Source: Collimonas arenae
GTDB lineage: Bacteria > Pseudomonadota > Gammaproteobacteria > Burkholderiales > Burkholderiaceae_D
Direction of reading: 5' to 3'
Assembly: GCF_001584165.1 (NCBI RefSeq)
Contig: NZ_CP013233.1
Coordinates: 2,364,620 to 2,428,619 of the forward strand
Length of the DNA: 64,000 nt
The position numbers and the translations under genes are program-made. The notes below the pieces were generated by a model. That model did not search any database, was not told the origin of the DNA, and was given only the letters and a program-made list of their open reading frames with translations. This document shows positions 1 to 64,000 of this stretch, piece after piece (the first letter of the stretch is position 1; each line of letters starts with the position of its first letter).

Positions 1-1217
1 TTGCGCGTCTTCAACCATATTTCTCCACTGGTGGGAGGTGCCGCCATAGGTTTCTGGAGCGACGGCAAAATATCCATTCTTCTGCAAGATGGCTGAACCG
101 GACCGGGTACCTACATGCAGCAAATTTTGCCGGTCGCGCAAGAACGACAGCACGACATTGTTGGGCAGGCCTTGCCTGGTAGTCCAGTTCTCCCAATTCG
201 GATAACCTATCCAATGCACCAGCCCATGTCCCAGTGATCCGAGCCAGACGCCGCCATCGCGATCAAACAGGATGGCATTGATCCCGCCACCAACTATCAG
301 TCCGCTGGACTCGCCGAAGGATTCCCAGCGCTTGCCGTTCCAGCGGAGGATGCCTTCGTCGTGCCGGCTAAAAATCCTGCCGGCGGCGTCTGCGGCCAGA
401 AATGGAATTCCATTCGCCTTCTGCTGCCGGTTCTGGTCTGGCGAACGGTCCTGGAAGACATGGCCGCCAGCCGGCAATACAAACACCTTGTGATCGCTAC
501 GCACCCAGAGCATGTCTTGCCGATCATGAAGAATGGAGCGCCAATTTTCGCCTGCGGGCAAACCGCTTTCCTTCCCCAGTATCGACAGCTTCCCTTGTTC
601 GTAATGGCACAGCGTGCGCTCGCATCCCATCCACAAATCTCCGTGCGGGCCGACATGGATACTGAAAAGTGTTTGCATCTCGGGATGAAGCGATAGTTGT
701 CCCGCCTCGAAAATTCATGCGCCTGCCAGGAATGCCCTTGATCCCTGGATTGCACCAGCCACAAGCGATCCCCGCTGATTACCAGCAGGCGGTGCGGCCC
801 TAGGGTGGCGAAGGTCTGTCCTTGGTAGAACTTGAACTGGACATTTTGAAATTGCATGGACACGAAACGCTGTCCCTGCCATAAGTACAAACCTTCGCTG
901 GTGCCGACCCATAGCCGGCCGCTGCCATCCACATGCAATGTACTGACAAAAGGAGTGGGCAAGCCTTGGCGCAGTTCAAAACGCTGGAACCGCGCGCCAT
1001 CGTAGCGGAACAAACCGTTCTGGGTGCCAATCCACAAATAGCCGCCAGGCTCCTGCGCCAGGGCATTGACGGCCATGTTTGTCAAACCATCCGACTGGCT
1101 GTAATAACGCAATGGCAGCTGCTGGCAAATCGCGGCCGGCGGCAGGAAAATCAACCACAGCATTACGATCAGTCGACGACGCCAGCGCAAACTCATCATA
1201 CAGTTTCCTATTGTCAT
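1..1217 (-). CDS. Two-component-type beta-propeller sensor protein, N-terminal part (runs off left edge, frameshifted)
   Basis: The reading starts with a signal peptide (residues about 10-31) and continues with repeated propeller blades of the kind 'GYLWIGTQNGLFRYDG' and 'GRLWVGTSEGLYLW', typical of periplasmic Reg_prop sensors that precede histidine kinases or diguanylate cyclases. The frame opened at 1217 becomes non-propeller near 700. The blade pattern ('GDLWMGCERTLCHYEQGKL') resumes in the next frame from about 700 and stays open to base 1. Adding one T in the T-run near 705 restores a single frame. The output domain lies outside the window, so kinase versus cyclase cannot be decided. 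Confidence 0.7.
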
Positions 1218-1373
1218 TTAAGGACATAAACGAGGCTGTACTGAGGATACCCTGTGCGACATGATATGGTAAAAATCCATATATAGGCATCCAATTGATG
1301 CTTGCGGCTGCCCCGATCCCCCATGGCGATCGGGACCAAAATCCAGTATCGCCCGGGAACATGCCATTGCGCC

Positions 1374-1607
1374 TCAAAAAAAACTCTTCAGTTCTGCAAT
1401 AGAAAGTTCGCTGGTTTCATGGAGGCTGATCAGGATGGATGCGCCGACCCGCAACCGGCCATGACGAATTTTGCTGATGACAGGCGGGCTCACTTTGAGG
1501 CGGCGCGACAGCGCCGCGTCATTTTTGAGTTCCAGCTTGGCGATGACGGCGTCCAGCATCTTGTTGGCATTTATGATGTACTCATCCGCGTCGTCTGCAT
1601 TCTTCAT
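1374..1607 (-). CDS. Small XRE/Cro-like helix-turn-helix protein
   Basis: A 77-residue protein with an HTH around residues 30-58 ('DAALSRRLKVSPPVISKIRHG'-like pattern: a first helix with ALSRRL, a turn at VSPP and a recognition helix VISKIRHG). Length fits stand-alone transcriptional regulators. No operon partner is evident. Whether it binds DNA alone or as the antidote-like part of a larger system cannot be told; no toxin-like partner was seen next to it. Confidence 0.65.
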   Translation of the reverse strand: MKNADDADEYIINANKMLDAVIAKLELKNDAALSRRLKVSPPVISKIRHGRLRVGASILISLHETSELSIAELKSFF

Positions 1608-1958
1608 TGCGTGCCTTCGGTTGTTAACATGAAATCAGATGCATTTCCAAAAATGCAATCCTTTTATATTCCCTCGATTGAAATGTTAATCAATCCAAAG
1701 GACAGAAGGCATCAGGAAATCATGATTTTTAGGTGGGCATGCGAGAAACCGCCGTCGGGAATTCCTTACGCCGTGTCAATTAGCCGACAATCGAACGGCG
1801 TACCATCCGGCATCGTCAATCTTTTTGTCGTAACTTGTTCATCAGACCGACGCTGCACGAAAACCAACCCTCGGGAACGTCTCATCCATAGTTCAACCCG
1901 GTGACCCAAGCTGTAACGCTTGGGCAACCAGGTTGTCGCCCATGGTGCACTGCCATCG
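1608..1958. other. Intergenic, AT-richer, no gene recognised
   Basis: About 350 bases between the HTH gene and the 3' end of the next lipoprotein gene. Short open frames here have no recognisable protein pattern and no convincing terminator hairpin was found. Confidence 0.4.
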
Positions 1959-3224
1959 CTAGCGTAGAGTGGCGCCGCCTTGCGTAAGATACTGACTCAA
2001 GAGGCGGGCAAATTGTCCGCCGTCAGAGCTGATCGAGGTCTGGAAGGTGCCTCCGGAGCTGAAGACAATGGCGAAGGTATGGCTGTCTCCGTATTCCTGC
2101 GTGTTGCGCAGCATGTAGTCGACATGGTTGTCGCGATAGTGCTGGTTGGTGCCGCCAGGCGTGGCGGACGGAACCCCCATCGGCGTCTGCCACCACAGGA
2201 TCGGGAGTCCATTGCCGAGAGCGGCGCGATAGTCCGAGATCGCGCTCTGCGATTGATGGAAATTTGGCGTAGCGATATTGGCTTCGTCCCAATAGAACGA
2301 ACCAGTTCGTCCTGCACATTCCGATGGCGGTGACGCAACTTCCATGCAGCCGGCGTCTCGGTCACTTGTCTGTGCGACGATAAAATCCGCCAGATTTGCT
2401 CCGGCTGCCTGCATTTCGGTGGCGATCGCCGTCGGGGAGGTGCCCCAGAACGAAGGCGGGAATCCGAGCAACGCATTGGGCGCGATCTTTCTGCCCATCT
2501 GTACCAGGCATTGACCGACGCCGGCGGCGGTATTCGGCAGCCCGCTGCATTCGGCCTGGCTGCTGACGACGGCTGGCATTTGCGCTGGATCATGCCCGGG
2601 CGCCTGCGCCCATACAAAACCCCAGAAATCCGGCTCCAGATTGATCAGAACGGGTGCATTGAGTGCGGCAATGCGTTGGTACATCAGCCGAGCCTGCCCC
2701 CAGTAGTTGTTCATGAACGTCGCATCGTTGATTCCGCTCAAATTGCCGCCGCCGTTCTGCGCCATCTGATAAAACGTGAACATCGGGGTCGCGCCGTAGG
2801 CCTGGACAGCCTGCGCGGTGTATGTGATATACGCGCCGTCAGGGCTGTTCCAAGTAGGCCACGCGCCCGCGCCGACACCCACCAGATAAGTATCGACGAT
2901 ATCCGGATGAATACTCTGGCTTTGCATTTGTGTCAGCGAATTGCCCGCACCAAGTCCGACCAGCACCCGAGAAGGCTTACCGAGCTTGGCCACCAAAGCG
3001 ACGGAAGCTGCGGTACTTGAAGTGCCACTGCCTGAGGTGCCACTGCCTGAGGTGCCACTGCCTGAGGTGCCACTGCCTGAAGTACCACTGCCTGAAGTAC
3101 CGCTGCCTGAAGTACCACTGCCTGAAGTACCGCTGCCTGAAGTACCATCGCTTCCGCCACCGCAACCGAAAAGGAGGAATGCAAGCAGTAGTGCAGCAGC
3201 GTGTCGAAGGGTAAATATAGCCAT
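1959..3224 (-). CDS. Secreted lipoprotein with (GTSGS)n linker and TIM-barrel-like domain
   Basis: Residues 1-21 form a lipoprotein signal (lipobox LLFGC, Cys21), followed by a low-complexity linker of eight GTSGS units, then about 340 residues rich in aromatic/acidic strand ends such as 'LINLEPDFWGF' and 'LPILWWQTPMG'. These look like a glycoside-hydrolase-type (beta/alpha)8 barrel with a possible acidic catalytic residue in LEPD. I do not recognise the family and give no substrate. It lies among other putative polysaccharide-active lipoproteins on the same strand. Composition and tandem repeats suggest accessory DNA. Confidence 0.7.
   Translation of the reverse strand: MAIFTLRHAAALLLAFLLFGCGGGSDGTSGSGTSGSGTSGSGTSGSGTSGSGTSGSGTSGSGTSGSGTSSTAASVALVAKLGKPSRVLVGLGAGNSLTQMQSQSIHPDIVDTYLVGVGAGAWPTWNSPDGAYITYTAQAVQAYGATPMFTFYQMAQNGGGNLSGINDATFMNNYWGQARLMYQRIAALNAPVLINLEPDFWGFVWAQAPGHDPAQMPAVVSSQAECSGLPNTAAGVGQCLVQMGRKIAPNALLGFPPSFWGTSPTAIATEMQAAGANLADFIVAQTSDRDAGCMEVASPPSECAGRTGSFYWDEANIATPNFHQSQSAISDYRAALGNGLPILWWQTPMGVPSATPGGTNQHYRDNHVDYMLRNTQEYGDSHTFAIVFSSGGTFQTSISSDGGQFARLLSQYLTQGGATLR
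3020..3145 (-). repeat. 15-bp tandem repeat encoding GTSGS linker
   Basis: Eight near-identical 15-bp units (plus-strand core actgcctga with gtgcc or gtacc) lie in frame inside the lipoprotein gene. Units differ at only one or two positions (ggt/agt, cac/cgc), so recent unit duplication and copy-number variation between strains are likely. Confidence 0.9.
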
Positions 3225-3611
3225 CTAAAACTCCGTAAAATTGAAGGAATGCCAGTCGGCGCACGCGCCGCTGGTTCCGAATATCTGTCGGCGATCCGCA
3301 TCAAGCTTCAACTTGAAGCGCATCCCGAACAGCAGCCGAGGTAAACGTTTTGCCAGGCGGTTCGCTTGCGTCTGAAGACGCTACGTTGTATGGCCCGGCA
3401 TGATCCTCATTGCCCTCCACGAATACGCACAAACCATACCTGCCTTTGAAACATAGCCAGATATCTCGCCTCGTAAAAAAATAACACACAGCGTTAATCC
3501 AGCTTCACAGTAAAAAAGTCAGTTGCCCTGTTTTGTCCAGAAATTGACGTAAAGTGCCCTTCTTCTGGACAGTTACAGATCGGGTACGTGCTCCCTGGCA
3601 GGTATCCGAAT
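3225..3611. other. Intergenic, no gene recognised
   Basis: About 390 bases upstream of the GTSGS lipoprotein gene and downstream of the secretin-N0-like gene. It presumably holds the lipoprotein promoter, but no confident -35/-10 pair or operator was seen. Confidence 0.35.
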
Positions 3612-4331
3612 TCACTGACTGAGGCGACCCGAGGCTCCCTGCATAGAAAACTCAATAGGTAACGTCGGCGTGGAAATCAAATTGTCTAATCCCGCCCGTT
3701 CTATCGCAGAAATCATTGCTTGATAGCCTTCTTTATTGTCCGGGTACAGCAATACAACAGAAAAATCCTTATCCACCGGATCGTTCGGCCCAACGACGAT
3801 AGCTTCCGCTCCGGCTGCACGGAGTTGCGAAGCAATTGTCTGTGCGCGTTGTTCGAACGCGAATATAGCGCCTACATGTCGACGCTTGGCGTTGGGTTCT
3901 TGTTGGCTGTAAGTGAATTTTTCAGATGTGGGTAGTGCCTTCGCCAGTTCTGATGTGACAAGCTCTTGAGTACGTGAAGCAGCAGCTTGATCGTTTACGG
4001 CATTTGAATGTACCGTCTCTATCCGATACTCATTGCCATCAACAAGCACCAATGTCAGCCCTCGTTCCTGAAGTGATTTTTGGAACTGGGCAAAAATCTC
4101 GTCGGGTGAAAGTGGCTCGCTTGAGCCAAGGTTAATTGTGCCTCCTACTCCTGGGGATAAATGAATCGAACGACCGGAATACTGACTGACCAGACGTGTT
4201 GCATCCGGCAATCCGATGTCTCGCCAAATGACATAAAACCGGTCACCGCAAAAGACCGCTGTCGCATGTGAAAACGATAAAAGCGCAACTAGATATATGG
4301 TGCTCTTTTTAAATATTGAAAACTGAAACAT
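3612..4331 (-). CDS. Secreted protein with secretin N0/STN-like domain
   Basis: From the ATG at 4331 the protein has a signal peptide (about residues 1-26) and then a segment 'FYVIWRDIGLPDATRLVSQYSGRS' ... 'PLSPDEIFAQFQKSLQERGLTLV' that matches the layout of the N0 domain of GspD/secretin-type proteins and TonB-dependent STN domains. The C-terminal half is predicted mixed alpha/beta with no secretin pore. A longer frame opens at 4424, but the internal ATG is preceded by GGAG at close spacing and directly starts the signal peptide. No other secretion gene is nearby, so this looks like an orphan periplasmic protein. Confidence 0.6.
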   Translation of the reverse strand: MFQFSIFKKSTIYLVALLSFSHATAVFCGDRFYVIWRDIGLPDATRLVSQYSGRSIHLSPGVGGTINLGSSEPLSPDEIFAQFQKSLQERGLTLVLVDGNEYRIETVHSNAVNDQAAASRTQELVTSELAKALPTSEKFTYSQQEPNAKRRHVGAIFAFEQRAQTIASQLRAAGAEAIVVGPNDPVDKDFSVVLLYPDNKEGYQAMISAIERAGLDNLISTPTLPIEFSMQGASGRLSQ

Positions 4332-4471
4332 CACTCCAAACAATTTTTTTGGCGTTATCGCAGTGGCAATCTGCGGGTAAATTTCCGGCGAAAGTTTAAC
4401 TGCCGGCATGTGTTTGCGAGGCACATGCCAGCAGTCGAAACATCACATCAACGCAGCGATCTGCGCCGCAC

Positions 4472-6778
4472 TCAAGGCGCCCGATAAATGCGGAAATCAT
4501 CTATCAAGCCGTTGAAGTACGGATCGGCGGCGAACTGCGACCGCCCGATCCAGTTCTGACCAGTGCCGCCCAGATGGAACGGCGCCAGGAACATTGAGGG
4601 ATTACTGCCTACTGGGCTGCCGTCTAGGTACAAGGTCCCGCCGTTACCCGACAGAGTAACGGCGACATGCACCCATTGCCCGAGCGCCAATGGCGTATTG
4701 CTGTCGATCCCTAGCTCACCGCTGGGTCCATTGACCGTGATTGCAAAGCGTGGGAGTCCACTGTTGCTGCGTGCCGTCAGCATCATGTACCGGCCGGTAC
4801 CAGAACCGAAATCGAAGATACGCGCCCATTTTTCGGATGAACTCCAGAACACCCATGCCGCGACGGTGATATCCGCCACGTCGCTCACAATATCGGCAGG
4901 CAGGCTGACATAGCCGTTACTGCCGTTCAGCGACACGGCTCCCCCCTTTTTGCCACTGGTCCAGCTAGCACCGTTGACCAGCGCCCCGGGATGCCCCTTA
5001 CCGCTAGAATCAGCGGCTGTAATGCCACTACCGTCGTCGAACGCCAGGTAGGCCAGCATTTGCACTGCCGTGACCGCTGTCGCCTCGTTCGATGCGGCGC
5101 TGACGCCGGATGGCGTCAGCGCGGTGATTACGTAATAATAGGTGCCTGCGGCAAGTCCGCTGTCGGTATAAGTGAGCAAATCGCTGATACCGGTCGCCAC
5201 GGTTTTATATGGGCCGCCAGCAACCGTGCCTCGCATGACATTGTAACTGCGGGCATAGGCGCTCCCCCACCACGACAGCCGCACCTGTCCCTGGCTCACA
5301 TTCGCCGTCAGGCCGCTCGGTGCCACGCCACTTGCAATTGGATCGCGAGTGCAGGTCAGCGTGCCATAACCCAGTTGATCGTAGCCGCCGCTATTAGGGC
5401 CGTAATTACCGCCGCCGCCTTCCGGGTTAAGCTCGCTCCGGCCTGTAAATTTCTGGCAATAAGGCGCAGCCAATCCCTTGCGATTGACGTAATGGTTATA
5501 GACCAGCGCCCATCCAGGCCGCGCGAGGCCTTGGCTGCCGGTCGCAAAAGCGGTCTGGTTGACATGATCGATATTATTGTAAGTGACATAGGGCACCGTA
5601 TAAAACGTATTGCCCGATTCGATCAAGTTAGCCTTGGCGACGTATTCGGCGCCAGCAAGAAAGCGGTTGTTATCGTAACCGTACAAGTCAACTCCCTGGT
5701 TCCAGGCCATCTCGCAAATCGGCCCCATCAACGCGATGCCCAACGTGTTGTGGCCTTGGTCCCGGCCGGTTTCCTGCCACTGTCCCAGGTAACCTGGATG
5801 CATGTAATAGATGGCTTGTGAAGCGGCACCGTTGCCTGCACCGTTCTTGAAATAATCAACCGCCTCATTGAACATGGCATGGTCGTCGCATAGCACCCCG
5901 ATAGCCATGATCGAGGCCATATTGCACAAATCCCAGTTGGCCCAATAGTGAGTCACTTCGGTGCCGTTGTGGCGGGTAAGAAAATCATGGTTGATGGGGT
6001 AAAAGACGGTCCGCATCATGTTCTGGAATCGGGCAAGATCGGCGGTCGCCCAGCCGCTGTAAGAGCGCATGATTTCGGCCGCATTGGCGAATTCGTAGCC
6101 GTAGAGACCGGCGGCCAGGTCGACATTCGAATTACCCCCTAATAGCGTGAGCGTCGACGACCAGGCATTCAGGATTGCAACAGCTTTGTCGGCATAGGCA
6201 GTATCGCCCAAAATTTTCCAGCGCAGTGCACAAGCATAGGCAGCGGCAATGTCGTTATAGAGAAGCGAGTAATTCTCCGCATGCACGCCGTCGCTACCAC
6301 GATAAATCGCTGCCTGAGGGCGAGGCGTATAGCCCAGGCTGGCATGGCTGTTCGCGATCAAGACATTCCAGCCATCGATCCATGGCGATGCCTTCGCTTT
6401 CACTTTCTGGCTCATGCGGTCAAAATCAGCTTGCGTGTGCAGCAGGCCCGGATGAACAAACGTATCGCTAACGGAAGTCGATGCGGTTTCCGTTGTCGTC
6501 GTGGCAGGTGCCTGCCCCGAGCTTGCAGGAGTGGCTGGGGCCGTTGCCGAATTGGTCGTCGGCCCCGCGGTCGCGGCAGGCGAACTGCTACCGGCTGCGG
6601 CCGCTGTATCGCTGCCGCCACTACCGCAACCAGCCAGCAACAGGATGCCGATACTGGACATGAAATTACGACGCGTCATGCCGTTGGTATCCGGTGAGTC
6701 GAAAGTGATGTCGTTTGTGTCAGGACGTGCCAGTGAAAGTTTTTCGTCGTCATCGATCCTTTGATTATTCATGCTCAA
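4472..6778 (-). CDS. Alginate-lyase-family lipoprotein with FnIII and LamG modules
   Basis: 768 residues. A TRRNF twin-arginine-like motif (35-39) runs into a lipobox LLAGC (Cys51), so export may be by Tat followed by lipidation. After an Ala/Thr/Ser linker, residues about 105-470 match the alpha-toroid alginate_lyase family, including 'YWANWDLCN' and the conserved 'GRDQGHNTLG' stretch. A fibronectin type III module (about 480-570) and a C-terminal concanavalin-like LamG module (about 575-765) follow. The expected reaction is beta-elimination of a uronate polysaccharide, but the family also includes enzymes with other substrates. It lies on the same strand as the GH74-like gene upstream, about 178 bp away. 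Confidence 0.8.
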   Translation of the reverse strand: MSMNNQRIDDDEKLSLARPDTNDITFDSPDTNGMTRRNFMSSIGILLLAGCGSGGSDTAAAAGSSSPAATAGPTTNSATAPATPASSGQAPATTTTETASTSVSDTFVHPGLLHTQADFDRMSQKVKAKASPWIDGWNVLIANSHASLGYTPRPQAAIYRGSDGVHAENYSLLYNDIAAAYACALRWKILGDTAYADKAVAILNAWSSTLTLLGGNSNVDLAAGLYGYEFANAAEIMRSYSGWATADLARFQNMMRTVFYPINHDFLTRHNGTEVTHYWANWDLCNMASIMAIGVLCDDHAMFNEAVDYFKNGAGNGAASQAIYYMHPGYLGQWQETGRDQGHNTLGIALMGPICEMAWNQGVDLYGYDNNRFLAGAEYVAKANLIESGNTFYTVPYVTYNNIDHVNQTAFATGSQGLARPGWALVYNHYVNRKGLAAPYCQKFTGRSELNPEGGGGNYGPNSGGYDQLGYGTLTCTRDPIASGVAPSGLTANVSQGQVRLSWWGSAYARSYNVMRGTVAGGPYKTVATGISDLLTYTDSGLAAGTYYYVITALTPSGVSAASNEATAVTAVQMLAYLAFDDGSGITAADSSGKGHPGALVNGASWTSGKKGGAVSLNGSNGYVSLPADIVSDVADITVAAWVFWSSSEKWARIFDFGSGTGRYMMLTARSNSGLPRFAITVNGPSGELGIDSNTPLALGQWVHVAVTLSGNGGTLYLDGSPVGSNPSMFLAPFHLGGTGQNWIGRSQFAADPYFNGLIDDFRIYRAP

Positions 6779-6956
6779 GCCTTTTCATCTAATTGAATGT
6801 CTATTTGGTCGCGATAAGCGACATGCCGAGGTTTCGCAATTTGTTTGCGGTTATATTCAGACGGCCATATGGCCACGACATCCATGTCAGGTTCAATAGA
6901 ACACGCTGGAGTGCCCGCAATTCAGTTCAGCGACACTCCAGATTAACGAAACCAAC

Positions 6957-9481
6957 TCAGTAGTTGTAGTCAATTCCCCGACCAGCCAGGAACACCCGGC
7001 CATAGACGCTGGTATCAGCCACGATCCGCGCAACACCGCCATACCGGTGATTATCGTCGTCGATACGGATCCAGGTGATACCCTGATCGTCGGACCGATA
7101 AACCGCATCCTTCCCATTGATCGTGCCAACGAGATAGACAGTCGACGAGTAGCTGGAACCCGCGGCAGGCACCCCCAGAGCGACCTTGATGGCACCATGC
7201 ACATTCGTGAATTCCGCTCCCACGGTTGCCATTGCCGTCAGCTTCTTCCATGTGACCCCGGAGTCAACGGAATGCCACAGATTGTTCGCATCCGCCAGCC
7301 AGACATCGCCCTCGGTGAAAGGATTTACGGCCAGATCGGTCATGCCGTTGCCGTTAGGGTTCCAGGTTTGCGAACTGGCGGTGAAGGTGTGCCCTCCATC
7401 CTTTGAGTAGTAGAACTTCCCAGAATTTGCGGGATACCACCAGTTTCCGCCGTGTTCGTAGGCATAGACCTTGAGCGGATTTTTTCGGTCGGCGGCAATG
7501 TGATAAGCCACTGCCGGAGGCGGAAGATTAGTTGCCGTCCAGCTGTTCCCATTATTGGTGGTGTAGTAAGGAACCTGACCCGTGATCGCCCAGATCACAT
7601 TGGAACCATCAGCCGTTACCACCACTTTGGATTCATCTCCAGAAGCCGATGCGGACGGAGGCAAGGTCGGGAAGTTCCTCCAGGTGATGCCGGAGTCGGT
7701 TGAATATGCTCCTTTGGACGTAGCAAAAGTACCTACGGCCGCAATGTAGGCCGGATTATTCCAGGCCATGTCGATTCCCGTCCCATTCCCGCCGCTCCAA
7801 AGGGGGATGCACCCACGTTGGGTGACCGGGTCGGCGCGGCAGTCAAGAATGTGTGGACGAAAATGCCGGTATCACCGTGACCGCTGGCCAGAATGTACGA
7901 AGCTCCCGGTGGCGGCGCCATCATGTCGAGGTTGACCATTTCCTCAATCCCGTTGACGTCAACGGTCCAATGCGGAGTCAGTGTCGAGAAGGCTTCGCTT
8001 GTCGACCAGACTCCGCCGCCGGTCACATAGGACACATGATTGGGATTGAACGGATCGATCTTCAGGTCGTCGATCCAACCCCAGTAACTCGGGCTGGCCG
8101 CGCCGTAGGTCCCGCTTGCATCGTGATAATTGTGGGAGCCATTGGAGTCACCCGACCTGCCAATTTCGGCCCAAGTCTGGCCACCGTCGGCGGAACGCAT
8201 CACAATCTGTACCCAGCCAGCGTCCCCCCATGTACCAGATACGCCAAAAGCAATTTTTGTCGCCGAACCGGTACCATAAACCGAAAGACCTCCGATGCCG
8301 CCATAGTATCCAGAGCCGGAGGAGATCAGTTGCGTCCAATTCTTGCCATCGAACTTATAAAGAAACGAAGGCGCAGCGCTACCGGGACCCGAGCCTGTGG
8401 TGAAAGGTACATAGAGCATTCCATCAGCGGCGCGTGCCAGGTGCGGAATATGAACCTGGTTGCTTCCTATGGCGCTCGTAACAGCGCTGGGAGTTGCGAC
8501 TGCCGCCCAAGTGGCTCCGCCATCGGTCGACTTGTAGAGGTAGGAAGACAGTCCCGAAAGGCCTTTGTAGTCAGGGGCGATGCCGACGTAGATGGTTTGG
8601 GTAGGGTTTCCCGTAGGCGTGAAACCCGTCGTTGGGACAGTCGTGTCAAAGACAACGAACTCCACGCCAACGGGGCTTCCGCCGTTGGAACTAGTGATGT
8701 CGTTAGCCGTCATCACATATGGAGACAGCGACGTGACCTGGCTCCAATTTATCCCGTAATTCGTGCTCTTCCAAAGCCCTGCCGTCCGCGATGCATAAAA
8801 CAGCGTCGAAGGGAGATTGGGGTCGACCATCAAGCGTTCACCGATCGCCCGCCCCTGGTTATTCGAACCGACCGGGAACGGCAGACCCACGTAATTCCAG
8901 GTATTGCCTTGATTGGACGAATAATAGAATCGTCCGTTTCCATTCGTGACAGACATGCTCGTCGTCATGTACACCTTATTTGCATTCGTCGGGTCGAGGG
9001 CCATGCTCTCGGCGCCTTCATTGCTTCCATCCAGTCGACCAAAACCATCGGTGAGCGCAGTCCACGCAGAAATACCATTGTCCCACCGGTATACGCCGGC
9101 GACATCCGTTCGCGCGTAGCGCAGATTGGCCACAGTTGGATGGTAGATGACGCCAGGGACATATCCTCCTCCGCCCATCTTTACATTTGCCCAACCTGTG
9201 GGGGGAGCCACAGATCCCGGGGTACTAGGCGAACCGGGAGAACCGGGAGATCCGCCAGCACCGCCTGGTGAGGTGTTACCCGACCCATTGGTCGGAGTAG
9301 AGCCGGTGGCAGTTGGGATGGATACTGTACCAGTTGAAGATGAGCCGGTGCCATTTGAGGTCGAGTTGACGCCGGTTGATGAGGAGCCTGTGCCAGCATC
9401 ACTTGAGCCGCCGCCGCACGCGCTGAGTATCGCGCAGGCAGAAATCGTTATAAAAAGATGTTTTCTTAAAGTAGATGTCAT
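6957..9481 (-). CDS. GH74-type beta-propeller glycosidase, lipoprotein (one frameshift)
   Basis: The protein begins with a lipoprotein signal (lipobox ILSAC, Cys22), a Ser/Gly/Thr linker to about residue 90, then 'GGGGYVPGVIYHP' and 'YARTDVAGVYRWD', the N-terminal signature of GH74 xyloglucan-cleaving enzymes; the Asp in RTDV is the usual catalytic base. Repeated 'S.DGG.TW' Asp-box-like motifs extend to the end. The frame breaks near 7800 at a CCCCC run; one extra C joins 'GASP' to 'LWSGGNGTGIDMAWNN'. Total length (about 842 residues) fits two seven-bladed propellers. Substrate is inferred; other GH74-like sialidase-fold enzymes exist. Confidence 0.75.
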
Positions 9482-9540
9482 ATTTGTCGCATGCCATAGT
9501 TGTCACGTGGCAACGTTTGTAGCACTATCCATGCCACATC
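9409..9540 (-). repeat. Inverted repeat arm A (upstream region and signal-peptide codons of the GH74-type gene)
   Basis: Read on the minus strand this 132-bp segment matches 9994-10125 on the plus strand with about a dozen mismatches by hand alignment (roughly 90 per cent identity) and no gaps. It covers about 60 bases of 5' region, the start codon and the first 24 or so codons. Confidence 0.9.
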
Positions 9541-10052
9541 AAATGGCTGACACGCAATCTAATGAATCCAGGCGAACCCGCGGGAAATGATCCGCAGTCG
9601 TGCCATTTGGACATGGACAAAATTTGACCGAAAAAATAAAAACTGACAAATTTTGTTAGCGCTAACACCAGACCACATAGCTGGGTTTAACTTGGAGAGA
9701 CTCGAATAACCGCACTCAACATTCGAAACAACGAAAATCCAATTTGTCGATTGTCTGTTGAATTGACCTGCTCTGTTTCACGCACCCGCTATCTTCCGCA
9801 GCGCGATGGCCTCCGGCTCAAAGTTAAGAGCGATGGCGCGGTAGCGCGGCTGTTCAAAGTTATGACCATGGATTTCGCCAAGAGAAAATTTGTCAAATTT
9901 TTCGTCCATCGGCGAAATTTGATTCATAGCCGAGCTGCACAACTGCGGATCATTTTTTTTGGGAGAGAGCATTCCGCTGCGTGCGGGCCATTCGATGTGG
10001 CACGGATAGTGCTATCGACGTTGCCGCAAACCAACTATCGCATGCGACAAAT
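9482..10052. promoter_or_regulatory. Divergent promoter region between GH74-type and lyase genes
   Basis: A 571-bp, AT-rich intergenic region flanked by the two arms of the inverted repeat and containing the LacI-type palindrome at 9654-9667. Several near-repeats of AAATTTG/CAAATTT also occur at 9617-9655 and 9886-9912 in opposite orientations, so the symmetry may extend further inward. No -35/-10 pair could be assigned with confidence. Confidence 0.6.
9654..9667. promoter_or_regulatory. LacI/GalR-type operator candidate (TGTTAGCGCTAACA)
   Basis: A perfect 14-bp palindrome with the central CG step and GCGC core typical of LacI-family operators. It sits between divergent polysaccharide-active genes, 173 bp from the GH74-type start and 385 bp from the lyase start. 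No LacI-family regulator gene is present in the window, so the regulator would have to be encoded elsewhere. Confidence 0.6.
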
Positions 10053-10125
10053 ATGACATCTGCTTTAAGAAAACATCTTTTTATAACGATTTCTGCCTGC
10101 GCGATACTCAGCGCTTGCGGCGGCG
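9994..10125 (+). repeat. Inverted repeat arm B (upstream region and signal-peptide codons of the lyase gene)
   Basis: Partner of 9409-9540. The two genes therefore begin with nearly identical lipoprotein signals (MTSTLRKHLF... versus MTSALRKHLF..., both ending ILSACGG), while the proteins behind them are unrelated. Confidence 0.9.
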
Positions 10126-12650
10126 AACCGATGGGGAGTGCCCAGATGGGAGGCAGCTCTGTTGGAACTACTTTAGGCGTAAGCACCCCAGTAGGAAGCA
10201 CCCCAGTAGGAAGCACCTCAGTTGGAAACACCGCAACGGAAAGCACCCCAGTAGGAAGTGTCCCAACAGGAGGCGCCCCAGTGGGAGATTCCCCAACGGT
10301 CCGCGTTTTCTCGCATCCAGGCGCTCCACTTACCCTATCGGATCTCAAGGCTCTCAAGGCGTACGTCGACCAAGGCAGGCAGCCGTGGAAGTCTGCCTAC
10401 GACCTGTTGGCGAAGGATGGCAAGGCCCAGCTCACCTACGGCATGGCTGGTCCGTTCGCGAAAGTGAGTCGCGCCCCCAACGAGAATCTCTGGCCTTGGC
10501 GCAACGACATGGTCGCGATCTGGAATCTCTCGCGGATGTGGTATTTCACCCAGGACGATCGATACGCGAAGAAGGCGCGCGAGATCCTGATGGCGTGGGC
10601 CACCACCCAGACTGAGTTCTCGGGTCGCGAGTCGATGCTCGATCTGGGCGACTATGCTTATCTGTTCGTGGGCGGCGCGGACATCCTGCGCGGCACATGG
10701 TCGGGCTGGACGGAGGCCGACACGGCGACCGTTAAGAAGTACTTCAAAAATGTCCTGATACCAGCATCGAACCCCTACGGAGAAAGCCAGTTCGGCGCTG
10801 CCAACAAAGGCGCACTGGCCCTCGCCGCTCTTGGACTGATGGCGATCTACAACGACGACGCCGAGGCGCTGGACAAGGTCGTTTATCAGACCCGCACGCT
10901 CGCCCATATTGGACTGCGCAATTCCAACGACATCGGCATGCTAGGCGACTACCTCCGCGACCAAGGGCACGCCTATGGGCAGCTCAAGTCGCTGACCATG
11001 CTCGCCGAGGCGCTCTGGAAACAAGGTATCGACATCTATTCTGATCTTGACGACCGCCTGCTGGTGGCAGGCGAATATTTCGCGAGGGTGAACGAGCTCG
11101 TCCCAACGACAGCCTTACCTTTCGGCACCACCGATCGCTACTACCTCACCGACATCACCGGGCACGGCTGGAACGGTGCCAATGGCGGGAACATAGCGCT
11201 CAATCAGATTTATGGCGCCTACGTCCTCCGCAAGGGCCTCCAGGCACCCTTCATCGCGCAGAGACGCCTCTGGATGCCGGTGGACGGCGACAGCTTCATG
11301 TTCCTCAAGGACTCCGACACCTCGAAGGCGACGCCCGGGTCGAAGCTTCCCCTCCCCTCGACCACCTCGATCACCTCTGGATTCAGTAGTGCTGATATCG
11401 GAGGTGCCACCCCGGCCGGCACGGCCACTTACTCCGGCGGCAAGTGGACCGTGGAGGGAGGTGGCGCCGATATCTGGGCCGCAAACGACAGTTGCCACTT
11501 CACCTACAAGGCCATCACCGGCAACGGCGCCATCATTGCGAAAGTCGAGTCAATCCAGAACACCAGCCTGTCCGCAAAGGCTGGCGTGATGATGCGCACC
11601 AGCCTTGAGCAAGGGGCTCCCCGCGCCTGGATGGCCATCACCAACAAAAACCAGGCCGAACAGAATATGCCGAAGCTCGCGGTGTATGGTGGGACAAACT
11701 ACGGGAACAAAGCCTTCGATATCGCCAGTTCCACGCCCTCGTACTGGGTGAAGCTCGAGCGCATCGGGAACATCATCACCGGCTACGTTTCTCCCGATGG
11801 CACCAACTGGGCCGCCACCGATGTCGGCCGCATCGACGCCCCCGTTCCCGACACGATCTATGTCGGTCTTGTGGTCTCCTCAGCCGCCAATGGCACCCTG
11901 AACAGCTCCACCTTCAGCAACGTCCAGATCACCGGCGGCGACGGCGGTGCACCGATCGCCACCCCCGCGGCGCCCGCCATGCTGCTCGCCTCGCCTGGCG
12001 ATGGCGCCGTCCCGCTGCACTGGCAGCCTTCCTTTGGCGCCACCAGCTACACGGTCAAACGCTCCACCTTCAGCGGTGGACCATCCTCAACCATCGCGTC
12101 GGGTGTCAGCGGCAGCAGTTACACGGACAAGTCGGTGATCAACGGCACGACCTACTACTACACCGTCACGGCAACTAACTCCGCAGGCACGAGCGGTAAT
12201 TCTCCCGCGGACAGCGCCACACCGGTTCGTCCGATGGTGTACGTCGCCACGGGCGGCACCGCCAACGACAGTGCGAACAACCCGACCAACGCCAGAAGCG
12301 CCTTCGACCAAAACTCGGCGACGCAATGGTTCTACTCGGGCGTCAGCGGCTGGCTGCAGTATGACCTCGGCCGCGCGGAGATCGTCCAACGCTATACAGT
12401 CATCAGCTCCAACGACAAGGTCGCGCGCGATCCAAAGAACTGGCAGTTCCAGGGCTCCAACGACGGCATTAACTGGACGACGCTCGACACGCAAAGCAAC
12501 CAGGCGTTCGCCGAACGCTTCCAGCTGAAAAACTACGCGGTCGCAAGCCCGGCCTCCTATCGCTACTACCGGCTCAACATCACGGCCAATAATGGCGACA
12601 GCACATTTACGGATCTCGCAGAATTTGGGCTGTTCGCCTCCAAACCGTAG
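10053..12650 (+). CDS. Alginate-lyase-family lipoprotein with FnIII and discoidin (F5/8C) modules
   Basis: The ATG at 10053 starts a lipoprotein signal (Cys22 in ILSAC) that is a near copy of the neighbouring gene's; the frame extends 24 codons upstream, but that part lies in the repeated 5' region. After a linker of TPVGS-like repeats, residues about 80-440 match the alginate_lyase family ('LWPWRNDM', 'DYLRDQGHAYGQ'). Next come a beta-sandwich of about 190 residues resembling DUF1349/laminin-G-like modules, a FnIII module and a C-terminal F5/8 type C domain ('LQYDLGRAEIVQRY'). Codon use of the body appears more GC-ending than its neighbours, hinting at transfer. Expected role: cleavage of a uronic-acid-containing polymer at the cell surface. 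Confidence 0.78.
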   Translation: MTSALRKHLFITISACAILSACGGEPMGSAQMGGSSVGTTLGVSTPVGSTPVGSTSVGNTATESTPVGSVPTGGAPVGDSPTVRVFSHPGAPLTLSDLKALKAYVDQGRQPWKSAYDLLAKDGKAQLTYGMAGPFAKVSRAPNENLWPWRNDMVAIWNLSRMWYFTQDDRYAKKAREILMAWATTQTEFSGRESMLDLGDYAYLFVGGADILRGTWSGWTEADTATVKKYFKNVLIPASNPYGESQFGAANKGALALAALGLMAIYNDDAEALDKVVYQTRTLAHIGLRNSNDIGMLGDYLRDQGHAYGQLKSLTMLAEALWKQGIDIYSDLDDRLLVAGEYFARVNELVPTTALPFGTTDRYYLTDITGHGWNGANGGNIALNQIYGAYVLRKGLQAPFIAQRRLWMPVDGDSFMFLKDSDTSKATPGSKLPLPSTTSITSGFSSADIGGATPAGTATYSGGKWTVEGGGADIWAANDSCHFTYKAITGNGAIIAKVESIQNTSLSAKAGVMMRTSLEQGAPRAWMAITNKNQAEQNMPKLAVYGGTNYGNKAFDIASSTPSYWVKLERIGNIITGYVSPDGTNWAATDVGRIDAPVPDTIYVGLVVSSAANGTLNSSTFSNVQITGGDGGAPIATPAAPAMLLASPGDGAVPLHWQPSFGATSYTVKRSTFSGGPSSTIASGVSGSSYTDKSVINGTTYYYTVTATNSAGTSGNSPADSATPVRPMVYVATGGTANDSANNPTNARSAFDQNSATQWFYSGVSGWLQYDLGRAEIVQRYTVISSNDKVARDPKNWQFQGSNDGINWTTLDTQSNQAFAERFQLKNYAVASPASYRYYRLNITANNGDSTFTDLAEFGLFASKP
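10175..10290 (+). repeat. 15-bp tandem repeats encoding TPVGS-like linker
   Basis: Degenerate 15-bp units around 'ccagtaggaagcacc' encode STPVG/STSVG/SVPTG steps in the linker between lipidated Cys and lyase domain. The units are more diverged than those at 3020-3145. Confidence 0.8.
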
Positions 12651-12962
12651 TGAACCCGATACTCGATTGACGCCAGGAGAATGCGAGTAACGGGGAGCTC
12701 GCGACCGGTTTCCTCGCAATGCCGGTCGCGAACGCCAACCTCATCACGATCATCAAGACGTTGTCTCAGAAAACGGAAAAATCGCATGCTTAGCTTGGAG
12801 TTAAGGGTGCAACGTTGGCTGTGATAAAGATATCTGGCGACTTATCACCTGAGAAGTCATTTTTTCCAGAATGCATTGGGCTGAAAATACTTGGGCGGCT
12901 CGGATGATCATCCAAAGCAAGTCAATGGCGCACGAGGCCACGTCTTTTTGCAGGAAATGTTA
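12651..12962. other. Intergenic, no gene recognised
   Basis: About 310 bases between convergent genes. No strong terminator hairpin or recognisable coding pattern; an antisense frame overlapping the lyase 3' end is rejected as a shadow. Confidence 0.35.
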
Positions 12963-13742
12963 CTACTTCGGATCCAGTCCGCTATTGCTCACATCTGCGC
13001 GCGCCTCGGGCGACGCCAGGTAGCGGATCAGTGCACGAGCGGCATCCGGATGCTTGGCGCCAACGGGAATGCCGGCTGAGAAGGTGGTGATGCTTTGCAC
13101 CTGCTCTGGAATCTTGCCGACAAACTCAATGCCCTTCACTGGCAGAATTTCGCTTACCTGCTGAAAGCCCAGTTCGTATTCGCCGCTGGCCACCAGCGTT
13201 GCGACCGGGATTTTCTGAATCATGTGCGCTTTGGGCTTAACCTGCTCTTCAATGCCCAGTTTCTTGAACAGCTCGCGTTCAATGTAGACACCGCTTGCAC
13301 TATCGGAGTAGGCGATCGATTTCGCATGCAGTAGGGCCGACTTCAACTCCTCCACCGTGCGAATGTCCGGCTTTGTGCTGCCAGCCTTGATCGCCACGCC
13401 GATACGGGAATCGGCCAGGTCGACGCGACTGTCGGCCATCACCTTGCCCTGCTTGATCAGATCGCCCAAGGCATAGCCGACCATGATGACGACGTCGGCC
13501 GGCTCGCCCCGCTCCAGGCGGTTGGGAATGGCTTCCGGCGCCTTGCCCATTGACGGCCCCCAAGCGGTTACCAACGTGTGACCTGTAGCCGCTTCAAATT
13601 TTGGCTGTAATGCTTTATAGGCGGCGGTAAAGCCGCCCGAATTCATCACATTGATTTCATCCGCTTGCGTCGCACCGGACCACAAGGCAAGGCTGAGCAA
13701 GCTGAGAGCGAATAGCCGGGACAGGATCTGTTTGATATGCAC
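12963..13742 (-). CDS. Molybdate-type ABC substrate-binding protein
   Basis: The GTG at 13742 is preceded by AGGAG at 8-nt spacing and starts a classical Sec signal (about residues 1-28, ending ATQADE). The mature part is a type II periplasmic binding fold: 'VMNSGGFTAAYKALQPKFEAATGH' at its N-terminus, 'ERGEPADVVIM', 'KSIAYSDSASGVYIERELFKKLGI' and 'QQVSEILPVKGIEFVGKIP', as in ModA-like proteins. No permease or ATPase follows, so the partner transporter is not in view and the ligand (oxyanion or organic acid) is unknown. A LysR gene lies about 280 bp upstream on the same strand. Confidence 0.75.
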   Translation of the reverse strand: MHIKQILSRLFALSLLSLALWSGATQADEINVMNSGGFTAAYKALQPKFEAATGHTLVTAWGPSMGKAPEAIPNRLERGEPADVVIMVGYALGDLIKQGKVMADSRVDLADSRIGVAIKAGSTKPDIRTVEELKSALLHAKSIAYSDSASGVYIERELFKKLGIEEQVKPKAHMIQKIPVATLVASGEYELGFQQVSEILPVKGIEFVGKIPEQVQSITTFSAGIPVGAKHPDAARALIRYLASPEARADVSNSGLDPK

Positions 13743-14022
13743 GATTTTTTCTCCTACTTTTCTAAATTCAATAACTAGCGAGTTTGGCGAGTTATTATCA
13801 GGAACGTAATTGCTAAAGTAAAATGCAGAATTCTTTACCTTTAATGCGCCACAAGCATCAATCGGGAATTTGGCCACTGCGTTTTGAGTGAAGCGTCCTG
13901 CAGATCATGGAGATGGTGGCAGAACAAGGTAGTGGCTGGGCGCGACGCTGAATGTTCGCGACTAACGCTGTCGCGCCGCGCGTCTAGTTGGAGGGAGAGA
14001 CTTGGTACGACATACTGGTGCA

Positions 14023-14931
14023 CTATTGTCGCGATCGTCGCGGCGAGGTTTTTTCGATCATCTGGTACAACTGGCGTGCCGAAGGCGGTAGCTCATGCCC
14101 GCGTCGGCGAATCAGCCCAACTGTCCGATCTACGCTCGGCTCCACTAACTGCACCGATGTGAGTGTGGCATGCTCGCCTTGCGGCATGGATAGCCGAGGC
14201 ACGACCGCAACACCAAGTCCGGTTTCCACCATGCCCAACAAGGTCGATACATGCCTGGCCTCATAGCACCAACTCAGTCTTACATCTGTATTTGCCAGCG
14301 CCAGATCCATCAACAATCGATTGCCACTACTCTTGTCTACTGTCATAAAGTCATGTTGTCCGAGTTCCGCCCAAGTCACTTTACGTTTTTTTGCGAGCGG
14401 ATGATCGCGTCGGCAAGCCGCAACGAAAGACTCTTTCAAAATCACCTGGAAATCGATCGCAGGCTCCTGTGTGCCGATAATATTTATGCCGAAATCCGCC
14501 TCGCCGCGCGCTACGCTTTCCAACACCGCGTTGGCACTGTCGTCGATGATACGCACGCGAATTTTCGGGTATTGCTCACGGTAAGCCCGTAGCACATTCG
14601 GCAAAAAATAATAGACCGCCGACGGAACGCAGGCAATAACGACTTCACCAACTTGCGATGCGGCCACTTCATGCATGCTAAGCAAAGAATTTTCAAGGTC
14701 GTCGAGCAATGTGCGTGCCTTGCGGGAAAAATCTTTACCTACTGCGGTCAAGCTGACACTGCGTGTCGTCCGTTCAAACAGCCTTACCCCCAGGGCAATT
14801 TCAAGTTTTTCCACACGTCGACTGAGTGCCGGCTGCGACAGGTGTATCGAATCTGCCGCCGCGCGAAAGCTGCCTAGTTCGGCTACAGCGACAAAGGCGC
14901 GCAAATCGCCTAAATCAAAATTCATGTTCAT
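14023..14931 (-). CDS. LysR-family transcriptional regulator
   Basis: 302 residues. The N-terminal winged HTH has the standard 'FDLGDLRAFVAVAELGSFRAAADSIHLSQPALSRRVEKLE' pattern (residues 4-43), and the effector domain follows ('LLSMHEVAASQVGEVVIACVPSAVYYFLP'). It may control the substrate-binding-protein gene downstream, by proximity only. Confidence 0.85.
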   Translation of the reverse strand: MNMNFDLGDLRAFVAVAELGSFRAAADSIHLSQPALSRRVEKLEIALGVRLFERTTRSVSLTAVGKDFSRKARTLLDDLENSLLSMHEVAASQVGEVVIACVPSAVYYFLPNVLRAYREQYPKIRVRIIDDSANAVLESVARGEADFGINIIGTQEPAIDFQVILKESFVAACRRDHPLAKKRKVTWAELGQHDFMTVDKSSGNRLLMDLALANTDVRLSWCYEARHVSTLLGMVETGLGVAVVPRLSMPQGEHATLTSVQLVEPSVDRTVGLIRRRGHELPPSARQLYQMIEKTSPRRSRQ

Positions 14932-15312
14932 AACGCATCAATCACAAGAAATTTTGCAAAATACAGATCGATACGATAACGAGAAACTCTATCCATGGCA
15001 AGTCACCCTTACCGGGAGTAGCAACAAGGGCCCAGAGCTGAAATCCTGCGCAAAGCAGCGATCAATCGAGAACTGCTCACAGCTCATCGAAGTGCAAAAG
15101 AGCGGCTCTCTATTTCTTGTGCCATTCAGGGCAGCGACCTAATTCAATGTGCCTATAGGCAGTGTTGAATTAAAGTGAATTTTCGGAAGCCATTTTTCAT
15201 CATCGCTAATGAGTGCGGCTGCCGTTCGGATGCAGGCAATAACGTCACGCTGTTGTAGCATTTGACCACTATCATTCCTTCGTTTTTTTCCTTATAAATG
15301 AAGGCATAGAAA
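14932..15312. other. Divergent intergenic region, no gene recognised
   Basis: About 380 bases between the LysR gene (minus) and the PAP2 gene (plus). It should carry both promoters; no operator could be identified. Confidence 0.4.
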
Positions 15313-17286
15313 ATGCAACTACAACAATCCTTTCTACACCGCCCGCTGGTGCTCGCCATCGGCGCAACGTTAGCATTAGCAGCTTGCGGTGGCGGATCAG
15401 ATCAATTAAGTACTCCGCAATCTACGTCATCGGCGATAGTCATTCCGCCAGCGCCGGCAGATCCTGGCTTTGTCGATACCGCGCCAGCTGCTGCATCAGT
15501 ACCTGCTTTTGTCGATAATGTCGCGAGCAACCAGCGTGGAGACGCGCGTTATGCAACCCTGGAAACGAATGCCGGGGTACGTCTTTTGGCAGGCTTCAAG
15601 GCAATCTGGCAGCCACTCACCGATATTGTTGACGCCGGTGTTACTGCTCCCGCGGTTGGCAATTTCCCTGCGATTGTGCCGTCAACCTGGACCGGCATTC
15701 CGAACGATGGCACCCCTGGCGGCACGGTACTCAATGCAGCCGTGCACAGCGCGAACATCCAGTATGTAGTTACAGCGACGTCTAATCGCACTTCAGCTCA
15801 GGCAACGGCCGCTTATTTGGACGATCGACGTGGCAAGGGATATAGCGTCACCGATGGCATGGGACCACTGACGACGGCATGGCGCCAAGTAGCGCAACAG
15901 ACCACAAGCATTACGACGGTCCCTGCCGACGCGACTACTGTTTTGTACAATGACAGCGGGAATAATACCGGTGTCGGCGGCAACGCCAATCCGGCATTTG
16001 GTGGAGTTGTGGATTTTATCAACACCATGGGAAACAATGGATCAACAGAACCCGCCAAACGCTTCTATAAATATGCTCGGCCATTTCGTTGGAGTAGCAG
16101 TGTAGCCGTCGTACCTGCTCTTGTTCCAGCAGAGAGCTCTACACCTGCAACCGATGGCGGTTTTACCAGCGGTCATTCGGCGGAGGCTACCCGCGACGCA
16201 GTGGCGATGGCCTATGCTGTTCCCGAGCGATTTCAAGAGATTATCAGCCGTGGCTTGGAGCTAGGAGAAAACCGGATCTTGGCCGGTATGCACTCGCCGC
16301 TGGACGTGATGAGCGGACGCGTACTTGGTCAAGCCGTGGTTGCCGCCAACCTGATCGACCCAGCCAACGCGACAGCAAAAGCTACCGCGGTGACGCAGGC
16401 TCACACGGCGCTTATGGCGCAAACCAATACAACACCCGATACCTTTAATGCTTTTGCCCACTCTGTTAGCGCTACCACAGATCGGTTTGCTGACTATGCA
16501 ACCAACAAGGCAAATTATTTGCGCCGCCTGACCTACGGCTTTACGCAAATAGCCACAACTACAACGCCTGCGATCGTACCCAAAGGTGCAGAAGTGTTAT
16601 TAGAGACGCGATTGCCTTACCTCAGCGATGATCAGCGTCGCGTGGTGCTGAAAACGACGTCCATTGCCTCTGGATATCCGGTGTTGGACGACCCGGAAGG
16701 CTGGGGACGCCTCAATCTTTTTGCCGCAGCTGACGGATATGCCGCCTTCAATGGAAATGTTGTGGTGTCGATGGATGCAAGCAAGGGAGGCTTTTACGCA
16801 GCTGATAATTGGCGTAACGACATATCAGGTGCAGGCAAGTTAACGAAGCAAGGAAGCGGGCTTCTCAAGTTAAGTGGGAATAACACCTGGAGCGGTGGCA
16901 CGCAGCTGGAGGCAGGGACATTGGAGGGAGATTCCGTGTCAGCCTTTGGCGCGGGCGATGTGTACGTTGCCGGCGGGACGCTGGCAAGCAATGCATCTGG
17001 TGCACTGAGCATTCTCGGGAAATATACGCAACTGCCAAGCAGCACATTGGAACTGAATATAGGGAGCGGTCAGCAAGGAACAGTTGCTGTCGTAGGGAAT
17101 ATAACCATTGCCGGCGGCACTCTTCACATCAAATTCCAAGGTGGGTATAAACCGGCCGTTGGAGAAACGATCCACGTCATCACCGCCGCAAATTTTAAAG
17201 GGAAATTCGATACGATTTCTGTAGACGGCTTCACTGCGGTCCCGCTATACAGCAATACTGGGTTGTTATTGCGTATTACTGCTTGA
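15313..17286 (+). CDS. PAP2-superfamily phosphatase lipoprotein with C-terminal autotransporter-type beta-strand tail
   Basis: 657 residues, intact. A lipoprotein signal (lipobox LAAC, about residue 25) precedes a PAP2 acid phosphatase/haloperoxidase-like domain with the three signature blocks in order: 'KRFYKYARPFRW', 'TSGHSAEA' (a variant of PSGH) and 'NRILAGMHSPLDVMSG' with the catalytic His and Asp. From about residue 490, 'GAGKLTKQGSGLLKLSGNNTWSGGTQLEAGTLEG' blocks match the autotransporter-associated beta-strand repeat (passenger-type), yet no translocator barrel follows. The expected activity is hydrolysis of a phosphomonoester at the cell surface. Confidence 0.8.
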   Translation: MQLQQSFLHRPLVLAIGATLALAACGGGSDQLSTPQSTSSAIVIPPAPADPGFVDTAPAAASVPAFVDNVASNQRGDARYATLETNAGVRLLAGFKAIWQPLTDIVDAGVTAPAVGNFPAIVPSTWTGIPNDGTPGGTVLNAAVHSANIQYVVTATSNRTSAQATAAYLDDRRGKGYSVTDGMGPLTTAWRQVAQQTTSITTVPADATTVLYNDSGNNTGVGGNANPAFGGVVDFINTMGNNGSTEPAKRFYKYARPFRWSSSVAVVPALVPAESSTPATDGGFTSGHSAEATRDAVAMAYAVPERFQEIISRGLELGENRILAGMHSPLDVMSGRVLGQAVVAANLIDPANATAKATAVTQAHTALMAQTNTTPDTFNAFAHSVSATTDRFADYATNKANYLRRLTYGFTQIATTTTPAIVPKGAEVLLETRLPYLSDDQRRVVLKTTSIASGYPVLDDPEGWGRLNLFAAADGYAAFNGNVVVSMDASKGGFYAADNWRNDISGAGKLTKQGSGLLKLSGNNTWSGGTQLEAGTLEGDSVSAFGAGDVYVAGGTLASNASGALSILGKYTQLPSSTLELNIGSGQQGTVAVVGNITIAGGTLHIKFQGGYKPAVGETIHVITAANFKGKFDTISVDGFTAVPLYSNTGLLLRITA

Positions 17287-17602
17287 TGACGTTGATTCAG
17301 CGCGGCGCTCTTGAGGTTGTGGAAAGCACTCCCTGCCTACCGGAATTTTTTTACGTTGCTCTTTATCGCGGGGAGCGCAAAAGCGCGTTCATCTCCTCCA
17401 TATTGATGCTGGCTCAGGAGCGTTGCGATTTAAATGACATGGATTCTGCATCGACGTGAAGGAGGCACGTTGAGCGCGTTCGCAACTGCTCTCATCCGAT
17501 TTGCGACAGATCCAGTGCGGATCATCACGAAGTTACAACGGCTAACTTTGGGACGGCATTTTCCCCGGCAGCGTCGGATGATGACTAATATCTCCCGCCA
17601 GC
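17287..17602. other. Intergenic between convergent genes, no gene recognised
   Basis: About 315 bases; a short plus-strand frame has no recognisable pattern, and no clear hairpin with a T-run was found. Confidence 0.35.
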
Positions 17603-19834
17603 CTACTCTGCGGCCAATTTACGTCGCGTAATACGCGCCAGGCGCCAATCCAGCGTCGCCCATTGAATCTGCCCATCCAGATACTTCACTATATCGTCGT
17701 CGACGGCCGCTCTTAACATGCCGGCCACTTCAAAGCGCTCATTCGGAACACAGACCATATCCACCGCATATCCATTCAAGACGTCCTGCTCCAGACCGCG
17801 CCAATTGTCTTGAGTGAACAGCGGCGTGATGTAATACCAACAGGAATAATCCAATTGATTGAATTTATCAACGACTGCATTGCGGATCTCACGGCTGCCG
17901 ATTTCAACATACACAACAGGACGATGGCGTGCGATTGCGTTGGTTGCGCCATCAAGCAACTCCAGCTCACAGCCTTCGACGTCAACCTTAATGAAATCGA
18001 GTCGTTCGAGGCATAAGGCATCCAATGTTGTGCAGTGCACCCGTTCCGTCTTGTCTGTCCAATGCCACTTCAATGAAGCGCTGCCAAAATTCCGTTCCTG
18101 ATGAGGATCCAGCAGCGGAAACGCCACCTCTCCTACCTCGGCTCCCACAGCTTTTTGCAACGTCGTCACGTTGGTGCATGCGTTAATTACCAGATTGGTA
18201 CAGAGCAGATGAAAGACATGGCGTTCCGGTTCGAAAGCTATTACGGCTCCCGCACCGGTAACCTTTCTGGATAACCAAACCGTATGCGAACCAAGATTGG
18301 CTCCAGCTTCGATCACGGTATCTCCGGCACCAACAATCTGTCCGAACAATGCAATCTTTGGCTCGGACCATTCGCCATACATCTCCAGACTGCGCCCTAC
18401 ATGGGTATCGTGACGGTTGACGAAGAATTTCCCGTGCCGCCCTTCTGTCGGAATGAAAACGGATTGCTCGCGGGATATGCGCGCGGTAGCCGTTTTCTGC
18501 TCAATCCGCTGGACGTCGCTGCGCATCACGATCACACGGAAGCGATCGGGGTAGCCCATGTAATGCAGCATGAAAGTGTCCGCATCGTAGAGAGCCGGAT
18601 GCGAGTTGAACGATACGCAATCGGAAAGCGGCATCACGGCGGCCCCGCCCGCTTCTTGCCATGCCTCAATGAAAAACCGCTGATCGCCGCCGGAAGCATA
18701 GACCCCACTTTTGTCCAGCACGGCTTCAATCAGGGATTGAACCCGCTCCAGGTACGCACGACACATAGGCGTGTTGGAAAATGCCATGAAACCGCTATTA
18801 AAAGCATGGCCTGAAATGTCGCGTGCAAACGTGACGGGATTACCCTGTACGATTGATTCGAGCGGGCGTGTCAGGTCGTGTATCAAAATGTCGGCATCAA
18901 CCCACACAACCTGCTCATGTTCGTCGAAGTGGTTCAGTAACAGGGCAGCTTTGACCCAGTTGCCGGCGACGGCTTCGCGCATATCTGTCGGCAAATCCCG
19001 ATAGATGTGATGCGAGTATCCGTGGTGCAAACAATACGCCGTAATGTTAGCTTCGGAAATGGCGGCGTAGCGCCGTATGTTCGGCGTGTAACTGGTTATC
19101 AATGCAACTGACTTGCCCGGGTTGATAACCTCATATGCCGATTGCGTCGTTTGGATCGAATCAATATCGTCAAACAGCTTGCCATTTCGCGCTCGAACCT
19201 GGTTGAGATAACCGATGAAAATCGCAACGAGTCTGGCGTCGTATGTGTTTTCATGGACAGTCGGGTTGAATGACAGTACGAATGCGGACAGCTCGGGCAA
19301 GTGATGGCCGAATGGCGTGAAAAGTAAAATGGCGCGATGACGTTCCCCAATAAGCTGATCGTGCGGATGTGCAGATATCCCCTCCAGCTCCGCATGCATC
19401 CATCGATTGGCCATTCTGTCGGAGATGTTGCGCATTCGATCCAAAATATCGTCAACCATGCGCAATGCCTGCGCGCCCGCCCTCAAAATAAAAAAACTGC
19501 CGTCAGGGCGATGATGAAATGCGCACTGTGCGAACCAATACTCCGCGTTGCCAATCACATCCGGAATCGACAACGGTGCGTAAACCGCTGCCGACTCGTC
19601 TGAAAAAACCAGGATGGCATCTGCTGGCGCCGAAGACAGAATCTTGCGAACCAAACTGTACTTGTAAAGCAAAAGGGTGCGACAACCGTTATCTGGACTG
19701 GCAATTACATGTGTGAGATGTCTGTAGCCATACGTCGAACAGTAGGCGCGATGGTTTTCCTGTACTTCCTTGTGATGGGCGGTGAGCAGGATGGAATGAA
19801 AATAGACAGGGCTTGAATTCACGGCTGGCATCAA
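17603..19834 (-). CDS. Multidomain glycosyltransferase / FkbM-type methyltransferase
   Basis: 743 residues. Residues about 10-230 and 243-470 are two related segments resembling the galactosyltransferase GMA12/MNN10 group; the second carries 'VVWVDADILIHD' (311-320), a DxD-type metal/sugar-nucleotide site, and 'NSGFMAFSN'. The first has 'LVFSDESAAVY' in the corresponding place and may be degenerate. Residues about 480-680 form an FkbM-type SAM methyltransferase ('VIEAGANLGSHT' binding loop, 'FIKVDVEGCELELLDGA'). The arrangement suggests glycan transfer and O-methylation. It follows the DUF2827 gene by 49 bp, probably in one transcript. Confidence 0.75.
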   Translation of the reverse strand: MMPAVNSSPVYFHSILLTAHHKEVQENHRAYCSTYGYRHLTHVIASPDNGCRTLLLYKYSLVRKILSSAPADAILVFSDESAAVYAPLSIPDVIGNAEYWFAQCAFHHRPDGSFFILRAGAQALRMVDDILDRMRNISDRMANRWMHAELEGISAHPHDQLIGERHRAILLFTPFGHHLPELSAFVLSFNPTVHENTYDARLVAIFIGYLNQVRARNGKLFDDIDSIQTTQSAYEVINPGKSVALITSYTPNIRRYAAISEANITAYCLHHGYSHHIYRDLPTDMREAVAGNWVKAALLLNHFDEHEQVVWVDADILIHDLTRPLESIVQGNPVTFARDISGHAFNSGFMAFSNTPMCRAYLERVQSLIEAVLDKSGVYASGGDQRFFIEAWQEAGGAAVMPLSDCVSFNSHPALYDADTFMLHYMGYPDRFRVIVMRSDVQRIEQKTATARISREQSVFIPTEGRHGKFFVNRHDTHVGRSLEMYGEWSEPKIALFGQIVGAGDTVIEAGANLGSHTVWLSRKVTGAGAVIAFEPERHVFHLLCTNLVINACTNVTTLQKAVGAEVGEVAFPLLDPHQERNFGSASLKWHWTDKTERVHCTTLDALCLERLDFIKVDVEGCELELLDGATNAIARHRPVVYVEIGSREIRNAVVDKFNQLDYSCWYYITPLFTQDNWRGLEQDVLNGYAVDMVCVPNERFEVAGMLRAAVDDDIVKYLDGQIQWATLDWRLARITRRKLAAE

Positions 19835-19883
19835 AAAGTGGTCGCGGTTGTAAGGATTTGAGCGCGTTTAACAGTATTCCGGT

Positions 19884-21023
19884 TCATACGACGGCTTGTT
19901 GCAACACCGCATGCAACAAGCGTTCATACTCTGCCGTCACTTGGGGATTGGTCGGTGAATACCGGCCGAGAATCTGGCGCTGACGAGTCAGATATTCTTG
20001 CCAAATGCCGTCATGGCTTGTCAGTACATCGATCAATTTGCGGCTGCCGTCCAGCACATTGTTATTTTCATAAAAATACCCGAGATCACGGCACATATGT
20101 GCGTTATGCACCAGCGGATATCCCTGCCAGCACACATCGAAATAAAAATAATTCAGGGCGTTTTCGATTTGGTGGGAAATCACCACATCGGTCATCTTGC
20201 TCAGAAAATTTGGGGTGTCGTGGTAGCCGAGAAAAACCGCCTTGTGCTCACGCACGATATCCATCTGATTCATCACTGCAATGAATTCCTTGCTATCGCG
20301 CGCCAACCGCTCTGTGTTTGTTACCTGCAGGAGAGCGATGTCTTGTGGTCGCTGTCGATAAGCCTCTTCAGCAATAAAGATCGGATACAGGCAGAATTTC
20401 ACAATATCGTGATTCTGCTCCATCACGGCAAGGCGCTTGGGCCCGGATCGTGGACGATATTCGCCGTGATGCTCAAGGTCCTGGCTACGCTGATTGACGA
20501 AGATCGGGTCCCAGACAAACGGCGCCACCTGTGCAGGACGGCGGCGCAAGGTTTCAAAATATGACTGACTGATGTTGGCGACCTGCGGCACCATCCAGAT
20601 GGCGTCGTAGCGTTGATTGACGAACAGGTTATATCCCCATAACGGCCGGCCAAACAAAACCGATTGCATCACATGGACGTACTCAAATCCGCAGCAGTAG
20701 GATATAAGTCGGCATCCCTGCTCCTTTAAATATGCGGTCTGATGCGAGTCAATCTGGCCACCGAGTTCGATCAATATATCCAGGTTATCCTTGGCCTGGT
20801 CAAACGTTACCGTTGGCCACCGGGCTTGATCCCAAGGCAGCGCCGAGGTGATCGCGATGGCAGTGGTATTGACTAAATGGACAGATTTCACACTCGGACA
20901 TTGCTTCAACGTCTCGGCCAGATAGACGGCGTTCTGCTTGATGCCATTATTCCACAGGGATTCATTTTCCTGATGTAGCCCAATGGTGATGCCGATGCGT
21001 AGACTACGAGATAAAGAATTCAT
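19884..21023 (-). CDS. DUF2827 glycosyltransferase-like protein
   Basis: 379 residues beginning 'LRIGITIGLHQENESLWNNGIKQNAVYL' and containing 'CFEYVH'-like and 'VDGSRKLIDVL'-like stretches; the layout is the DUF2827 family of Burkholderiales, which has a GT-B-like fold but no proven reaction. No signal peptide, so it is cytoplasmic. It lies between the Crp/Fnr gene (39 bp upstream) and the GT/FkbM gene (49 bp downstream), on the same strand, so a surface-glycan role is likely but inferred. Confidence 0.7.
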   Translation of the reverse strand: MNSLSRSLRIGITIGLHQENESLWNNGIKQNAVYLAETLKQCPSVKSVHLVNTTAIAITSALPWDQARWPTVTFDQAKDNLDILIELGGQIDSHQTAYLKEQGCRLISYCCGFEYVHVMQSVLFGRPLWGYNLFVNQRYDAIWMVPQVANISQSYFETLRRRPAQVAPFVWDPIFVNQRSQDLEHHGEYRPRSGPKRLAVMEQNHDIVKFCLYPIFIAEEAYRQRPQDIALLQVTNTERLARDSKEFIAVMNQMDIVREHKAVFLGYHDTPNFLSKMTDVVISHQIENALNYFYFDVCWQGYPLVHNAHMCRDLGYFYENNNVLDGSRKLIDVLTSHDGIWQEYLTRQRQILGRYSPTNPQVTAEYERLLHAVLQQAVV

Positions 21024-21062
21024 GTTTGCGGTTTTAATAAATTAAAGAAAGAGAGTGCTCAG

Positions 21063-21742
21063 TCACAGTTCAGCCAGGCCAAAACCGCGCAAACCAGGCA
21101 AATCGACAACCCGGATCGACTGGTATGACAGATTAATCAGCTTCAGTTCGGCCAGGTGCTGCAAAGCCTGATTTACCCGTTGCCGCGAAAGTCCCGTAAG
21201 CATACCAATTTCTTCCTGAGACAATTCCAACACGGCGGACGTGCGAGGATAAAGCTTCGGATGGAACAACTGGGCAATCGCCTGCGCCACCTGGGCATTG
21301 ACGGCCAGCAACCTTTCGTTCTGGATCATGGCAATGAATTGCCCCATACGTTCATTCAGCTGCGTAATCACGAAGGCAGTAAAAGGCAGGCTTTCCGCCA
21401 GCAAGGTATGGAAGATCTCGGCTGGCACCAGCATGATCTCGGAATCGCGTATGGCGATCACATCATACCTGCGCAGTTCGCGCTTGATGACGCTGCCTTC
21501 GCCGCACCAGCCCCCTCCGGCACCCCGGAAAACGTCGCGCCGCGCCCTTCAACACTGTAAACAGCCAGCTTGATCAAGCCGCTGTGTACACCTATCCAAT
21601 ACTGCGACAATTGACCGCGATGGGCAATGAACTCTCCTGCGCCAAAGCGCTGCACCACTATCGTTGACTGCACCAATGCCTGATGAGGGGCGGAAAGTGC
21701 GGCAAACCAGTCGTGCTGGCTGAGATGCTCAATGTTGTTCAT
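21063..21742 (-). CDS. Crp/Fnr-family transcriptional regulator (one frameshift)
   Basis: An N-terminal cyclic-nucleotide-binding-like beta-roll ('FGAGEFIAHRGQLSQYWIGVHSGLIKL') is followed, after a frame break at a run of five G/C near 21510, by the roll end, the dimer helix ('TAFVITQLNERMGQFIAMI') and an HTH ('EEIGMLTGLSRQRVNQALQHL'). One extra G restores 'PEGGWCGEGSV', the usual family wording. The recognition helix (LSRQRVNQAL) differs from those of the two Crp/Fnr proteins at 51-54 kb, so its site should differ. It is divergent from the acyl-CoA ligase gene by 121 bp. Confidence 0.78.
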
Positions 21743-21863
21743 GCGATTATCATCCTTAAGCTGTCATTGAGACGACAAACCAATCTTGCCGTAAGTGGTA
21801 GCCTAGGACAATACATCCCGAACCAAACGGGAGAAGACATATATTCCACAGGAGACACATATC

Positions 21864-23500
21864 ATGACGGTCGATTACGATTCCGGGCTGGGCAAGAATC
21901 CTGCCAATTTTGCCGCGCTGAGCCCGATTGACTTCATTGCACGCGCCGCCGAAGTATACGGCAACCGCCTGGCGATCGTGCATGGTCCGCTACGCCAGAA
22001 CTGGCGTGATACCTATCAGCGCGCCTGCAGGCTGGCCAGCGGCCTGCGCCGGCTCGGCGTCGAAAAGGGGATACGGTGGCGGTAATGCTGCCGAATACGC
22101 CGGCAATGGTGGAGGCGCATTTCGGCGTGCCGATGGCTGGCGCTGTGCTGAACGCATTGAATATCCGGCTTGACCTGCCTTCTATCGCATTCATGTTACG
22201 CCATGGAGAAGCCAAAGTGCTGCTGGCAGACAGCGAGTTTGCCGACTCCGCGCGCCAGCTGGCACAACAAATTCCCGGCCTTTGCGTGATAGCGGTGAAT
22301 GACATTCTCGGCCCGGACGATCCAGCCTTTGGCAATACCGACTATGAAAGCCTGCTCGCCAGCGGCGATGCAAATTTCCAATGGCGGTTACCTGACGATG
22401 AGTGGGACGCCATTGCGCTGAACTATACATCCGGCACCACCGGCGATCCCAAGGGCGTGGTGTACCACCATCGCGGCGCAACCCTGAATGCGCTTTCCAA
22501 CATCCTGGAGTGGGATTTACCCAAGCATGCCGTCTATCTATGGACGCTGCCGATGTTCCATTGCAACGGCTGGTGCTTCCGTGGACCATCGCTGCGCGCG
22601 CCGGCATCAATGTCTGTTTGCGCAAATTCGATCCAAAACTGGTGTTTGACCTGATCCGCGAACACGGTGTCACGCACTATTGCGCGGCGCCGATTGTGCA
22701 TGCCGCCTTGGCTAACGCTCCCGAAAACTGGCGTCACGGCATTCAGCACACGGTGCGCGGCATGGTTGCCGGCGCCCCGCCGCCACCGGCGGTCCTGGCC
22801 AGCATGGAAGCCATGGGTTTGACCTGGTGCATGTCTATGGCCTCACCGAAGTGTACGGGCCGGCGGCAGTCTGTGCCGAGCAGGACGGATGGGACAGCTT
22901 GCCGGTGGAACTCCGTGCGGCAAAAAAATCTCACCAAGGGGTGCGCTATCATCTGCAAAGCGCGATTGCGGTGCTGGATCCCGACACCATGCAACCCGTC
23001 GCCGCCGACGGCAAAGAAATCGGCGAGATCATGTTTCGCGGGAACATCTGCATGAAAGGCTATCTAAAAAACCCGAAAGCCACGCAAGACGCCTTTGCCG
23101 GAGGCTGGTTCCATACTGGCGACCTCGGTGTCATCGGCAGCGACGGCTATATCAAGCTCAAGGATCGCAGCAAGGACATCATCATTTCCGGTGGCGAAAA
23201 CATTTCCAGCGTTGAAGTTGAAGACGCGCTATACCGCCATCCCGATGTATTGGCCGCTGCAGTGGTCGCCCAACCCGATCAGAAATGGGGCGAAACGCCT
23301 GCGCCTTTGTTGAACTGAAAGAAGGCAGCAATCTCACTGCAGAAGCCTTGATCGCGTTCTGCCGGAATATCCTGCCCGGCTTCAAGACGCCGAGGTCGAT
23401 TTACTTTGGCCCGCTGCCGAAAACCTCAACCGGCAAGATACAGAAATTCGAACTGCGCGAACGCATGCGGTCCAGCTCGGCGATCGACGATCAGAACTGA
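21864..23500 (+). CDS. Acyl-CoA synthetase (AMP-forming), four frameshifts
   Basis: The reading passes through the ANL superfamily motifs in order across four frames: 'NYTSGTTGDPKGVVYHH' (P-loop), 'MFHCNGWCF', 'HVYGLTEVYGP', 'GWFHTGDLGVI', 'LKDRSKDIIISGGENISSVEVE' and 'KTSTGKIQKFELR' with the C-terminal catalytic Lys. Breaks fall near 22065, 22590, 22825 and 23295, each repaired by adding one base. About 545 residues in total, the normal length for fatty-acyl-CoA ligases. It converges with eutC (103 bp between stops). The chain-length preference cannot be read from the sequence. Confidence 0.8.
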
Positions 23501-23603
23501 CATCAATCCAAATGCCATGGACGGTTGCCGACGGCTTGGATAATTAAGGTGGTAGTCCAGGAAGACACTAAGTCCCATGGAAACAAGTGTCGCGCTAGCC
23601 AGC

Positions 23604-24411
23604 TCAATAGTCGACGATCAAAAAATTGCGTTCCTGAGCATGCAATTTTCCCATTGCAGTGCTGGTTTCATCCTTCAGATCCACGCCGGACAACTGTCGC
23701 CGGCGCGACTCTGACAGTAGATAATGCAGCTTGTGGGCGGCGTTTTCGTAGCGCAAACCGGCTGGCCGCACATTGGAGATGCAGTTACGGCTGGCGTCGG
23801 TCAGGCCAACGTGCGGCATCCAGGTCAGGTAGAGCCCATGCTGTCCGGTGAACTCAAGCCGGGACGTTCTCCGATGAGTACCACGACCATCTTGGCGCAC
23901 AGCAGCTCAGCCACTTCATCGCCGATAGCGACCCTGCCTTGCTCGACGATCGCGATCGGCGCGATGGACCAACTCTGTGCCGCCAACTGAGGTAGCACCA
24001 GTTGCAGAAAAGGCAGCGCGTTCTGTGTAATCGCCAGCGCAGATAATCCATCAGCCACAACAAAGGCAATATCGAAGGGCCGCTCGCGCTGTGAACACTG
24101 CATTGCAAGCAATGTCTGGCGCGATGCGGTATCCAGCCGACGCCCCAGATCAGGGCGTTGCAAATATGTGTTGCGGTCGACAGCCGCGCTATGCAGCGCG
24201 ACGCAGGACTGCCCTGCGCGGAAAGTCCGGCGCAAATGAATGGCAGGTCCAGCGCGAGATGGACTGCATCGCGCGCTTGGGCGTGCGCCAGTTGGAAGGC
24301 CAGTTGCGGCGCAGTCGGCAAGCTGACGCCAGCCCGGCCCAATGCGATGCGAGCGGCGGTGAACTGGCGCAAGGCCTGCCACGGGTTGGCGATAACGGAT
24401 TTCTGCTTCAT
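23604..24411 (-). CDS. eutC: Ethanolamine ammonia-lyase small subunit EutC (two frameshifts)
   Basis: The start at 24411 gives '[25 protein letters not shown]', the standard EutC N-terminus. Continuing in the next frames one reads '[18 protein letters not shown]', '[21 protein letters not shown]' and '[25 protein letters not shown]', all characteristic of the B12-dependent lyase small subunit. Breaks near 24240 and 23850 are each one base. The enzyme converts ethanolamine to acetaldehyde and ammonia with EutB. The spacing to eutB is 13 bp. Confidence 0.88.
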
Positions 24412-24424
24412 TGATCACACGCTT

Positions 24425-25849
24425 TCAAAGGCGCAACAAGGCCTGCCGGAACGCTGGCGGCAGCGCTTCGCTGAGTCGGAACTGCTCGTCGGCGCTGAAT
24501 ATCTGCATCTTCTGCAACCACGCTTCAAACTCCGGCGCCGGCCGCAAGCCCAGCGTGCGACGCACATACAATGCATCGTGGAAGGAAGTGGTCTGGTAAT
24601 TCAGCATGATGTCGTCCGAACCCGGAATGCCCATCACAAAAGTACAGCCAGCCACCCCGAGCAAGGTCAGCAGCACATCCATGTCGTTCTGGTCGGCCTC
24701 GGCATGGTTGGTGTAACAAACGTCGCAGCCCATCGGCAAGCCGAGCAGTTTGGCGCAGAAATGGTCTTCCAGGCCGGCGCGAATGATCTGCTTACCGTCG
24801 TACAGATATTCGGGGCCAATGAAACCGACTACAGTATTCACCAGTAGCGGCTTGAACTGGCGCGCCACTGCGTAGGCACGCGTTTCGCACGTCTGCTGAT
24901 CGACGCCGTGGTGCGCATTGGCAGACAGCGCGCTGCCTGCCCGTCTCAAAATACATGACGTTGTCGCCGACAGTGCCGCGTTTCAGCGACAACGCTGCGC
25001 TACGCGCCTCACCGAGCAGGCTTAGGTTGACGCCGAAACTGCGGTTGGTGGCCTCGGTGCCGCCGATTGACTGGAATACCAGGTCAACCGGCGCACCTCG
25101 ATTGATCGCTTCGATGGTGTTGGTGACGTGAGTCAGCACGCAAGACTGAGTCGGAATATCGTATCGGGCGATGATGTCATTCATCATCGTCACCAGGTTG
25201 ATCACTTGCGGCACATTGTCGGTGGCTGGATTGATGCCGAACACCGCGTCGCCGCTACCATACAACAAACCATCAAGGAGACTGGCGGCGATGCCGCTGG
25301 CATCGTCGGTAGGATGGTTCGGCTGCAGGCGGGTCGACATGCGGCCGGCAGGCCGATGGTGTTGCGAAATGCGGTCACCACGCGGCATTTCTGTGCAACC
25401 AGAATCAGATCCTGATTGCGCATGATCTTGGACACGGCGGCCGCCATTTCCGGGGTGATGCCCGGCGCCAGTGCGGCCAATACAGCACTATCCACATCAT
25501 CACCCAATAGCCAGTTGCGGAAATCGCCGACGGTCAGGTGGCTGACGGTCGCAAAAGCAGCAGCATCGTGACTGTCGATGATCAGCCGCGTTATCTCGTC
25601 GTCTTCATAGGGGATCAGCGCTTCGTTAAGAAAGGTGGCAAGCGGCAACTCGGCCAGCGCCATTTGCGCCACCGCACGTTGTTCCGCACTGTGATCCGCA
25701 ACGCCTGCCAGGATGTCGCCGGAACGCGCCGGCGTGGCCTTGGCCATGAGATCTTTCAGATCGCGAAAGCCGTAAGTCTTGCCTCCCACGATGTGGGTGT
25801 ACTGATGTGTATGCAAGGTACTTGAATTGGTCATGATGATCGAACCCAT
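24425..25849 (-). CDS. eutB: Ethanolamine ammonia-lyase large subunit EutB (frameshifts)
   Basis: Readable across three frames: 'GKTYGFRDLKDLMAKATPARSGDILAG', 'RLQPNHPTDDASGIAASLLDGLLYGSGDAVFGINP', 'HVTNTIEAINRGAPVDLVFQSIGGTEA', 'VNTVVGFIGPEYLYDGKQIIRAGLEDHF' and 'MGIPGSDDIMLNYQTTSFHD'. This is the catalytic TIM-barrel subunit. Breaks are near 25350 (one base) and 24955 (net two bases, best explained by two single losses in 'ggg' and 'gg'). Start is uncertain: 25849 has GGAAG upstream, and 25834 is an alternative. No permease, reactivase EutA or microcompartment genes are adjacent. Confidence 0.88.
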
Positions 25850-26091
25850 TGGTGGTGCTTCCAAGCGCCGCTCTCTCATTTATGCATGTTTGCAAGCGAA
25901 AAGAGATGGCATTGCGACAATTTTCCTTGAATGAAATCGTTGACTCGCTTTGTGATTTGCTGCGCCATCAAATTATCGAACGCGGTCAATTCTTTCACGA
26001 TTCGAGCCGCATGAACACATGCGGCACTGACCGGTCGATGCAATCGCTGGCAGACAAAGAATCCTCCCATCAGTTCATACGTCGGCGTTGT

Positions 26092-27060
26092 CTATAATGG
26101 CAGAGAGCCATTCTCAACGCCCGCTCGCCTCGCTTGGTTTTTGATTGACAGGATCCAGGCCAGGTTTTGCGCGCGGAACGCCTCAGTGACGAAATCGACA
26201 AAAGCCCGTGTCTTTGCGGGCAGCAGTTTCTGGCTGGCGAAGTACAGTGAAATCGGCCCGATGTCGCTATGCCAATCTGGAAGCAGCCGCTCCAGCGCCC
26301 CGCTTTCCAGATGCGGCAGCGCATGTGGCACGGCAACCAAGCCAACACCCAGCCCCAATAATGTGGCGGGAAAGATTGCGTCCGGGCCGCTGACTGTCAT
26401 GACGGCTTTCTGCGCCACCGCCATTTCAGCACCTGCGCTGTTGCGCATGACATAGGTGCGCGCCCGGCCGCTCAGCGCCGAACGCATCACGATGCCGGGA
26501 AGCTCTGCCAGTTCGGCCGGATTCTCGGGGCGTCGTTTTCCTCGCATAAACGCTGGCGATGCCACGGCAATCAAATGCAATCTTCCCAGTTCACGCGCCA
26601 CCACGCCTGGCGGCAGTTCGAAGCCACCGCCGATGGCGGCATCGAAACCGCCGGCGATCAGGTCCAATGGACGGTTATCGAAGTGCCAATCCGGCATCAC
26701 TGCAGGGTAGCGCTCCAGAAAGCCCGGCATTAGCGGCAACAGGTAATCCATTCCAAAACCTGGCGGCGCGCTCAGCTTCAATACTCCCGCCGGCTGCCCG
26801 GCATTGACCGTGATATCGGCAATCGCACTCTGGATGCTGTCGAGACCGCCTTGCACTGTTTGCAGGAAACGCTCGCCCGCCTCAGTCAAAGTCAGGCCGC
26901 GCGTAGTGCGCTGAAACAGGCGGACGCCGAGGTTGCGCTCCAACTGCGCCACGTTGCGGCTGATCGCTGCGGGCGTCAATGCCAGCCTACGCGCCGCCGC
27001 CGAAAAGCTGCCGATCTCGGCGCTACGCACGAAAGATTCCAGATTGGCGAGGGTTTCCAT
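26092..27060 (-). CDS. LysR-family transcriptional regulator
   Basis: 322 residues with the N-terminal HTH 'LANLESFVRSAEIGSFSAAARRLALTPAAISRNVAQLE' and the CrgA-like effector domain ('LKLSAPPGFGMDYLLPLMPGFLERYP'). Divergent from the NADP-binding oxidoreductase gene by 122 bp, so probably its regulator. Confidence 0.88.
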   Translation of the reverse strand: METLANLESFVRSAEIGSFSAAARRLALTPAAISRNVAQLERNLGVRLFQRTTRGLTLTEAGERFLQTVQGGLDSIQSAIADITVNAGQPAGVLKLSAPPGFGMDYLLPLMPGFLERYPAVMPDWHFDNRPLDLIAGGFDAAIGGGFELPPGVVARELGRLHLIAVASPAFMRGKRRPENPAELAELPGIVMRSALSGRARTYVMRNSAGAEMAVAQKAVMTVSGPDAIFPATLLGLGVGLVAVPHALPHLESGALERLLPDWHSDIGPISLYFASQKLLPAKTRAFVDFVTEAFRAQNLAWILSIKNQARRAGVENGSLPL

Positions 27061-27182
27061 GATTTATCTTTCAAGTAATACTTGAAACTGATTATATACA
27101 GCATCTACTAACGCTATAGGACATGGAAGCCTAAGATTGAGCTCAGCAAGACAATTTTTCAATCTCATCCAAAGGAAATATC

Positions 27183-27779
27183 ATGAACATCGCAATTATT
27201 GGCTCTGGCGCCATCGGCTCCACCATCGCCCGCAAACTTGCCCGCAACGGCATCCCAGCCGTCATAGCCAACAGCCGCGGCCCGCAATCATTGCAAGCCT
27301 TGACTGACGAGCTTGGTCCGAACATCAAAGCCGTCAGCGTGAAGGAAGCGGCCGAAGCGGACCTGGTGATCATTGCCGTGAACTGGGACCGCATTCCAGT
27401 GGCGCTGAAAGACCTGGGCCCCTGGAACGGTCGCATCCTGGTCGACACCAACAATGCGGTTGAAGTGCCGTCGTTCAAGGCCGTCAACCTGGGCGGACGG
27501 GCATCAAGCGAAGCAGTTGCAGAGCTAGCCCCGGGCGCTCGCGTCGTCAAAGCCTTCAATCATCTCCCTGCGGCCGTACTGGATGCAGATCCGCAAGCCA
27601 ATGGCGGCCGTCGCGTGTTGTTCCTGTCGGGACAAGATGCCGATGCGAAGAAGACGGTCAGCGATCTGATCGCACGCCTTGGTTTCGCCCCGATCGACCT
27701 GGGTGGAGTCAACGAAGGCCGTGCGGTACAGTTCCCCGAGGGCCCGTTGGCAATACAGGATCTGGTGAAATTCAACTAA
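27183..27779 (+). CDS. NADPH-dependent F420-reductase-like oxidoreductase
   Basis: 198 residues starting 'MNIAIIGSGAIGSTIARKLA', a GxGxxG Rossmann loop, and continuing with 'ADLVIIAVNWDRIP', 'VKAFNHLPAAVL' and 'GFAPIDLGGVNEGR'. This is the single-domain NAD(P)-binding family (PF03807) annotated as NADPH-F420 reductase-like; in proteobacteria without F420 the real acceptor is unknown. AAAGGA lies upstream of the ATG. Confidence 0.82.
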   Translation: MNIAIIGSGAIGSTIARKLARNGIPAVIANSRGPQSLQALTDELGPNIKAVSVKEAAEADLVIIAVNWDRIPVALKDLGPWNGRILVDTNNAVEVPSFKAVNLGGRASSEAVAELAPGARVVKAFNHLPAAVLDADPQANGGRRVLFLSGQDADAKKTVSDLIARLGFAPIDLGGVNEGRAVQFPEGPLAIQDLVKFN

Positions 27780-28038
27780 TTTGCTGCAGTTGGACGCCGG
27801 CAGAACCGCCACATTGCCTGACATACGGCCAGAGAAGAGTCGCCATCAGACTGGCATGTAGTTTTGGTTGATGCCGAATCAAGGCGCATACCGTCTCCTG
27901 TTCAACAGTGCTGTCTATCGCCGACAGCATGATAAGGTAGCCGGTGCGTCCTTGACGGCATTTCCCGCATGATGACTTTCTGCCGCCACGCAAACCGCCT
28001 CTGGGACATGACGCAAATTTGATGATTGCGAGAAAACC

Positions 28039-28533
28039 ATGAAACTCAAGGGATCCTGCCATTGCGGCGCAGTTCACTTCAGCCTGGAAAGCAGTACGCC
28101 CTATCCTTATCAACGCTGCTATTGCTCGATTTGCCGCAAGACTCAGGGCGGCGGCGGATACGCCGTCAATATCGGCGGCGACGCCAGGACATTAAAGGCT
28201 ACCGGGTGGGACGACATCAGCATCTACCACGCCAAACTCAAACGCAAGGGAGAGCTGCGCACTCATACGAGTACGGCGCAACGACATTTTTGCCGACGCT
28301 GTGGCAGTGCGTTGTGGCTGTATAGCCCGGAATGGCCGGAACTGGTCCATCCCTTTGCCTCAGCGATCGATACGCCGCTGCCCGTCCCGCCTGAGCATAC
28401 CCACCTCTTGCTGGCCTACAAAGCACCGTGGGTAGAGGTCAAGGCAAGTCCAAAAGACAAGCAGTTTACCCAGTTCCCACAAGAATCCCTGCATGATTGG
28501 CATCAGCGGCTTGGCCTGCTCGACACGGACTGA
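28039..28533 (+). CDS. GFA-family zinc-binding protein
   Basis: 164 residues with the GFA (glutathione-dependent formaldehyde-activating-like) zinc ligands: 'GSCHCGAVHF' at the N-terminus, 'RCYCSICRKTQG' and 'RHFCRRCGSALW'. The fold is certain; the enzymatic role of most members is not. It converges with the GT41 gene. Confidence 0.87.
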   Translation: MKLKGSCHCGAVHFSLESSTPYPYQRCYCSICRKTQGGGGYAVNIGGDARTLKATGWDDISIYHAKLKRKGELRTHTSTAQRHFCRRCGSALWLYSPEWPELVHPFASAIDTPLPVPPEHTHLLLAYKAPWVEVKASPKDKQFTQFPQESLHDWHQRLGLLDTD

Positions 28534-28600
28534 ATTGGCCTCACACGCCGTTTCGGCCCAAACCTGGTCAAGCCGTACCGTTTCAATCGTGGGAAGCCAT

Positions 28601-30046
28601 TTACTCAAGCCACACGTGCATCAGCATCTCTTCAAAATCACGCGAGTAACTGCGGATATCGAATAACGGAAGACTCTCGCGCCGGTTGCGCAAATGCGCT
28701 CGATAAGCTTCCAGGGAGCGCCGGTCTTCAATCATGCGGCCGGCAATGGCGACATAGTCCTCGGCCGTCTTCGCGATCAGGCCCGATAACCCGACGGCAT
28801 TCAGCAATGACGCAGCCACTCTCGATGCGAAGGTTTCTCCCATCAGCGTCAGGACAGGCAGACCGGCCCATAGTGCGTCGCTGCTGCCGGTGTGCCCGCC
28901 ATAAGGATAAGTGTCCAGCATCAGGTCCGCGCAGGCGAGCCGCGTGATATGGCGTCCGATCGCCTCGATCGGTGAAAAAAAGAGTCGAGCCGGATCCACG
29001 CCCCTTAGCGAGGCCTCCAGGCGTAAATTCTCGGCGCCCGAGGCAGCCGGCTCCAGCAGCCATAGAACGCTGTCGGAATGGCGCCGTAATATGTCGCACC
29101 AGGCGTCGAACATCGGCGGCGTGATCTTGAAAGTCGAACCGAGATTGGCGAGCACAAACTTGTCCGGCGGCAGGCCGAATTCTTCCCGTGGACAAGGCTG
29201 GGGAAGTGGCCGTTGCAGATCGTTAGGCTGGTACGAGAATGGCAGCCTCGCTATCCGTTCAGAATAGTTGCATGCCAGTTCGGGAGGCACGACAATCGGG
29301 TCAGCAATCAGGAAATCGACCATCGGCGCACCGAAGCCGGACGGATTGTATAAATAGGCGATCTGCACGGTGGCCGGACGCAGCGCCAACACGCCGACGC
29401 GCGAATCGGTCGGATTTCTGAGGAATAGCAAGATGTCGATCGCATCGCTTTCGATCATCTCGGCGATGCTGGCGTTGTCCAGGTGTGCGACTTGATGAAA
29501 GCGGTCGAAGGCCTTGATGATGCGCTGTCGCATCGGATCGTCGGCCGTCGATCTGGTATCGTAGGCGATGTACTCGAACCGGCTGCGGTCATGCTCTTCG
29601 ATCAGGCCGACCATCAGGTGCGTGGTCGCCTGATTATAAAAATCCGATCCCAGGAAGCCAACCCGCAACTTGTCACCGGAAGCGATTGCGCGCCGCGGCC
29701 TTGTTGAAGCAGGAGAATCTTGGCGAATCGAGAAATTTTTGGCGTGGCGCTGGCTGATATCCAGCAGGTCGGCGGCGCCGAAATAGGGAGATGCCAGGAC
29801 CGGCTCGCCGATCAGGAATCCACCCTTGTGCCTGAAGTTGTCTCGCAAGGCACGTTGCAGATAGTCGTAACGCTGCCAATTGCAGACCCGCAGCGAAGCA
29901 ACCAGCTCTTGCCCGATCGTATCGAAATCGCCGGGGAACAGTTCATTGATTCTTTGAAACATTCGCCTCGCTCTTTCTATATTTCCTTTGCTTTGGAAGG
30001 CGTTGGCGGACTGTATCAGCCGGCTTTTGTCGAAATGTCTGATCAT
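28601..30046 (-). CDS. GT41 O-GlcNAc-transferase-like protein (SPINDLY type)
   Basis: 481 residues from the ATG at 30046. A short TPR-like N-terminus ('AFQSKGNIERARRMFQRINELFPGD') precedes the catalytic region: 'KLRVGFLGSDFYNQATTHLM', 'VQIAYLYNPSGFGAPMVDFLIAD', 'LGSTFKITPPMFDAWCDIL', 'LMLDTYPYGGHTGSSDALWAGLPVLTLMGETFASRVAASLLNAVGL' (motifs abbreviated by ends), as in OGT C-terminal domains. It likely transfers a sugar from a UDP donor to Ser/Thr of a protein or to a glycan. A longer frame from 30148 lacks homologous sequence. Confidence 0.82.
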   Translation of the reverse strand: MIRHFDKSRLIQSANAFQSKGNIERARRMFQRINELFPGDFDTIGQELVASLRVCNWQRYDYLQRALRDNFRHKGGFLIGEPVLASPYFGAADLLDISQRHAKNFSIRQDSPASTRPRRAIASGDKLRVGFLGSDFYNQATTHLMVGLIEEHDRSRFEYIAYDTRSTADDPMRQRIIKAFDRFHQVAHLDNASIAEMIESDAIDILLFLRNPTDSRVGVLALRPATVQIAYLYNPSGFGAPMVDFLIADPIVVPPELACNYSERIARLPFSYQPNDLQRPLPQPCPREEFGLPPDKFVLANLGSTFKITPPMFDAWCDILRRHSDSVLWLLEPAASGAENLRLEASLRGVDPARLFFSPIEAIGRHITRLACADLMLDTYPYGGHTGSSDALWAGLPVLTLMGETFASRVAASLLNAVGLSGLIAKTAEDYVAIAGRMIEDRRSLEAYRAHLRNRRESLPLFDIRSYSRDFEEMLMHVWLE

Positions 30047-30132
30047 GGAATGTGGCAATAACGGAGCGTTAAACAAAGGAATCGTACCGCTGCACAGCAT
30101 GCAATGTTGCGCGCCCAAATTGTACTCTGGCC

Positions 30133-30578
30133 GGTCACGGCGCAGCAATTTTGTTGGGCGGCATTCTGGCGCCGACCGACCCTGTGCTGGCGTCCGACGT
30201 ACAAATAAAGAATGTCGACGACCGCGATCTCATCCGCACCAGCCTGACTGGCGAAGGCGGTATCAATGACGGGACCGCCTTTCCGTTTGTCATGCTGAGC
30301 CTGGCCTTGCTCGGTGTCCCCGCAGCAGCAACCTACAGCGATGCATATGCCATATTGCACGTGGCATGGGGCGTCATTGCCGGGCTCGTTGGCGGCTGGA
30401 TGATGGGCTGGCTGCTGGGGCCCGTGGTGGTAGGCTTGCGCCCGCCGGCTTCCATTCGTCGGCACTGGCCCCGCGCATCAGCTCCATGGTGCTGACCGTG
30501 ATAGCAATGTCCATCGTCATGCATGGCATCCCAGCCACGCCATTAATGGAAATGTACCAGCGCCGCCGCCATCGCTGA
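30133..30578 (+). pseudogene. Remnant of a CPA1-type Na+/H+ antiporter gene
   Basis: Readable pieces are 'GHGAAILLGGILAPTDPVLASDVQ' (shown by its ends), 'TSLTGEGGINDGTAFPFVML', then after a frame change near 30460 'APRISSMVLTVIAMSIVMHGI' and 'PATPLMEMYQRRRHR' with a stop. These are the middle and the extreme C-terminus of a monovalent cation antiporter. The N-terminal half and much of the C-terminal transport domain are missing, so this is true decay, unlike the one-base breaks elsewhere. Confidence 0.7.
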
Positions 30579-30635
30579 CGCCACGATTGGCCGCCGGGAA
30601 CGGGGTGAATGTTCGAGTCACTTGAATGCGCCTAT

Positions 30636-31439
30636 TTAAACGCCTCGAAACACAGGTTGTCGGCGCTCGGCGAAAGCGGCAAGTCCCTCGCTGAAATCCT
30701 CGCTGGCGCAGGCCTGCCGGCGCAGTTCGGCAATTTGCTCCAATGCCTGTACCGGCAGCGGTTGCATGTCTTCGAGAATGCGCAATTGCTCCTTTACCGC
30801 TCGCACCGCCAGCGGCGCTTTGGCCGCGATGCCAAGGGCCATATCGAGCGCCGTCGATTGCAGCAAGTCCTGCTCGACCAGGCAGTTTATTACACCGAAA
30901 TGCGCGGCACGTTCAGCGTCCAACGGCTTGGCGCAGAAAAACATTTCCTTGAGCAGGTGGATCGGCAGATTGTTAAAGAAACGCAATAGTCCGCTGGTGG
31001 TGTATGGCAGCCCAATATTGGCGGGCGTCATGGCGAAGCGTGCACTGCGGTCAGCTACCACCAGATCGCAGCTCATCGCCAGGTCAACCGCGCCGCCCCA
31101 TACCGATCCCGACACCATGGCGATGACCACGCCTGGATAGGCACGCACGCTACGCAATACCTTTTCCAGCGGCTTGCCATAGGCCACAGGATCACGGTCA
31201 TGCGCCAGTTCGCCGAGATCATGGCCGGCGCTCCATACTTCCTGCCCCACTTTACCGCCAAGGAGAACAACCGGAATACGTTGCGCCGCCAGGTCGGCAA
31301 GACATGCGTCCAGCGCGTGCAATAAATCGACGCTCAGCGCGTTACGTCGAGGCGGATTGCTGAACACGATCTGGCCAACGCGTTGGTCGATGATGTGGGC
31401 GGTGACAGTAACCACTGTTTCGTTTTCCAGATGGCTCAT
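30636..31439 (-). CDS. scpB: Methylmalonyl-CoA decarboxylase (crotonase family)
   Basis: 267 residues matching the E. coli ScpB/YgfG layout rather than general enoyl-CoA hydratases: 'VWSAGHDLGELAHDRDPVAYGKPLEKVLR', 'VIAMVSGSVWGGAVDLAMSCDLVVA', 'FAMTPANIGLPYTTSGLL', 'LLKEMFFCAKPLDAERA' (long ones abbreviated by position, about residues 66-180). It decarboxylates methylmalonyl-CoA to propionyl-CoA. It overlaps the CoA-transferase stop/start by 4 bp, so the two are translationally coupled. Confidence 0.82.
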   Translation of the reverse strand: MSHLENETVVTVTAHIIDQRVGQIVFSNPPRRNALSVDLLHALDACLADLAAQRIPVVLLGGKVGQEVWSAGHDLGELAHDRDPVAYGKPLEKVLRSVRAYPGVVIAMVSGSVWGGAVDLAMSCDLVVADRSARFAMTPANIGLPYTTSGLLRFFNNLPIHLLKEMFFCAKPLDAERAAHFGVINCLVEQDLLQSTALDMALGIAAKAPLAVRAVKEQLRILEDMQPLPVQALEQIAELRRQACASEDFSEGLAAFAERRQPVFRGV

Positions 31440-32688
31440 CGCGTTGCCTCCATAAGCCGTTCGGCCGCTGCCGACTGCCGGACCGCTACTGCTCCCTGAT
31501 ACACCGCTTTCGCCGCCAGCAAGGCGTCAATCGACCCATCATCGAAGCCGATTTCACGCAGTGCTTCCAGCGTATGCTCGCCAAGACCGGGCGGCGGCCT
31601 GCGGGTAACAGTTGTCGCGCCATCCGTCCCGTAGCGCGCCACCGGCGTAACCACCTGCCGCAATGCGCCAAGCGTCGGATGCTCGATCGTTTCGACCAGG
31701 CGACAGTGTCGTACCTGCGGATCGTCAAACACTTCGGCCAAGGTATTGATCGGCCCCGCCGGCAAGCCGGCGTCGACGAACAATTCGCTCCATTCACGTT
31801 TGCTGCGGGTCTTCAGGCGTTCTTCAAGTATCGATTTCAGTACATCGCGATGCGCCACACGCATTTCGTTGCTGGCAAAGCGCGGATCGTCCGGCAGCGT
31901 CGGCAGATCGAGCAACTGGCACAACCGCAGCCACATATCGGCCGTAATCGGCGCCAGGTTGAGGGGGCCGTCGGCGGTTTCGAATACGCCGTACGGCGCG
32001 ATGACTGAATGGGCGTTGCCGGTACGCTGCGGGATTTCGCCCAGGCTCAGGTAGCGCTGGCCGTGTACGCTCAGCAGGCCGACCAGGCTCGACAGCAATG
32101 AACTGCCGACATGCTGGCCGCGACCGGTGCGTTCACGTTCAAGCAGTGCGGCGAGTACTGCCATGGCCAGCCACATGCCGGAACTCATGTCGCCGATGGC
32201 AGTGCCGGTGCGGGTCGGGTCACCGTCGGCAAAACCGGTCAGGCTCATCATGCCGGAATAACCCTGGGCGATCTGATCGAAGCCGGGCCAATCGCTCAGC
32301 GGGCCGTCGGCGCCGAAGGCGTTGATGCTGCCCATCACCAGGCGCGGGTTACGGGCGCTCAGGACCTCGTAGCCAAGCCCCATGTTCTCGATTGTGCCTG
32401 GCTTGAAGTTCTCGATCACGACGTCGGCGCTGTCGATCAGCCGGTGCAAGGCGCTCATGCCTTCGGGCTTGCGCATGTCGATGCAGATGCCGCGCTTGTT
32501 ACGGTTGCAGGACAGGTAATAGGTGCTGACGCCACGGTCGAACGGTCCCCATGTACGACTCATGTCGCCGCCCGGCCCCTGCTCCACCTTGATCACATCG
32601 GCGCCGAGGTCGGCCAGGGTCATCGAGCAGAAAGGCCCGATAGCGCGCGGCTGAGGTCGACAACCTTGATTCCTTTTAATGCTTGCAT
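31436..32688 (-). CDS. CaiB/BaiF family (class III) CoA transferase (one frameshift)
   Basis: The start at 32688 gives 'MQALKGIKVVDLSRALSG'; after one missing C near 32642 the frame continues 'PFCSMTLADLGADVIKVEQ', 'YYLSCNRNKRGICIDMRKPEG', 'PLSDWPGFDQIAQGYSGMMSLTG' and 'RTGTAIGDMSSGMWLAMAVLAAL'. These are class III CoA-transferase motifs, with the catalytic Asp expected in the D-M-R/G-D region. Overlap with scpB suggests the product is handed to the decarboxylase. Confidence 0.85.
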
Positions 32689-32720
32689 CTGGTTCTCCAG
32701 CTAATTGATGAGCGAAACCA

Positions 32721-34036
32721 CTATTCGGGCAGTTTCTGGTCGCGGGTCTCAACCGCAAAAGGCAGTATCAGCAAGCCGACTCCAAAAGCCGCCGCGGTCC
32801 AGGCCACCGGCAGGCCGAGTGAACCCTGCCATTGAATCGCCGCTGCCAGCAGGAAGTTCACGCCGGCGCCCAGGAAGCGGCCGATTGAGGCGTTGAAAGC
32901 GAAGGCTGTGGCCCGTATCCGGGTCGGATATTGTTCCGGCAGCCACAGCGAGAAGATCGCGAAATTGCCGCCGAAGAAGCCGAGGAACAACAGCGACACC
33001 ATGAACAGGTTGAGCCCATCCGGTTGATAGAACACCCAGCCGAAAGCAAACACAATGGATACCGCCATGCCGGCAAAGTAGATCCCGAGGGCGGCACGCC
33101 GACCTACCCGTTCGGCCAGCCAGGGCGCAGCGAGGCAACCGAGAATGGTGGCGAACGAGAGAATCGCCGCGCCAATCGAAGCCAGGTGCACCGCGCCGAT
33201 GCGATCGATACCGGCGCGGGTCGCCAGCGTGACCACTGCACTAGCCTCATACACCGAACCGGCCCACAAGCCGATTACCGCCACGCCGACCAAAGTGGCA
33301 CTGGTCAGCGTGCGGCGTCGGAAGGCTGGCGAGAACAATTCTTTCAGCGAACTGCTTGCACTCACGACGGCAGCCACATCCTTTGACGCCTTGTCCCACT
33401 GACCAGGCTCCTTCACCCGCAGCACCGTGAAAATGGCCAGCAACGCCGGCGCCAGGCCGCACAGGAACATGGCGCGCCAGCCATACGTCGCACCGATCGT
33501 GTAATTCAGCCAGGCGGCAATGAAAAAACCCAGGTAGTACCCGGTTTGCAGATAACCCGCGCCCATCTTGCGGCGATCCTCCGGCCAGCTTTCGGCGACA
33601 TAGGTACCGGCCAGCGCCCATTCGCCGCCAACGCCGATGCCGGCAATCAGGCGAAACGCCGCCAGTTCCCAGACATTGTGCGCAAACGCGGCGGCGCCGG
33701 TAAACACGGAATAAATCAGAATGCTGGCGGCCAGGGTCTTGACGCGGCCAAAGCGGTCAGCCAATGGCCCCAGATGAACGACAGCCCCCAGCCGATCAAA
33801 AACAACGCAAACAGGATAGAGCCGTACATGCCGAGATTGCCGGGTGTTGCGGCAATGCCGGACAGCGGCAGCAATTCGGTCAGCGCCGGAATCAGCACCA
33901 GCGCGTAGATCACCGAATCCACGCCGTCCAGCACCCAGCCGGCGTAGACCGCCCAGAATCCGCCGATCTGTTCGCGGGTGAGCGTTGTGCGACGGGGTTT
34001 GACGCCCGTCGGATTGACAGCAATCGCCTTGTTCAT
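32721..34036 (-). CDS. MFS transporter, sialate/aromatic-acid type (one frameshift)
   Basis: Twelve-helix major-facilitator layout. N-terminal 'GFWAVYAGWVLDGVDSVIYALVLIPAL', then a break near 33745 where one extra C turns 'WGHWL' into 'WGPLADRFGRVKTL', the conserved loop 2-3 motif. Later 'GIGVGGEWALAGTYVAESWPEDRR' is the motif typical of metabolite:H+ symporters. About 438 residues. The gene is upstream of, and on the same strand as, the CoA transferase (32 bp), so it probably imports the acid that is then activated. Confidence 0.82.
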
Positions 34037-34210
34037 TCTTGTCTCCTTATCAACCTATATCGGCTGTGGTGAAGCGCTTCCGGGATGGCTACCCGGGCAC
34101 GCATCGATTTTTGTGAGTCAAGTATAGGGAGGCAGTAAATACTTTAAAAATATGTTATTACTCTATCTCCATAGGATTAACATATGGAATACAACACAAG
34201 GGAGGCGAGA

Positions 34211-35149
34211 TTGGATTTGCGGCAACTGCGCTATTACGTGAAGGTAGTCGAATGCGGCAACGTTACACATGCCAGCGAACTGCTGCATATCGCCCAGCCC
34301 GCAGTCAGCCAGCAGATGCGCAACCTGGAGCGCGATCTGGGGATGCAGTTGCTGGAGCGCAGCGTACACGGCGTGGCGCCGACCGCAGCTGGACAGACGC
34401 TGTACCGGCATGCGATCGAATTGCTACGCCAGGCCGACGCTACCCGTGATCTGCTGCTTCAAGATGCCGAACGGCCGCAAGGGAAAGTATCGGTCGGCAT
34501 GCCGTCCAGCACCGCTCGGGTGCTGGCGATGCCGCTGGCGCGCATGGTGCGCGACCGCTATCCGGGAATTGTGCTGGAATTGATCGAAGCGCCAAGTGCC
34601 GATCTGGGTGGGCTGATCGGTGGCGGCCGGGTGGAAATGGCGGTGGTCGCCGATGCGGTCGAGACACGCGGGGTGGCTTCGCAACGGCTGGTTACCGAGG
34701 TGCTGCACCTGATTGCATGGCCGGATTTTCCGCTGCCGACCGAGCCACTGCAACTTGCTGAACTGGCCCGTATGCCATTGATCCTTCCCAGCGCGCCGAA
34801 CTCCATCCGCAGCCGCGTCGAATGGGCTTTGCGCGAAGCAGGCCTGTCATGCGACGTCCAGTTTGAAGCGAGCTCCACCGCGCTGCTGTTCGCTGCGGTC
34901 ATCGCCCGGCTAGGCGTGACCATCCTGCCCTGGTCGGCAGCGCATGTTGAACTCGACGAAGGCAAGCTGAAACTGGCGCAGGTCGATCACCACCTGTTCT
35001 CACGCGATCTGTCGCTGTGCTGGCACGATACAGAACTGCTCAGCAACGCGGTTCAAAAAGTCAAGTCGATCATCCTGGAACTGTTCGATGTACTGGGGCG
35101 CCGTCCGGAATGGACCGCCGGAACGCACGGCCAGGACGGAAGCGCATGA
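34211..35149 (+). CDS. LysR-family transcriptional regulator (TTG start)
   Basis: The ATG at 34184 is possible, but GGGAGG six bases before the in-frame TTG at 34211 gives the family-typical start LDLRQLRYYVKVVE. The HTH follows ('GNVTHASELLHIAQPAVSQQMRNLE') and the effector domain resembles nitrogen-assimilation/Cbl-type members. It is divergent from the MFS-CoA-transferase-scpB operon by about 175 bp and probably regulates it. Confidence 0.85.
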   Translation: MDLRQLRYYVKVVECGNVTHASELLHIAQPAVSQQMRNLERDLGMQLLERSVHGVAPTAAGQTLYRHAIELLRQADATRDLLLQDAERPQGKVSVGMPSSTARVLAMPLARMVRDRYPGIVLELIEAPSADLGGLIGGGRVEMAVVADAVETRGVASQRLVTEVLHLIAWPDFPLPTEPLQLAELARMPLILPSAPNSIRSRVEWALREAGLSCDVQFEASSTALLFAAVIARLGVTILPWSAAHVELDEGKLKLAQVDHHLFSRDLSLCWHDTELLSNAVQKVKSIILELFDVLGRRPEWTAGTHGQDGSA

Positions 35150-35224
35150 GTTGACATCATACAGGGTACCGGCCTGGCGACGGATGACGGATAATAGCGG
35201 TTACATCATTTATAGAATTCCCCC

Positions 35225-37428
35225 ATGGAAATTAAGGTCAACTTTCTCGATAAGCTACGTCTTGAAGCCAAGTTCGATGACTTCACGGTAGTTGCCGATC
35301 AGCCCATTCGCTACAAGGCGACGGTTCGGCGCCCGGCCCCTTCGATTATTTTCTGGCCTCATCGGCTTTGTGTGCAGCTTATTTTGTGAAGTTGTACTGC
35401 GTAACGCGCAATATTCCTACCGAAAATATCCGCCTGTCGCAGAACAATATTGTTGATCCGGAAAACCGGTACCAGCAGATTTTCAAGATTCAGGTCGAAT
35501 TGCCGTCGGATATTTCCGCCAAAGACCGCCAGGGTATTTTGCGCTCCATCGAGCGTTGTACGGTAAAGAAAGTAGTGCAAGCCGGGCCCGAGTTTGTCAT
35601 TGAAGAAGTGGAAAACTTGGATGCCGATGCGCAGTCGTTGCTGACGTTGAAGCCGGCCTCTGGCGTCAACACCTATATTCCGGGCAAGGATCTGCCGTTG
35701 GAGCAGACCATCGCCAACATGTCGGGCGTGTTGGCCAATCTGGGCATCAAGATTGAAATTGCTTCTTGGCGCAATCTGGTTCCTAATGTGTGGTCGCTGC
35801 ATATCCGCGACGCGCACTCGCCGATGTGCTTCACCAACGGCAAGGGCGCGACCAAGGAAAGCGCGCTGGCGTCAGCGCTGGGGGAGTACATCGAGCGCCT
35901 CAATTGCAACCATTTCTATGCGGGTACATTTTGGGGCGAAGACATCGCCAACGCAGCGTTTGTACATTACCCGAACGAGCGCTGGTTTAAGCCCGGCCGC
36001 AAAGATGCGCTGCCGGCCGAAATCCTGGATGAGTACTGCCTGCAAATTTACAATCCCGACGGCGAGTTATCCGGCTCGCATCTGATCGACACCAACTCCG
36101 GCAATGTGCAGCGCGGTATCTGTTCGCTACCGTATGTGCGACAGTCGGACGGCGCGGTGGTGTATTTCCCGTCCAACCTGGTCGAAAACCTGTACGTCAG
36201 CAATGGCATGAGTGCCGGCAACACGCTGGCCGAAGCGCAGGTGCAATGCCTGTCGGAGATTTTCGAACGGGCGGTAAAGCGCGAAATTCTGGAAGGTGAA
36301 ATTACATTGCCTGATGTGCCACAGGAAGTGCTGGCGAAATACCCAGGCATCCTGGCCGGCATTCAGGGATTGGAAGAACAAGGCTTTCCGGTGCTGGTGA
36401 AGGATGCATCGCTGGGAGGCGTGTACCCGGTGATGTGCGTCACCCTGATGAACCCACGGACCGGCGGCGTATTTGCCTCATTCGGCGCGCACCCAAGCCT
36501 GGAGGTGGCGCTGGAGCGCAGTCTGACGGAATTGCTGCAGGGCCGCAGTTTTGAAGGCCTGAACGAATTACCTCGGCCCACCTTTACCAGCGAAGCCGTA
36601 ACGGAGCCAAATAACTTTGTTGAACACTTCATCGATTCCAGCGGCATCGTGTCATGGCGCTTTTTTAGTGCCAAAGCGGATTTCGAGTTTGTTGAGTGGG
36701 ATTTTTCTGGCCACGGTGAAAACTCCAATGCGGACGAGGCCGCGACCTTGTTCGGTATTCTCAAAGAGATGGGCAAAGAGGTGTACGTTGCGACGTATGA
36801 CAATTTGGGCGCCATAGCCTGCCGGATTCTGGTGCCCGGTTATTCGGAAATTTACCCGATAGAGGATTTAATCTGGGATAACACCAACAAGGCGCTGTTG
36901 TTCCGCGCCGATATTTTGAATCTGCATCGGCTGGGCGACGCCAGCCTGGAAGCGCTGCTTGAGCGGCTGGATAACAATGAGCTCGATGAACATTCCGATA
37001 TCGCCACATTGATCGGTATCGAATTTGACGAGAATACGGAGTGGGGACAATTAACCGTTCTCGAGTTGAAGCTGCTGATTCATCTCGCCTTACAGCAATT
37101 TGAGGAGGCCCAAGAGTTGGTAGGAGCCTTCCTGCAGTACAACGACAACACGGTCGAGCGCGGACTGTTTTATCAAGCCTTGGATGTGGTGCTGGAGGTA
37201 CTGTTGGACGACGACCTGGAACTGGACGATTACGTGGTCAATTTCCGTCGGATGTTCGGCGACGCTCGGATGGACGCGGTAATGGGGTCAGTGGACGGCA
37301 GCGTGCGTTTCTTCGGACTAACCCCAACGAGCATGAAACTGGAGGGTCTCGATAGACATCAGCGCCTGATCGACAGTTACCAAAAATTGCATAAGGCACG
37401 GGGTAATATGGCGACGACTGCCAGTTAA
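35225..37428 (+). CDS. OsmC domain / YcaO domain protein (one frameshift)
   Basis: The start at 35225 ('MEIKVNFLDKLRLEAKFDDF') breaks near 35322; one extra G gives 'YKGDGSAPGPFDYFLASSALCAAYF', an OsmC-like domain (about residues 1-140). Residues about 180-560 are a YcaO cyclodehydratase-fold domain with the ATP-binding Glu-rich helices 'KESALASALGEYIER', 'AQVQCLSEIFERA' and 'ERSLTELLQG'. The rest is a helical C-terminus as in E. coli YcaO. Total about 734 residues. YcaO activates amides with ATP; the E. coli protein is linked to RimO-dependent S12 methylthiolation. No RiPP precursor is visible nearby. Confidence 0.85.
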
Positions 37429-37471
37429 GGTTACTAGTCATGTAACGGAAAAAAATCCTCGCGCGCAGAAG

Positions 37472-37499
37472 AAAAAGCCACCGTTTAAGGTGGCTTTTT
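37472..37499. terminator. Rho-independent terminator (bidirectional)
   Basis: Stem aaaaagccacc / ggtggcttttt with a 6-base loop, followed by T-runs on both strands. It separates the YcaO gene (plus) from the ABC/CMD operon end (minus). Confidence 0.9.
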
Positions 37500-37594
37500 C
37501 TTTGCTCATGCCTTGAAATTCATGTGAATATTACGGGCAGAGGACAGGGTTCTAACCTGCGATACAAATCAACATACTTGATTGATTTCTTTCC

Positions 37595-38197
37595 TTACGC
37601 GGTTGCCGCGTCAGCGGCAGGAAACACCGGTTCCCCCAGATTCAGCATCAACCGATTCGCCCAGGCAAAGATCGCAACCGAATGAATCAGATCGAGGATT
37701 TCCAGTTCAGTCAAGCCGACTTCTTTCAATGCATCGATGCTGGCCGCATTCAGTTCGCTAGGCGCATCGGTTAGTTCGGCCGAAAACTTGGAAATTGCCT
37801 GTTCGCGTGCATTGATACCAGCCAGGTACGGATCGTCGAACACCTGCTGCACAGTGTCATTGCGCTTGGCGAGTTGCTCGAATCGTTGGGCATGGACCGA
37901 CGCGCAATAGACGCAGCCGTTGATGCGCGACACCACCATCGCACCCAGTTCCCGCTCAGCGCGCGACATGCCGCCCGGCGCATACATGATGGCGTTGAAG
38001 GCAGCCGAGCGCTGGCGCAAAATATCCGGCTGATGGCCCAGGAACAGGTAATAATCCGACGTTTTGGCCTTGGGATGGCTCTCTTCCAGCACCTTGATCT
38101 GGTCTTCGGTAGCGTTGCCGATATCGATGATGTCCAGCCACGCGTCCCATTCCAGCACCTCATTGGTGAAACCGTGCGATTTGATGATGCTGCTCAT
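37595..38197 (-). CDS. Alkylhydroperoxidase-fold protein (AhpD-like, CxxC)
   Basis: 200 residues of the carboxymuconolactone-decarboxylase (CMD) superfamily. 'GCVYCASVHAQRF' supplies Cys95-x2-Cys98 and His102, the redox pair of AhpD-type peroxidases. It matches my recollection of the 'Avi_7169' peroxidase-related subfamily. Its start overlaps the 3' end of the next CMD gene by 4 bp, so the two are coupled and may form a hetero-oligomer. Confidence 0.85.
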   Translation of the reverse strand: MSSIIKSHGFTNEVLEWDAWLDIIDIGNATEDQIKVLEESHPKAKTSDYYLFLGHQPDILRQRSAAFNAIMYAPGGMSRAERELGAMVVSRINGCVYCASVHAQRFEQLAKRNDTVQQVFDDPYLAGINAREQAISKFSAELTDAPSELNAASIDALKEVGLTELEILDLIHSVAIFAWANRLMLNLGEPVFPAADAATA

Positions 38198-38742
38198 GCT
38201 TGCTCCTTGTGGGACGACGGTGCGGATTGCGCGGCTAGTTTGAGCGCTTTGAGGCCGACGACCACGCGCACTTGATACGAAATGAAGGCAATCAGTTGCG
38301 ACAGTGCGACCACGGCAGGTGTGCTGATGTCTGCAGCGGGCAGGCTTTGCAGAATTTCTTTATCGCCTTCGACCGGACGTTGCGTCAAGGCGCGCGCGAA
38401 ACACAGCATGGCGCGCAGGCGACCGGCCGGCAGCTGCTCCGGCTGCCCTTCCGCCGCGACAGCCAACTGTTCCGCATCCACCGTCAACGAAGCCAGGCGT
38501 TCACGATAATGCGCCACCAGATCGCCTGCGCCGCTAAGCCGGCACGCATACAGCGCCACCAGCAGACGTTCATCAAGGCCGATGCCTGCCAGATCCGGAT
38601 CAAACAAGGTGTCGTAACTGCCCTGCGTTGCGGCGGCAACTTTCTCACGCTGATGGCGCAGCCCGTAGGTAGTGCCGCCAGGCTGCACGCCGACCAGCTT
38701 GTCGATGACATCGTTGTCGAGATCGTATGTGTGCGTCGTCAT
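38194..38742 (-). CDS. CMD-domain protein without CxxC (Avi_7170-like)
   Basis: 182 residues with the CMD core 'LDERLLVALYACRLSGAGDLVAHYRERL', but the active CxxC of AhpD is absent, so a structural or regulatory partner role is plausible. Coupled by overlap on both sides (ATGA to the CxxC paralogue; 4 bp to the BAAT gene). Confidence 0.8.
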   Translation of the reverse strand: MTTHTYDLDNDVIDKLVGVQPGGTTYGLRHQREKVAAATQGSYDTLFDPDLAGIGLDERLLVALYACRLSGAGDLVAHYRERLASLTVDAEQLAVAAEGQPEQLPAGRLRAMLCFARALTQRPVEGDKEILQSLPAADISTPAVVALSQLIAFISYQVRVVVGLKALKLAAQSAPSSHKEQA

Positions 38743-40049
38743 GGGGTTTCCTTTTTAGAAATGTGTGCGGCGACCGCATGCTGCAGGAACGCCAGAGCCT
38801 GTTGCCATGAATGTCGATCGGCTTCTGCATTTGCCAGCGGCTGGCCGCCGCCGGTGCTGATGCGTCCGGATACCGGATGGGCGTAGCTGAGCTGGGTCGT
38901 CGGCACATAGGGGAACAGAATCGAATGCCCGGCATCCTGGTAATCCTGCCACTCGACCGGATACGGATGACCGGCCTCTTTGAGCTTGTCGCTGACCATT
39001 TTGGAATACAGGCTGGATGGCCAGGAACCGTCGTCGCCCGCGGAAAACAGCAACACCGGAGCCTGAATTTTCTCTACCGGGATGCGCGCCCGCGCTACCG
39101 CCGCCTCATCTTGCAAGGCAGTCAACATTGCCAGCGCATGCCGATGCGGCGGTGGTCCTTCATCGAACGGCTGCCAGCTGGCGGTACGATTGTTTTGCCA
39201 CTGGTGCGGCAACGGTTGGCCGTTCAAGAGCCAGGTCGGCCCTTCCCGCCCTATTGCCGGATCGGCGGCGTTCTGGCCGCTATGCACCAGTGCGCTCGGT
39301 ACGTAAGCCAGCACTGCCGATACCTGCTCCGGAAAGGTTGCGCCGAGCAGCAACACCAACTCACCACCACGCGACTGGCCGCTGATGGCGACGAAATCCG
39401 ATCGCGGCTTCAGATTGCGCCGGATCCAATCCAGGCCAGACTGGAAATACTCCAGCGGCGTGTTGGAGATGTAATCCGACAAGCCCGGCGCCTTGAAATA
39501 CGCCAGCGCCAGCGCCGCGTAACCGCGCGACGCATACAACGCAGCGCGCGCCTCGTTGATGCCGCCACCGGAGCCGTTGAGTATCATGACGGCAGGATGC
39601 GGACCATCGCCAGCCGGCAGGAACAGTGTGCCGACCAGACCTTGCTCGCGCAACGGACGGCGGGTGACACCTGAGACACACAGGCGCTGCACCAATTCGG
39701 CATCGGCGCTGTGCTCGCCGGCTTTCGCGGTCAAAGTGGTCACGAGCGGTTCCTGTACATCCGCATGGAATACCTCGCGCCGACCTGGCTGCTGCGGCGT
39801 TTGCGACCACAACAGTCCCATCGCCGAGACACCCGAATAATCGCCGTCCACCGCCTCGGCCAGTGTCAGGTCGACTTCCCCCTGCGCATCGGCCACAAAG
39901 CTGGCGCTGCTGTGCCACCTGCCCCCTGCGCGCAAGGTGCTGCTGGCGACCTCTACACGCTCGCCAGCCGCGGCGCCGCGAACAACAATGCGTCGCGGGA
40001 CGTCGATCAGGTCGTCGGCCGGGCTGACGCTGATTTCAAGCTTCGACAT
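38739..40049 (-). CDS. BAAT-type acyl-CoA thioester hydrolase
   Basis: 436 residues. The N-terminal beta-sandwich (residues about 5-130; 'VRGAAAGERVEVASS') is the acyl-CoA thioesterase/bile-acid N-acyltransferase N-domain. The alpha/beta-hydrolase C-domain has the nucleophile elbow 'SGQSRGGE' (Ser226), 'GDDGSWPSS' (Asp) and 'DAGHSILFP' (His), completing a Ser-Asp-His triad. Human BAAT has Cys in place of Ser. It may hydrolyse a thioester, ester or amide of the imported compound. Confidence 0.85.
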   Translation of the reverse strand: MSKLEISVSPADDLIDVPRRIVVRGAAAGERVEVASSTLRAGGRWHSSASFVADAQGEVDLTLAEAVDGDYSGVSAMGLLWSQTPQQPGRREVFHADVQEPLVTTLTAKAGEHSADAELVQRLCVSGVTRRPLREQGLVGTLFLPAGDGPHPAVMILNGSGGGINEARAALYASRGYAALALAYFKAPGLSDYISNTPLEYFQSGLDWIRRNLKPRSDFVAISGQSRGGELVLLLGATFPEQVSAVLAYVPSALVHSGQNAADPAIGREGPTWLLNGQPLPHQWQNNRTASWQPFDEGPPPHRHALAMLTALQDEAAVARARIPVEKIQAPVLLFSAGDDGSWPSSLYSKMVSDKLKEAGHPYPVEWQDYQDAGHSILFPYVPTTQLSYAHPVSGRISTGGGQPLANAEADRHSWQQALAFLQHAVAAHISKKETP

Positions 40050-40090
40050 CGCCGCCCTCCTTTGCCTGCCGCAACCACTGGCCGGACATC

Positions 40091-41680
40091 TTATTTCTTC
40101 CCATCCTGAGTCACCATCATGGCTGTGGTGCGGTCGCTGCTGACCGGCGTAACTTTCAAGCCCTTCTTCGCAGCCCAGATATTTTGATAGTGATACAGTG
40201 GGATTACGCCGGCATCGTCGGAAACGATCTTGGCAGACTGGCGCAAGATGGCTTCACGCTTGGCCACATCGAATTCGGCGGTTGAATCGGCAAGCGCCTT
40301 GTCCACTGCCGGATTACTGTAATGCCCCCAGTTCGAAGCGCCCAGACCTTTCTTCGCATCGACGGTCGCCAGCACATTCACCAGCGCGTAACTGGCTTCG
40401 CCGGTGCCATTACCCCAGGCCAGCATGCTGACCGCGAATTCATTCTTGTTGGCGCGTGTCGAATAAGAAGCCCATGGCACGACTTCCACCTGGGTCTTGA
40501 CGCCGATGCGGGTCCAGAACTGCGCGATGGCTTGCGCGGTTTCCGGCGCCTGCGGATAGCGATCATTTGGCGCATGAATAGTCAGCTTGAAGCCTTGCGG
40601 GAAGCCAGCCTCAGTCAGCAGTTTCTTGGCCTGGGCAACATCGTTCGGAATATTCTTGATGTCCGGGTTGTAGCCGAAGGTATCGGCCGGCATCCATTGA
40701 TTGGCTTCAGTGGCGGCGCCTTGCAGGATGCGGTCGACCAACGCCTTGCGGTTAATTGCCAGCGACAAGGCCTGTCGCACGCGCACGTCGAGCAATGGAT
40801 TCTTTTCCAGCGGCTTGCCGTTGTTGTCGGTGATATAAGGGTTCGACCCCGGATGGAAGCTCGGCTGCAGCAACAACACGCGCAAGCCGTTGTACGGGAA
40901 CACCTTGACGTTTGGCGACTGCTTCAACCTTGCCAGATCGGATACCGAAACCTTGTCAATTACATCCACATCGCCGGAAAGTAAGGCTGCCGTGCGTGCC
41001 GCAGCGTTATTGATGTAGCGGTAATTGACCTTTTCCCATATCGGCTTTTCGCCCCAGTAGCTGCCATTGCGCTCCATCACGACACGGTCGCCAGGCGTGT
41101 AGGCAACGAATTTGTAAGGACCGGTGCCGACCACGGCAGCGCCACTGTTGTAATTCTCGGTGGCAGATTTTTCGCCGACATGCTTGCTGACGATGTGCAC
41201 CGACGCCAGGTTCAGCGGTAGATCGGGATTCGGGATGTTGGTCTTGATGATCAATGTCAGCGGATCCTTGGCGGTCACCGATTCAACCGTGCGCAGATAA
41301 CCGGCAAAAGTCGCCACGCTGCCCGGCACATTGCGGGCGCGCTGATACGAGAAAATCACGTCAGCGGCGGTAAACGGCGTGCCGTCCTGCCACTTGACGT
41401 TGTTGCGCAGCTTGAACTCCCAGGTCTTGGGATCGATATTTTTCCAGCTCACGGCCAGGCCGGGTTGCAGCTTGTTGTAGTTGTTTTCAACCAGCAGATC
41501 CCAGAAATGCAGGTCGACCGAGCGGTCGCCGGCATGATTGTTCAGTTGCGGATCGAGCGACGACAATGGATCGGCGAAAGCAATATTCAGCGTCTGGGCC
41601 TGGATCTGCGCGCTGGCGGCAACACCCAGCAAAGCAACGGCCAGCAAGCTGGAAAGGAGCGTTTTTTTCATCTGCATCAT
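40091..41680 (-). CDS. Oligopeptide-type ABC transporter substrate-binding protein
   Basis: 529 residues. Signal peptide about 1-28 (ASAQIQAQ), then the DppA/OppA cluster C fold: 'LDPQLNNHAGDRSVDLHFWDLLVE', 'KTWEFKLRNNVKWQDGTPFTAADVIFS', 'VGTGPYKFV', 'RVRQALSLAINRKALVDRIL'. It resembles the KPN_01854 subfamily as I recall it. The ligand is unknown. Gaps of about 40 bp separate it from the ATPase upstream and the BAAT gene downstream. Confidence 0.87.
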   Translation of the reverse strand: MMQMKKTLLSSLLAVALLGVAASAQIQAQTLNIAFADPLSSLDPQLNNHAGDRSVDLHFWDLLVENNYNKLQPGLAVSWKNIDPKTWEFKLRNNVKWQDGTPFTAADVIFSYQRARNVPGSVATFAGYLRTVESVTAKDPLTLIIKTNIPNPDLPLNLASVHIVSKHVGEKSATENYNSGAAVVGTGPYKFVAYTPGDRVVMERNGSYWGEKPIWEKVNYRYINNAAARTAALLSGDVDVIDKVSVSDLARLKQSPNVKVFPYNGLRVLLLQPSFHPGSNPYITDNNGKPLEKNPLLDVRVRQALSLAINRKALVDRILQGAATEANQWMPADTFGYNPDIKNIPNDVAQAKKLLTEAGFPQGFKLTIHAPNDRYPQAPETAQAIAQFWTRIGVKTQVEVVPWASYSTRANKNEFAVSMLAWGNGTGEASYALVNVLATVDAKKGLGASNWGHYSNPAVDKALADSTAEFDVAKREAILRQSAKIVSDDAGVIPLYHYQNIWAAKKGLKVTPVSSDRTTAMMVTQDGKK

Positions 41681-41720
41681 CCTCGGTTAGTGTTCATTAG
41701 TGAAGTGCATCATTGCTGTA

Positions 41721-42724
41721 TCAAACATCGTTCAGATGGCAGGCGCTGCGGTGCCCGGGGGCTATTTCTTTCAGCACCGGCACTTCTTCCCGGCAGCGCT
41801 GCATTGCATGTGGACAGCGCGGGTTGAAGTGGCAACCGGCAGGCGGATGCAATGGACTTGGAATCTCGCCCTTGATCGCCGTGAACAGCTTGTTGCGCGC
41901 CTGCAGCCGCGGTACTTCCGCCAGCAGCGCTTGCGTGTATGGATGATTGGCGCGCGCGAACAAGTCATCGACAGTCGCCGTCTCGACAATGCGGCCGAGA
42001 TACATGATCACCACGCGGTCCGAGACATGCTCGACCGCCCCGAGATCGTGGCTGATGAACAGATACGTCAACCCCAATTGCTCACGCAAATCCATGAACA
42101 AATTCAATATCTGCGCCTGGATCGACACATCCAGCGCGGCAACAGCCTCATCGCACACCAGCATCTGCGGCTGCACCGCCAGAGCGCGGGCGATGCCGAT
42201 GCGCTGACGCTGGCCGCCGCTGAACTGATGTGGATAACGATCGCGTAACTGTGGATCCAGACCGGCTTGCAGCAATTGCGCGCAAACGTAGTCGTCCAGC
42301 CCGGCCTTATCAACCTTGCCGTGGATCAGCGCGGCTTCGCCGACGATCTGATCAACCCGCAGCCTTGGATTCAGACTGGCATAGGGGTTCTGGAAAATCA
42401 TCTGTATCTTCAAACGGGCAGCATGTTCGCCGCGCGCATTTAAATCCCGACGATCCTCTCCATCGACCAGCACCTGCCCTGCCGACGGCTGCAGCAAGCC
42501 GCTGACGATACGGCCCAAAGTCGACTTGCCGCAACCGGATTCACCGACCAGGCCGACCACTTCACCCGGCATCACCTGCAAGTCGATCGCGTCCAGCGCC
42601 TGGGTGACAGCAACCGGCTTGAGCCAGCGCGCGCCTGCAGCACACTTTCAAACGGGCGCGACTTGCGCTCGCCGAAGCGCTTGCTGACGCTACGGGTTTC
42701 TATCAGCGATGTGTTGTCATCCAT
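41721..42724 (-). CDS. ABC transporter ATPase, DppF/OppF type (one frameshift)
   Basis: The start ATG at 42724 gives '[19 protein letters not shown]'; one missing G near 42636 shifts to 'RWLKPVAVTQALDAIDLQVMPGE'. Walker A is GESGCGKST, the signature is FSGGQRQRIGIARAL, and Walker B is LVCDEAVAALD. The C-terminal oligopeptide-binding extension with 'HFNPRCPHAMQRC' is an iron-sulfur-type Cys cluster common in DppF/OppF. Its start overlaps the DppD-type stop by 8 bp. Confidence 0.87.
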
Positions 42725-43744
42725 AGTTCACCTCGCTTGTACCGCTCGACGCCGAAGACAGTGTCGGATGGAAGCAGCGGACAAAATGCGCGTTGACCGG
42801 CTCACTGATTTCCGGCCGTTGCAGGCAGCGCTCGCTGGCGCGTTCACAACGCGCGGCGAATGCGCAGGCATCCGGCAAATCCAGCAGATTCGGCGTCATG
42901 CCAGGAATCTGGCGCAGCCGCTGCCCGCGCCGGTTATTGCTGGGAAGGCTGCCGATCAAGCCCTGCGTGTAAGGATGCAGCGGCTGGTCGAGCACTTCGG
43001 AAACGCTGCCTTGCTCGACAATGCGGCCGGAATACATGACCGCAATCTCATCGGCCAGCCCAGCCACCACCGATAGATCGTGGGTGATCCAGATCAACGA
43101 TGTGCCGTGCAGGCGCGCCAGGTTTTGCACTTCCGACAAGATCTGCGCCTGGATCGTGACGTCCAATGCGGTGGTTGGTTCGTCGGCGATGATCAGGTCC
43201 GGCTTGTGCAGCATTGCGATGGCAATCGCCACGCGCTGGCGCATGCCGCCCGACAATTGATGTGGATAGGCGCGCAACCGCTCTTCAGGGCTGGCGATGC
43301 CCATCATGCCCAAGGTCTCGCGCGCTAGTTCGCGCGCCTGCGTGCGGCTGACCTTGCTGTGCGCCAGCACCGCGTCGACCATTTGCGCCTCGACGTTCAA
43401 TACCGGGTTGAGGGTCATCATCGGATCCTGGAAAATCATCGCGATGCGGTTGCCTTGCAACTGACGCAATGCGCGCTTATCCAGCGTCAGCAGATCCTGC
43501 CCTGAAACAGTATCTGGCCACCGACCACCCGCCCGGGTGGATCGAGCAGGCCAAGGATTGAGAAGCCGGTAACGGTCTTGCCCGAACCCGATTCGCCCAC
43601 CAGGCCAAGAATGCGGCCGCGCTCCAGGCGCAGCGAGACATCGTCGACCGCCGGCAGGACGCCTTCGCGGGTAAAGAAATGGGTGCGCAGGTTGCGCACT
43701 TCCAGCGTTGGCGGAGTGTTCTGTGGCGCAGTCATTTCTGCCAC
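42717..43744 (-). CDS. ABC transporter ATPase, DppD/OppD type (one frameshift)
   Basis: Walker [12 protein letters not shown]-loop '[14 protein letters not shown]', signature [15 protein letters not shown] and Walker [13 protein letters not shown], followed by '[12 protein letters not shown]'. The frame breaks near 43492; one extra G gives '[16 protein letters not shown]'. Overlaps the permease gene upstream by 13 bp. Confidence 0.87.
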
Positions 43745-44678
43745 CTCGGATTCATCACGTCACGCAGGCGGTCGCCAACCAGGTTGATGGCGACAATTAC
43801 GATCAACAAAGCAATGCCTGGATAAAAACTGATCCAGTATTCGCCGGAAAGCATGTACTGATAGCCGTTGGCAATCAGCAGCCCCAGCGACGGCTGGGTA
43901 ATCGGCACGCCCAGTCCGAGGAAACTGAGGGTCGCCTCCAGCATGATGGCGCGCGCAATCTGCAAGGTACCGACCACGATCAGCGGCGGCAGACAGTTCG
44001 GCAGGATATGGTGAACCATGATGCGCCAGCCCGATATATCCAGGCCACGCGCCGCTTCGACATATTCCTTCTGCCGCTCGACCAGCGCCTGGCCGCGCGC
44101 GGTGCGGGCGTAATAGGCCCACTCCAGCACCACCAGCGTCGCCATCACGTTGAAGATGCCCTTGCCGAGATAGGCCAGGATCAGCATCGACACCAATATC
44201 GATGGAAACGACAGCACCAGGTCGGCCAGCCGCATCAGCAAGGCATCAACCTTGCCGCCGGCATACGCTGCCAGCAAACCAATCAAGGTGCCGATCACAC
44301 CTGCGATCAGCGCTGAACCGACGCCGATGCCGACGCTGATGCGCAAGCCGTAGAGGATGCCGGAATACAGGTCGCGGCCCTGGCCGTCGGTGCCCAGCCA
44401 ATAGGTATAGGTGCCGAGGCCATTGATGGTGCCGGGCGGCAGACGGGCATCCAGCACATCCAGCTGCATCAGGTCGTAGGGTTTTGCGGCGTCAGCCACG
44501 GCGCGGCCAATGCTGCAATCATCAATGCCAACGCCACCGCAAGGCTCAGCATGGCCGATTTCGACGATAGGAAATCGCGCACGATGCGGCGCCATGGCGA
44601 TTCGCGGCGTGGCGCCACAGCTTGCACCTTGATCTTGGCCAGTGCCTCCGGCAATGCCTGTTTGACTGGCGTGCTCAT
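43732..44678 (-). CDS. ABC transporter permease, DppC/OppC type (one frameshift)
   Basis: N-terminal cytoplasmic tail and first helix ('[27 protein letters not shown]'), then after one missing C near 44485 '[20 protein letters not shown]', '[22 protein letters not shown]' and the permease EAA-type loop '[21 protein letters not shown]'. Six helices are expected. Start overlaps the upstream permease stop (ATGA). Confidence 0.87.
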
Positions 44679-45649
44679 GCCTTGATCTCCACCCGCACGC
44701 GCGGATCCAATAGCTTGTACAGCACGTCCACCAGCAGGTTGAGCGTGACGAAGAGGCAGACGATTACCATCATGTAGGCCACGATGACCGGCCGATCGAG
44801 CGCATTGATGCTATCCAAGATCAGCTTGCCGGCGCCAGGCCAGGCGAAGATGCTCTCGGTCACGACGGCGAAGGCGATGGTCGAGCCCAGCTCCAGGCCA
44901 AGCACCGTCACCAGCGGGATCATGGTGTTGCGCAGCACGTACATCAGCACCACGCGCAGCGGCGACAAGCCTTTGGCGCGGGCGAACTTGACGAAATCCA
45001 TCGGCAGCACTTCGCGCACGTTGGCGCGCGTCAGCCGGATCACCAGGGAAATCTTGAACAGCGACAGATTCAACGCCGGCAGGATCAGGTGGCGCAACCC
45101 ATCGGCCGTCAGCCACGACCATTGGATGCCGAACAGCGACGCCGTTGCACCGCGCCCGCCGGATGGCAGCCAGCCCAACGATACGCTGAACGCCATGATC
45201 AGCATCAGGCCGATCCAGAAAGTCGGCAGAGAAAATCCAAGGATGCTACCAGTCATCACCAACTTGGAGAACCAATTGTCCGGGAACAGCCCTGCCAGCA
45301 AACCAAGTGGAATGCCGATCAGCACCGCCAGGATCAACGCCGCGAAAGCCAGTTCCAAGGTCGCCGGCAGGCGCTGGAAAATCAGCATGATCGCCGGTTC
45401 GTTATAGACGAAACTGTTGCCGAGATTGCCGTGCACCGCGCCGTTCAGGAAACTCAGATATTGGCGCCATATCGGCTGATCCAGGCCAAGCTGGTGGATG
45501 ATGCGCACGCGGTCGACCTGATCGACATCCTGGCCGATCAGGATATCGACCGGATTGCCGATCATGTGCAAGCCAAAAAAGACGATCACCGTCATCAGCA
45601 GCACGACCATCAGCGCCTGCAATACGCTGCGCAGGATGGCGCCGCTCAT
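44675..45649 (-). CDS. ABC transporter permease, DppB/OppB type
   Basis: About 324 residues from the ATG at 45649, which overlaps the monooxygenase stop (ATGA). It has the typical six-helix DppB layout: 'FFGLHMIGNPVDILIG', 'WRQYLSFLNGAVHGNLGNSFVY' and the EAA loop 'KFARAKGLSPLRVVLMYVLRNTMIPLVT'. It pairs with the DppC-type permease. Confidence 0.87.
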   Translation of the reverse strand: MSGAILRSVLQALMVVLLMTVIVFFGLHMIGNPVDILIGQDVDQVDRVRIIHQLGLDQPIWRQYLSFLNGAVHGNLGNSFVYNEPAIMLIFQRLPATLELAFAALILAVLIGIPLGLLAGLFPDNWFSKLVMTGSILGFSLPTFWIGLMLIMAFSVSLGWLPSGGRGATASLFGIQWSWLTADGLRHLILPALNLSLFKISLVIRLTRANVREVLPMDFVKFARAKGLSPLRVVLMYVLRNTMIPLVTVLGLELGSTIAFAVVTESIFAWPGAGKLILDSINALDRPVIVAYMMVIVCLFVTLNLLVDVLYKLLDPRVRVEIKA

Positions 45650-47106
45650 CGCCGTTCCTCCGACGTCGGCTCGGCTGGCAGCCATTCGTCGCCCAGCAGT
45701 TCAGGCTCGTTGTAGTTCTGCATATTCAGGTAATGCGTGTCGATGTTTTCTCGATACAGCAATGCCGCGATGCCTTGCGCCAGCCTTTGCGCGCCATCGC
45801 TGATTGCAGGAATATCGCCGGACAGGCTGCCATGGCTAAGCGCAGCCGGATAACAGAAACAATGCACACGCTTCAGGCCAGGCAAGCCACCCGGCTGCTT
45901 TTGCTGGAATTCGAACGCCATTCCCAAATCGGGCGAGTCCGCCAACTCGGCATCTTCGTCGCCTGCTGGCGGCGTATAACGGTCGCTCCAGTTGCGGATG
46001 TGCGGTGCGATGGCGGCAAACTCGGGACGGATGGTCCAGTCGATGCGAAAGCCGGTGGAAAAAATCAGGAAATCGAGATCAAACACGCCACGTGTGGTGC
46101 TCACCCGCATGCCCTGCTCGCCGACAGCGATATCGTTGATTGCCGCGCCGAGGATGAAACGCGCATTCGGGAATTTCGATACCCGTTGCACGCTGGCGCT
46201 TGGCGGCGGCGTTTGTTGGACGTTGATGTAGTGACGGATGCGCCATTTCCATTCGTCCGGCAAATACAGATGGCCATTGGTCAGGCCCGGATTGCCAGCA
46301 CCCTTGCCCTTGTTGACGCGCGGCAGTTCCTTGCGCCGGATCAGCAGATCGACCTTGGCTGCGCCCGCTTCCAGCGCCGTCGCCGCACTGTCCATCGCCG
46401 AAGCCCCGGCGCCGATGACGCCGACCCGCAGACCGGCCAAGCTGCTGTAATCCAGGTCATCAGCGGAATGCGCCCAGCGTCGGCGCGGCAAGTCCGAAGC
46501 GAACGACGGCAAATAGGCACCGCCCAGGCCATCGCGGCCGGTGGCCAGCACAACCCGCCGCGCCAAGACCGTTGTTACGCCGGCAGGTGTGGCGACGCGC
46601 AGCTCCACCACGCCGTCAGCGCGCGGCAGTATCGCTTCGACACGATGTTGGTTGCGGACATCCAACGCCAGCACGCGTCGATACCAGCGCAAATAATCCA
46701 TCCATTGCAGGCGCGGGATCTTGTCCAGCGCCTCCCATGCCTCCAATCCGAACTGCGCTTCAAACCAGGCGCGGAAAGTCAGCGCGCCAAAGCCTAGCGC
46801 CGGGCCGGTAAGTTTTTTCGGCGAGCGCAGCGTTTCCATGCGCGCCGTGGTGGCCCAAGGCCCCTCGAAACCGGCTGGCGACTGATCGAAAATTACCGCG
46901 CCGATGCCGATATGATTCAGCGAGACTGCTGCAGCCATGCCGGCTTGGCCACCGCCGATGACAGCGACATCCAGCACCGGCTGGCCATCCAGCGTCAGCG
47001 GTGGCACCCAGGATTTGGCCGGCAGGTCCAGCCAGGCCAGATCCTGCTGCAGCCTGGCTTCCAATGCCGCCAGTCCGGCGACCGAAGAAAATATGGATTG
47101 ACTCAC
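45646..47106 (-). CDS. FAD/NAD(P)-binding flavin monooxygenase-like protein
   Basis: 486 residues with two dinucleotide loops: 'VAVIGGGQAGMAAA' (about residue 48, FAD) and 'VGVIGAGASAMDSA' (about 228, NADPH), in the order used by class B monooxygenases (FMO/BVMO/CzcO-like). 'FSTGFRIDW' matches the ATG-type C-terminal motif. Reaction probably NADPH-dependent oxygenation at S, N or C=O. It is the first gene of the nine-gene operon, 118 bp after the LysR stop. Confidence 0.83.
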   Translation of the reverse strand: MSQSIFSSVAGLAALEARLQQDLAWLDLPAKSWVPPLTLDGQPVLDVAVIGGGQAGMAAAVSLNHIGIGAVIFDQSPAGFEGPWATTARMETLRSPKKLTGPALGFGALTFRAWFEAQFGLEAWEALDKIPRLQWMDYLRWYRRVLALDVRNQHRVEAILPRADGVVELRVATPAGVTTVLARRVVLATGRDGLGGAYLPSFASDLPRRRWAHSADDLDYSSLAGLRVGVIGAGASAMDSAATALEAGAAKVDLLIRRKELPRVNKGKGAGNPGLTNGHLYLPDEWKWRIRHYINVQQTPPPSASVQRVSKFPNARFILGAAINDIAVGEQGMRVSTTRGVFDLDFLIFSTGFRIDWTIRPEFAAIAPHIRNWSDRYTPPAGDEDAELADSPDLGMAFEFQQKQPGGLPGLKRVHCFCYPAALSHGSLSGDIPAISDGAQRLAQGIAALLYRENIDTHYLNMQNYNEPELLGDEWLPAEPTSEERR

Positions 47107-47224
47107 TGCGACGCTCCGTTCCTGGCTGGCTTATGTAATTGGCGGGTGTATATCATTGGCATCATCGCGGTGCTCTGGATTGGCATAGGTTTATCGGGCA
47201 GGCCTCTACGGACTCTCGGCAAAT

Positions 47225-48154
47225 TCATAGCAATTCGTCATGCTGCTCGGCATCGTGTTTGACGAAACCGTGCAGGATGTTCCTGGCGGCGCTTTCCAGC
47301 GCGGCAATCAGGGCCTGCGTCACGCCGTCGTTCGGCTTGCCGTACGGAGTGACGACACCGAAATAGAATGGAATATTTACCGCAAGCGGCTTCACTGCCA
47401 GGCCGGCGATGGGCATGCCGAGCGCGGTCATCGGCTCCACCAGGGCCACGCCAAGACCGGCATGAGCCGCCATGATGGCGTTAAACGAGGTGTTGGTTTC
47501 TATCGCCACATCCAGCGCACGGCCATTGCCAAGCGCGCTGTCGATGCGCTGGCGCAAACGATAGCGATTCGACATCGTGATGATGCGTTGACCGTGAAGC
47601 ATGTCAGCTGTCACGACGCTACAGTCGGCCAAGGGGCTATCGGCACGCACAACGGCCACGCAAGGCGCTTCGCCGATCCAGTGCAGGTCGAGTCCGCGAT
47701 GGGCAATCGGCAAGCTGGTCAGGCCCAGGCTGACAGTTCGATGCAGCACCGAATGGACAACCTGCTCGGCGGAAGCACTGCGCAGATGAATATGTTCAGG
47801 CAAGCCCTGCGCTTCCACCAGCTTCAACGCCATTGGTGCAATTGTCGAAGCCAGCGCCGGCGTCGCCACCAGGTGGATCGGCTGTTGCTCATCGCGGCCA
47901 ATCTCCGCCGCCCGCTCCCGTATCGTGCGCAAACCAACCAGCGACCGCTCCACTTCTTCATACAGCAAAAAGGCCCTGTCGGTTGGCGTGACACGCGGGC
48001 CGTTGCGATCGAATAGCGCGTAGCCGAGCTCATTTTCCAGATCCTGAATCGCCTTGCTGACGGCCGGCTGCGAACGACCCAGGCTACGCCCGGCGCCGGT
48101 CACGCTGCCAATGGTCATCACGGCCGAAAAGGCTTCCAGTTGATTCAGGTCCAT
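47225..48154 (-). CDS. LysR-family transcriptional regulator
   Basis: 309 residues; HTH 'LNQLEAFSAVMTIGSVTGAGRSLGRSQPAVSKAIQDLE' at the N-terminus and an effector domain of the usual length. It sits directly upstream of the monooxygenase-ABC operon and divergent from the cysteine desulfurase gene (261 bp), so it could control both. Confidence 0.87.
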   Translation of the reverse strand: MDLNQLEAFSAVMTIGSVTGAGRSLGRSQPAVSKAIQDLENELGYALFDRNGPRVTPTDRAFLLYEEVERSLVGLRTIRERAAEIGRDEQQPIHLVATPALASTIAPMALKLVEAQGLPEHIHLRSASAEQVVHSVLHRTVSLGLTSLPIAHRGLDLHWIGEAPCVAVVRADSPLADCSVVTADMLHGQRIITMSNRYRLRQRIDSALGNGRALDVAIETNTSFNAIMAAHAGLGVALVEPMTALGMPIAGLAVKPLAVNIPFYFGVVTPYGKPNDGVTQALIAALESAARNILHGFVKHDAEQHDELL

Positions 48155-48415
48155 ATGTATTTGCTATATACGTTTATCGAATTATATGATTGCATGTATT
48201 CGATTTAAGTATAATCATTTCGCATAAGCTAATGCAAAAAAAATCCGCACGGAAACCAACCGCCATGTTCACTGCCGCAATGGCAGAATCAGGCGCTTTG
48301 CGGACAATCAGCAAAGCAAGTGGCGATAAATGCATATAGAAATGAAATATCATTTGTTTTTCAAATATTGGTTTTATCGTAAGCTAAACATATTTCCCCA
48401 TTCGGATTTCCCGCC

Positions 48416-49620
48416 ATGAACGCATCAAGTGCCTGTACCAGCGCAGTCCCCGATACCCAATCTGCAGCGTTGCAATTGCCTATCTACCTCGACTATTCGG
48501 CGACCACGCCGGTCGATCCGGCGGTTGCCGTCAAGATGTGCGAATACCTGACAGAGAAGTTCGGCAATCCGGCCAGCAGCTCACATGCATTCGGCTGGGA
48601 AGCCAAGGCCGCAGTGGAAAAAGCGCGGCGGCAGGTGGCGGCACTGGTCGGCGCGCAAGCCGGCGAAATCGTCTGGACTTCCGGGCAACCGAGTCGAACA
48701 ACCTGGCGTTGAAAGGCGCCGCCCATGTCCTGCGCGAACGCGGCCGCGGCCGCCACCTGGTGACAATGAGTACCGAACACAAGGCGGTGCTGGATACGAT
48801 GCACACCCTGGAGCGCGAAGGTTTTGAAGTGACTTACCTGCAGCCGCAACCAAACGGCCTGATCGACCTGGAGGCATTCAAGGCGGCATTGCGGGCCGAC
48901 ACCATCATCGCTTCCGTGATGATGGTCAACAACGAAATCGGCGTGATCCAGCCGATTGCCGAGTTGGGTGACATCTGCGCCGAGCGCGATATCGTGTTTC
49001 ACGTTGACGCCGCGCAGGCCGCCGGCAAGGTCGCCATCGACTTGAAAGCATTGAAGGTCAACCTGATGTCGTTCAGCGCCCACAAGATCTACGGTCCGAA
49101 AGGCATAGGCGCCCTCTTCGTGCGGCGTGATCCGGCACTGAAGCTGGAAGCACAGATCGATGGCGGCGGCCATGAAAACGGCATGCGTTCCGGCACCCTG
49201 GCTACCCACCAGATCGTCGGCATGGGGGAAGCGTTCAACCTGGCGGCACAGCTGATGGATAGCGAAAGCGTCCGCATTCGCGAGCTGCGCGATCGTTTGT
49301 GGAATGGCTTGCGTGATTGTCCCGGAGTGGTTCTGAATGGCGACCAGCAACAGCGTGTTCCACACAATCTGAATCTCAGTTTCGACATCGACGGCAACAC
49401 GCCGATTGCAGCGCAGTTGCTGGATATTGCGGTATCAGCCGGCTCCGCCTGCAATTCAGCCAACGCCGCGCCGTCCTATGTGCTGTCGAGCCTGGGCCGC
49501 ACGGATGCGCTGGCGCGCAGTGCGATTCGCTTTTCATTCGGCCGCTACACCAGCGTCCAGGAAATCGACTATACGGTGGCGACGCTGCGGCAATTGCTGC
49601 TTCCTCAGACGGCTGCCTGA
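48416..49620 (+). CDS. Cysteine desulfurase, IscS/NifS type (one frameshift)
   Basis: About 401 residues. '[21 protein letters not shown]', then a break near 48690 where one extra G yields '[15 protein letters not shown]', then '[10 protein letters not shown]', '[11 protein letters not shown]', '[14 protein letters not shown]' (PLP Lys) and the catalytic-Cys loop '[17 protein letters not shown]'. It removes sulfur from L-cysteine. It is not next to isc or suf genes; its partner is the divergent transporter/monooxygenase operon, suggesting a role in processing an imported sulfur source rather than general Fe-S assembly (inference). Confidence 0.87.
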
Positions 49621-49703
49621 TCCATCCGCCCAGATCTCCAGCATCTGGGCAACTTTCTGACATCTGGCGTCGTCAATCGATTGCCTTGAATTGACGGGCG
49701 GCA

Positions 49704-49719
49704 TGTTAGCTACCGCACA
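49704..49719 (+). promoter_or_regulatory. 16-bp dyad site 1 (TGTTAG-CTAC-CGCACA)
   Basis: Member of the recurrent TGTRCG-NYAR-CGYACA motif. It is followed after 22 nt by TATGCT (49742-49747) and lies 64 nt before the 49784 start. Its right half plus GACCTC is identical to site at 55867. Confidence 0.6.
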
Positions 49720-49783
49720 GACCTCGCCGTCATCCTGCTTGTATGCTGATTGCATTGCCGTCACGCTCAAGAGGAATCATTCC

Positions 49784-49870
49784 ATGCACATCACTAAACG
49801 AATCATGCTGCCTGCCGGCATGGCTGCCTGTTCCTCGACCGCTGTAGGCGCAGGTATCGGTGCGCCATGA
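49784..49870 (+). CDS. 28-residue small protein, possibly truncated entericidin-like lipoprotein
   Basis: AGAGGA 8 nt upstream of the ATG. The peptide has a signal-like start (HITKRIMLPAGMAA) and 'ACSSTAVGAGIG', which resembles the entericidin A/B lipobox and 'TVAGAG' core. Its stop overlaps the next start (ATGA). It could be a real tiny lipoprotein, a leader peptide, or the head of a longer gene cut by a base loss. Confidence 0.4.
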   Translation: MHITKRIMLPAGMAACSSTAVGAGIGAP

Positions 49871-50019
49871 ATATCAACTTGATGCTCACCCCGCTTATTT
49901 CACTGATCTCCGGCATTCTCATCCTGGTGATTCCGCGCCTGCTGAATTTCATTGTCGCAATTTACCTGATCATCATCGGCGCCATCGGCTTGTTTGGCAC
50001 GGGGCATTTCCTGCGATGA
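49867..50019 (+). CDS. DUF3096 small membrane protein
   Basis: 50 residues, two hydrophobic segments: 'LMLTPLISLISGILILVIPR' and 'LLNFIVAIYLIIIGAIGLFG', the full-length DUF3096 pattern. Role unknown; family members often sit with stress-response genes. Coupled by overlap to the preceding 28-codon frame. Confidence 0.8.
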   Translation: MNINLMLTPLISLISGILILVIPRLLNFIVAIYLIIIGAIGLFGTGHFLR

Positions 50020-50046
50020 ATGCGCCTGCGTCGATAAAGCCCGGCA

Positions 50047-51221
50047 GTGAATCCGATAGAGAACGACACTGATCCGACCGATATCCCGATAACCGGGCCA
50101 CTTGCTCCACTTGCGCCGCATACGCAAACCAACGTCCGCGGCCTTTGCCTGACGATACTCGCCATTGTGGCTTTTGTATTTGCCTTGCAATGGGCGCAGA
50201 AATTCCTGATTCCGCTGGTTTTCGGCATCTTTGTCGCCTATACGCTGAACCCATTGGTCGTGTGGCTGGAGCGCTTGCGAATCCCGCGCCTCATTGGCAC
50301 TTGCATGGTGATGGCGACACTGTTGCTTGGCCTGGGCCAGGTAGCTTATTCGTTGCGTGGAGAATTCGAGTCTATCGTCGAACGCCTGCCTGCCGCGGCG
50401 CATCAGTTGTCACGTGCAATCGTCAAAGTGAAAAACGGAACCCAATCGGGTGAACTCAGCACCATACAGAAAATGCAGGCAGCGGCCACCGAGATTGAAA
50501 CCGCTGCCGGGCAAGTCGCCGGCCTCAAACCTGATGGCAAGCGAGCCAACAGCACAGCGCCTGCAGGGCCGGTGTTTCAGTTGAGCGAATGGATATTCGC
50601 AGGCTCGATGAGCGCGATGGTATTCATCGGTCAGGCGATCATGGTGACCTTCCTGGTGTTTTTTCTATTGCTTTCCGGCGACAAATTCAAGCGCAAGCTG
50701 GTGAAGTTGACCGGCCCTTCGCTGTCGAGCAAGAAGATCGCGGTCCATATTCTGTTTGACATCAATACGTCGATTCAAAGCTACATGTTCATGCTCCTGG
50801 TGACGAATGCCTTGCTGGCGGTCCTGATGTGGATCGCATTCCGCTGGATCGGCCTGGAGAACGCCGGTGCCTGGGCGCTGGCGGGAGGATTCCTTCACAT
50901 CATTCCTTACTTCGGCCCATGCTGATTGCCATTGCAACGGGACTCACCGCATTCATGCAGTTCGATTCTTTCCCGATGCTGCTGCTGGTTTCCGCGACAA
51001 CGCTGGCTATCGCGGCGCTGGTCGGCACATTCGTCACGACGTGGATGACTGGGAGAATCGCCAGGATGAATGCCGCGGCGGTATTTATCGCGCTACTCTT
51101 TTGGGGCTGGCTGTGGGGAATCTGGGGCATGCTGCTCGGCATCCCGATCGTCGTCGTCGTCAAGGTGATTGCCAAGCATGTGGACAGCATGAGTCCGATT
51201 GCCGAACTGCTGGGTGAATGA
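50047..51221 (+). CDS. AI-2E/PerM family transporter (one frameshift)
   Basis: About 391 residues from a GTG at 50047 (start uncertain). N-terminal pair of helices ('LTILAIVAFVFALQWAQKFLIPLVFGIF'), a soluble segment, then 'MLLVTNALLAVLMWIAF' and 'GGFLHIIPYFGP'. One missing C near 50920 separates it from 'MLIAIATGLTAF' and 'GWLWGIWGMLLGIPIVVVVKV', the canonical AI-2E permease C-terminus. The substrate in this subfamily is unknown. Confidence 0.83.
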
Positions 51222-51406
51222 CCGTCGGCAGTCATCAGCTTTCGCAGCCTGGGTTTGATAGCAACAATTGCTCTTATGTACGCTAACAGACGGTCACCGG
51301 ACGGTACATCGTGCAGACTTCTGACATAGACCCGATGCATTCATGCGACAGGGTCTTTGGATTGCCCCCTTTCATCCGCTGGAGATTGCAACGCAGGAGA
51401 ACTGGT

Positions 51407-52096
51407 TTGTCCACCTTCGAGAATCATCTGATCGCGCAACTTCCACGCAAGGACCGCACTCACCTGCTGGCGCTCTGCGAGTCGATAGAACTGAAGTCAC
51501 AGGAAGTGCTGTGCGAACCGGGAAAGCCAATTCGCTATGCCTATTTCCCGGTCCACAGTGCGATTGCGCTGCTGGCGCTGATTGACGGCAGTCCGGGAGT
51601 CGAAGTCGGCCTGGTCGGACGCGAAGGCATGCTCGGATCACAGCTGACCCTCAATGTACTCACGGCGCCGGTGCATGCGCTGGTGCAAGGGCCTGGCCTG
51701 GCGCGTCGGATTGACGCCGGCGCATTTCGCGACGAATTGCTGCGCAGTGTCGCGCTGCGGCGCAGCATGAACCATTATCTCTATATACGCATGACCCAAA
51801 TGGCCACTTCAGCGGTGTGCCTGCACTTTCACCTGATCGGACCGCGTCTGGCACGATGGCTGCTGATGACGCAGGATCGCGCACATTCCGACAATTTCCA
51901 CGTCACGCACGAGTCCCTTGCGCATCTTCTCGGCGTACGTCGCGAAGGCATCACCAATGCTGCCAGTGCCTTGCAGCGCAGCGGACTAATCGCGTATAGC
52001 CGCGGCGAACTCACGGTGCTTGATCGCAGCGGTCTGGAGGCTGCGGCTTGCGACTGCTACGCCGCCGATGAACTGTCTTACGCCGAATTCCTTTGA
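51407..52096 (+). CDS. Crp/Fnr-family regulator (stress island, copy 1; TTG start)
   Basis: AGGAG seven bases before the TTG at 51407 makes it the best start; the frame is open further upstream to 51311. Beta-roll domain ('LCEPGKPIRYAYFPVHSAIALLAL', 'VGLVGREGMLGSQLTL'), dimer helix, then HTH 'ESLAHLLGVRREGITNAASALQRSGLI'. The recognition helix keeps the Arg-Glu pair of CRP (RE in VRREG) but lacks the FNR-type residues. No cluster of N-terminal cysteines, so an oxygen-sensing Fe-S role is unlikely. Candidate binder of the 16-bp dyads. Confidence 0.83.
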   Translation: MSTFENHLIAQLPRKDRTHLLALCESIELKSQEVLCEPGKPIRYAYFPVHSAIALLALIDGSPGVEVGLVGREGMLGSQLTLNVLTAPVHALVQGPGLARRIDAGAFRDELLRSVALRRSMNHYLYIRMTQMATSAVCLHFHLIGPRLARWLLMTQDRAHSDNFHVTHESLAHLLGVRREGITNAASALQRSGLIAYSRGELTVLDRSGLEAAACDCYAADELSYAEFL

Positions 52097-52162
52097 GACA
52101 CGGGGGAAGATGGCACGGCCGCCCGGCGTTATTACTTTCCAGCCAACAAAACGTCCATCAAA

Positions 52163-52178
52163 TGTGCGTCAACGTACA
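52163..52178 (+). promoter_or_regulatory. 16-bp dyad site 2 (TGTGCG-TCAA-CGTACA)
   Basis: Best match to the consensus (all six left-half and six right-half bases). TAGATT at 52201-52206 follows after 22 nt; ATG at 52236 is 57 nt downstream. Confidence 0.7.
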
Positions 52179-52235
52179 TACAACTCTGCTTGCTTCCTGA
52201 TAGATTCAGACACACATCCCGGATCGGAGATCATC

Positions 52236-52631
52236 ATGCCAGTCAATCAATTCCGCATTTCAACGGCAACATGTCAAATCTTGCTGACGCTGCTGGTTTG
52301 CGCCGCATCATCTGCTGCCGTGGCTGCCGGTAACCAGTCAGAAGCTGTTGCCCGCTATCAGGCAGAACGGGCTGCCTGTAACAACGGCCAGTCGAATGAA
52401 TCACGCCCGACTTGCCTGAAAGAAGCAGGCGCCGCACTGCAGGCAGCAAGAAACGGCGGTCTCACCAGCGACCAGAACGCATATAATCAAAACGCCATGG
52501 CCCGATGCCAACCGCTGCCGCCGGACGAGCAGGATGCCTGTCGACGCAGGATCAATGGCGAAGGCACCAGCAGCGGCAGCGCACAACAAGGCGGGATATT
52601 ACGCGAGCTCACCGTTCCGGATCGCAAATAG
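52236..52631 (+). CDS. Small secreted Cys-containing protein
   Basis: 131 residues with a Sec signal (about 1-31, 'ASSAAVAAG'). The mature part has paired cysteines ('RAACNN', 'PTCLKEA', 'ARCQPLPPDEQDACRRRI') and is otherwise polar, as in conserved periplasmic proteins of Burkholderiales without assigned function. GGAG is 6 nt upstream of the ATG. Confidence 0.7.
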   Translation: MPVNQFRISTATCQILLTLLVCAASSAAVAAGNQSEAVARYQAERAACNNGQSNESRPTCLKEAGAALQAARNGGLTSDQNAYNQNAMARCQPLPPDEQDACRRRINGEGTSSGSAQQGGILRELTVPDRK

Positions 52632-52719
52632 CGCGTAGCTGAACCGTTAGTTTGGCAAAGTCCCGATGACGATCGGACCGAAGCTTTCCGGTTCACGTTC
52701 CGCTCTCATTGCGGAAGGT

Positions 52720-52890
52720 CTAATGCCGCTTCCTGGATTCATGCGTACTATCCCGATAGTCACCTTGGATCTTGACAATTTTTTTCCCGATGAAACCAGT
52801 GTAGTCAAGACTCTTGTGTCCGGCAATTTTTTTACTGGCTATCTCGCCCTTTATTTCTTTGTTTTTTCCCTTCACATGCTGCTTGTTCAT
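52720..52890 (-). CDS. CsbD-family-like small protein (antisense to a longer spurious frame)
   Basis: AGGAG six bases before the ATG at 52890. The 56-residue product 'MNKQHVKGKNKEIKGEIASK...' has the CsbD opening (VKGK.KE..G.I) and a lysine-rich, hydrophilic composition; the second half is less typical. A 98-codon frame on the opposite strand is its shadow. CsbD proteins are abundant stress proteins of unknown mechanism. Confidence 0.65.
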   Translation of the reverse strand: MNKQHVKGKNKEIKGEIASKKIAGHKSLDYTGFIGKKIVKIQGDYRDSTHESRKRH

Positions 52891-52987
52891 TGCTTTCTCC
52901 TGATAACCTGGTCACGTACAAATAAACATACCGGCTTGCCGTCGGTCTTCCGACGTTGCTAGGGTAGGCAAGGGACTCCCCCCTGTC

Positions 52988-53003
52988 TGTACGTCAGCGC
53001 ACG
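52988..53003 (+). promoter_or_regulatory. 16-bp dyad site 3 (TGTACG-TCAG-CGCACG)
   Basis: Between the CsbD-like gene (minus, 98 nt away) and the Crp/Fnr gene (plus). TAAAAT at 53027-53032 follows after 23 nt on the plus strand, fitting autoregulation of the regulator. Confidence 0.65.
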
Positions 53004-53182
53004 TAGACAGAACTGCCATTATTTCCTAAAATTTATCCAGTGCCAAAGGCCTAATTTCACCCTTGGAGTCCTTTCCATTGGAATGCAGGCTTCTGCTACT
53101 ATGTGCTGTATCGAACATAGTCAAAGTGCCAATCTCAATACCGGCACTCTCTCAGAAGTCAGTCCGGTATTGGAGTCAGATA

Positions 53183-53902
53183 ATGGTCAGCTCCGCAGAT
53201 CCGAGAAAAAATCACCTGCTCGCGGCGCTCCCAGACGCTGAATGGCAGCGCTGGTTGCCGCAACTTGAGGCAATCGATATGCCGCTGGGCCAGGTACTCT
53301 ATGAATCAGGGAGCACGCTGCAATATGTGTACTTCCCAACAACGTCAATCGTCTCGCTGCTGTATGTATTGGAAAATGGCGCTTCAGCCGAAATTGCGGT
53401 TGTCGGCAATGAAGGAGTAGTCGGCGTCTCACTTTTCATGGGCGGCGAAACCACGCCAAGCCGGGCCGTGGTGCAAAGCGCGGGACAAGGATTTCGACTA
53501 CGCGCGCGTTCGATGAAGGACGAATTCAACCGCGCCGGCCCCGTGTTGCATCTGCTGCTTCGTTATACCCAGGCCCTGATTACGCAGATGGCTCAGACTG
53601 CAGTGTGCAATCGGCACCATACGCTGGACCAGCAACTTTGCCGTTGGCTGTTGTTGAGCCTGGATCGTCTGCAAGGCAACGACTTGGTGATGACCCAAGA
53701 GTTAATTGCGAATATGCTTGGCGTACGTCGCGAGGGCGTTACCGAAGCTGCGCTTGGCTTGCAGGCTGCGGGCTTGATACGCTATGCGCGTGGCCATATC
53801 ACGGTACTCGACCGCGCAGGTTTGGAAAAACGCGCCTGCGAATGCTATGCAGTGGTCAAGAAGGAATCTGACCGATTGCTTCCAAATAAGTTGGCGACAT
53901 AA
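53183..53902 (+). CDS. Crp/Fnr-family regulator (stress island, copy 2)
   Basis: 239 residues from the ATG at 53183 (GGAG seven bases upstream); the longer frame from 53063 lacks homologous sequence. Beta-roll 'LYESGSTLQYVYFPTTSIVSLLYV', 'AVVGNEGVVGVSLFMGG', dimer helix, HTH 'QELIANMLGVRREGVTEAALGLQAAGLI'. The recognition helix is almost the same as that of the regulator at 51407 (VRREG[IV]T), so both should bind the same or similar DNA. Confidence 0.87.
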   Translation: MVSSADPRKNHLLAALPDAEWQRWLPQLEAIDMPLGQVLYESGSTLQYVYFPTTSIVSLLYVLENGASAEIAVVGNEGVVGVSLFMGGETTPSRAVVQSAGQGFRLRARSMKDEFNRAGPVLHLLLRYTQALITQMAQTAVCNRHHTLDQQLCRWLLLSLDRLQGNDLVMTQELIANMLGVRREGVTEAALGLQAAGLIRYARGHITVLDRAGLEKRACECYAVVKKESDRLLPNKLAT

Positions 53903-53925
53903 GAAACCGACAGAGCAAGAAGAAC

Positions 53926-53948
53926 AAAAAAGGCCGCACCCGGCGGCC
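53926..53948 (-). terminator. Rho-independent terminator for the CsbD gene
   Basis: GGCCGC/GCGGCC stem with 5-base loop; read on the minus strand it ends in TTTTTT. It lies 80 bp past the CsbD stop. Confidence 0.8.
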
Positions 53949-54028
53949 CAAATCAACATTTCTGTGTCACCAGAGTCGTCTGAATGAACGATGTCACGCA
54001 GACACTCGACCACACTGTACCTTCAATA

Positions 54029-54214
54029 TTATTTCTTGCCTGCTACGTCTTTAACCAATTCTTCAGCATCGCCAAGCGACTTTTCAAATTTCCCGTCGAC
54101 TTGCTTCTTTAGCCCCTTTGCTTGCTGCTCCTTGCTGCCAACGAGTTTTCCGGCTCCTTCTTGAATTTTGCCGGCGATGTCCTTGGAAACACCTTTCACT
54201 TGATCCTTGTTCAT
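54029..54214 (-). CDS. CsbD-family stress protein
   Basis: 61 residues, 'MNKDQVKGVSKDIAGKIQE' and 'GKLVGSKEQQAKGLKKQVDGK', the typical CsbD pattern with no signal or membrane segment. AGGAG upstream of the ATG. Probably in one transcript with the 25-residue membrane peptide 45 bp upstream. Confidence 0.9.
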   Translation of the reverse strand: MNKDQVKGVSKDIAGKIQEGAGKLVGSKEQQAKGLKKQVDGKFEKSLGDAEELVKDVAGKK

Positions 54215-54259
54215 ACATGCTTCTCCTGATGGTAGTTGATTAATTAATTGAAAAATTGA

Positions 54260-54337
54260 TCAATGCACAAAAACATAGAGCACAACCAGCAACACCATCG
54301 GCGCGCCCACAATCCAGCCCAACACGTATTTATCCAT
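54260..54337 (-). CDS. 25-residue single-pass membrane peptide
   Basis: The frame 'MDKYVLGWIVGAPMVLLVVLYVFVH' is one hydrophobic helix with a charged N-terminus. The ribosome site (GAAAG) is weak. A dyad site and -10-like TATAAC lie upstream on the same strand (54420-54461), which supports expression. Function unknown. Confidence 0.5.
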   Translation of the reverse strand: MDKYVLGWIVGAPMVLLVVLYVFVH

Positions 54338-54403
54338 GATCGTTCGCTTTCGGTTATTGAATGAGGTGGAATAGCGATTTTGGAGGAAGGGATTCCGTTT
54401 ACT

Positions 54404-54418
54404 TCACTCAATGAGTGA
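54404..54418. promoter_or_regulatory. Perfect palindrome TCACTCA-A-TGAGTGA
   Basis: A 15-bp dyad with a one-base centre, just downstream of the predicted -10 (54420-54425) of the minus-strand gene, where a repressor could block transcription. It is not a Crp-type site. Confidence 0.4.
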
Positions 54419-54445
54419 GGTTATAGGGCATATTTTTTTGTGGTC

Positions 54446-54461
54446 CGTGCGCTGTCCAACA
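54446..54461 (-). promoter_or_regulatory. 16-bp dyad site 4 (TGTTGG-ACAG-CGCACG, minus)
   Basis: On the minus strand, followed after 20 nt by TATAAC (54420-54425), upstream of the 25-residue peptide and csbD. Confidence 0.6.
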
Positions 54462-54478
54462 TTACGCGCATTTTTCTG

Positions 54479-54494
54479 CGTGAGCCAACGCACA
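54479..54494 (+). promoter_or_regulatory. 16-bp dyad site 5 (CGTGAG-CCAA-CGCACA)
   Basis: Right half perfect, left half 4 of 6. No clear -10 at the expected spacing, so it may be an auxiliary site for the 54641 gene. Confidence 0.4.
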
Positions 54495-54544
54495 TGCCTG
54501 CGGGCACAGCCTCATTCATCTGATCTGCAGCCTGGCTCTCCCTA

Positions 54545-54560
54545 CGTTCGATAGCGTACA
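54545..54560 (+). promoter_or_regulatory. 16-bp dyad site 6 (CGTTCG-ATAG-CGTACA)
   Basis: TAATAA (54584-54589) follows after 23 nt; the ATG at 54641 is 80 nt downstream. Confidence 0.55.
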
Positions 54561-54640
54561 GATGAATTTCACGGCACTAGCAATAATAAGAAAAACACGA
54601 GAAATACGAGTCACTCAACTTCAATTTCATCAAGGAAAAA

Positions 54641-54817
54641 ATGAACTCCGCCATAACAGTTCAGCTGGATACTTCTCCTGCGCAACCGGAGCCCGATGCT
54701 ATCCCGGCCGACGAAGAGAGTACTGAAAGCGCGTTGGATGAGGCGTTGGAAGAAAGTTTTCCAGCGAGCGATCCCATCGCCATCACCATAGAGAAATCGC
54801 CATGTCCACCGATTTGA
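54641..54817 (+). CDS. Small acidic protein with DEALEESFPASDP motif
   Basis: 58 residues; the central 'ALDEALEESFPASDPIAI' is a motif I know from short, uncharacterised proteins conserved in Burkholderiales and rhizobia. CAAGGAAAAA precedes the ATG. No membrane or signal segment. The end overlaps the next gene by 16 bp in another frame. Confidence 0.75.
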   Translation: MNSAITVQLDTSPAQPEPDAIPADEESTESALDEALEESFPASDPIAITIEKSPCPPI

Positions 54818-54975
54818 TCGAATTCCGGATGGCATGGTGGTTCAAGGTATATACCTTTGGCGTGACGACCATGTGCATACTCACCAATAGCGAACCGGAC
54901 CAGAAAAAATCGCTCTACTGGTGCACCAAGGCGATACGAGCAAGCTATAACGGTAAGCCGCTGAAGATTTCATGA
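54802..54975 (+). CDS. 57-residue uncharacterised protein
   Basis: 'MSTDLIEFRMAWWFKVYTFG' then 'TNSEPDQKKSLYWCTKAIRAS'. It overlaps the preceding gene, which suggests coupling. Not recognised; the aromatic-rich N-terminal half could be amphipathic or membrane-associated. Confidence 0.5.
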   Translation: MSTDLIEFRMAWWFKVYTFGVTTMCILTNSEPDQKKSLYWCTKAIRASYNGKPLKIS

Positions 54976-55460
54976 ATTCGTGTGCTCGGCGATCCGCTTG
55001 TTCAGCGAGCCGCAGCACAAAGATAAATTTGCTTATGTGGCGTAACGTACAGAAAAGTACGGTAAATCTGGTTACAGTACCATCACCTTCCCCACCTGGC
55101 CTCCGAAGCCAGGAGGGAAAGCCTGACGATATTTGCACTGCGCGCGCTTTGAAGAGGGAGTTGCGCTACCGGCAATTTCATCGAAGGATGCAACGTATAA
55201 ATATCGGACTACCGGGGCTGGCGGTCGGGAAATATACCAGCACCAACACAAAACGCATTTCATTGCTATTTGCAAGATACGTTCTACGAGCAGAGCGGCC
55301 GGAATACTGGCTGGAGAGCGAAACAGCCCGCAAATTCCGCCGCTCTGCCTGGCAAGCACCCCACAGGCGATATCCCACGAAGAAGATGTTATCGTTGTTT
55401 ACTCAACTCTCCCGTGTCTTGTCCCGTGGAATTGTTGACGGCACCACCAATCACCAATCA
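54976..55460. other. Gene-poor stretch with a predicted promoter but no recognised product
   Basis: About 485 bases. It contains the dyad at 55036-55051 and a -10-like TACAGT, but no convincing open frame starts downstream on the plus strand before 55973. The long plus-strand frame here is low in coding character and runs antisense across the glucoamylase fragment. Confidence 0.4.
55036..55051 (+). promoter_or_regulatory. 16-bp dyad site 7 (TGTGGC-GTAA-CGTACA)
   Basis: TACAGT (55073-55078) follows after 21 nt. The transcript it would drive carries no recognised gene; a small RNA or a decayed gene is possible. Confidence 0.5.
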
Positions 55461-55829
55461 TCAAGTACAAGAAATTGTCGAATACTCGCACCGCCAGATG
55501 CGCCGCCCCGTCTGCATGTCCAGGAAGTGGTAATAGAACCCGTGATGTCCGGATGCGTCGGATTCCGGTCCTTGCGGACTGTTCCGGAAAAATCGCAAGA
55601 TCTTCAGGGCACGTCGTACCGCAGCTTCGCGGCCAATGAAATCGCGTTCGACGGTGATCGGATATGCGGCAAATGCCAGGCCCACGGCGGCGATGCTGGC
55701 TGGCCAATCGGGCGCACTCTTATCGACCACAAGGCCATTTTCCTCATTGGTCTCGTGCATGAAATAGCTGAATGATTCGCGCTGCAACATGTTCAGTTCA
55801 ACTGCAGTTGTCAGCGATTTTATGTTCAT
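55461..55829 (-). pseudogene. Truncated glucoamylase-family (PF10091-like) gene, N-terminal fragment
   Basis: Reads 'ELNMLQRESFSYFMHETN', 'NGLVVDKSAPDWPASIAAVG', 'YHFLDMQTGRRIWRCEYSTI' and then stops, where full proteins of this family continue for some 300 more residues. It is the standard start of stand-alone glycoamylase-like proteins that often neighbour cyclic-glucan synthase genes. Nothing matching the missing part was seen in the adjacent 500 bases. Confidence 0.7.
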
Positions 55830-55866
55830 GATGGCATCCGATTTTCTCATTCAAGACGAGCAGCTT

Positions 55867-55882
55867 AGTGCGGCAGCGCACA
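55867..55882 (+). promoter_or_regulatory. 16-bp dyad site 8 (AGTGCG-GCAG-CGCACA)
   Basis: TATCGT (55904-55909) follows after 21 nt; the DUF3309 ATG is 90 nt downstream. Right half and flank (CGCACAGACCTC) equal those of site 1. Confidence 0.65.
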
Positions 55883-55972
55883 GACCTCCCGACACCAACA
55901 GCCTATCGTGTGCATAGACGTTCACACCGCCGGTTGTGAACTACAACTCTTATACCCTTTCAGGAGAACACC

Positions 55973-56125
55973 ATGGGCACCATCCTACTCGTCATTCTCA
56001 TTCTCATACTTATCGGCGCCTTTCCGACATGGCCGCACAGCCGTAGCTGGGGTTACGGCCCAAGCGGCATCACTGGCGTGATTGTTATCGTCCTGATCGT
56101 GATGCTGCTGACCGGACGACTGTAA
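55973..56125 (+). CDS. DUF3309 small membrane protein
   Basis: 50 residues: 'MGTILLVILILILIGAFPTW' then 'SWGYGPSG' and 'VIVIVLIVMLLTGRL', the complete DUF3309 pattern with two helices. CAGGAG lies upstream of the ATG. Function unknown. Confidence 0.88.
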   Translation: MGTILLVILILILIGAFPTWPHSRSWGYGPSGITGVIVIVLIVMLLTGRL

Positions 56126-56138
56126 GCGTTAAGCAGTC

Positions 56139-56170
56139 AAAAAAAGTGCCTCAGATGAGGCACTTTTTTG
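56139..56170. terminator. Rho-independent terminator (bidirectional)
   Basis: Stem gtgcctca/tgaggcac with a 2-base loop (56146-56163), A-run on the left and T-run on the right, serving the DUF3309 gene (plus) and the DUF883 gene (minus). Confidence 0.9.
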
Positions 56171-56233
56171 TTCGACAAACACATCCAACTTCCAGCACAC
56201 GGAAAATCATCGCGTTTGATGCCAATCCGGCAT

Positions 56234-56536
56234 TTATCTGCGCGACAACGCCATACCGAGGAAAAATCCGACACCGGCCGCGGCGGCAATCGTGCACCAT
56301 GGATTTTCCGTCATGTAGTCCTCTGCCGAGCCGACCATTTCCTTGCCTGCGACGACTGCGTCGGCCTGTGCCTCCCGCGCTTTTGTTAGCGCAGTATCGA
56401 GCAGCAGCATGGCGCGGCTGCGCATCTCTTCCGCCTTGTCGCCTGTCAGGGCGGCGGCAGCCTGAAACAACGCCTGCGAATCTCTCAACAAGGCTTTCAC
56501 GTCATTATTGACGGCTTTCAAATTTGATTCCAACAA
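56234..56536 (-). CDS. DUF883/ElaB-YqjD-type ribosome-associated membrane protein (TTG start)
   Basis: AGGAGG five bases before TTG at 56536 argues for this start, although an ATG at 56554 is in frame. The product is a long amphipathic helix followed by the C-terminal anchor 'DYMTENPWCTIAAAAGVGFFLGMALSRR' (abbreviated region 73-100), as in ElaB/YqjD, which tether ribosomes to the membrane in stationary phase. Confidence 0.85.
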   Translation of the reverse strand: MLESNLKAVNNDVKALLRDSQALFQAAAALTGDKAEEMRSRAMLLLDTALTKAREAQADAVVAGKEMVGSAEDYMTENPWCTIAAAAGVGFFLGMALSRR

Positions 56537-56643
56537 GGTAACCTCCTGAAACATATGGATAAATAACAGAGCTATCGACGGATTACTGCAAACACCGCAT
56601 GCGGCTTCTGCAATTTCCTGGAACGCTCCACCGTGGCCTGCCG

Positions 56644-57180
56644 TTATGCCAGCAAATCGCGCATGTCGTCTGCGTGCTCTTCTTCCTTGGCCATGATGCC
56701 GACCAGCATATGCCGGGTTGTCGGATCGGTTTCACCGATTTTTTCTATCATCTGGCGATAAACCTCAATGGCAACTCGCTCGGCAATCAGATTTGCCTTG
56801 ACCATGGACTGAATGCTGCTGGAATCGTCATACTCGGCATGGCTGCGCTCGGCCAATGTCGCTGGATTGAAATCAGGCTGACCATTCAACTGTACTATCC
56901 GCTCAGCTAGTTGATCCGCGTGCTCCTGTTCTTCCAGCGCATGTTGCAGGAACTCGGCCTTGATCGGGCCGTTCTGCACTCCGCTGATCGTGTAGTGATG
57001 CCGCTTATAGCGCAACACACAGACCAGTTCAGTCGCCAGCGCGCCGTTTAACATATCGATTATCTGCTTGCGATCAGCCTGGTAGCCGACAGTCACGGGA
57101 CCGTCGTCAAGATGCTTGGCAGCCGCCCGAATGGCGGCGGTGTTAATCCCCTCGGGGATTGCTTTTTTCACTTCATGCAT
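56644..57180 (-). CDS. Bacterioferritin-like ferritin
   Basis: 178 residues from the ATG at 57180 (GAAAG upstream). Four-helix ferritin fold with iron ligands in 'NGALATELVCVLRYKRHHY', 'FLQHALEEQEHADQLAERI', 'NLIAERVAIEVYRQMI' and 'MAKEEEHADDMRDLL'. An extended N-terminus ('EGINTAAIRAAAKHLDDGPVT') is typical of the Burkholderiales/rhizobial subgroup. It stores iron or protects DNA. The longer frame to 57489 is not conserved. Confidence 0.88.
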   Translation of the reverse strand: MHEVKKAIPEGINTAAIRAAAKHLDDGPVTVGYQADRKQIIDMLNGALATELVCVLRYKRHHYTISGVQNGPIKAEFLQHALEEQEHADQLAERIVQLNGQPDFNPATLAERSHAEYDDSSSIQSMVKANLIAERVAIEVYRQMIEKIGETDPTTRHMLVGIMAKEEEHADDMRDLLA

Positions 57181-57640
57181 GATGATCTTTCGGTAGGGAT
57201 ATGGATAAGAACACGTCATGATGATCGCGCAGCTGCTTTGCAACTGATATCGTAAATGCCGATCTCGACGCAACGCTTGAAGCACCCATTCTGGACCGCA
57301 ATGCCGAGGGTATCGGTACGCTGCCGCACATAGTTCGATTCTTTGCGCTGAAAACCGGCAGCGCATCCCTCCGGTTCGGGGTGACCTCGCTCTCAGGCGA
57401 CGCTCCGGGCATCGCCTGTGTGCGTTGCCGCACGGACGCGAAGCCCCTATACCGCATCCTGTATCAATCAAAATGCAGCACCATGACATCGTTTTTCAGG
57501 CGCATTCTGCCAATGGTGCAGCAGCCCCATGATGGTGCTATCGGCAACCGGGTCTGGCCGAATGATTCTCCAGCCCACAAGCCGGCCGCTTGCCGGCACA
57601 ACAGCGGTGTAACGATGCCAACCCTACGTTCACGTGATTC
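57181..57640. other. Divergent intergenic region with one dyad, no gene recognised
   Basis: About 460 bases between the ferritin (minus) and Nramp (plus) genes. It contains the dyad at 57419-57434; open frames crossing it show no known pattern. Confidence 0.4.
57419..57434 (+). promoter_or_regulatory. 16-bp dyad site 9 (TGTGCG-TTGC-CGCACG)
   Basis: Left half perfect and right half 5 of 6, but the central TTGC departs from NYAR and no -10 sits at the expected spacing. Weaker member. Confidence 0.4.
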
Positions 57641-58882
57641 ATGGCTGAAAAACTCGGCCCGGGACTGATTACAGGCGCCGCCGACGATGATCCAAGCGGC
57701 ATCGCCACCTATTCGCAGGCTGGCGCGCAGTTTGGCTTCAACATGTTATGGACCTTGTTCCTGACCTATCCCTTGATGGTCGGCATTCAAGTCATCAGCG
57801 CCAAGATAGGACGCGTCAGCGGCCACGGTCTGGCAACCAACATCAGCCGGCATTATCCGGCCTGGCTTTTATATTCGATCGTCGGGCTCTTGTTGGTAGC
57901 CAACACCATCAATATCGCGGCGGACGTCGCTGCCATGGGCGAGGCACTGAAGTTGTTGAGCGGCGGCCCAAGCCATCTTTACGCGCTAGGCTTTGGACTG
58001 CTGTCACTGACGCTGCAGATTTTCATTCCCTACAACCGGTACGTCCGCATACTGAAATGGTTGACACTTGGGCTGTTGGCGTATGTCGCCACGGTATTTG
58101 TCATACATATGCCGTGGGCACAAGTGCTGAGCAAGACCGTCTGGCCTCAGCTTTCCTGGAAGCCGGAATTCATCACCACAGTCGTCGCCGTATTCGGCAC
58201 CACCATCAGTCCTTATCTGTTCTTCTGGCAGGCTTCGCAGGAAGTCGAGGAGCAACAAGCCAATCCACAATCGAAACCGCTAATAAGGGCGCCGGAACAG
58301 GCGAAAACGAATTTCCACAGGATCAAGATCGATACGCTGATCGGCATGGGGTTTTCCAATATCGTGGCCTATTTCATCATGCTGACCACTGCGGTCACGC
58401 TCGGGCTACACGGCATCACCGATATCCAGACCTCGGCGCAAGCCGCTTCCGCGTTACGTCCTATTGCCGGCGAGTTCGCCTTCTGGCTATTCAGCGCCGG
58501 CATCATCGGTACCGGGCTGCTTGCCGTTCCTGTCCTGGCCGGCTCAGCAGCCTATGCGATGGCGGGCGCTTTTCATTGGCATAACGGCCTGGAATTGAAA
58601 CCGGTGATGGCCAAAAGATTTTACGGCATCATCGCCGTCTCGACGTTGCTCGGTGCAGCGCTCTGTTTCACACCGATCGATCCGATCAAGGCATTGTATT
58701 GGAGCGCCGTATTAAATGGCGTCATTTCAGTGCCGATCATGGCCGTCATGATGCTGATGGCGGCACGGCGCGACATCATGGGGCAATTTGTCATCAGCAC
58801 CCGACTGAAAGTGCTGGGCTGGGTCTGCACCGGCGTCATGGCGCTTGCCGTGCTGACGATGTTCTGGACACTCGGGAAGTGA
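57641..58882 (+). CDS. Nramp-family divalent metal transporter
   Basis: 413 residues, eleven or so helices. TM1 carries 'GPGLITGAADDDPSGIATYSQAG', where canonical manganese/iron carriers have DPGN; the DPSG form is found in a divergent Nramp clade linked to Mg2+/Mn2+ or Al3+ transport. TM6 has 'AFWLFSAGIIGTGLLAVPVLAGSAAYAM' (positions about 280-307) without the usual MPH motif. The start may be a few codons further upstream if a base is missing. Confidence 0.83.
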   Translation: MAEKLGPGLITGAADDDPSGIATYSQAGAQFGFNMLWTLFLTYPLMVGIQVISAKIGRVSGHGLATNISRHYPAWLLYSIVGLLLVANTINIAADVAAMGEALKLLSGGPSHLYALGFGLLSLTLQIFIPYNRYVRILKWLTLGLLAYVATVFVIHMPWAQVLSKTVWPQLSWKPEFITTVVAVFGTTISPYLFFWQASQEVEEQQANPQSKPLIRAPEQAKTNFHRIKIDTLIGMGFSNIVAYFIMLTTAVTLGLHGITDIQTSAQAASALRPIAGEFAFWLFSAGIIGTGLLAVPVLAGSAAYAMAGAFHWHNGLELKPVMAKRFYGIIAVSTLLGAALCFTPIDPIKALYWSAVLNGVISVPIMAVMMLMAARRDIMGQFVISTRLKVLGWVCTGVMALAVLTMFWTLGK

Positions 58883-58934
58883 CTGACTGCCCGAAACAAC
58901 AAATACAGAATGTCCGCATCCGGCTTTTTTCCTA

Positions 58935-58950
58935 TGTGTGCCAGCGCACC
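58935..58950 (+). promoter_or_regulatory. 16-bp dyad site 10 (TGTGTG-CCAG-CGCACC)
   Basis: TAATCT (58972-58977) follows after 21 nt. The next plus-strand gene is the collagen-like lipoprotein, implying an untranslated leader of roughly 180 nt. Confidence 0.55.
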
Positions 58951-59164
58951 GAAATGGCCGCGTAAACACCGTAATCTGGCTTTCAATCATAGTGCACCGG
59001 TCAGAGCCTTCCGGAACTATGCGCCAGGTCGGTGCATGAGACGACCTTTTCCAGCAGCGCTGGCTTGATCTGCCGACGCGATCACTGTCGCCAGAGACTG
59101 ATCAAATCTGGGGGCTGCGCACAAAACGTGTGCAGTTCACGTAAGCACACAAAAAGGAATCATC

Positions 59165-59497
59165 ATGAAATATTCAACACAATTCATTGTCGCTGCGGCG
59201 GCATTCTCGTTGGCGGGATGTTTTACACTGCCAACCGGACCTGCCGGGCCACAAGGTGCTACCGGCGCCACCGGCTACACCGGGGCGACTGGATATACAG
59301 GCGCAACTGGTAGCACCGGTCATACCGGGGCTACCGGCGGCACCGGCGCCACGGGTGACACGGGCAGCACTGGCGCCACCGGAGATACCGGCGCCACTGG
59401 CTACACCGGAGCGACGGGCAATACCGGCGCAAGAGGCAGCGCTGGAGCAAGGGGTAGTACAACTCCGGAAACTGTGGTGGTGCTGCCGGCACGCTAA
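59165..59497 (+). CDS. Collagen-like repeat lipoprotein
   Basis: 110 residues: signal with lipobox SLAGC (Cys19), then about 25 Gly-X-Y triplets ([16 protein letters not shown]...) rich in Thr, and a short C-terminus. AAGGAATC lies upstream of the ATG. Bacterial collagen-like proteins form surface trimers. The repeat is encoded by variable 9-bp units (ggc acc/gcc act), so its length may change between strains. Confidence 0.85.
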
Positions 59498-59703
59498 CAA
59501 TGGGGTGACGCAGTAAAAAATGGCTGGACGAGGAAGTCATTCCAGGTTTGCTGCGTCAGCAATGACATGCAATCTGAAAATGCGACGGCATATCGCCTCG
59601 TTCAGTTTTCTGACAACCGAATTCCATCATTTCAGCCGGCGTTACAAGTAGTGGGAGATTCGCCCAAGAATCTGCTACCCTGTCAATCACAGGACGGTCC
59701 GCA

Positions 59704-62700
59704 GTGCGTCAGTCAGCACCCCTACGGCCCACATCTCTACCGTCCCCTACCGAACGTCTTCTACTGACACGCAGCACTTCCGGTTGCCAGCGGCGATATC
59801 CGATAGGGCCAGAATCCAATCTCCGACGATCAAGTCCTGTCCGAGATCGGCTTCTTCCCAGATTCGTTGAATATATAGAAACGTCAGAATTGAAATCAGA
59901 CAATAGGTCTCTACGCGATCATTTCCTTGTCATCAAAAATGCGCTGCTGCCCGGCAGCGCCAACGGCCAGTCGCCAAGTGACGAGTTGCCGCTCCGCGCT
60001 GAACTGTTCAGTGCCTTGCAGATGGAACAACACGGCCGTATTCTGGCCAATGCACACAAACTGAGTACGGAACGCGGGCGCGATCAATTGCTGTCGCGGC
60101 TGGCGAGCAATGAAAATGTCATCATTGATGCCTGCAGCCAACTCACCGAAGCAATCAAGGCTAGTCGGCAAGTTACGCCGGCGGCAGAGTGGCTGCTGGA
60201 CAATTTCTACTTAATAGAAGAGCAGATCCGTACCGCCAAGCGCCATCTTCCCAAAAATTACAGCCGGGAGTTACCGCGCCTGCTGCGCGGCAGCTCTGCC
60301 GGCAGACCAAGGGTCTATGACATTGCGTTGGAAACCATTTCCCATGGCGATGGCCGCGTTGATCCCGAAAGCCTGAGCCGCTTCGTTGCCGCCTATCAGC
60401 AAGTTACCCCGCTCAAGCTTGGCGAGCTATGGGCGATTCCGATCATGTTGCGTCTGGCGCTGATCGAAAATCTGCGGCGCGTCGCCGCCAATCTGGCGCT
60501 CACCCGTCTCAACCGCAATCTGGCCGACTCCTGGGCCGATGCGATGGCGGAATGCGCCGAAAACGATCCCAGCAACCTGATCCTGCTGGTTGCCGACATG
60601 GCACGCTCCGAACCGCCGCTGGACAGCTCATTTGTAGCCGAGCTGGTGCGGCGCGTGCAAGGCCAAAGTCCTGCGCTCACGCTACCGATGACCTGGCTGT
60701 CGCAGCGCCTGGCGGAATCCGGCCAAACCATCGAGCAGCTGGTGCAACTGGAAACGCAGCAACAAGCCGCCGATCAGGTATCGATCAGCAACAGCATCGG
60801 CAGCCTGCGCTTCCTCAGCGCCATGGACTGGCGCGAATTCGTCGAAACCATGAGTGTGGTCGACCATACATTGCGCAAGGATCCGGTCGACGTTTATGCA
60901 CGAATGGATTTCGCAACGCGCGATCGTTATCGGCACGTCATTGAGAAAATCGCCAAGCATGGCCGCTTGTCTGAATTTGAAGTGGCCGATAGCGCCGTGC
61001 GCTTGGCCAGCGCCCATGCCCCGCAAGACAATCTTGCGACGCGCCAGGCGCATGTGGGGTATTACCTGGTAGGAGAAGGCCTGCCGGAACTGGAGCAATC
61101 AGCGGGATTTCGCTCACCGCCTTTGCAGGCACTGCAGCGCGCCGGCAAGGTCGCACCGTTATCGGCCTATCTTGTCAGCATGCTTGTCATCACATTGCTG
61201 GTTGCCTTCGGCATAGCGGCCAAGGCTTATGCTGATGGCACCGCCTATTGGATAGTGGCGCTAATCGCAGTCATGGCGCTGATTGGCGCCAGCCAGCTTG
61301 CTCACTCCATGGTCAACTGGCTGATTACCTTGGTCGCCACACCGCATCCGCTGCCGCGCATGGACTTTTCCGATGGCATTCCGGTTGAATCCAGTACGTT
61401 GGTAGTGGTCCCACGATATTATTTACCAAGCAAAACATCGATAACCTGAGCGAATCGTTGGAGGTACGCTATCTCGCCAATCGCGACGACAATCTGCGCT
61501 TCTGCCTGCTGACGGATTTTGCCGATGCCGACACCGAAACGATGCCGGACGACGCAGCCTTGCTGGAACACACCAAGCAGCATATCGACGATCTGAACAA
61601 AAAATATAACCGCTCAAGCCACAATAACTTCCTGTTATTGCATCGCCGAGGCGCTGGAATCCGCAAGAGAAAACCTGGATGGGTTATGAGCGCAAGCGCG
61701 GCAAGCTGGCTGACCTGAATGCTCTGTTGCGCGGCGGGGTGACCGACAACTTCTCTCTCATCGTCGGCAATATCCTCGGCCTGAGCAATATCAAATACGT
61801 CATCACGCTCGACACCGACACCGAGCTGCCGCGCGATACAGCGCGCCAATTCGTGGCGACCCTGGCGCATCCGCTGAACTGCGCCGTATTCGACGCCCGA
61901 CGCCGGCGCGTGGTTCAAGGCTACGGCATCCTGCAACCGCGCGTGGCAGTCAGCCTGCCAAGCGCGGAGGCGTCCCGCTATGAATTGCTATGCGGCGGCG
62001 AAACCGGTATCGATCCCTACACTCGCACCGTATCCGATGTCTATCAGGATGTGTTCGGCGAAGGCTCGTTCGTCGGCAAAGGCATTTACGATGTCGACGC
62101 CTTCGAACAGGCGCTAAAGAACCGCATGCCGGAAAACCGTGTGCTCAGCCATGACTTGCTGGAGGGATGCTACGCCCGCGCCGGCCTGCTGAGCGACGTG
62201 CAACTGTATGAACAATACCCGTCGCGCTACAGCGCCGACATCACCCGCCGCCATCGCTGGATACGTGGTGACTGGCAGATCGCCTCCTGGCTGCTGCCGA
62301 GAGTGCCCGGTCCGCGCGATGCAGCTACCGGCAAGATCGTGACCCATCGTAATCCGCTTTCAGCATTATCGCGTTGGAAACTGTTCGATAACCTGCGCCG
62401 CAGCGTCGTCCCATTCGCGCTGACGGCTTTGCTGCTGATTGGCTGGACGGCACTGCCGGCGGCCTGGTTCTGGAGCAGCGCGATGCTAGGCATACTGTTG
62501 CTGCCCTCGATCTGTACCAGCCTGTTGAGCCTGATACGCAAACCAAGCGATGTCTTGTTGCGCCAGCACCTGTCCGCATCGCTACGCGCCACGACCCAGC
62601 ATTTCATTCATGCGGTGCTGAACTTGATCTTCCTGCCGTATGAAGCTGCGGTCAATCTGGACGCTATCCTCCGCACTCAGTGGCGCATCCTGGTCTCCCA

Positions 62701-64000
62701 TAAGAAATTGCTGGCATGGAATCCATCGAGCGAGGCAAACCGGCAGTCGAACAACAGCCTGGTGTCTTACTACCAATTAATGTGGATCGCGCCGACGATT
62801 GCCTTCGTAACTGCTGCCTATCTGGTCATCAGGAATCCCCTGGCCCTGAGCGCCGCGGCGCCGATCCTGTTGCTGTGGTGGGTGTCGCCTTTCATAGCTT
62901 ACTGGATTAGTCAGCCGATTGCCCGCCGTCATGCCCAGTTGTCGGGCGAACAAATACTGTTCCTGAAATCGCTGTCGCGCAAGACCTGGCATTTCTTTGA
63001 AACCTATGTCGGCCCCGAAGACAACTGGCTGCCGCTGGATAATGTCCAGGAGCATCCGGTCACCGTGGTAGCGCGCCGCACCTCGCCAACCAACATCGGC
63101 CTGTCGCTGCTGGCCAACCTGACAGCCTACGATTTCGGCTATATACCGCCTGGACAATTGATCGAGCGCACCCAAAATACATTTCAGACCATGGCCTCGC
63201 TGGAACGATACCAGGGCATTTCTATAACTGGTACGACACCCAATATCTGAAACCGCTGCATCCGATCTATGTTTCGACGGTGGACAGCGGCAACCTGGCT
63301 GGCCATCTGCTCACCTTGCGCCCCGGCTTGAACGATCTGCTTGATACGCCGATATTCAATCCAATAGTGTTCAGCGGCATCCGCGACACCTATGAAATCC
63401 TGCGCGATACGGCCGGCGGCGGCCCACTGGTGAAGCTTATCCAATTCGAAAAAGACCTGGAATCCGCCTGTCAGTCCGTGCCTGCCACTCTGACCGTGGC
63501 GCACGATTGCCTGGCGCGCCTGAGCCGCTGCGCCACCGGTTTCGTCGCCGGACTGGATCCTGTGCCCGATACCCAGATCAATGTGTGGGCGCGGGCTTTG
63601 GCCAGCCAGTGTCGCGAAGCGCTGAACGAACTGGAGATCCTGACGCCTTGGATTAGCGCATTAGCGTCGTCCGAATGGGTTGACGACTTCCCCCGACTCG
63701 ATCAGATCCCGACACTGCGCCAATTGGCGCAACTGCACATCAACATGATGCCTGCGTTGTCGCAAAGACGTGCCGCGCACAAAGAACCTCAGCGAAGCGA
63801 TTATCTGTCGACGCTGGACAAGTCGATTGCCGACGGCAGCCGCCAGGCGGTTGACCGCATGCTGATCATTGAACAGCTGATGACCCAGGCGACCGACTTC
63901 GCTCGCATGGAATATAGCTTCCTGTACGATCCTGCCACGCATCTGCTGGCGATCGGCTATAACGTCAGCGAACGTCGCCGCGATGTCAGTTTTTACGATC
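59704..64000 (+). CDS. Cyclic beta-1,2-glucan synthase, partial (runs off right edge; three frameshifts)
   Basis: Large inner-membrane enzyme of the NdvB/Cgs type. Readable in order: an N-terminal region 'LFSALQMEQHGRILANAHKL'; two helices near 61180-61350 ('SMLVITLLVAFGIAAKAYADG'); a GT84 domain with 'VITLDTDTELPRDTAR', 'FGEGSFVGKGIYDVDAFEQAL' and 'RRHRWIRGDWQIASWLLPR'; further helices; then a glycoamylase-like part ('AYDFGYIPPGQLIERTQNTF', 'HFYNWYDTQYLKPL'). Breaks near 61411, 61650 and 63220 are each repaired by one C or G. The GH94 phosphorylase part lies outside the window. Start is uncertain (GTG at 59704). Confidence 0.85.

Follow-up and report, generated by a model that had tools for sequence, protein, structure and literature searches.

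A recurrent dyad placed before small stress genes of Collimonas arenae is very probably, judging from the sequence, the switch of an adjoining and little-studied regulator family. We think it likely that the dyad is the class II operator of a Crp/Fnr subfamily whose member encoded at 53183..53902 (plus strand; regulator 2) would activate both itself and the surrounding stress island in the window, as we call the whole 64,000-nucleotide stretch analysed. In the proposed mechanism, a regulator 2 dimer would bind TNTGTDCG-NYRN-CGHACA-K centred at -41.5, overlapping a weak -35 element (GAC), and as a class II activator would recruit RNA polymerase to a -10 box lying 21 nt from the dyad and 17 bp from the -35 hexamer. 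It would thereby control its own gene and the CsbD, DUF3309, DUF3096 and ferritin-like genes, probably also the collagen-like, acidic and secreted protein genes, and a few distant genes (Ysc84, RcnB). Computation establishes that the dyad exists, where it lies, how it is spaced and that it is conserved, and associates it with the regulator and DUF3309 genes; binding by the regulator, activation rather than repression and a role in stress are what we infer.

A dyad concentrated in non-coding DNA of the stress island

The initial annotation had listed ten 16-mers by eye, each of which we found in the window sequence at its coordinate. Matches of TGTRCGNYARCGYACA at up to three mismatches numbered 41 in the window (100 shuffles: 19.4, s.d. 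5.2, largest 32). Genome-wide, the motif as first written gave 71 + 53 strand matches at up to two mismatches against 64 + 68 for a reversed control, and because this count is no higher than the control the motif in that form is not specific enough to call single sites beyond the island. A position matrix trained on 56 sites from other loci, with no Collimonas among their titles, scored 13 sites between 49.6 and 59.2 kb at 10 bits or more and a single one elsewhere in the window; shuffling the island 200 times gave 0.2 such sites on average (maximum 2). The window's ten best matrix sites all lie in 49.7-59 kb and include eight of the original ten, with 54446 and 54479 ranking 12th and 14th; the weakest of the original sites are 55036 (13.3 bits), 54446 (11.5) and 54479 (10.0). 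Three sites had been missed: 53102, which at 23.9 bits outscores every other site in the window, 57315 at 22.1 bits and a weak one at 51277 (10.0 bits). Scanning 219,791 positions in eleven 20-kb stretches elsewhere in this genome gave one site of at least 16 bits and none of 18; the island holds nine of at least 18 bits with the same matrix.

The sites lie outside coding DNA, all 13 island sites of at least 10 bits being non-coding in a gene model in which 32% of the island stretch is non-coding (binomial P ~ 4e-7). The dyad as originally described is thus real, but it should be longer, at about 20 bp (TNTGTDCG-NYRN-CGHACA-KAC), and looser at position 4. After TGTD the matrix has C at 0.97 and G at 0.95, with A at 0.01 in position 5.

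Promoter layout and the sign of regulation

Eight of the ten copies had been paired with -10-like hexamers 20-23 nt downstream. All eight boxes are present in the sequence, but the spacing preferred in relatives is 21 nt; two assignments also changed, as the site at 52988 fits the minus strand better and had probably been read on the wrong one, and TAATAA behind 54545 lies 23 nt off. Among 59 regulator promoters, 20 have TANNNT exactly 21 nt on, against a mean of 0.48 when the distance is not 20-22; so do 10 of the 19 DUF3309 promoters having a site, and 140 other sites read in both directions give 30 matches at this distance (mean 1.07 elsewhere). GAC follows the dyad at the -35 place, leaving a 17-bp spacer to the -10 box. 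Because the -10 box is 21 nt downstream of the dyad, the dyad centre falls at -41.5, over this weak -35. The class II position suggested at the outset is supported by the orthologue promoters, the fixed -10 spacing and the selected DUF3309 promoters, which have the expected layout of a dyad over the -35 and a sigma70-type -10 at a fixed distance; within the window, just 4 of the 13 sites have TANNNT at exactly 21 nt.

Sitting over the -35, the same protein could instead block it and act with the opposite sign, as repressor or dual regulator. The overlap of the dyad with the -35 element would suit such a role, and autoregulation by repression is common. We consider it improbable, if still worth weighing: the -10 box keeps a constant 21-nt distance, a requirement of activation but not of repression, the -35 elements are poor, and sigma70-type promoters are not in excess in the region (6 found, 6.8 in shuffles). 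Class II activation is the reading we carry forward.

The regulator and the dyad recur together

The exact form TGTDCG-N4-CGHACA occurs 70 times in 80 named loci, the next best of 180 permuted half-sites reaching 19. With up to one mismatch allowed, 59 of 76 orthologous loci have a site in the 260 nt preceding the regulator gene and 17 do not; among 960 random windows from these loci, 37 have one. Sites of at least 16 bits number 197 in 74 of the 80 loci (30 column-permuted matrices give 0-3), of which 57 are regulator-promoter sites, most of them in the matrix training set.

Related genomes bore out the association. Among 200 Burkholderiales genomes, with a regulator match defined at E <= 1e-20, the strict 20-mer was present in 38 of 65 regulator-positive and 6 of 135 negative genomes, and 99 of 107 strict dyads fell in regulator-positive genomes (P = 3e-17, relatedness being ignored in the P values); 27 of the 65, the Collimonas genome included, have no strict dyad. 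A phylum-wide sample had the strict dyad in 16 of 22 genomes with a close relative of the regulator, 8 of 277 others and 0 of 34 with distant homologues only. Upstream of 20 distant homologues (32-42% identical, outside the class) no dyad recurred, the best region scoring 15.8 bits and the remaining ones no more than 12.1. Among the 75 listed of the 107 dyads, 45 are within 10 kb of a regulator gene.

These data bear on whether the dyad instead belongs to another Crp/Fnr protein, either a general one or one of the three other paralogues, with regulator 2 just a target. This genome encodes four related regulators with similar recognition helices (VRREGV, VRREGI and, in the paralogue at 2749387, VRRESI), and six Burkholderiales genomes have a strict dyad but no regulator match at the threshold used. 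Against this, close relatives of regulator 2 predict the dyad in both samples, distant homologues do not, and the dyads cluster round these regulator genes, so that we give another owner only a small chance. A reading in which the dyads have no regulatory role and arose by chance or as structural repeats (REP-like, methylation or uptake sequences) would accord with the lack of genome-wide enrichment of the first-written motif at up to two mismatches, but is contradicted by the non-coding placement, the exact -10 spacing, the conservation before orthologues and the co-occurrence with the regulator, and we regard it as extremely improbable.

Two Crp/Fnr proteins and a candidate sensor

Regulator 2, the proposed dyad binder, is a 239-aa protein with HTH_Crp_2 (PF13545) and cNMP_binding (PF00027) domains. 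Its model has a CRP/FNR fold (pLDDT 89.7), CRP and FNR chains head the structure-match lists, and domains and model together place it in the Crp/Fnr superfamily, with that group's N-terminal cNMP-type beta-roll, long dimer helix and C-terminal winged HTH. Regulator 1 (51407..52096, plus; TTG start picked by eye) has its Pfam HTH_Crp_2 match on a longer ORF from 51311 and is about 40% identical to regulator 2 in alignment. The near-identity of their recognition helices, noted at the start, holds (VRREGV in regulator 2, VRREGI in regulator 1), and PADLOC returned no match for either protein. Of the proposed tie between the dyad and this local pair, the half concerning regulator 2 stands, but regulator 1 is preceded by just a weak, asymmetric site (51277..51292, plus; CAGACT 21 nt on). 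The paralogue at 3784392 is 72% identical and has VRREGV, yet no upstream site; 70% of 81 VRREGV genes with enough upstream DNA have one.

The regulator alignment reveals an invariant CxxxH and a C-terminal CxC, the invariant cysteines being C142, C219 and C221; these residues suggest a metal or redox site. Read from 53183, the protein has its first cysteine at C142 and so no N-terminal cluster (the other alignment rows mostly start at the match, their N-termini being partly seen). It is conceivable, though we hold it only tentatively, that this is a horizontally spread Crp/Fnr subfamily with an operator of its own, in charge of mobile stress islands in Betaproteobacteria, Gammaproteobacteria and one or more other classes, and that it senses metal or redox state through these residues. 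Such a sensor would be built from CxxxH, where the dimer helix ends, and CxC, with which an added C-terminal helix begins, and it would differ from CRP and FNR in being coupled to the DNA-binding domain.

Sites and candidate targets across the island

The dyad at 49704..49719 (plus; 18.4 bits; TATGCT 22 nt on) points towards a predicted target, the DUF3096 gene (49867..50019, plus), whose homologue in another locus has a 23.4-bit site, and that at 52163..52178 (plus; 22.1 bits; TAGATT 22 nt on) points towards a small-protein gene with a signal-like N-terminus (52236-52631). The minus-strand dyad at 52988..53003 (20.5 bits; GAC flank, TACCCT at exactly 21 nt) faces a CsbD-like gene (52720..52890, minus; 56 aa; likeness by eye, no Pfam match), a plus-strand reading with TAAAAT at 23 nt being possible. 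The putative autoregulatory dyad before regulator 2 (53102..53117, plus) has TACCGG 21 nt on. The weak dyad at 54446..54461 (minus; TATAAC 20 nt or TAACCT 22 nt on) points towards a 25-codon ORF and a predicted target CsbD gene (54029..54214, minus; 38.1 bits against a Pfam cut-off of 40), and in the fetched loci each of the three CsbD homologues is accompanied by a site scoring 14 bits or more. The weak copy at 54479..54494 (plus) is without a good -10 box; the dyad at 54545..54560 (plus; 22.7 bits; AATAAT 21 nt on) faces the predicted target gene of an acidic 58-aa protein (54641..54817, plus). The copy at 55036..55051 (plus; TACAGT 21 nt on) lacks a convincing downstream gene, and when a small RNA was looked for there, Rfam matched nothing between 49 and 60 kb at E <= 0.5.

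The dyad at 55867..55882 (plus; 20.2 bits; TATCGT 21 nt on) precedes a DUF3309 gene (55973..56125, plus; domain match), a predicted target whose counterpart in a genome of the same genus has a 25.3-bit site with TATCTT at 21 nt. On the minus strand, 57315..57330 (CAGAAT 21 nt on) faces a candidate target, a ferritin-like gene of the Dps/bacterioferritin type (56644..57180, minus); this gene's four homologues in the fetched loci each have a site scoring 16 bits or more no further than 400 nt away. The Nramp-type metal transporter gene (57641..58882, plus) is a possible target of the dyad at 57419..57434 (plus; 18.5 bits; CATCCT at 20 nt), its start lying 207 nt on, and a collagen-repeat protein gene (59165..59497, plus; domain match) is a predicted target of that at 58935..58950 (plus; 18.5 bits; TAATCT 21 nt on).

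Other families in the fetched loci gave fewer sites: one of two collagen-repeat homologues and two of seven DUF3309 homologues had one, and none was found at the acidic (1), secreted (1), DUF883 (1), AI-2E (1) and Nramp (2) homologues examined; the background was 87 of 637 ORFs of at least 200 aa, regulators and shared-promoter neighbours included. With family membership as the sole criterion for choosing DUF3309 genes, the expected enrichment before them was borne out: of 55 genes, 19 carry a site scoring 14 bits or more and 36 do not. Permuted matrices on 49 of those genes gave a mean of 0.12 (maximum 5), and the other six genes, read directly, are among those with no site. Split by regulator, the counts are 18 of 46 and 1 of 9 (P = 0.14, not significant). 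The stress regulon first envisaged is not local alone, strong sites also standing before Ysc84 and RcnB genes elsewhere in the genome. The island of CsbD, DUF3309, DUF3096 and ferritin genes is apparently mobile.

Implications and comparison with known systems

The same pairing of regulator and dyad recurs in many other bacteria, making the regulator and its target genes testable. Many proteobacterial genomes have one or several such regulators, often near csbD, DUF3309, DUF3096, BON and ferritin genes, and in the records and families examined they bear domain-only names. A defined operator makes their regulons readable from sequence, ties small stress proteins to one regulator and offers a direct test for the regulator's signal.

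A link to a low-oxygen locus of Burkholderia cenocepacia was dropped: in the homologue's 40-kb neighbourhood there (36 ORFs by script), the 25 families listed, out of 27, include no universal-stress domain.

A close architectural parallel is the class II promoter of E. coli CRP, which shares the dimeric CRP fold, the 16-bp dyad with outer TGT...ACA and the centre at -41.5 over the -35. The CRP operator is TGTGA-N6-TCACA and the FNR/ANR box TTGAT-N4-ATCAA. The matrix fits neither, in keeping with the early remark that the inner bases are unlike both: the arm is TGTGA in CRP and TGTDCG here. R185 of CRP presumably corresponds to E in the regulator 2 recognition helix, and the cAMP-contact signature GE...RS is not apparent in the regulator 2 alignment, read by eye. 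FNR/ANR differs in its half-site; the protein from 53183 lacks the N-terminal cysteine cluster and has an extra C-terminal helix with CxC.

Also close, in content, are plasmid stress islands of Burkholderia multivorans (NZ_CP090706.1), Paraburkholderia sp. 22B1P (NZ_AP028999.1) and Variovorax sp. WDL1 (NZ_LR594691.1), whose regulators are 74-82% identical and annotated by domain only, as 'Crp/Fnr family transcriptional regulator'. The Variovorax region has the regulators in common but not the target set, and these three plasmid regions and one B. cenocepacia region have few dyads, most of them weaker. DUF3309, Ysc84 and PRC-barrel genes occur in both the B. multivorans and the Paraburkholderia island, with CsbD, DUF3096, AI-2E and Nramp in one or the other, and dyads stand before Ysc84 in both and before DUF3309 in Paraburkholderia.

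An operator-like dyad recurs at genes for relatives of regulator 2

We searched for dyads independently of the motif in the initial annotation, TGTRCG-NYAR-CGYACA. The search used named loci surrounding relatives of regulator 2, the second Crp/Fnr gene of the island (53183..53902, plus strand), limited to the 80 best of 589 confirmed, and counted perfectly matching dyads with various arm lengths and gap sizes under a crude ORF mask. GTGCG-N4-CGCAC was the top non-coding 5-mer dyad with 11 counts, with the runner-up reaching 6 at gap 4 and other gaps at most 8. Of the 6-mer dyads with a gap of 4, TGTGCG-N4-CGCACA came first in both fractions defined by the mask (3 and 14); at other gaps, single other 6-mer words exceeded these counts, reaching 4 and 24. 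Exact TGTDCG-N4-CGHACA occurred 70 times in the 80 loci; the next-highest count among 180 permuted half-sites was 19. Upstream sequence was available for 76 loci, and in 59 of them a site with no more than one mismatch lay within 260 nt ahead of the regulator; among random 240-nt windows drawn from these loci, 37 of 960 had one. From 56 such regulator-upstream sites, none from loci titled Collimonas, we built a palindromic 20-column matrix with the consensus T-N-TGT-D-CG-N-Y and its mirror.

All ten dyads of the initial annotation (49704, 52163, 52988, 54446 on the minus strand, 54479, 54545, 55036, 55867, 57419 and 58935) are present, and eight are among the ten best matrix sites of the 64 kb, all within 49.7–59 kb; the matrix scan added 53102, before regulator 2, and 57315 (minus), at a ferritin-like gene. 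The island holds 13 sites of at least 10 bits, all non-coding in our own gene model, against an average of 0.2 in shuffled sequence and one in the other 54 kb. Nine island sites reach 18 bits, compared with none in 11 other stretches (219,791 positions) of this 4.72-Mb, single-contig genome, which contain one site of at least 16 bits. Using the initially annotated pattern or chosen stretches of the genome, we also found strong sites before a Ysc84-domain gene (genome position 35580; 25.6 bits; TAGAGT at 21 nt) and an RcnB gene (2760727; 20.7 bits), and one of 16.1 bits before the paralogue at 2749387. Another paralogue, at 3784392-3785093, is 72% identical to regulator 2 and shares its recognition helix, yet has no upstream dyad.

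In 55036-55460, a dyad flanked by GA and followed 21 nt on by TACAGT has no convincing downstream gene; it could serve a small RNA, or its gene may have been lost, and Rfam gave no match in 49–60 kb at E<=0.5. A 25-codon minus-strand ORF (54260-54337) for a small membrane-type peptide, MDKYVLGWIVGAPMVLLVVLYVFVH, sits between dyad 54446 and the CsbD gene. The AI-2E transporter gene (50047-51221) occupies two overlapping frames, 50047-50925 and 50829-51221, so either a frameshift or an error in the sequence interrupts it.

Promoter geometry fits class II activation

TANNNT stood exactly 21 nt past the dyad in 20 of the 59 promoters of regulator genes, where distances other than 20–22 averaged 0.48; it did so 30 times in 140 other sites with both directions counted (elsewhere mean 1.07) and in 10 of 19 DUF3309 promoters. 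With the first -10 hexamer base set to -12, the dyad centre falls at -41.5, in agreement with the class II position initially proposed. The initial annotation put -10 boxes 20–23 nt away; in the window, 7 of 13 oriented sites have TANNNT at 20–22 nt, four of them at exactly 21. Among 50 promoters with this geometry in relatives, K-A-C follows the dyad, with frequencies of 0.60 for G or 0.34 for T, then 0.90 for A and 0.72 for C; this makes a partial TTGACA where a -35 element belongs, 17 bp from the -10 box. A C precedes the -10 box at a frequency of 0.58 in these promoters of relatives; the sigmaS pattern CTATACT likewise has a C ahead of the -10 box.

From the dyad position and fixed spacing, we infer that a dimer would bind at -41.5, over a poor -35, where it would contact RNA polymerase and activate transcription. 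The promoter of regulator 1, the first Crp/Fnr gene of the island (51407..52096), has an asymmetric site, TATGTRCG... then CAGACG, as does that of the same-genus genome G007, an arrangement that would fit cross-regulation. In three cases (window 51277-51292, L129 and L252:15930), regulator-1-type genes carry TATGTACG or TATGTGCG then CAGAC in place of the full dyad.

The dyad and the regulator co-occur across genomes

Regulator 2 is 89–92% identical to Collimonas proteins. The strict pattern TNTGTDCGNYRNCGHACANA was present in 38 of 65 Burkholderiales genomes with a regulator 2 relative (E<=1e-20) versus 6 of 135 without (200 in total); across the phylum (299 genomes), it was present in 16 of the 22 that have a close relative (E<=1e-75) versus 8 of 277 others (p 3e-17 and 4e-16, ignoring relatedness; the samples overlap in some genomes). 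Regulator-positive Burkholderiales genomes hold 99 of the 107 strict dyads; the reversed control pattern matched once in each of three of the 200 genomes. All 34 phylum-sample genomes having distant homologues only lacked the strict dyad. Among the 75 of these 107 dyads that were listed with positions, 21 lie within 300 nt of a regulator gene and 45 within 10 kb. The strict pattern underestimates the number of sites; it has no match in the C. arenae genome itself, where sites are degenerate. Genome G015 has 30 exact TGTDCG-N4-CGHACA matches (control 2) and neither the regulator nor strict 20-mers.

Candidate target genes and plasmid islands

The DUF3309 family was sampled irrespective of the dyad, giving 55 matches across 45 of 200 genomes. 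Of these matches, 19 carry a site scoring at least 14 bits in the 400 nt upstream and 36 do not. On 49 located genes, 200 permuted matrices averaged 0.12, with a maximum of 5. Such sites were present at 18 of 46 DUF3309 genes where the genome has the regulator and at 1 of 9 where it does not (Fisher p 0.14).

Among homologues in the fetched loci, a site scoring at least 14 bits precedes 4/4 ferritin-like, 3/3 CsbD, 1/1 DUF3096, 2/7 DUF3309, 1/2 collagen-like and 4/10 NdvB-type homologues, and none of the acidic, secreted, DUF883 and AI-2E (0/1 each) or Nramp (0/2) homologues, counts that are not independent because loci were picked for the regulator; of all ORFs there of at least 200 aa, 87 of 637 have such a site. 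Downstream of 65 sites whose -10 box is fair lie 127 candidate ORFs; their top Pfam families were HTH_Crp_2 (9, partly the regulator itself) and CsbD (8), followed by cNMP_binding (7) and histidine-kinase ATPase (6), and the matches also included BON (4), glycine zipper (3), DUF3309 (2) and DUF3096 (1).

Plasmid islands in NZ_CP090706.1 and NZ_AP028999.1 hold some of the same genes, including DUF3309, Ysc84 and PRC-barrel, with Nramp, AI-2E, CsbD, DUF3096 and a glucoamylase-type protein in one or the other; the island therefore appears mobile. In three annotated plasmid regions, the seven sites that reach 13 bits all lie between genes by the incomplete gene table, among them those upstream of Ysc84 and DUF3309.

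Neither Pfam nor NCBIfam gives the regulator subfamily its own name, and in the examined plasmid records it is annotated just as "Crp/Fnr family regulator"; class II control by Crp/Fnr proteins is itself of a known kind.
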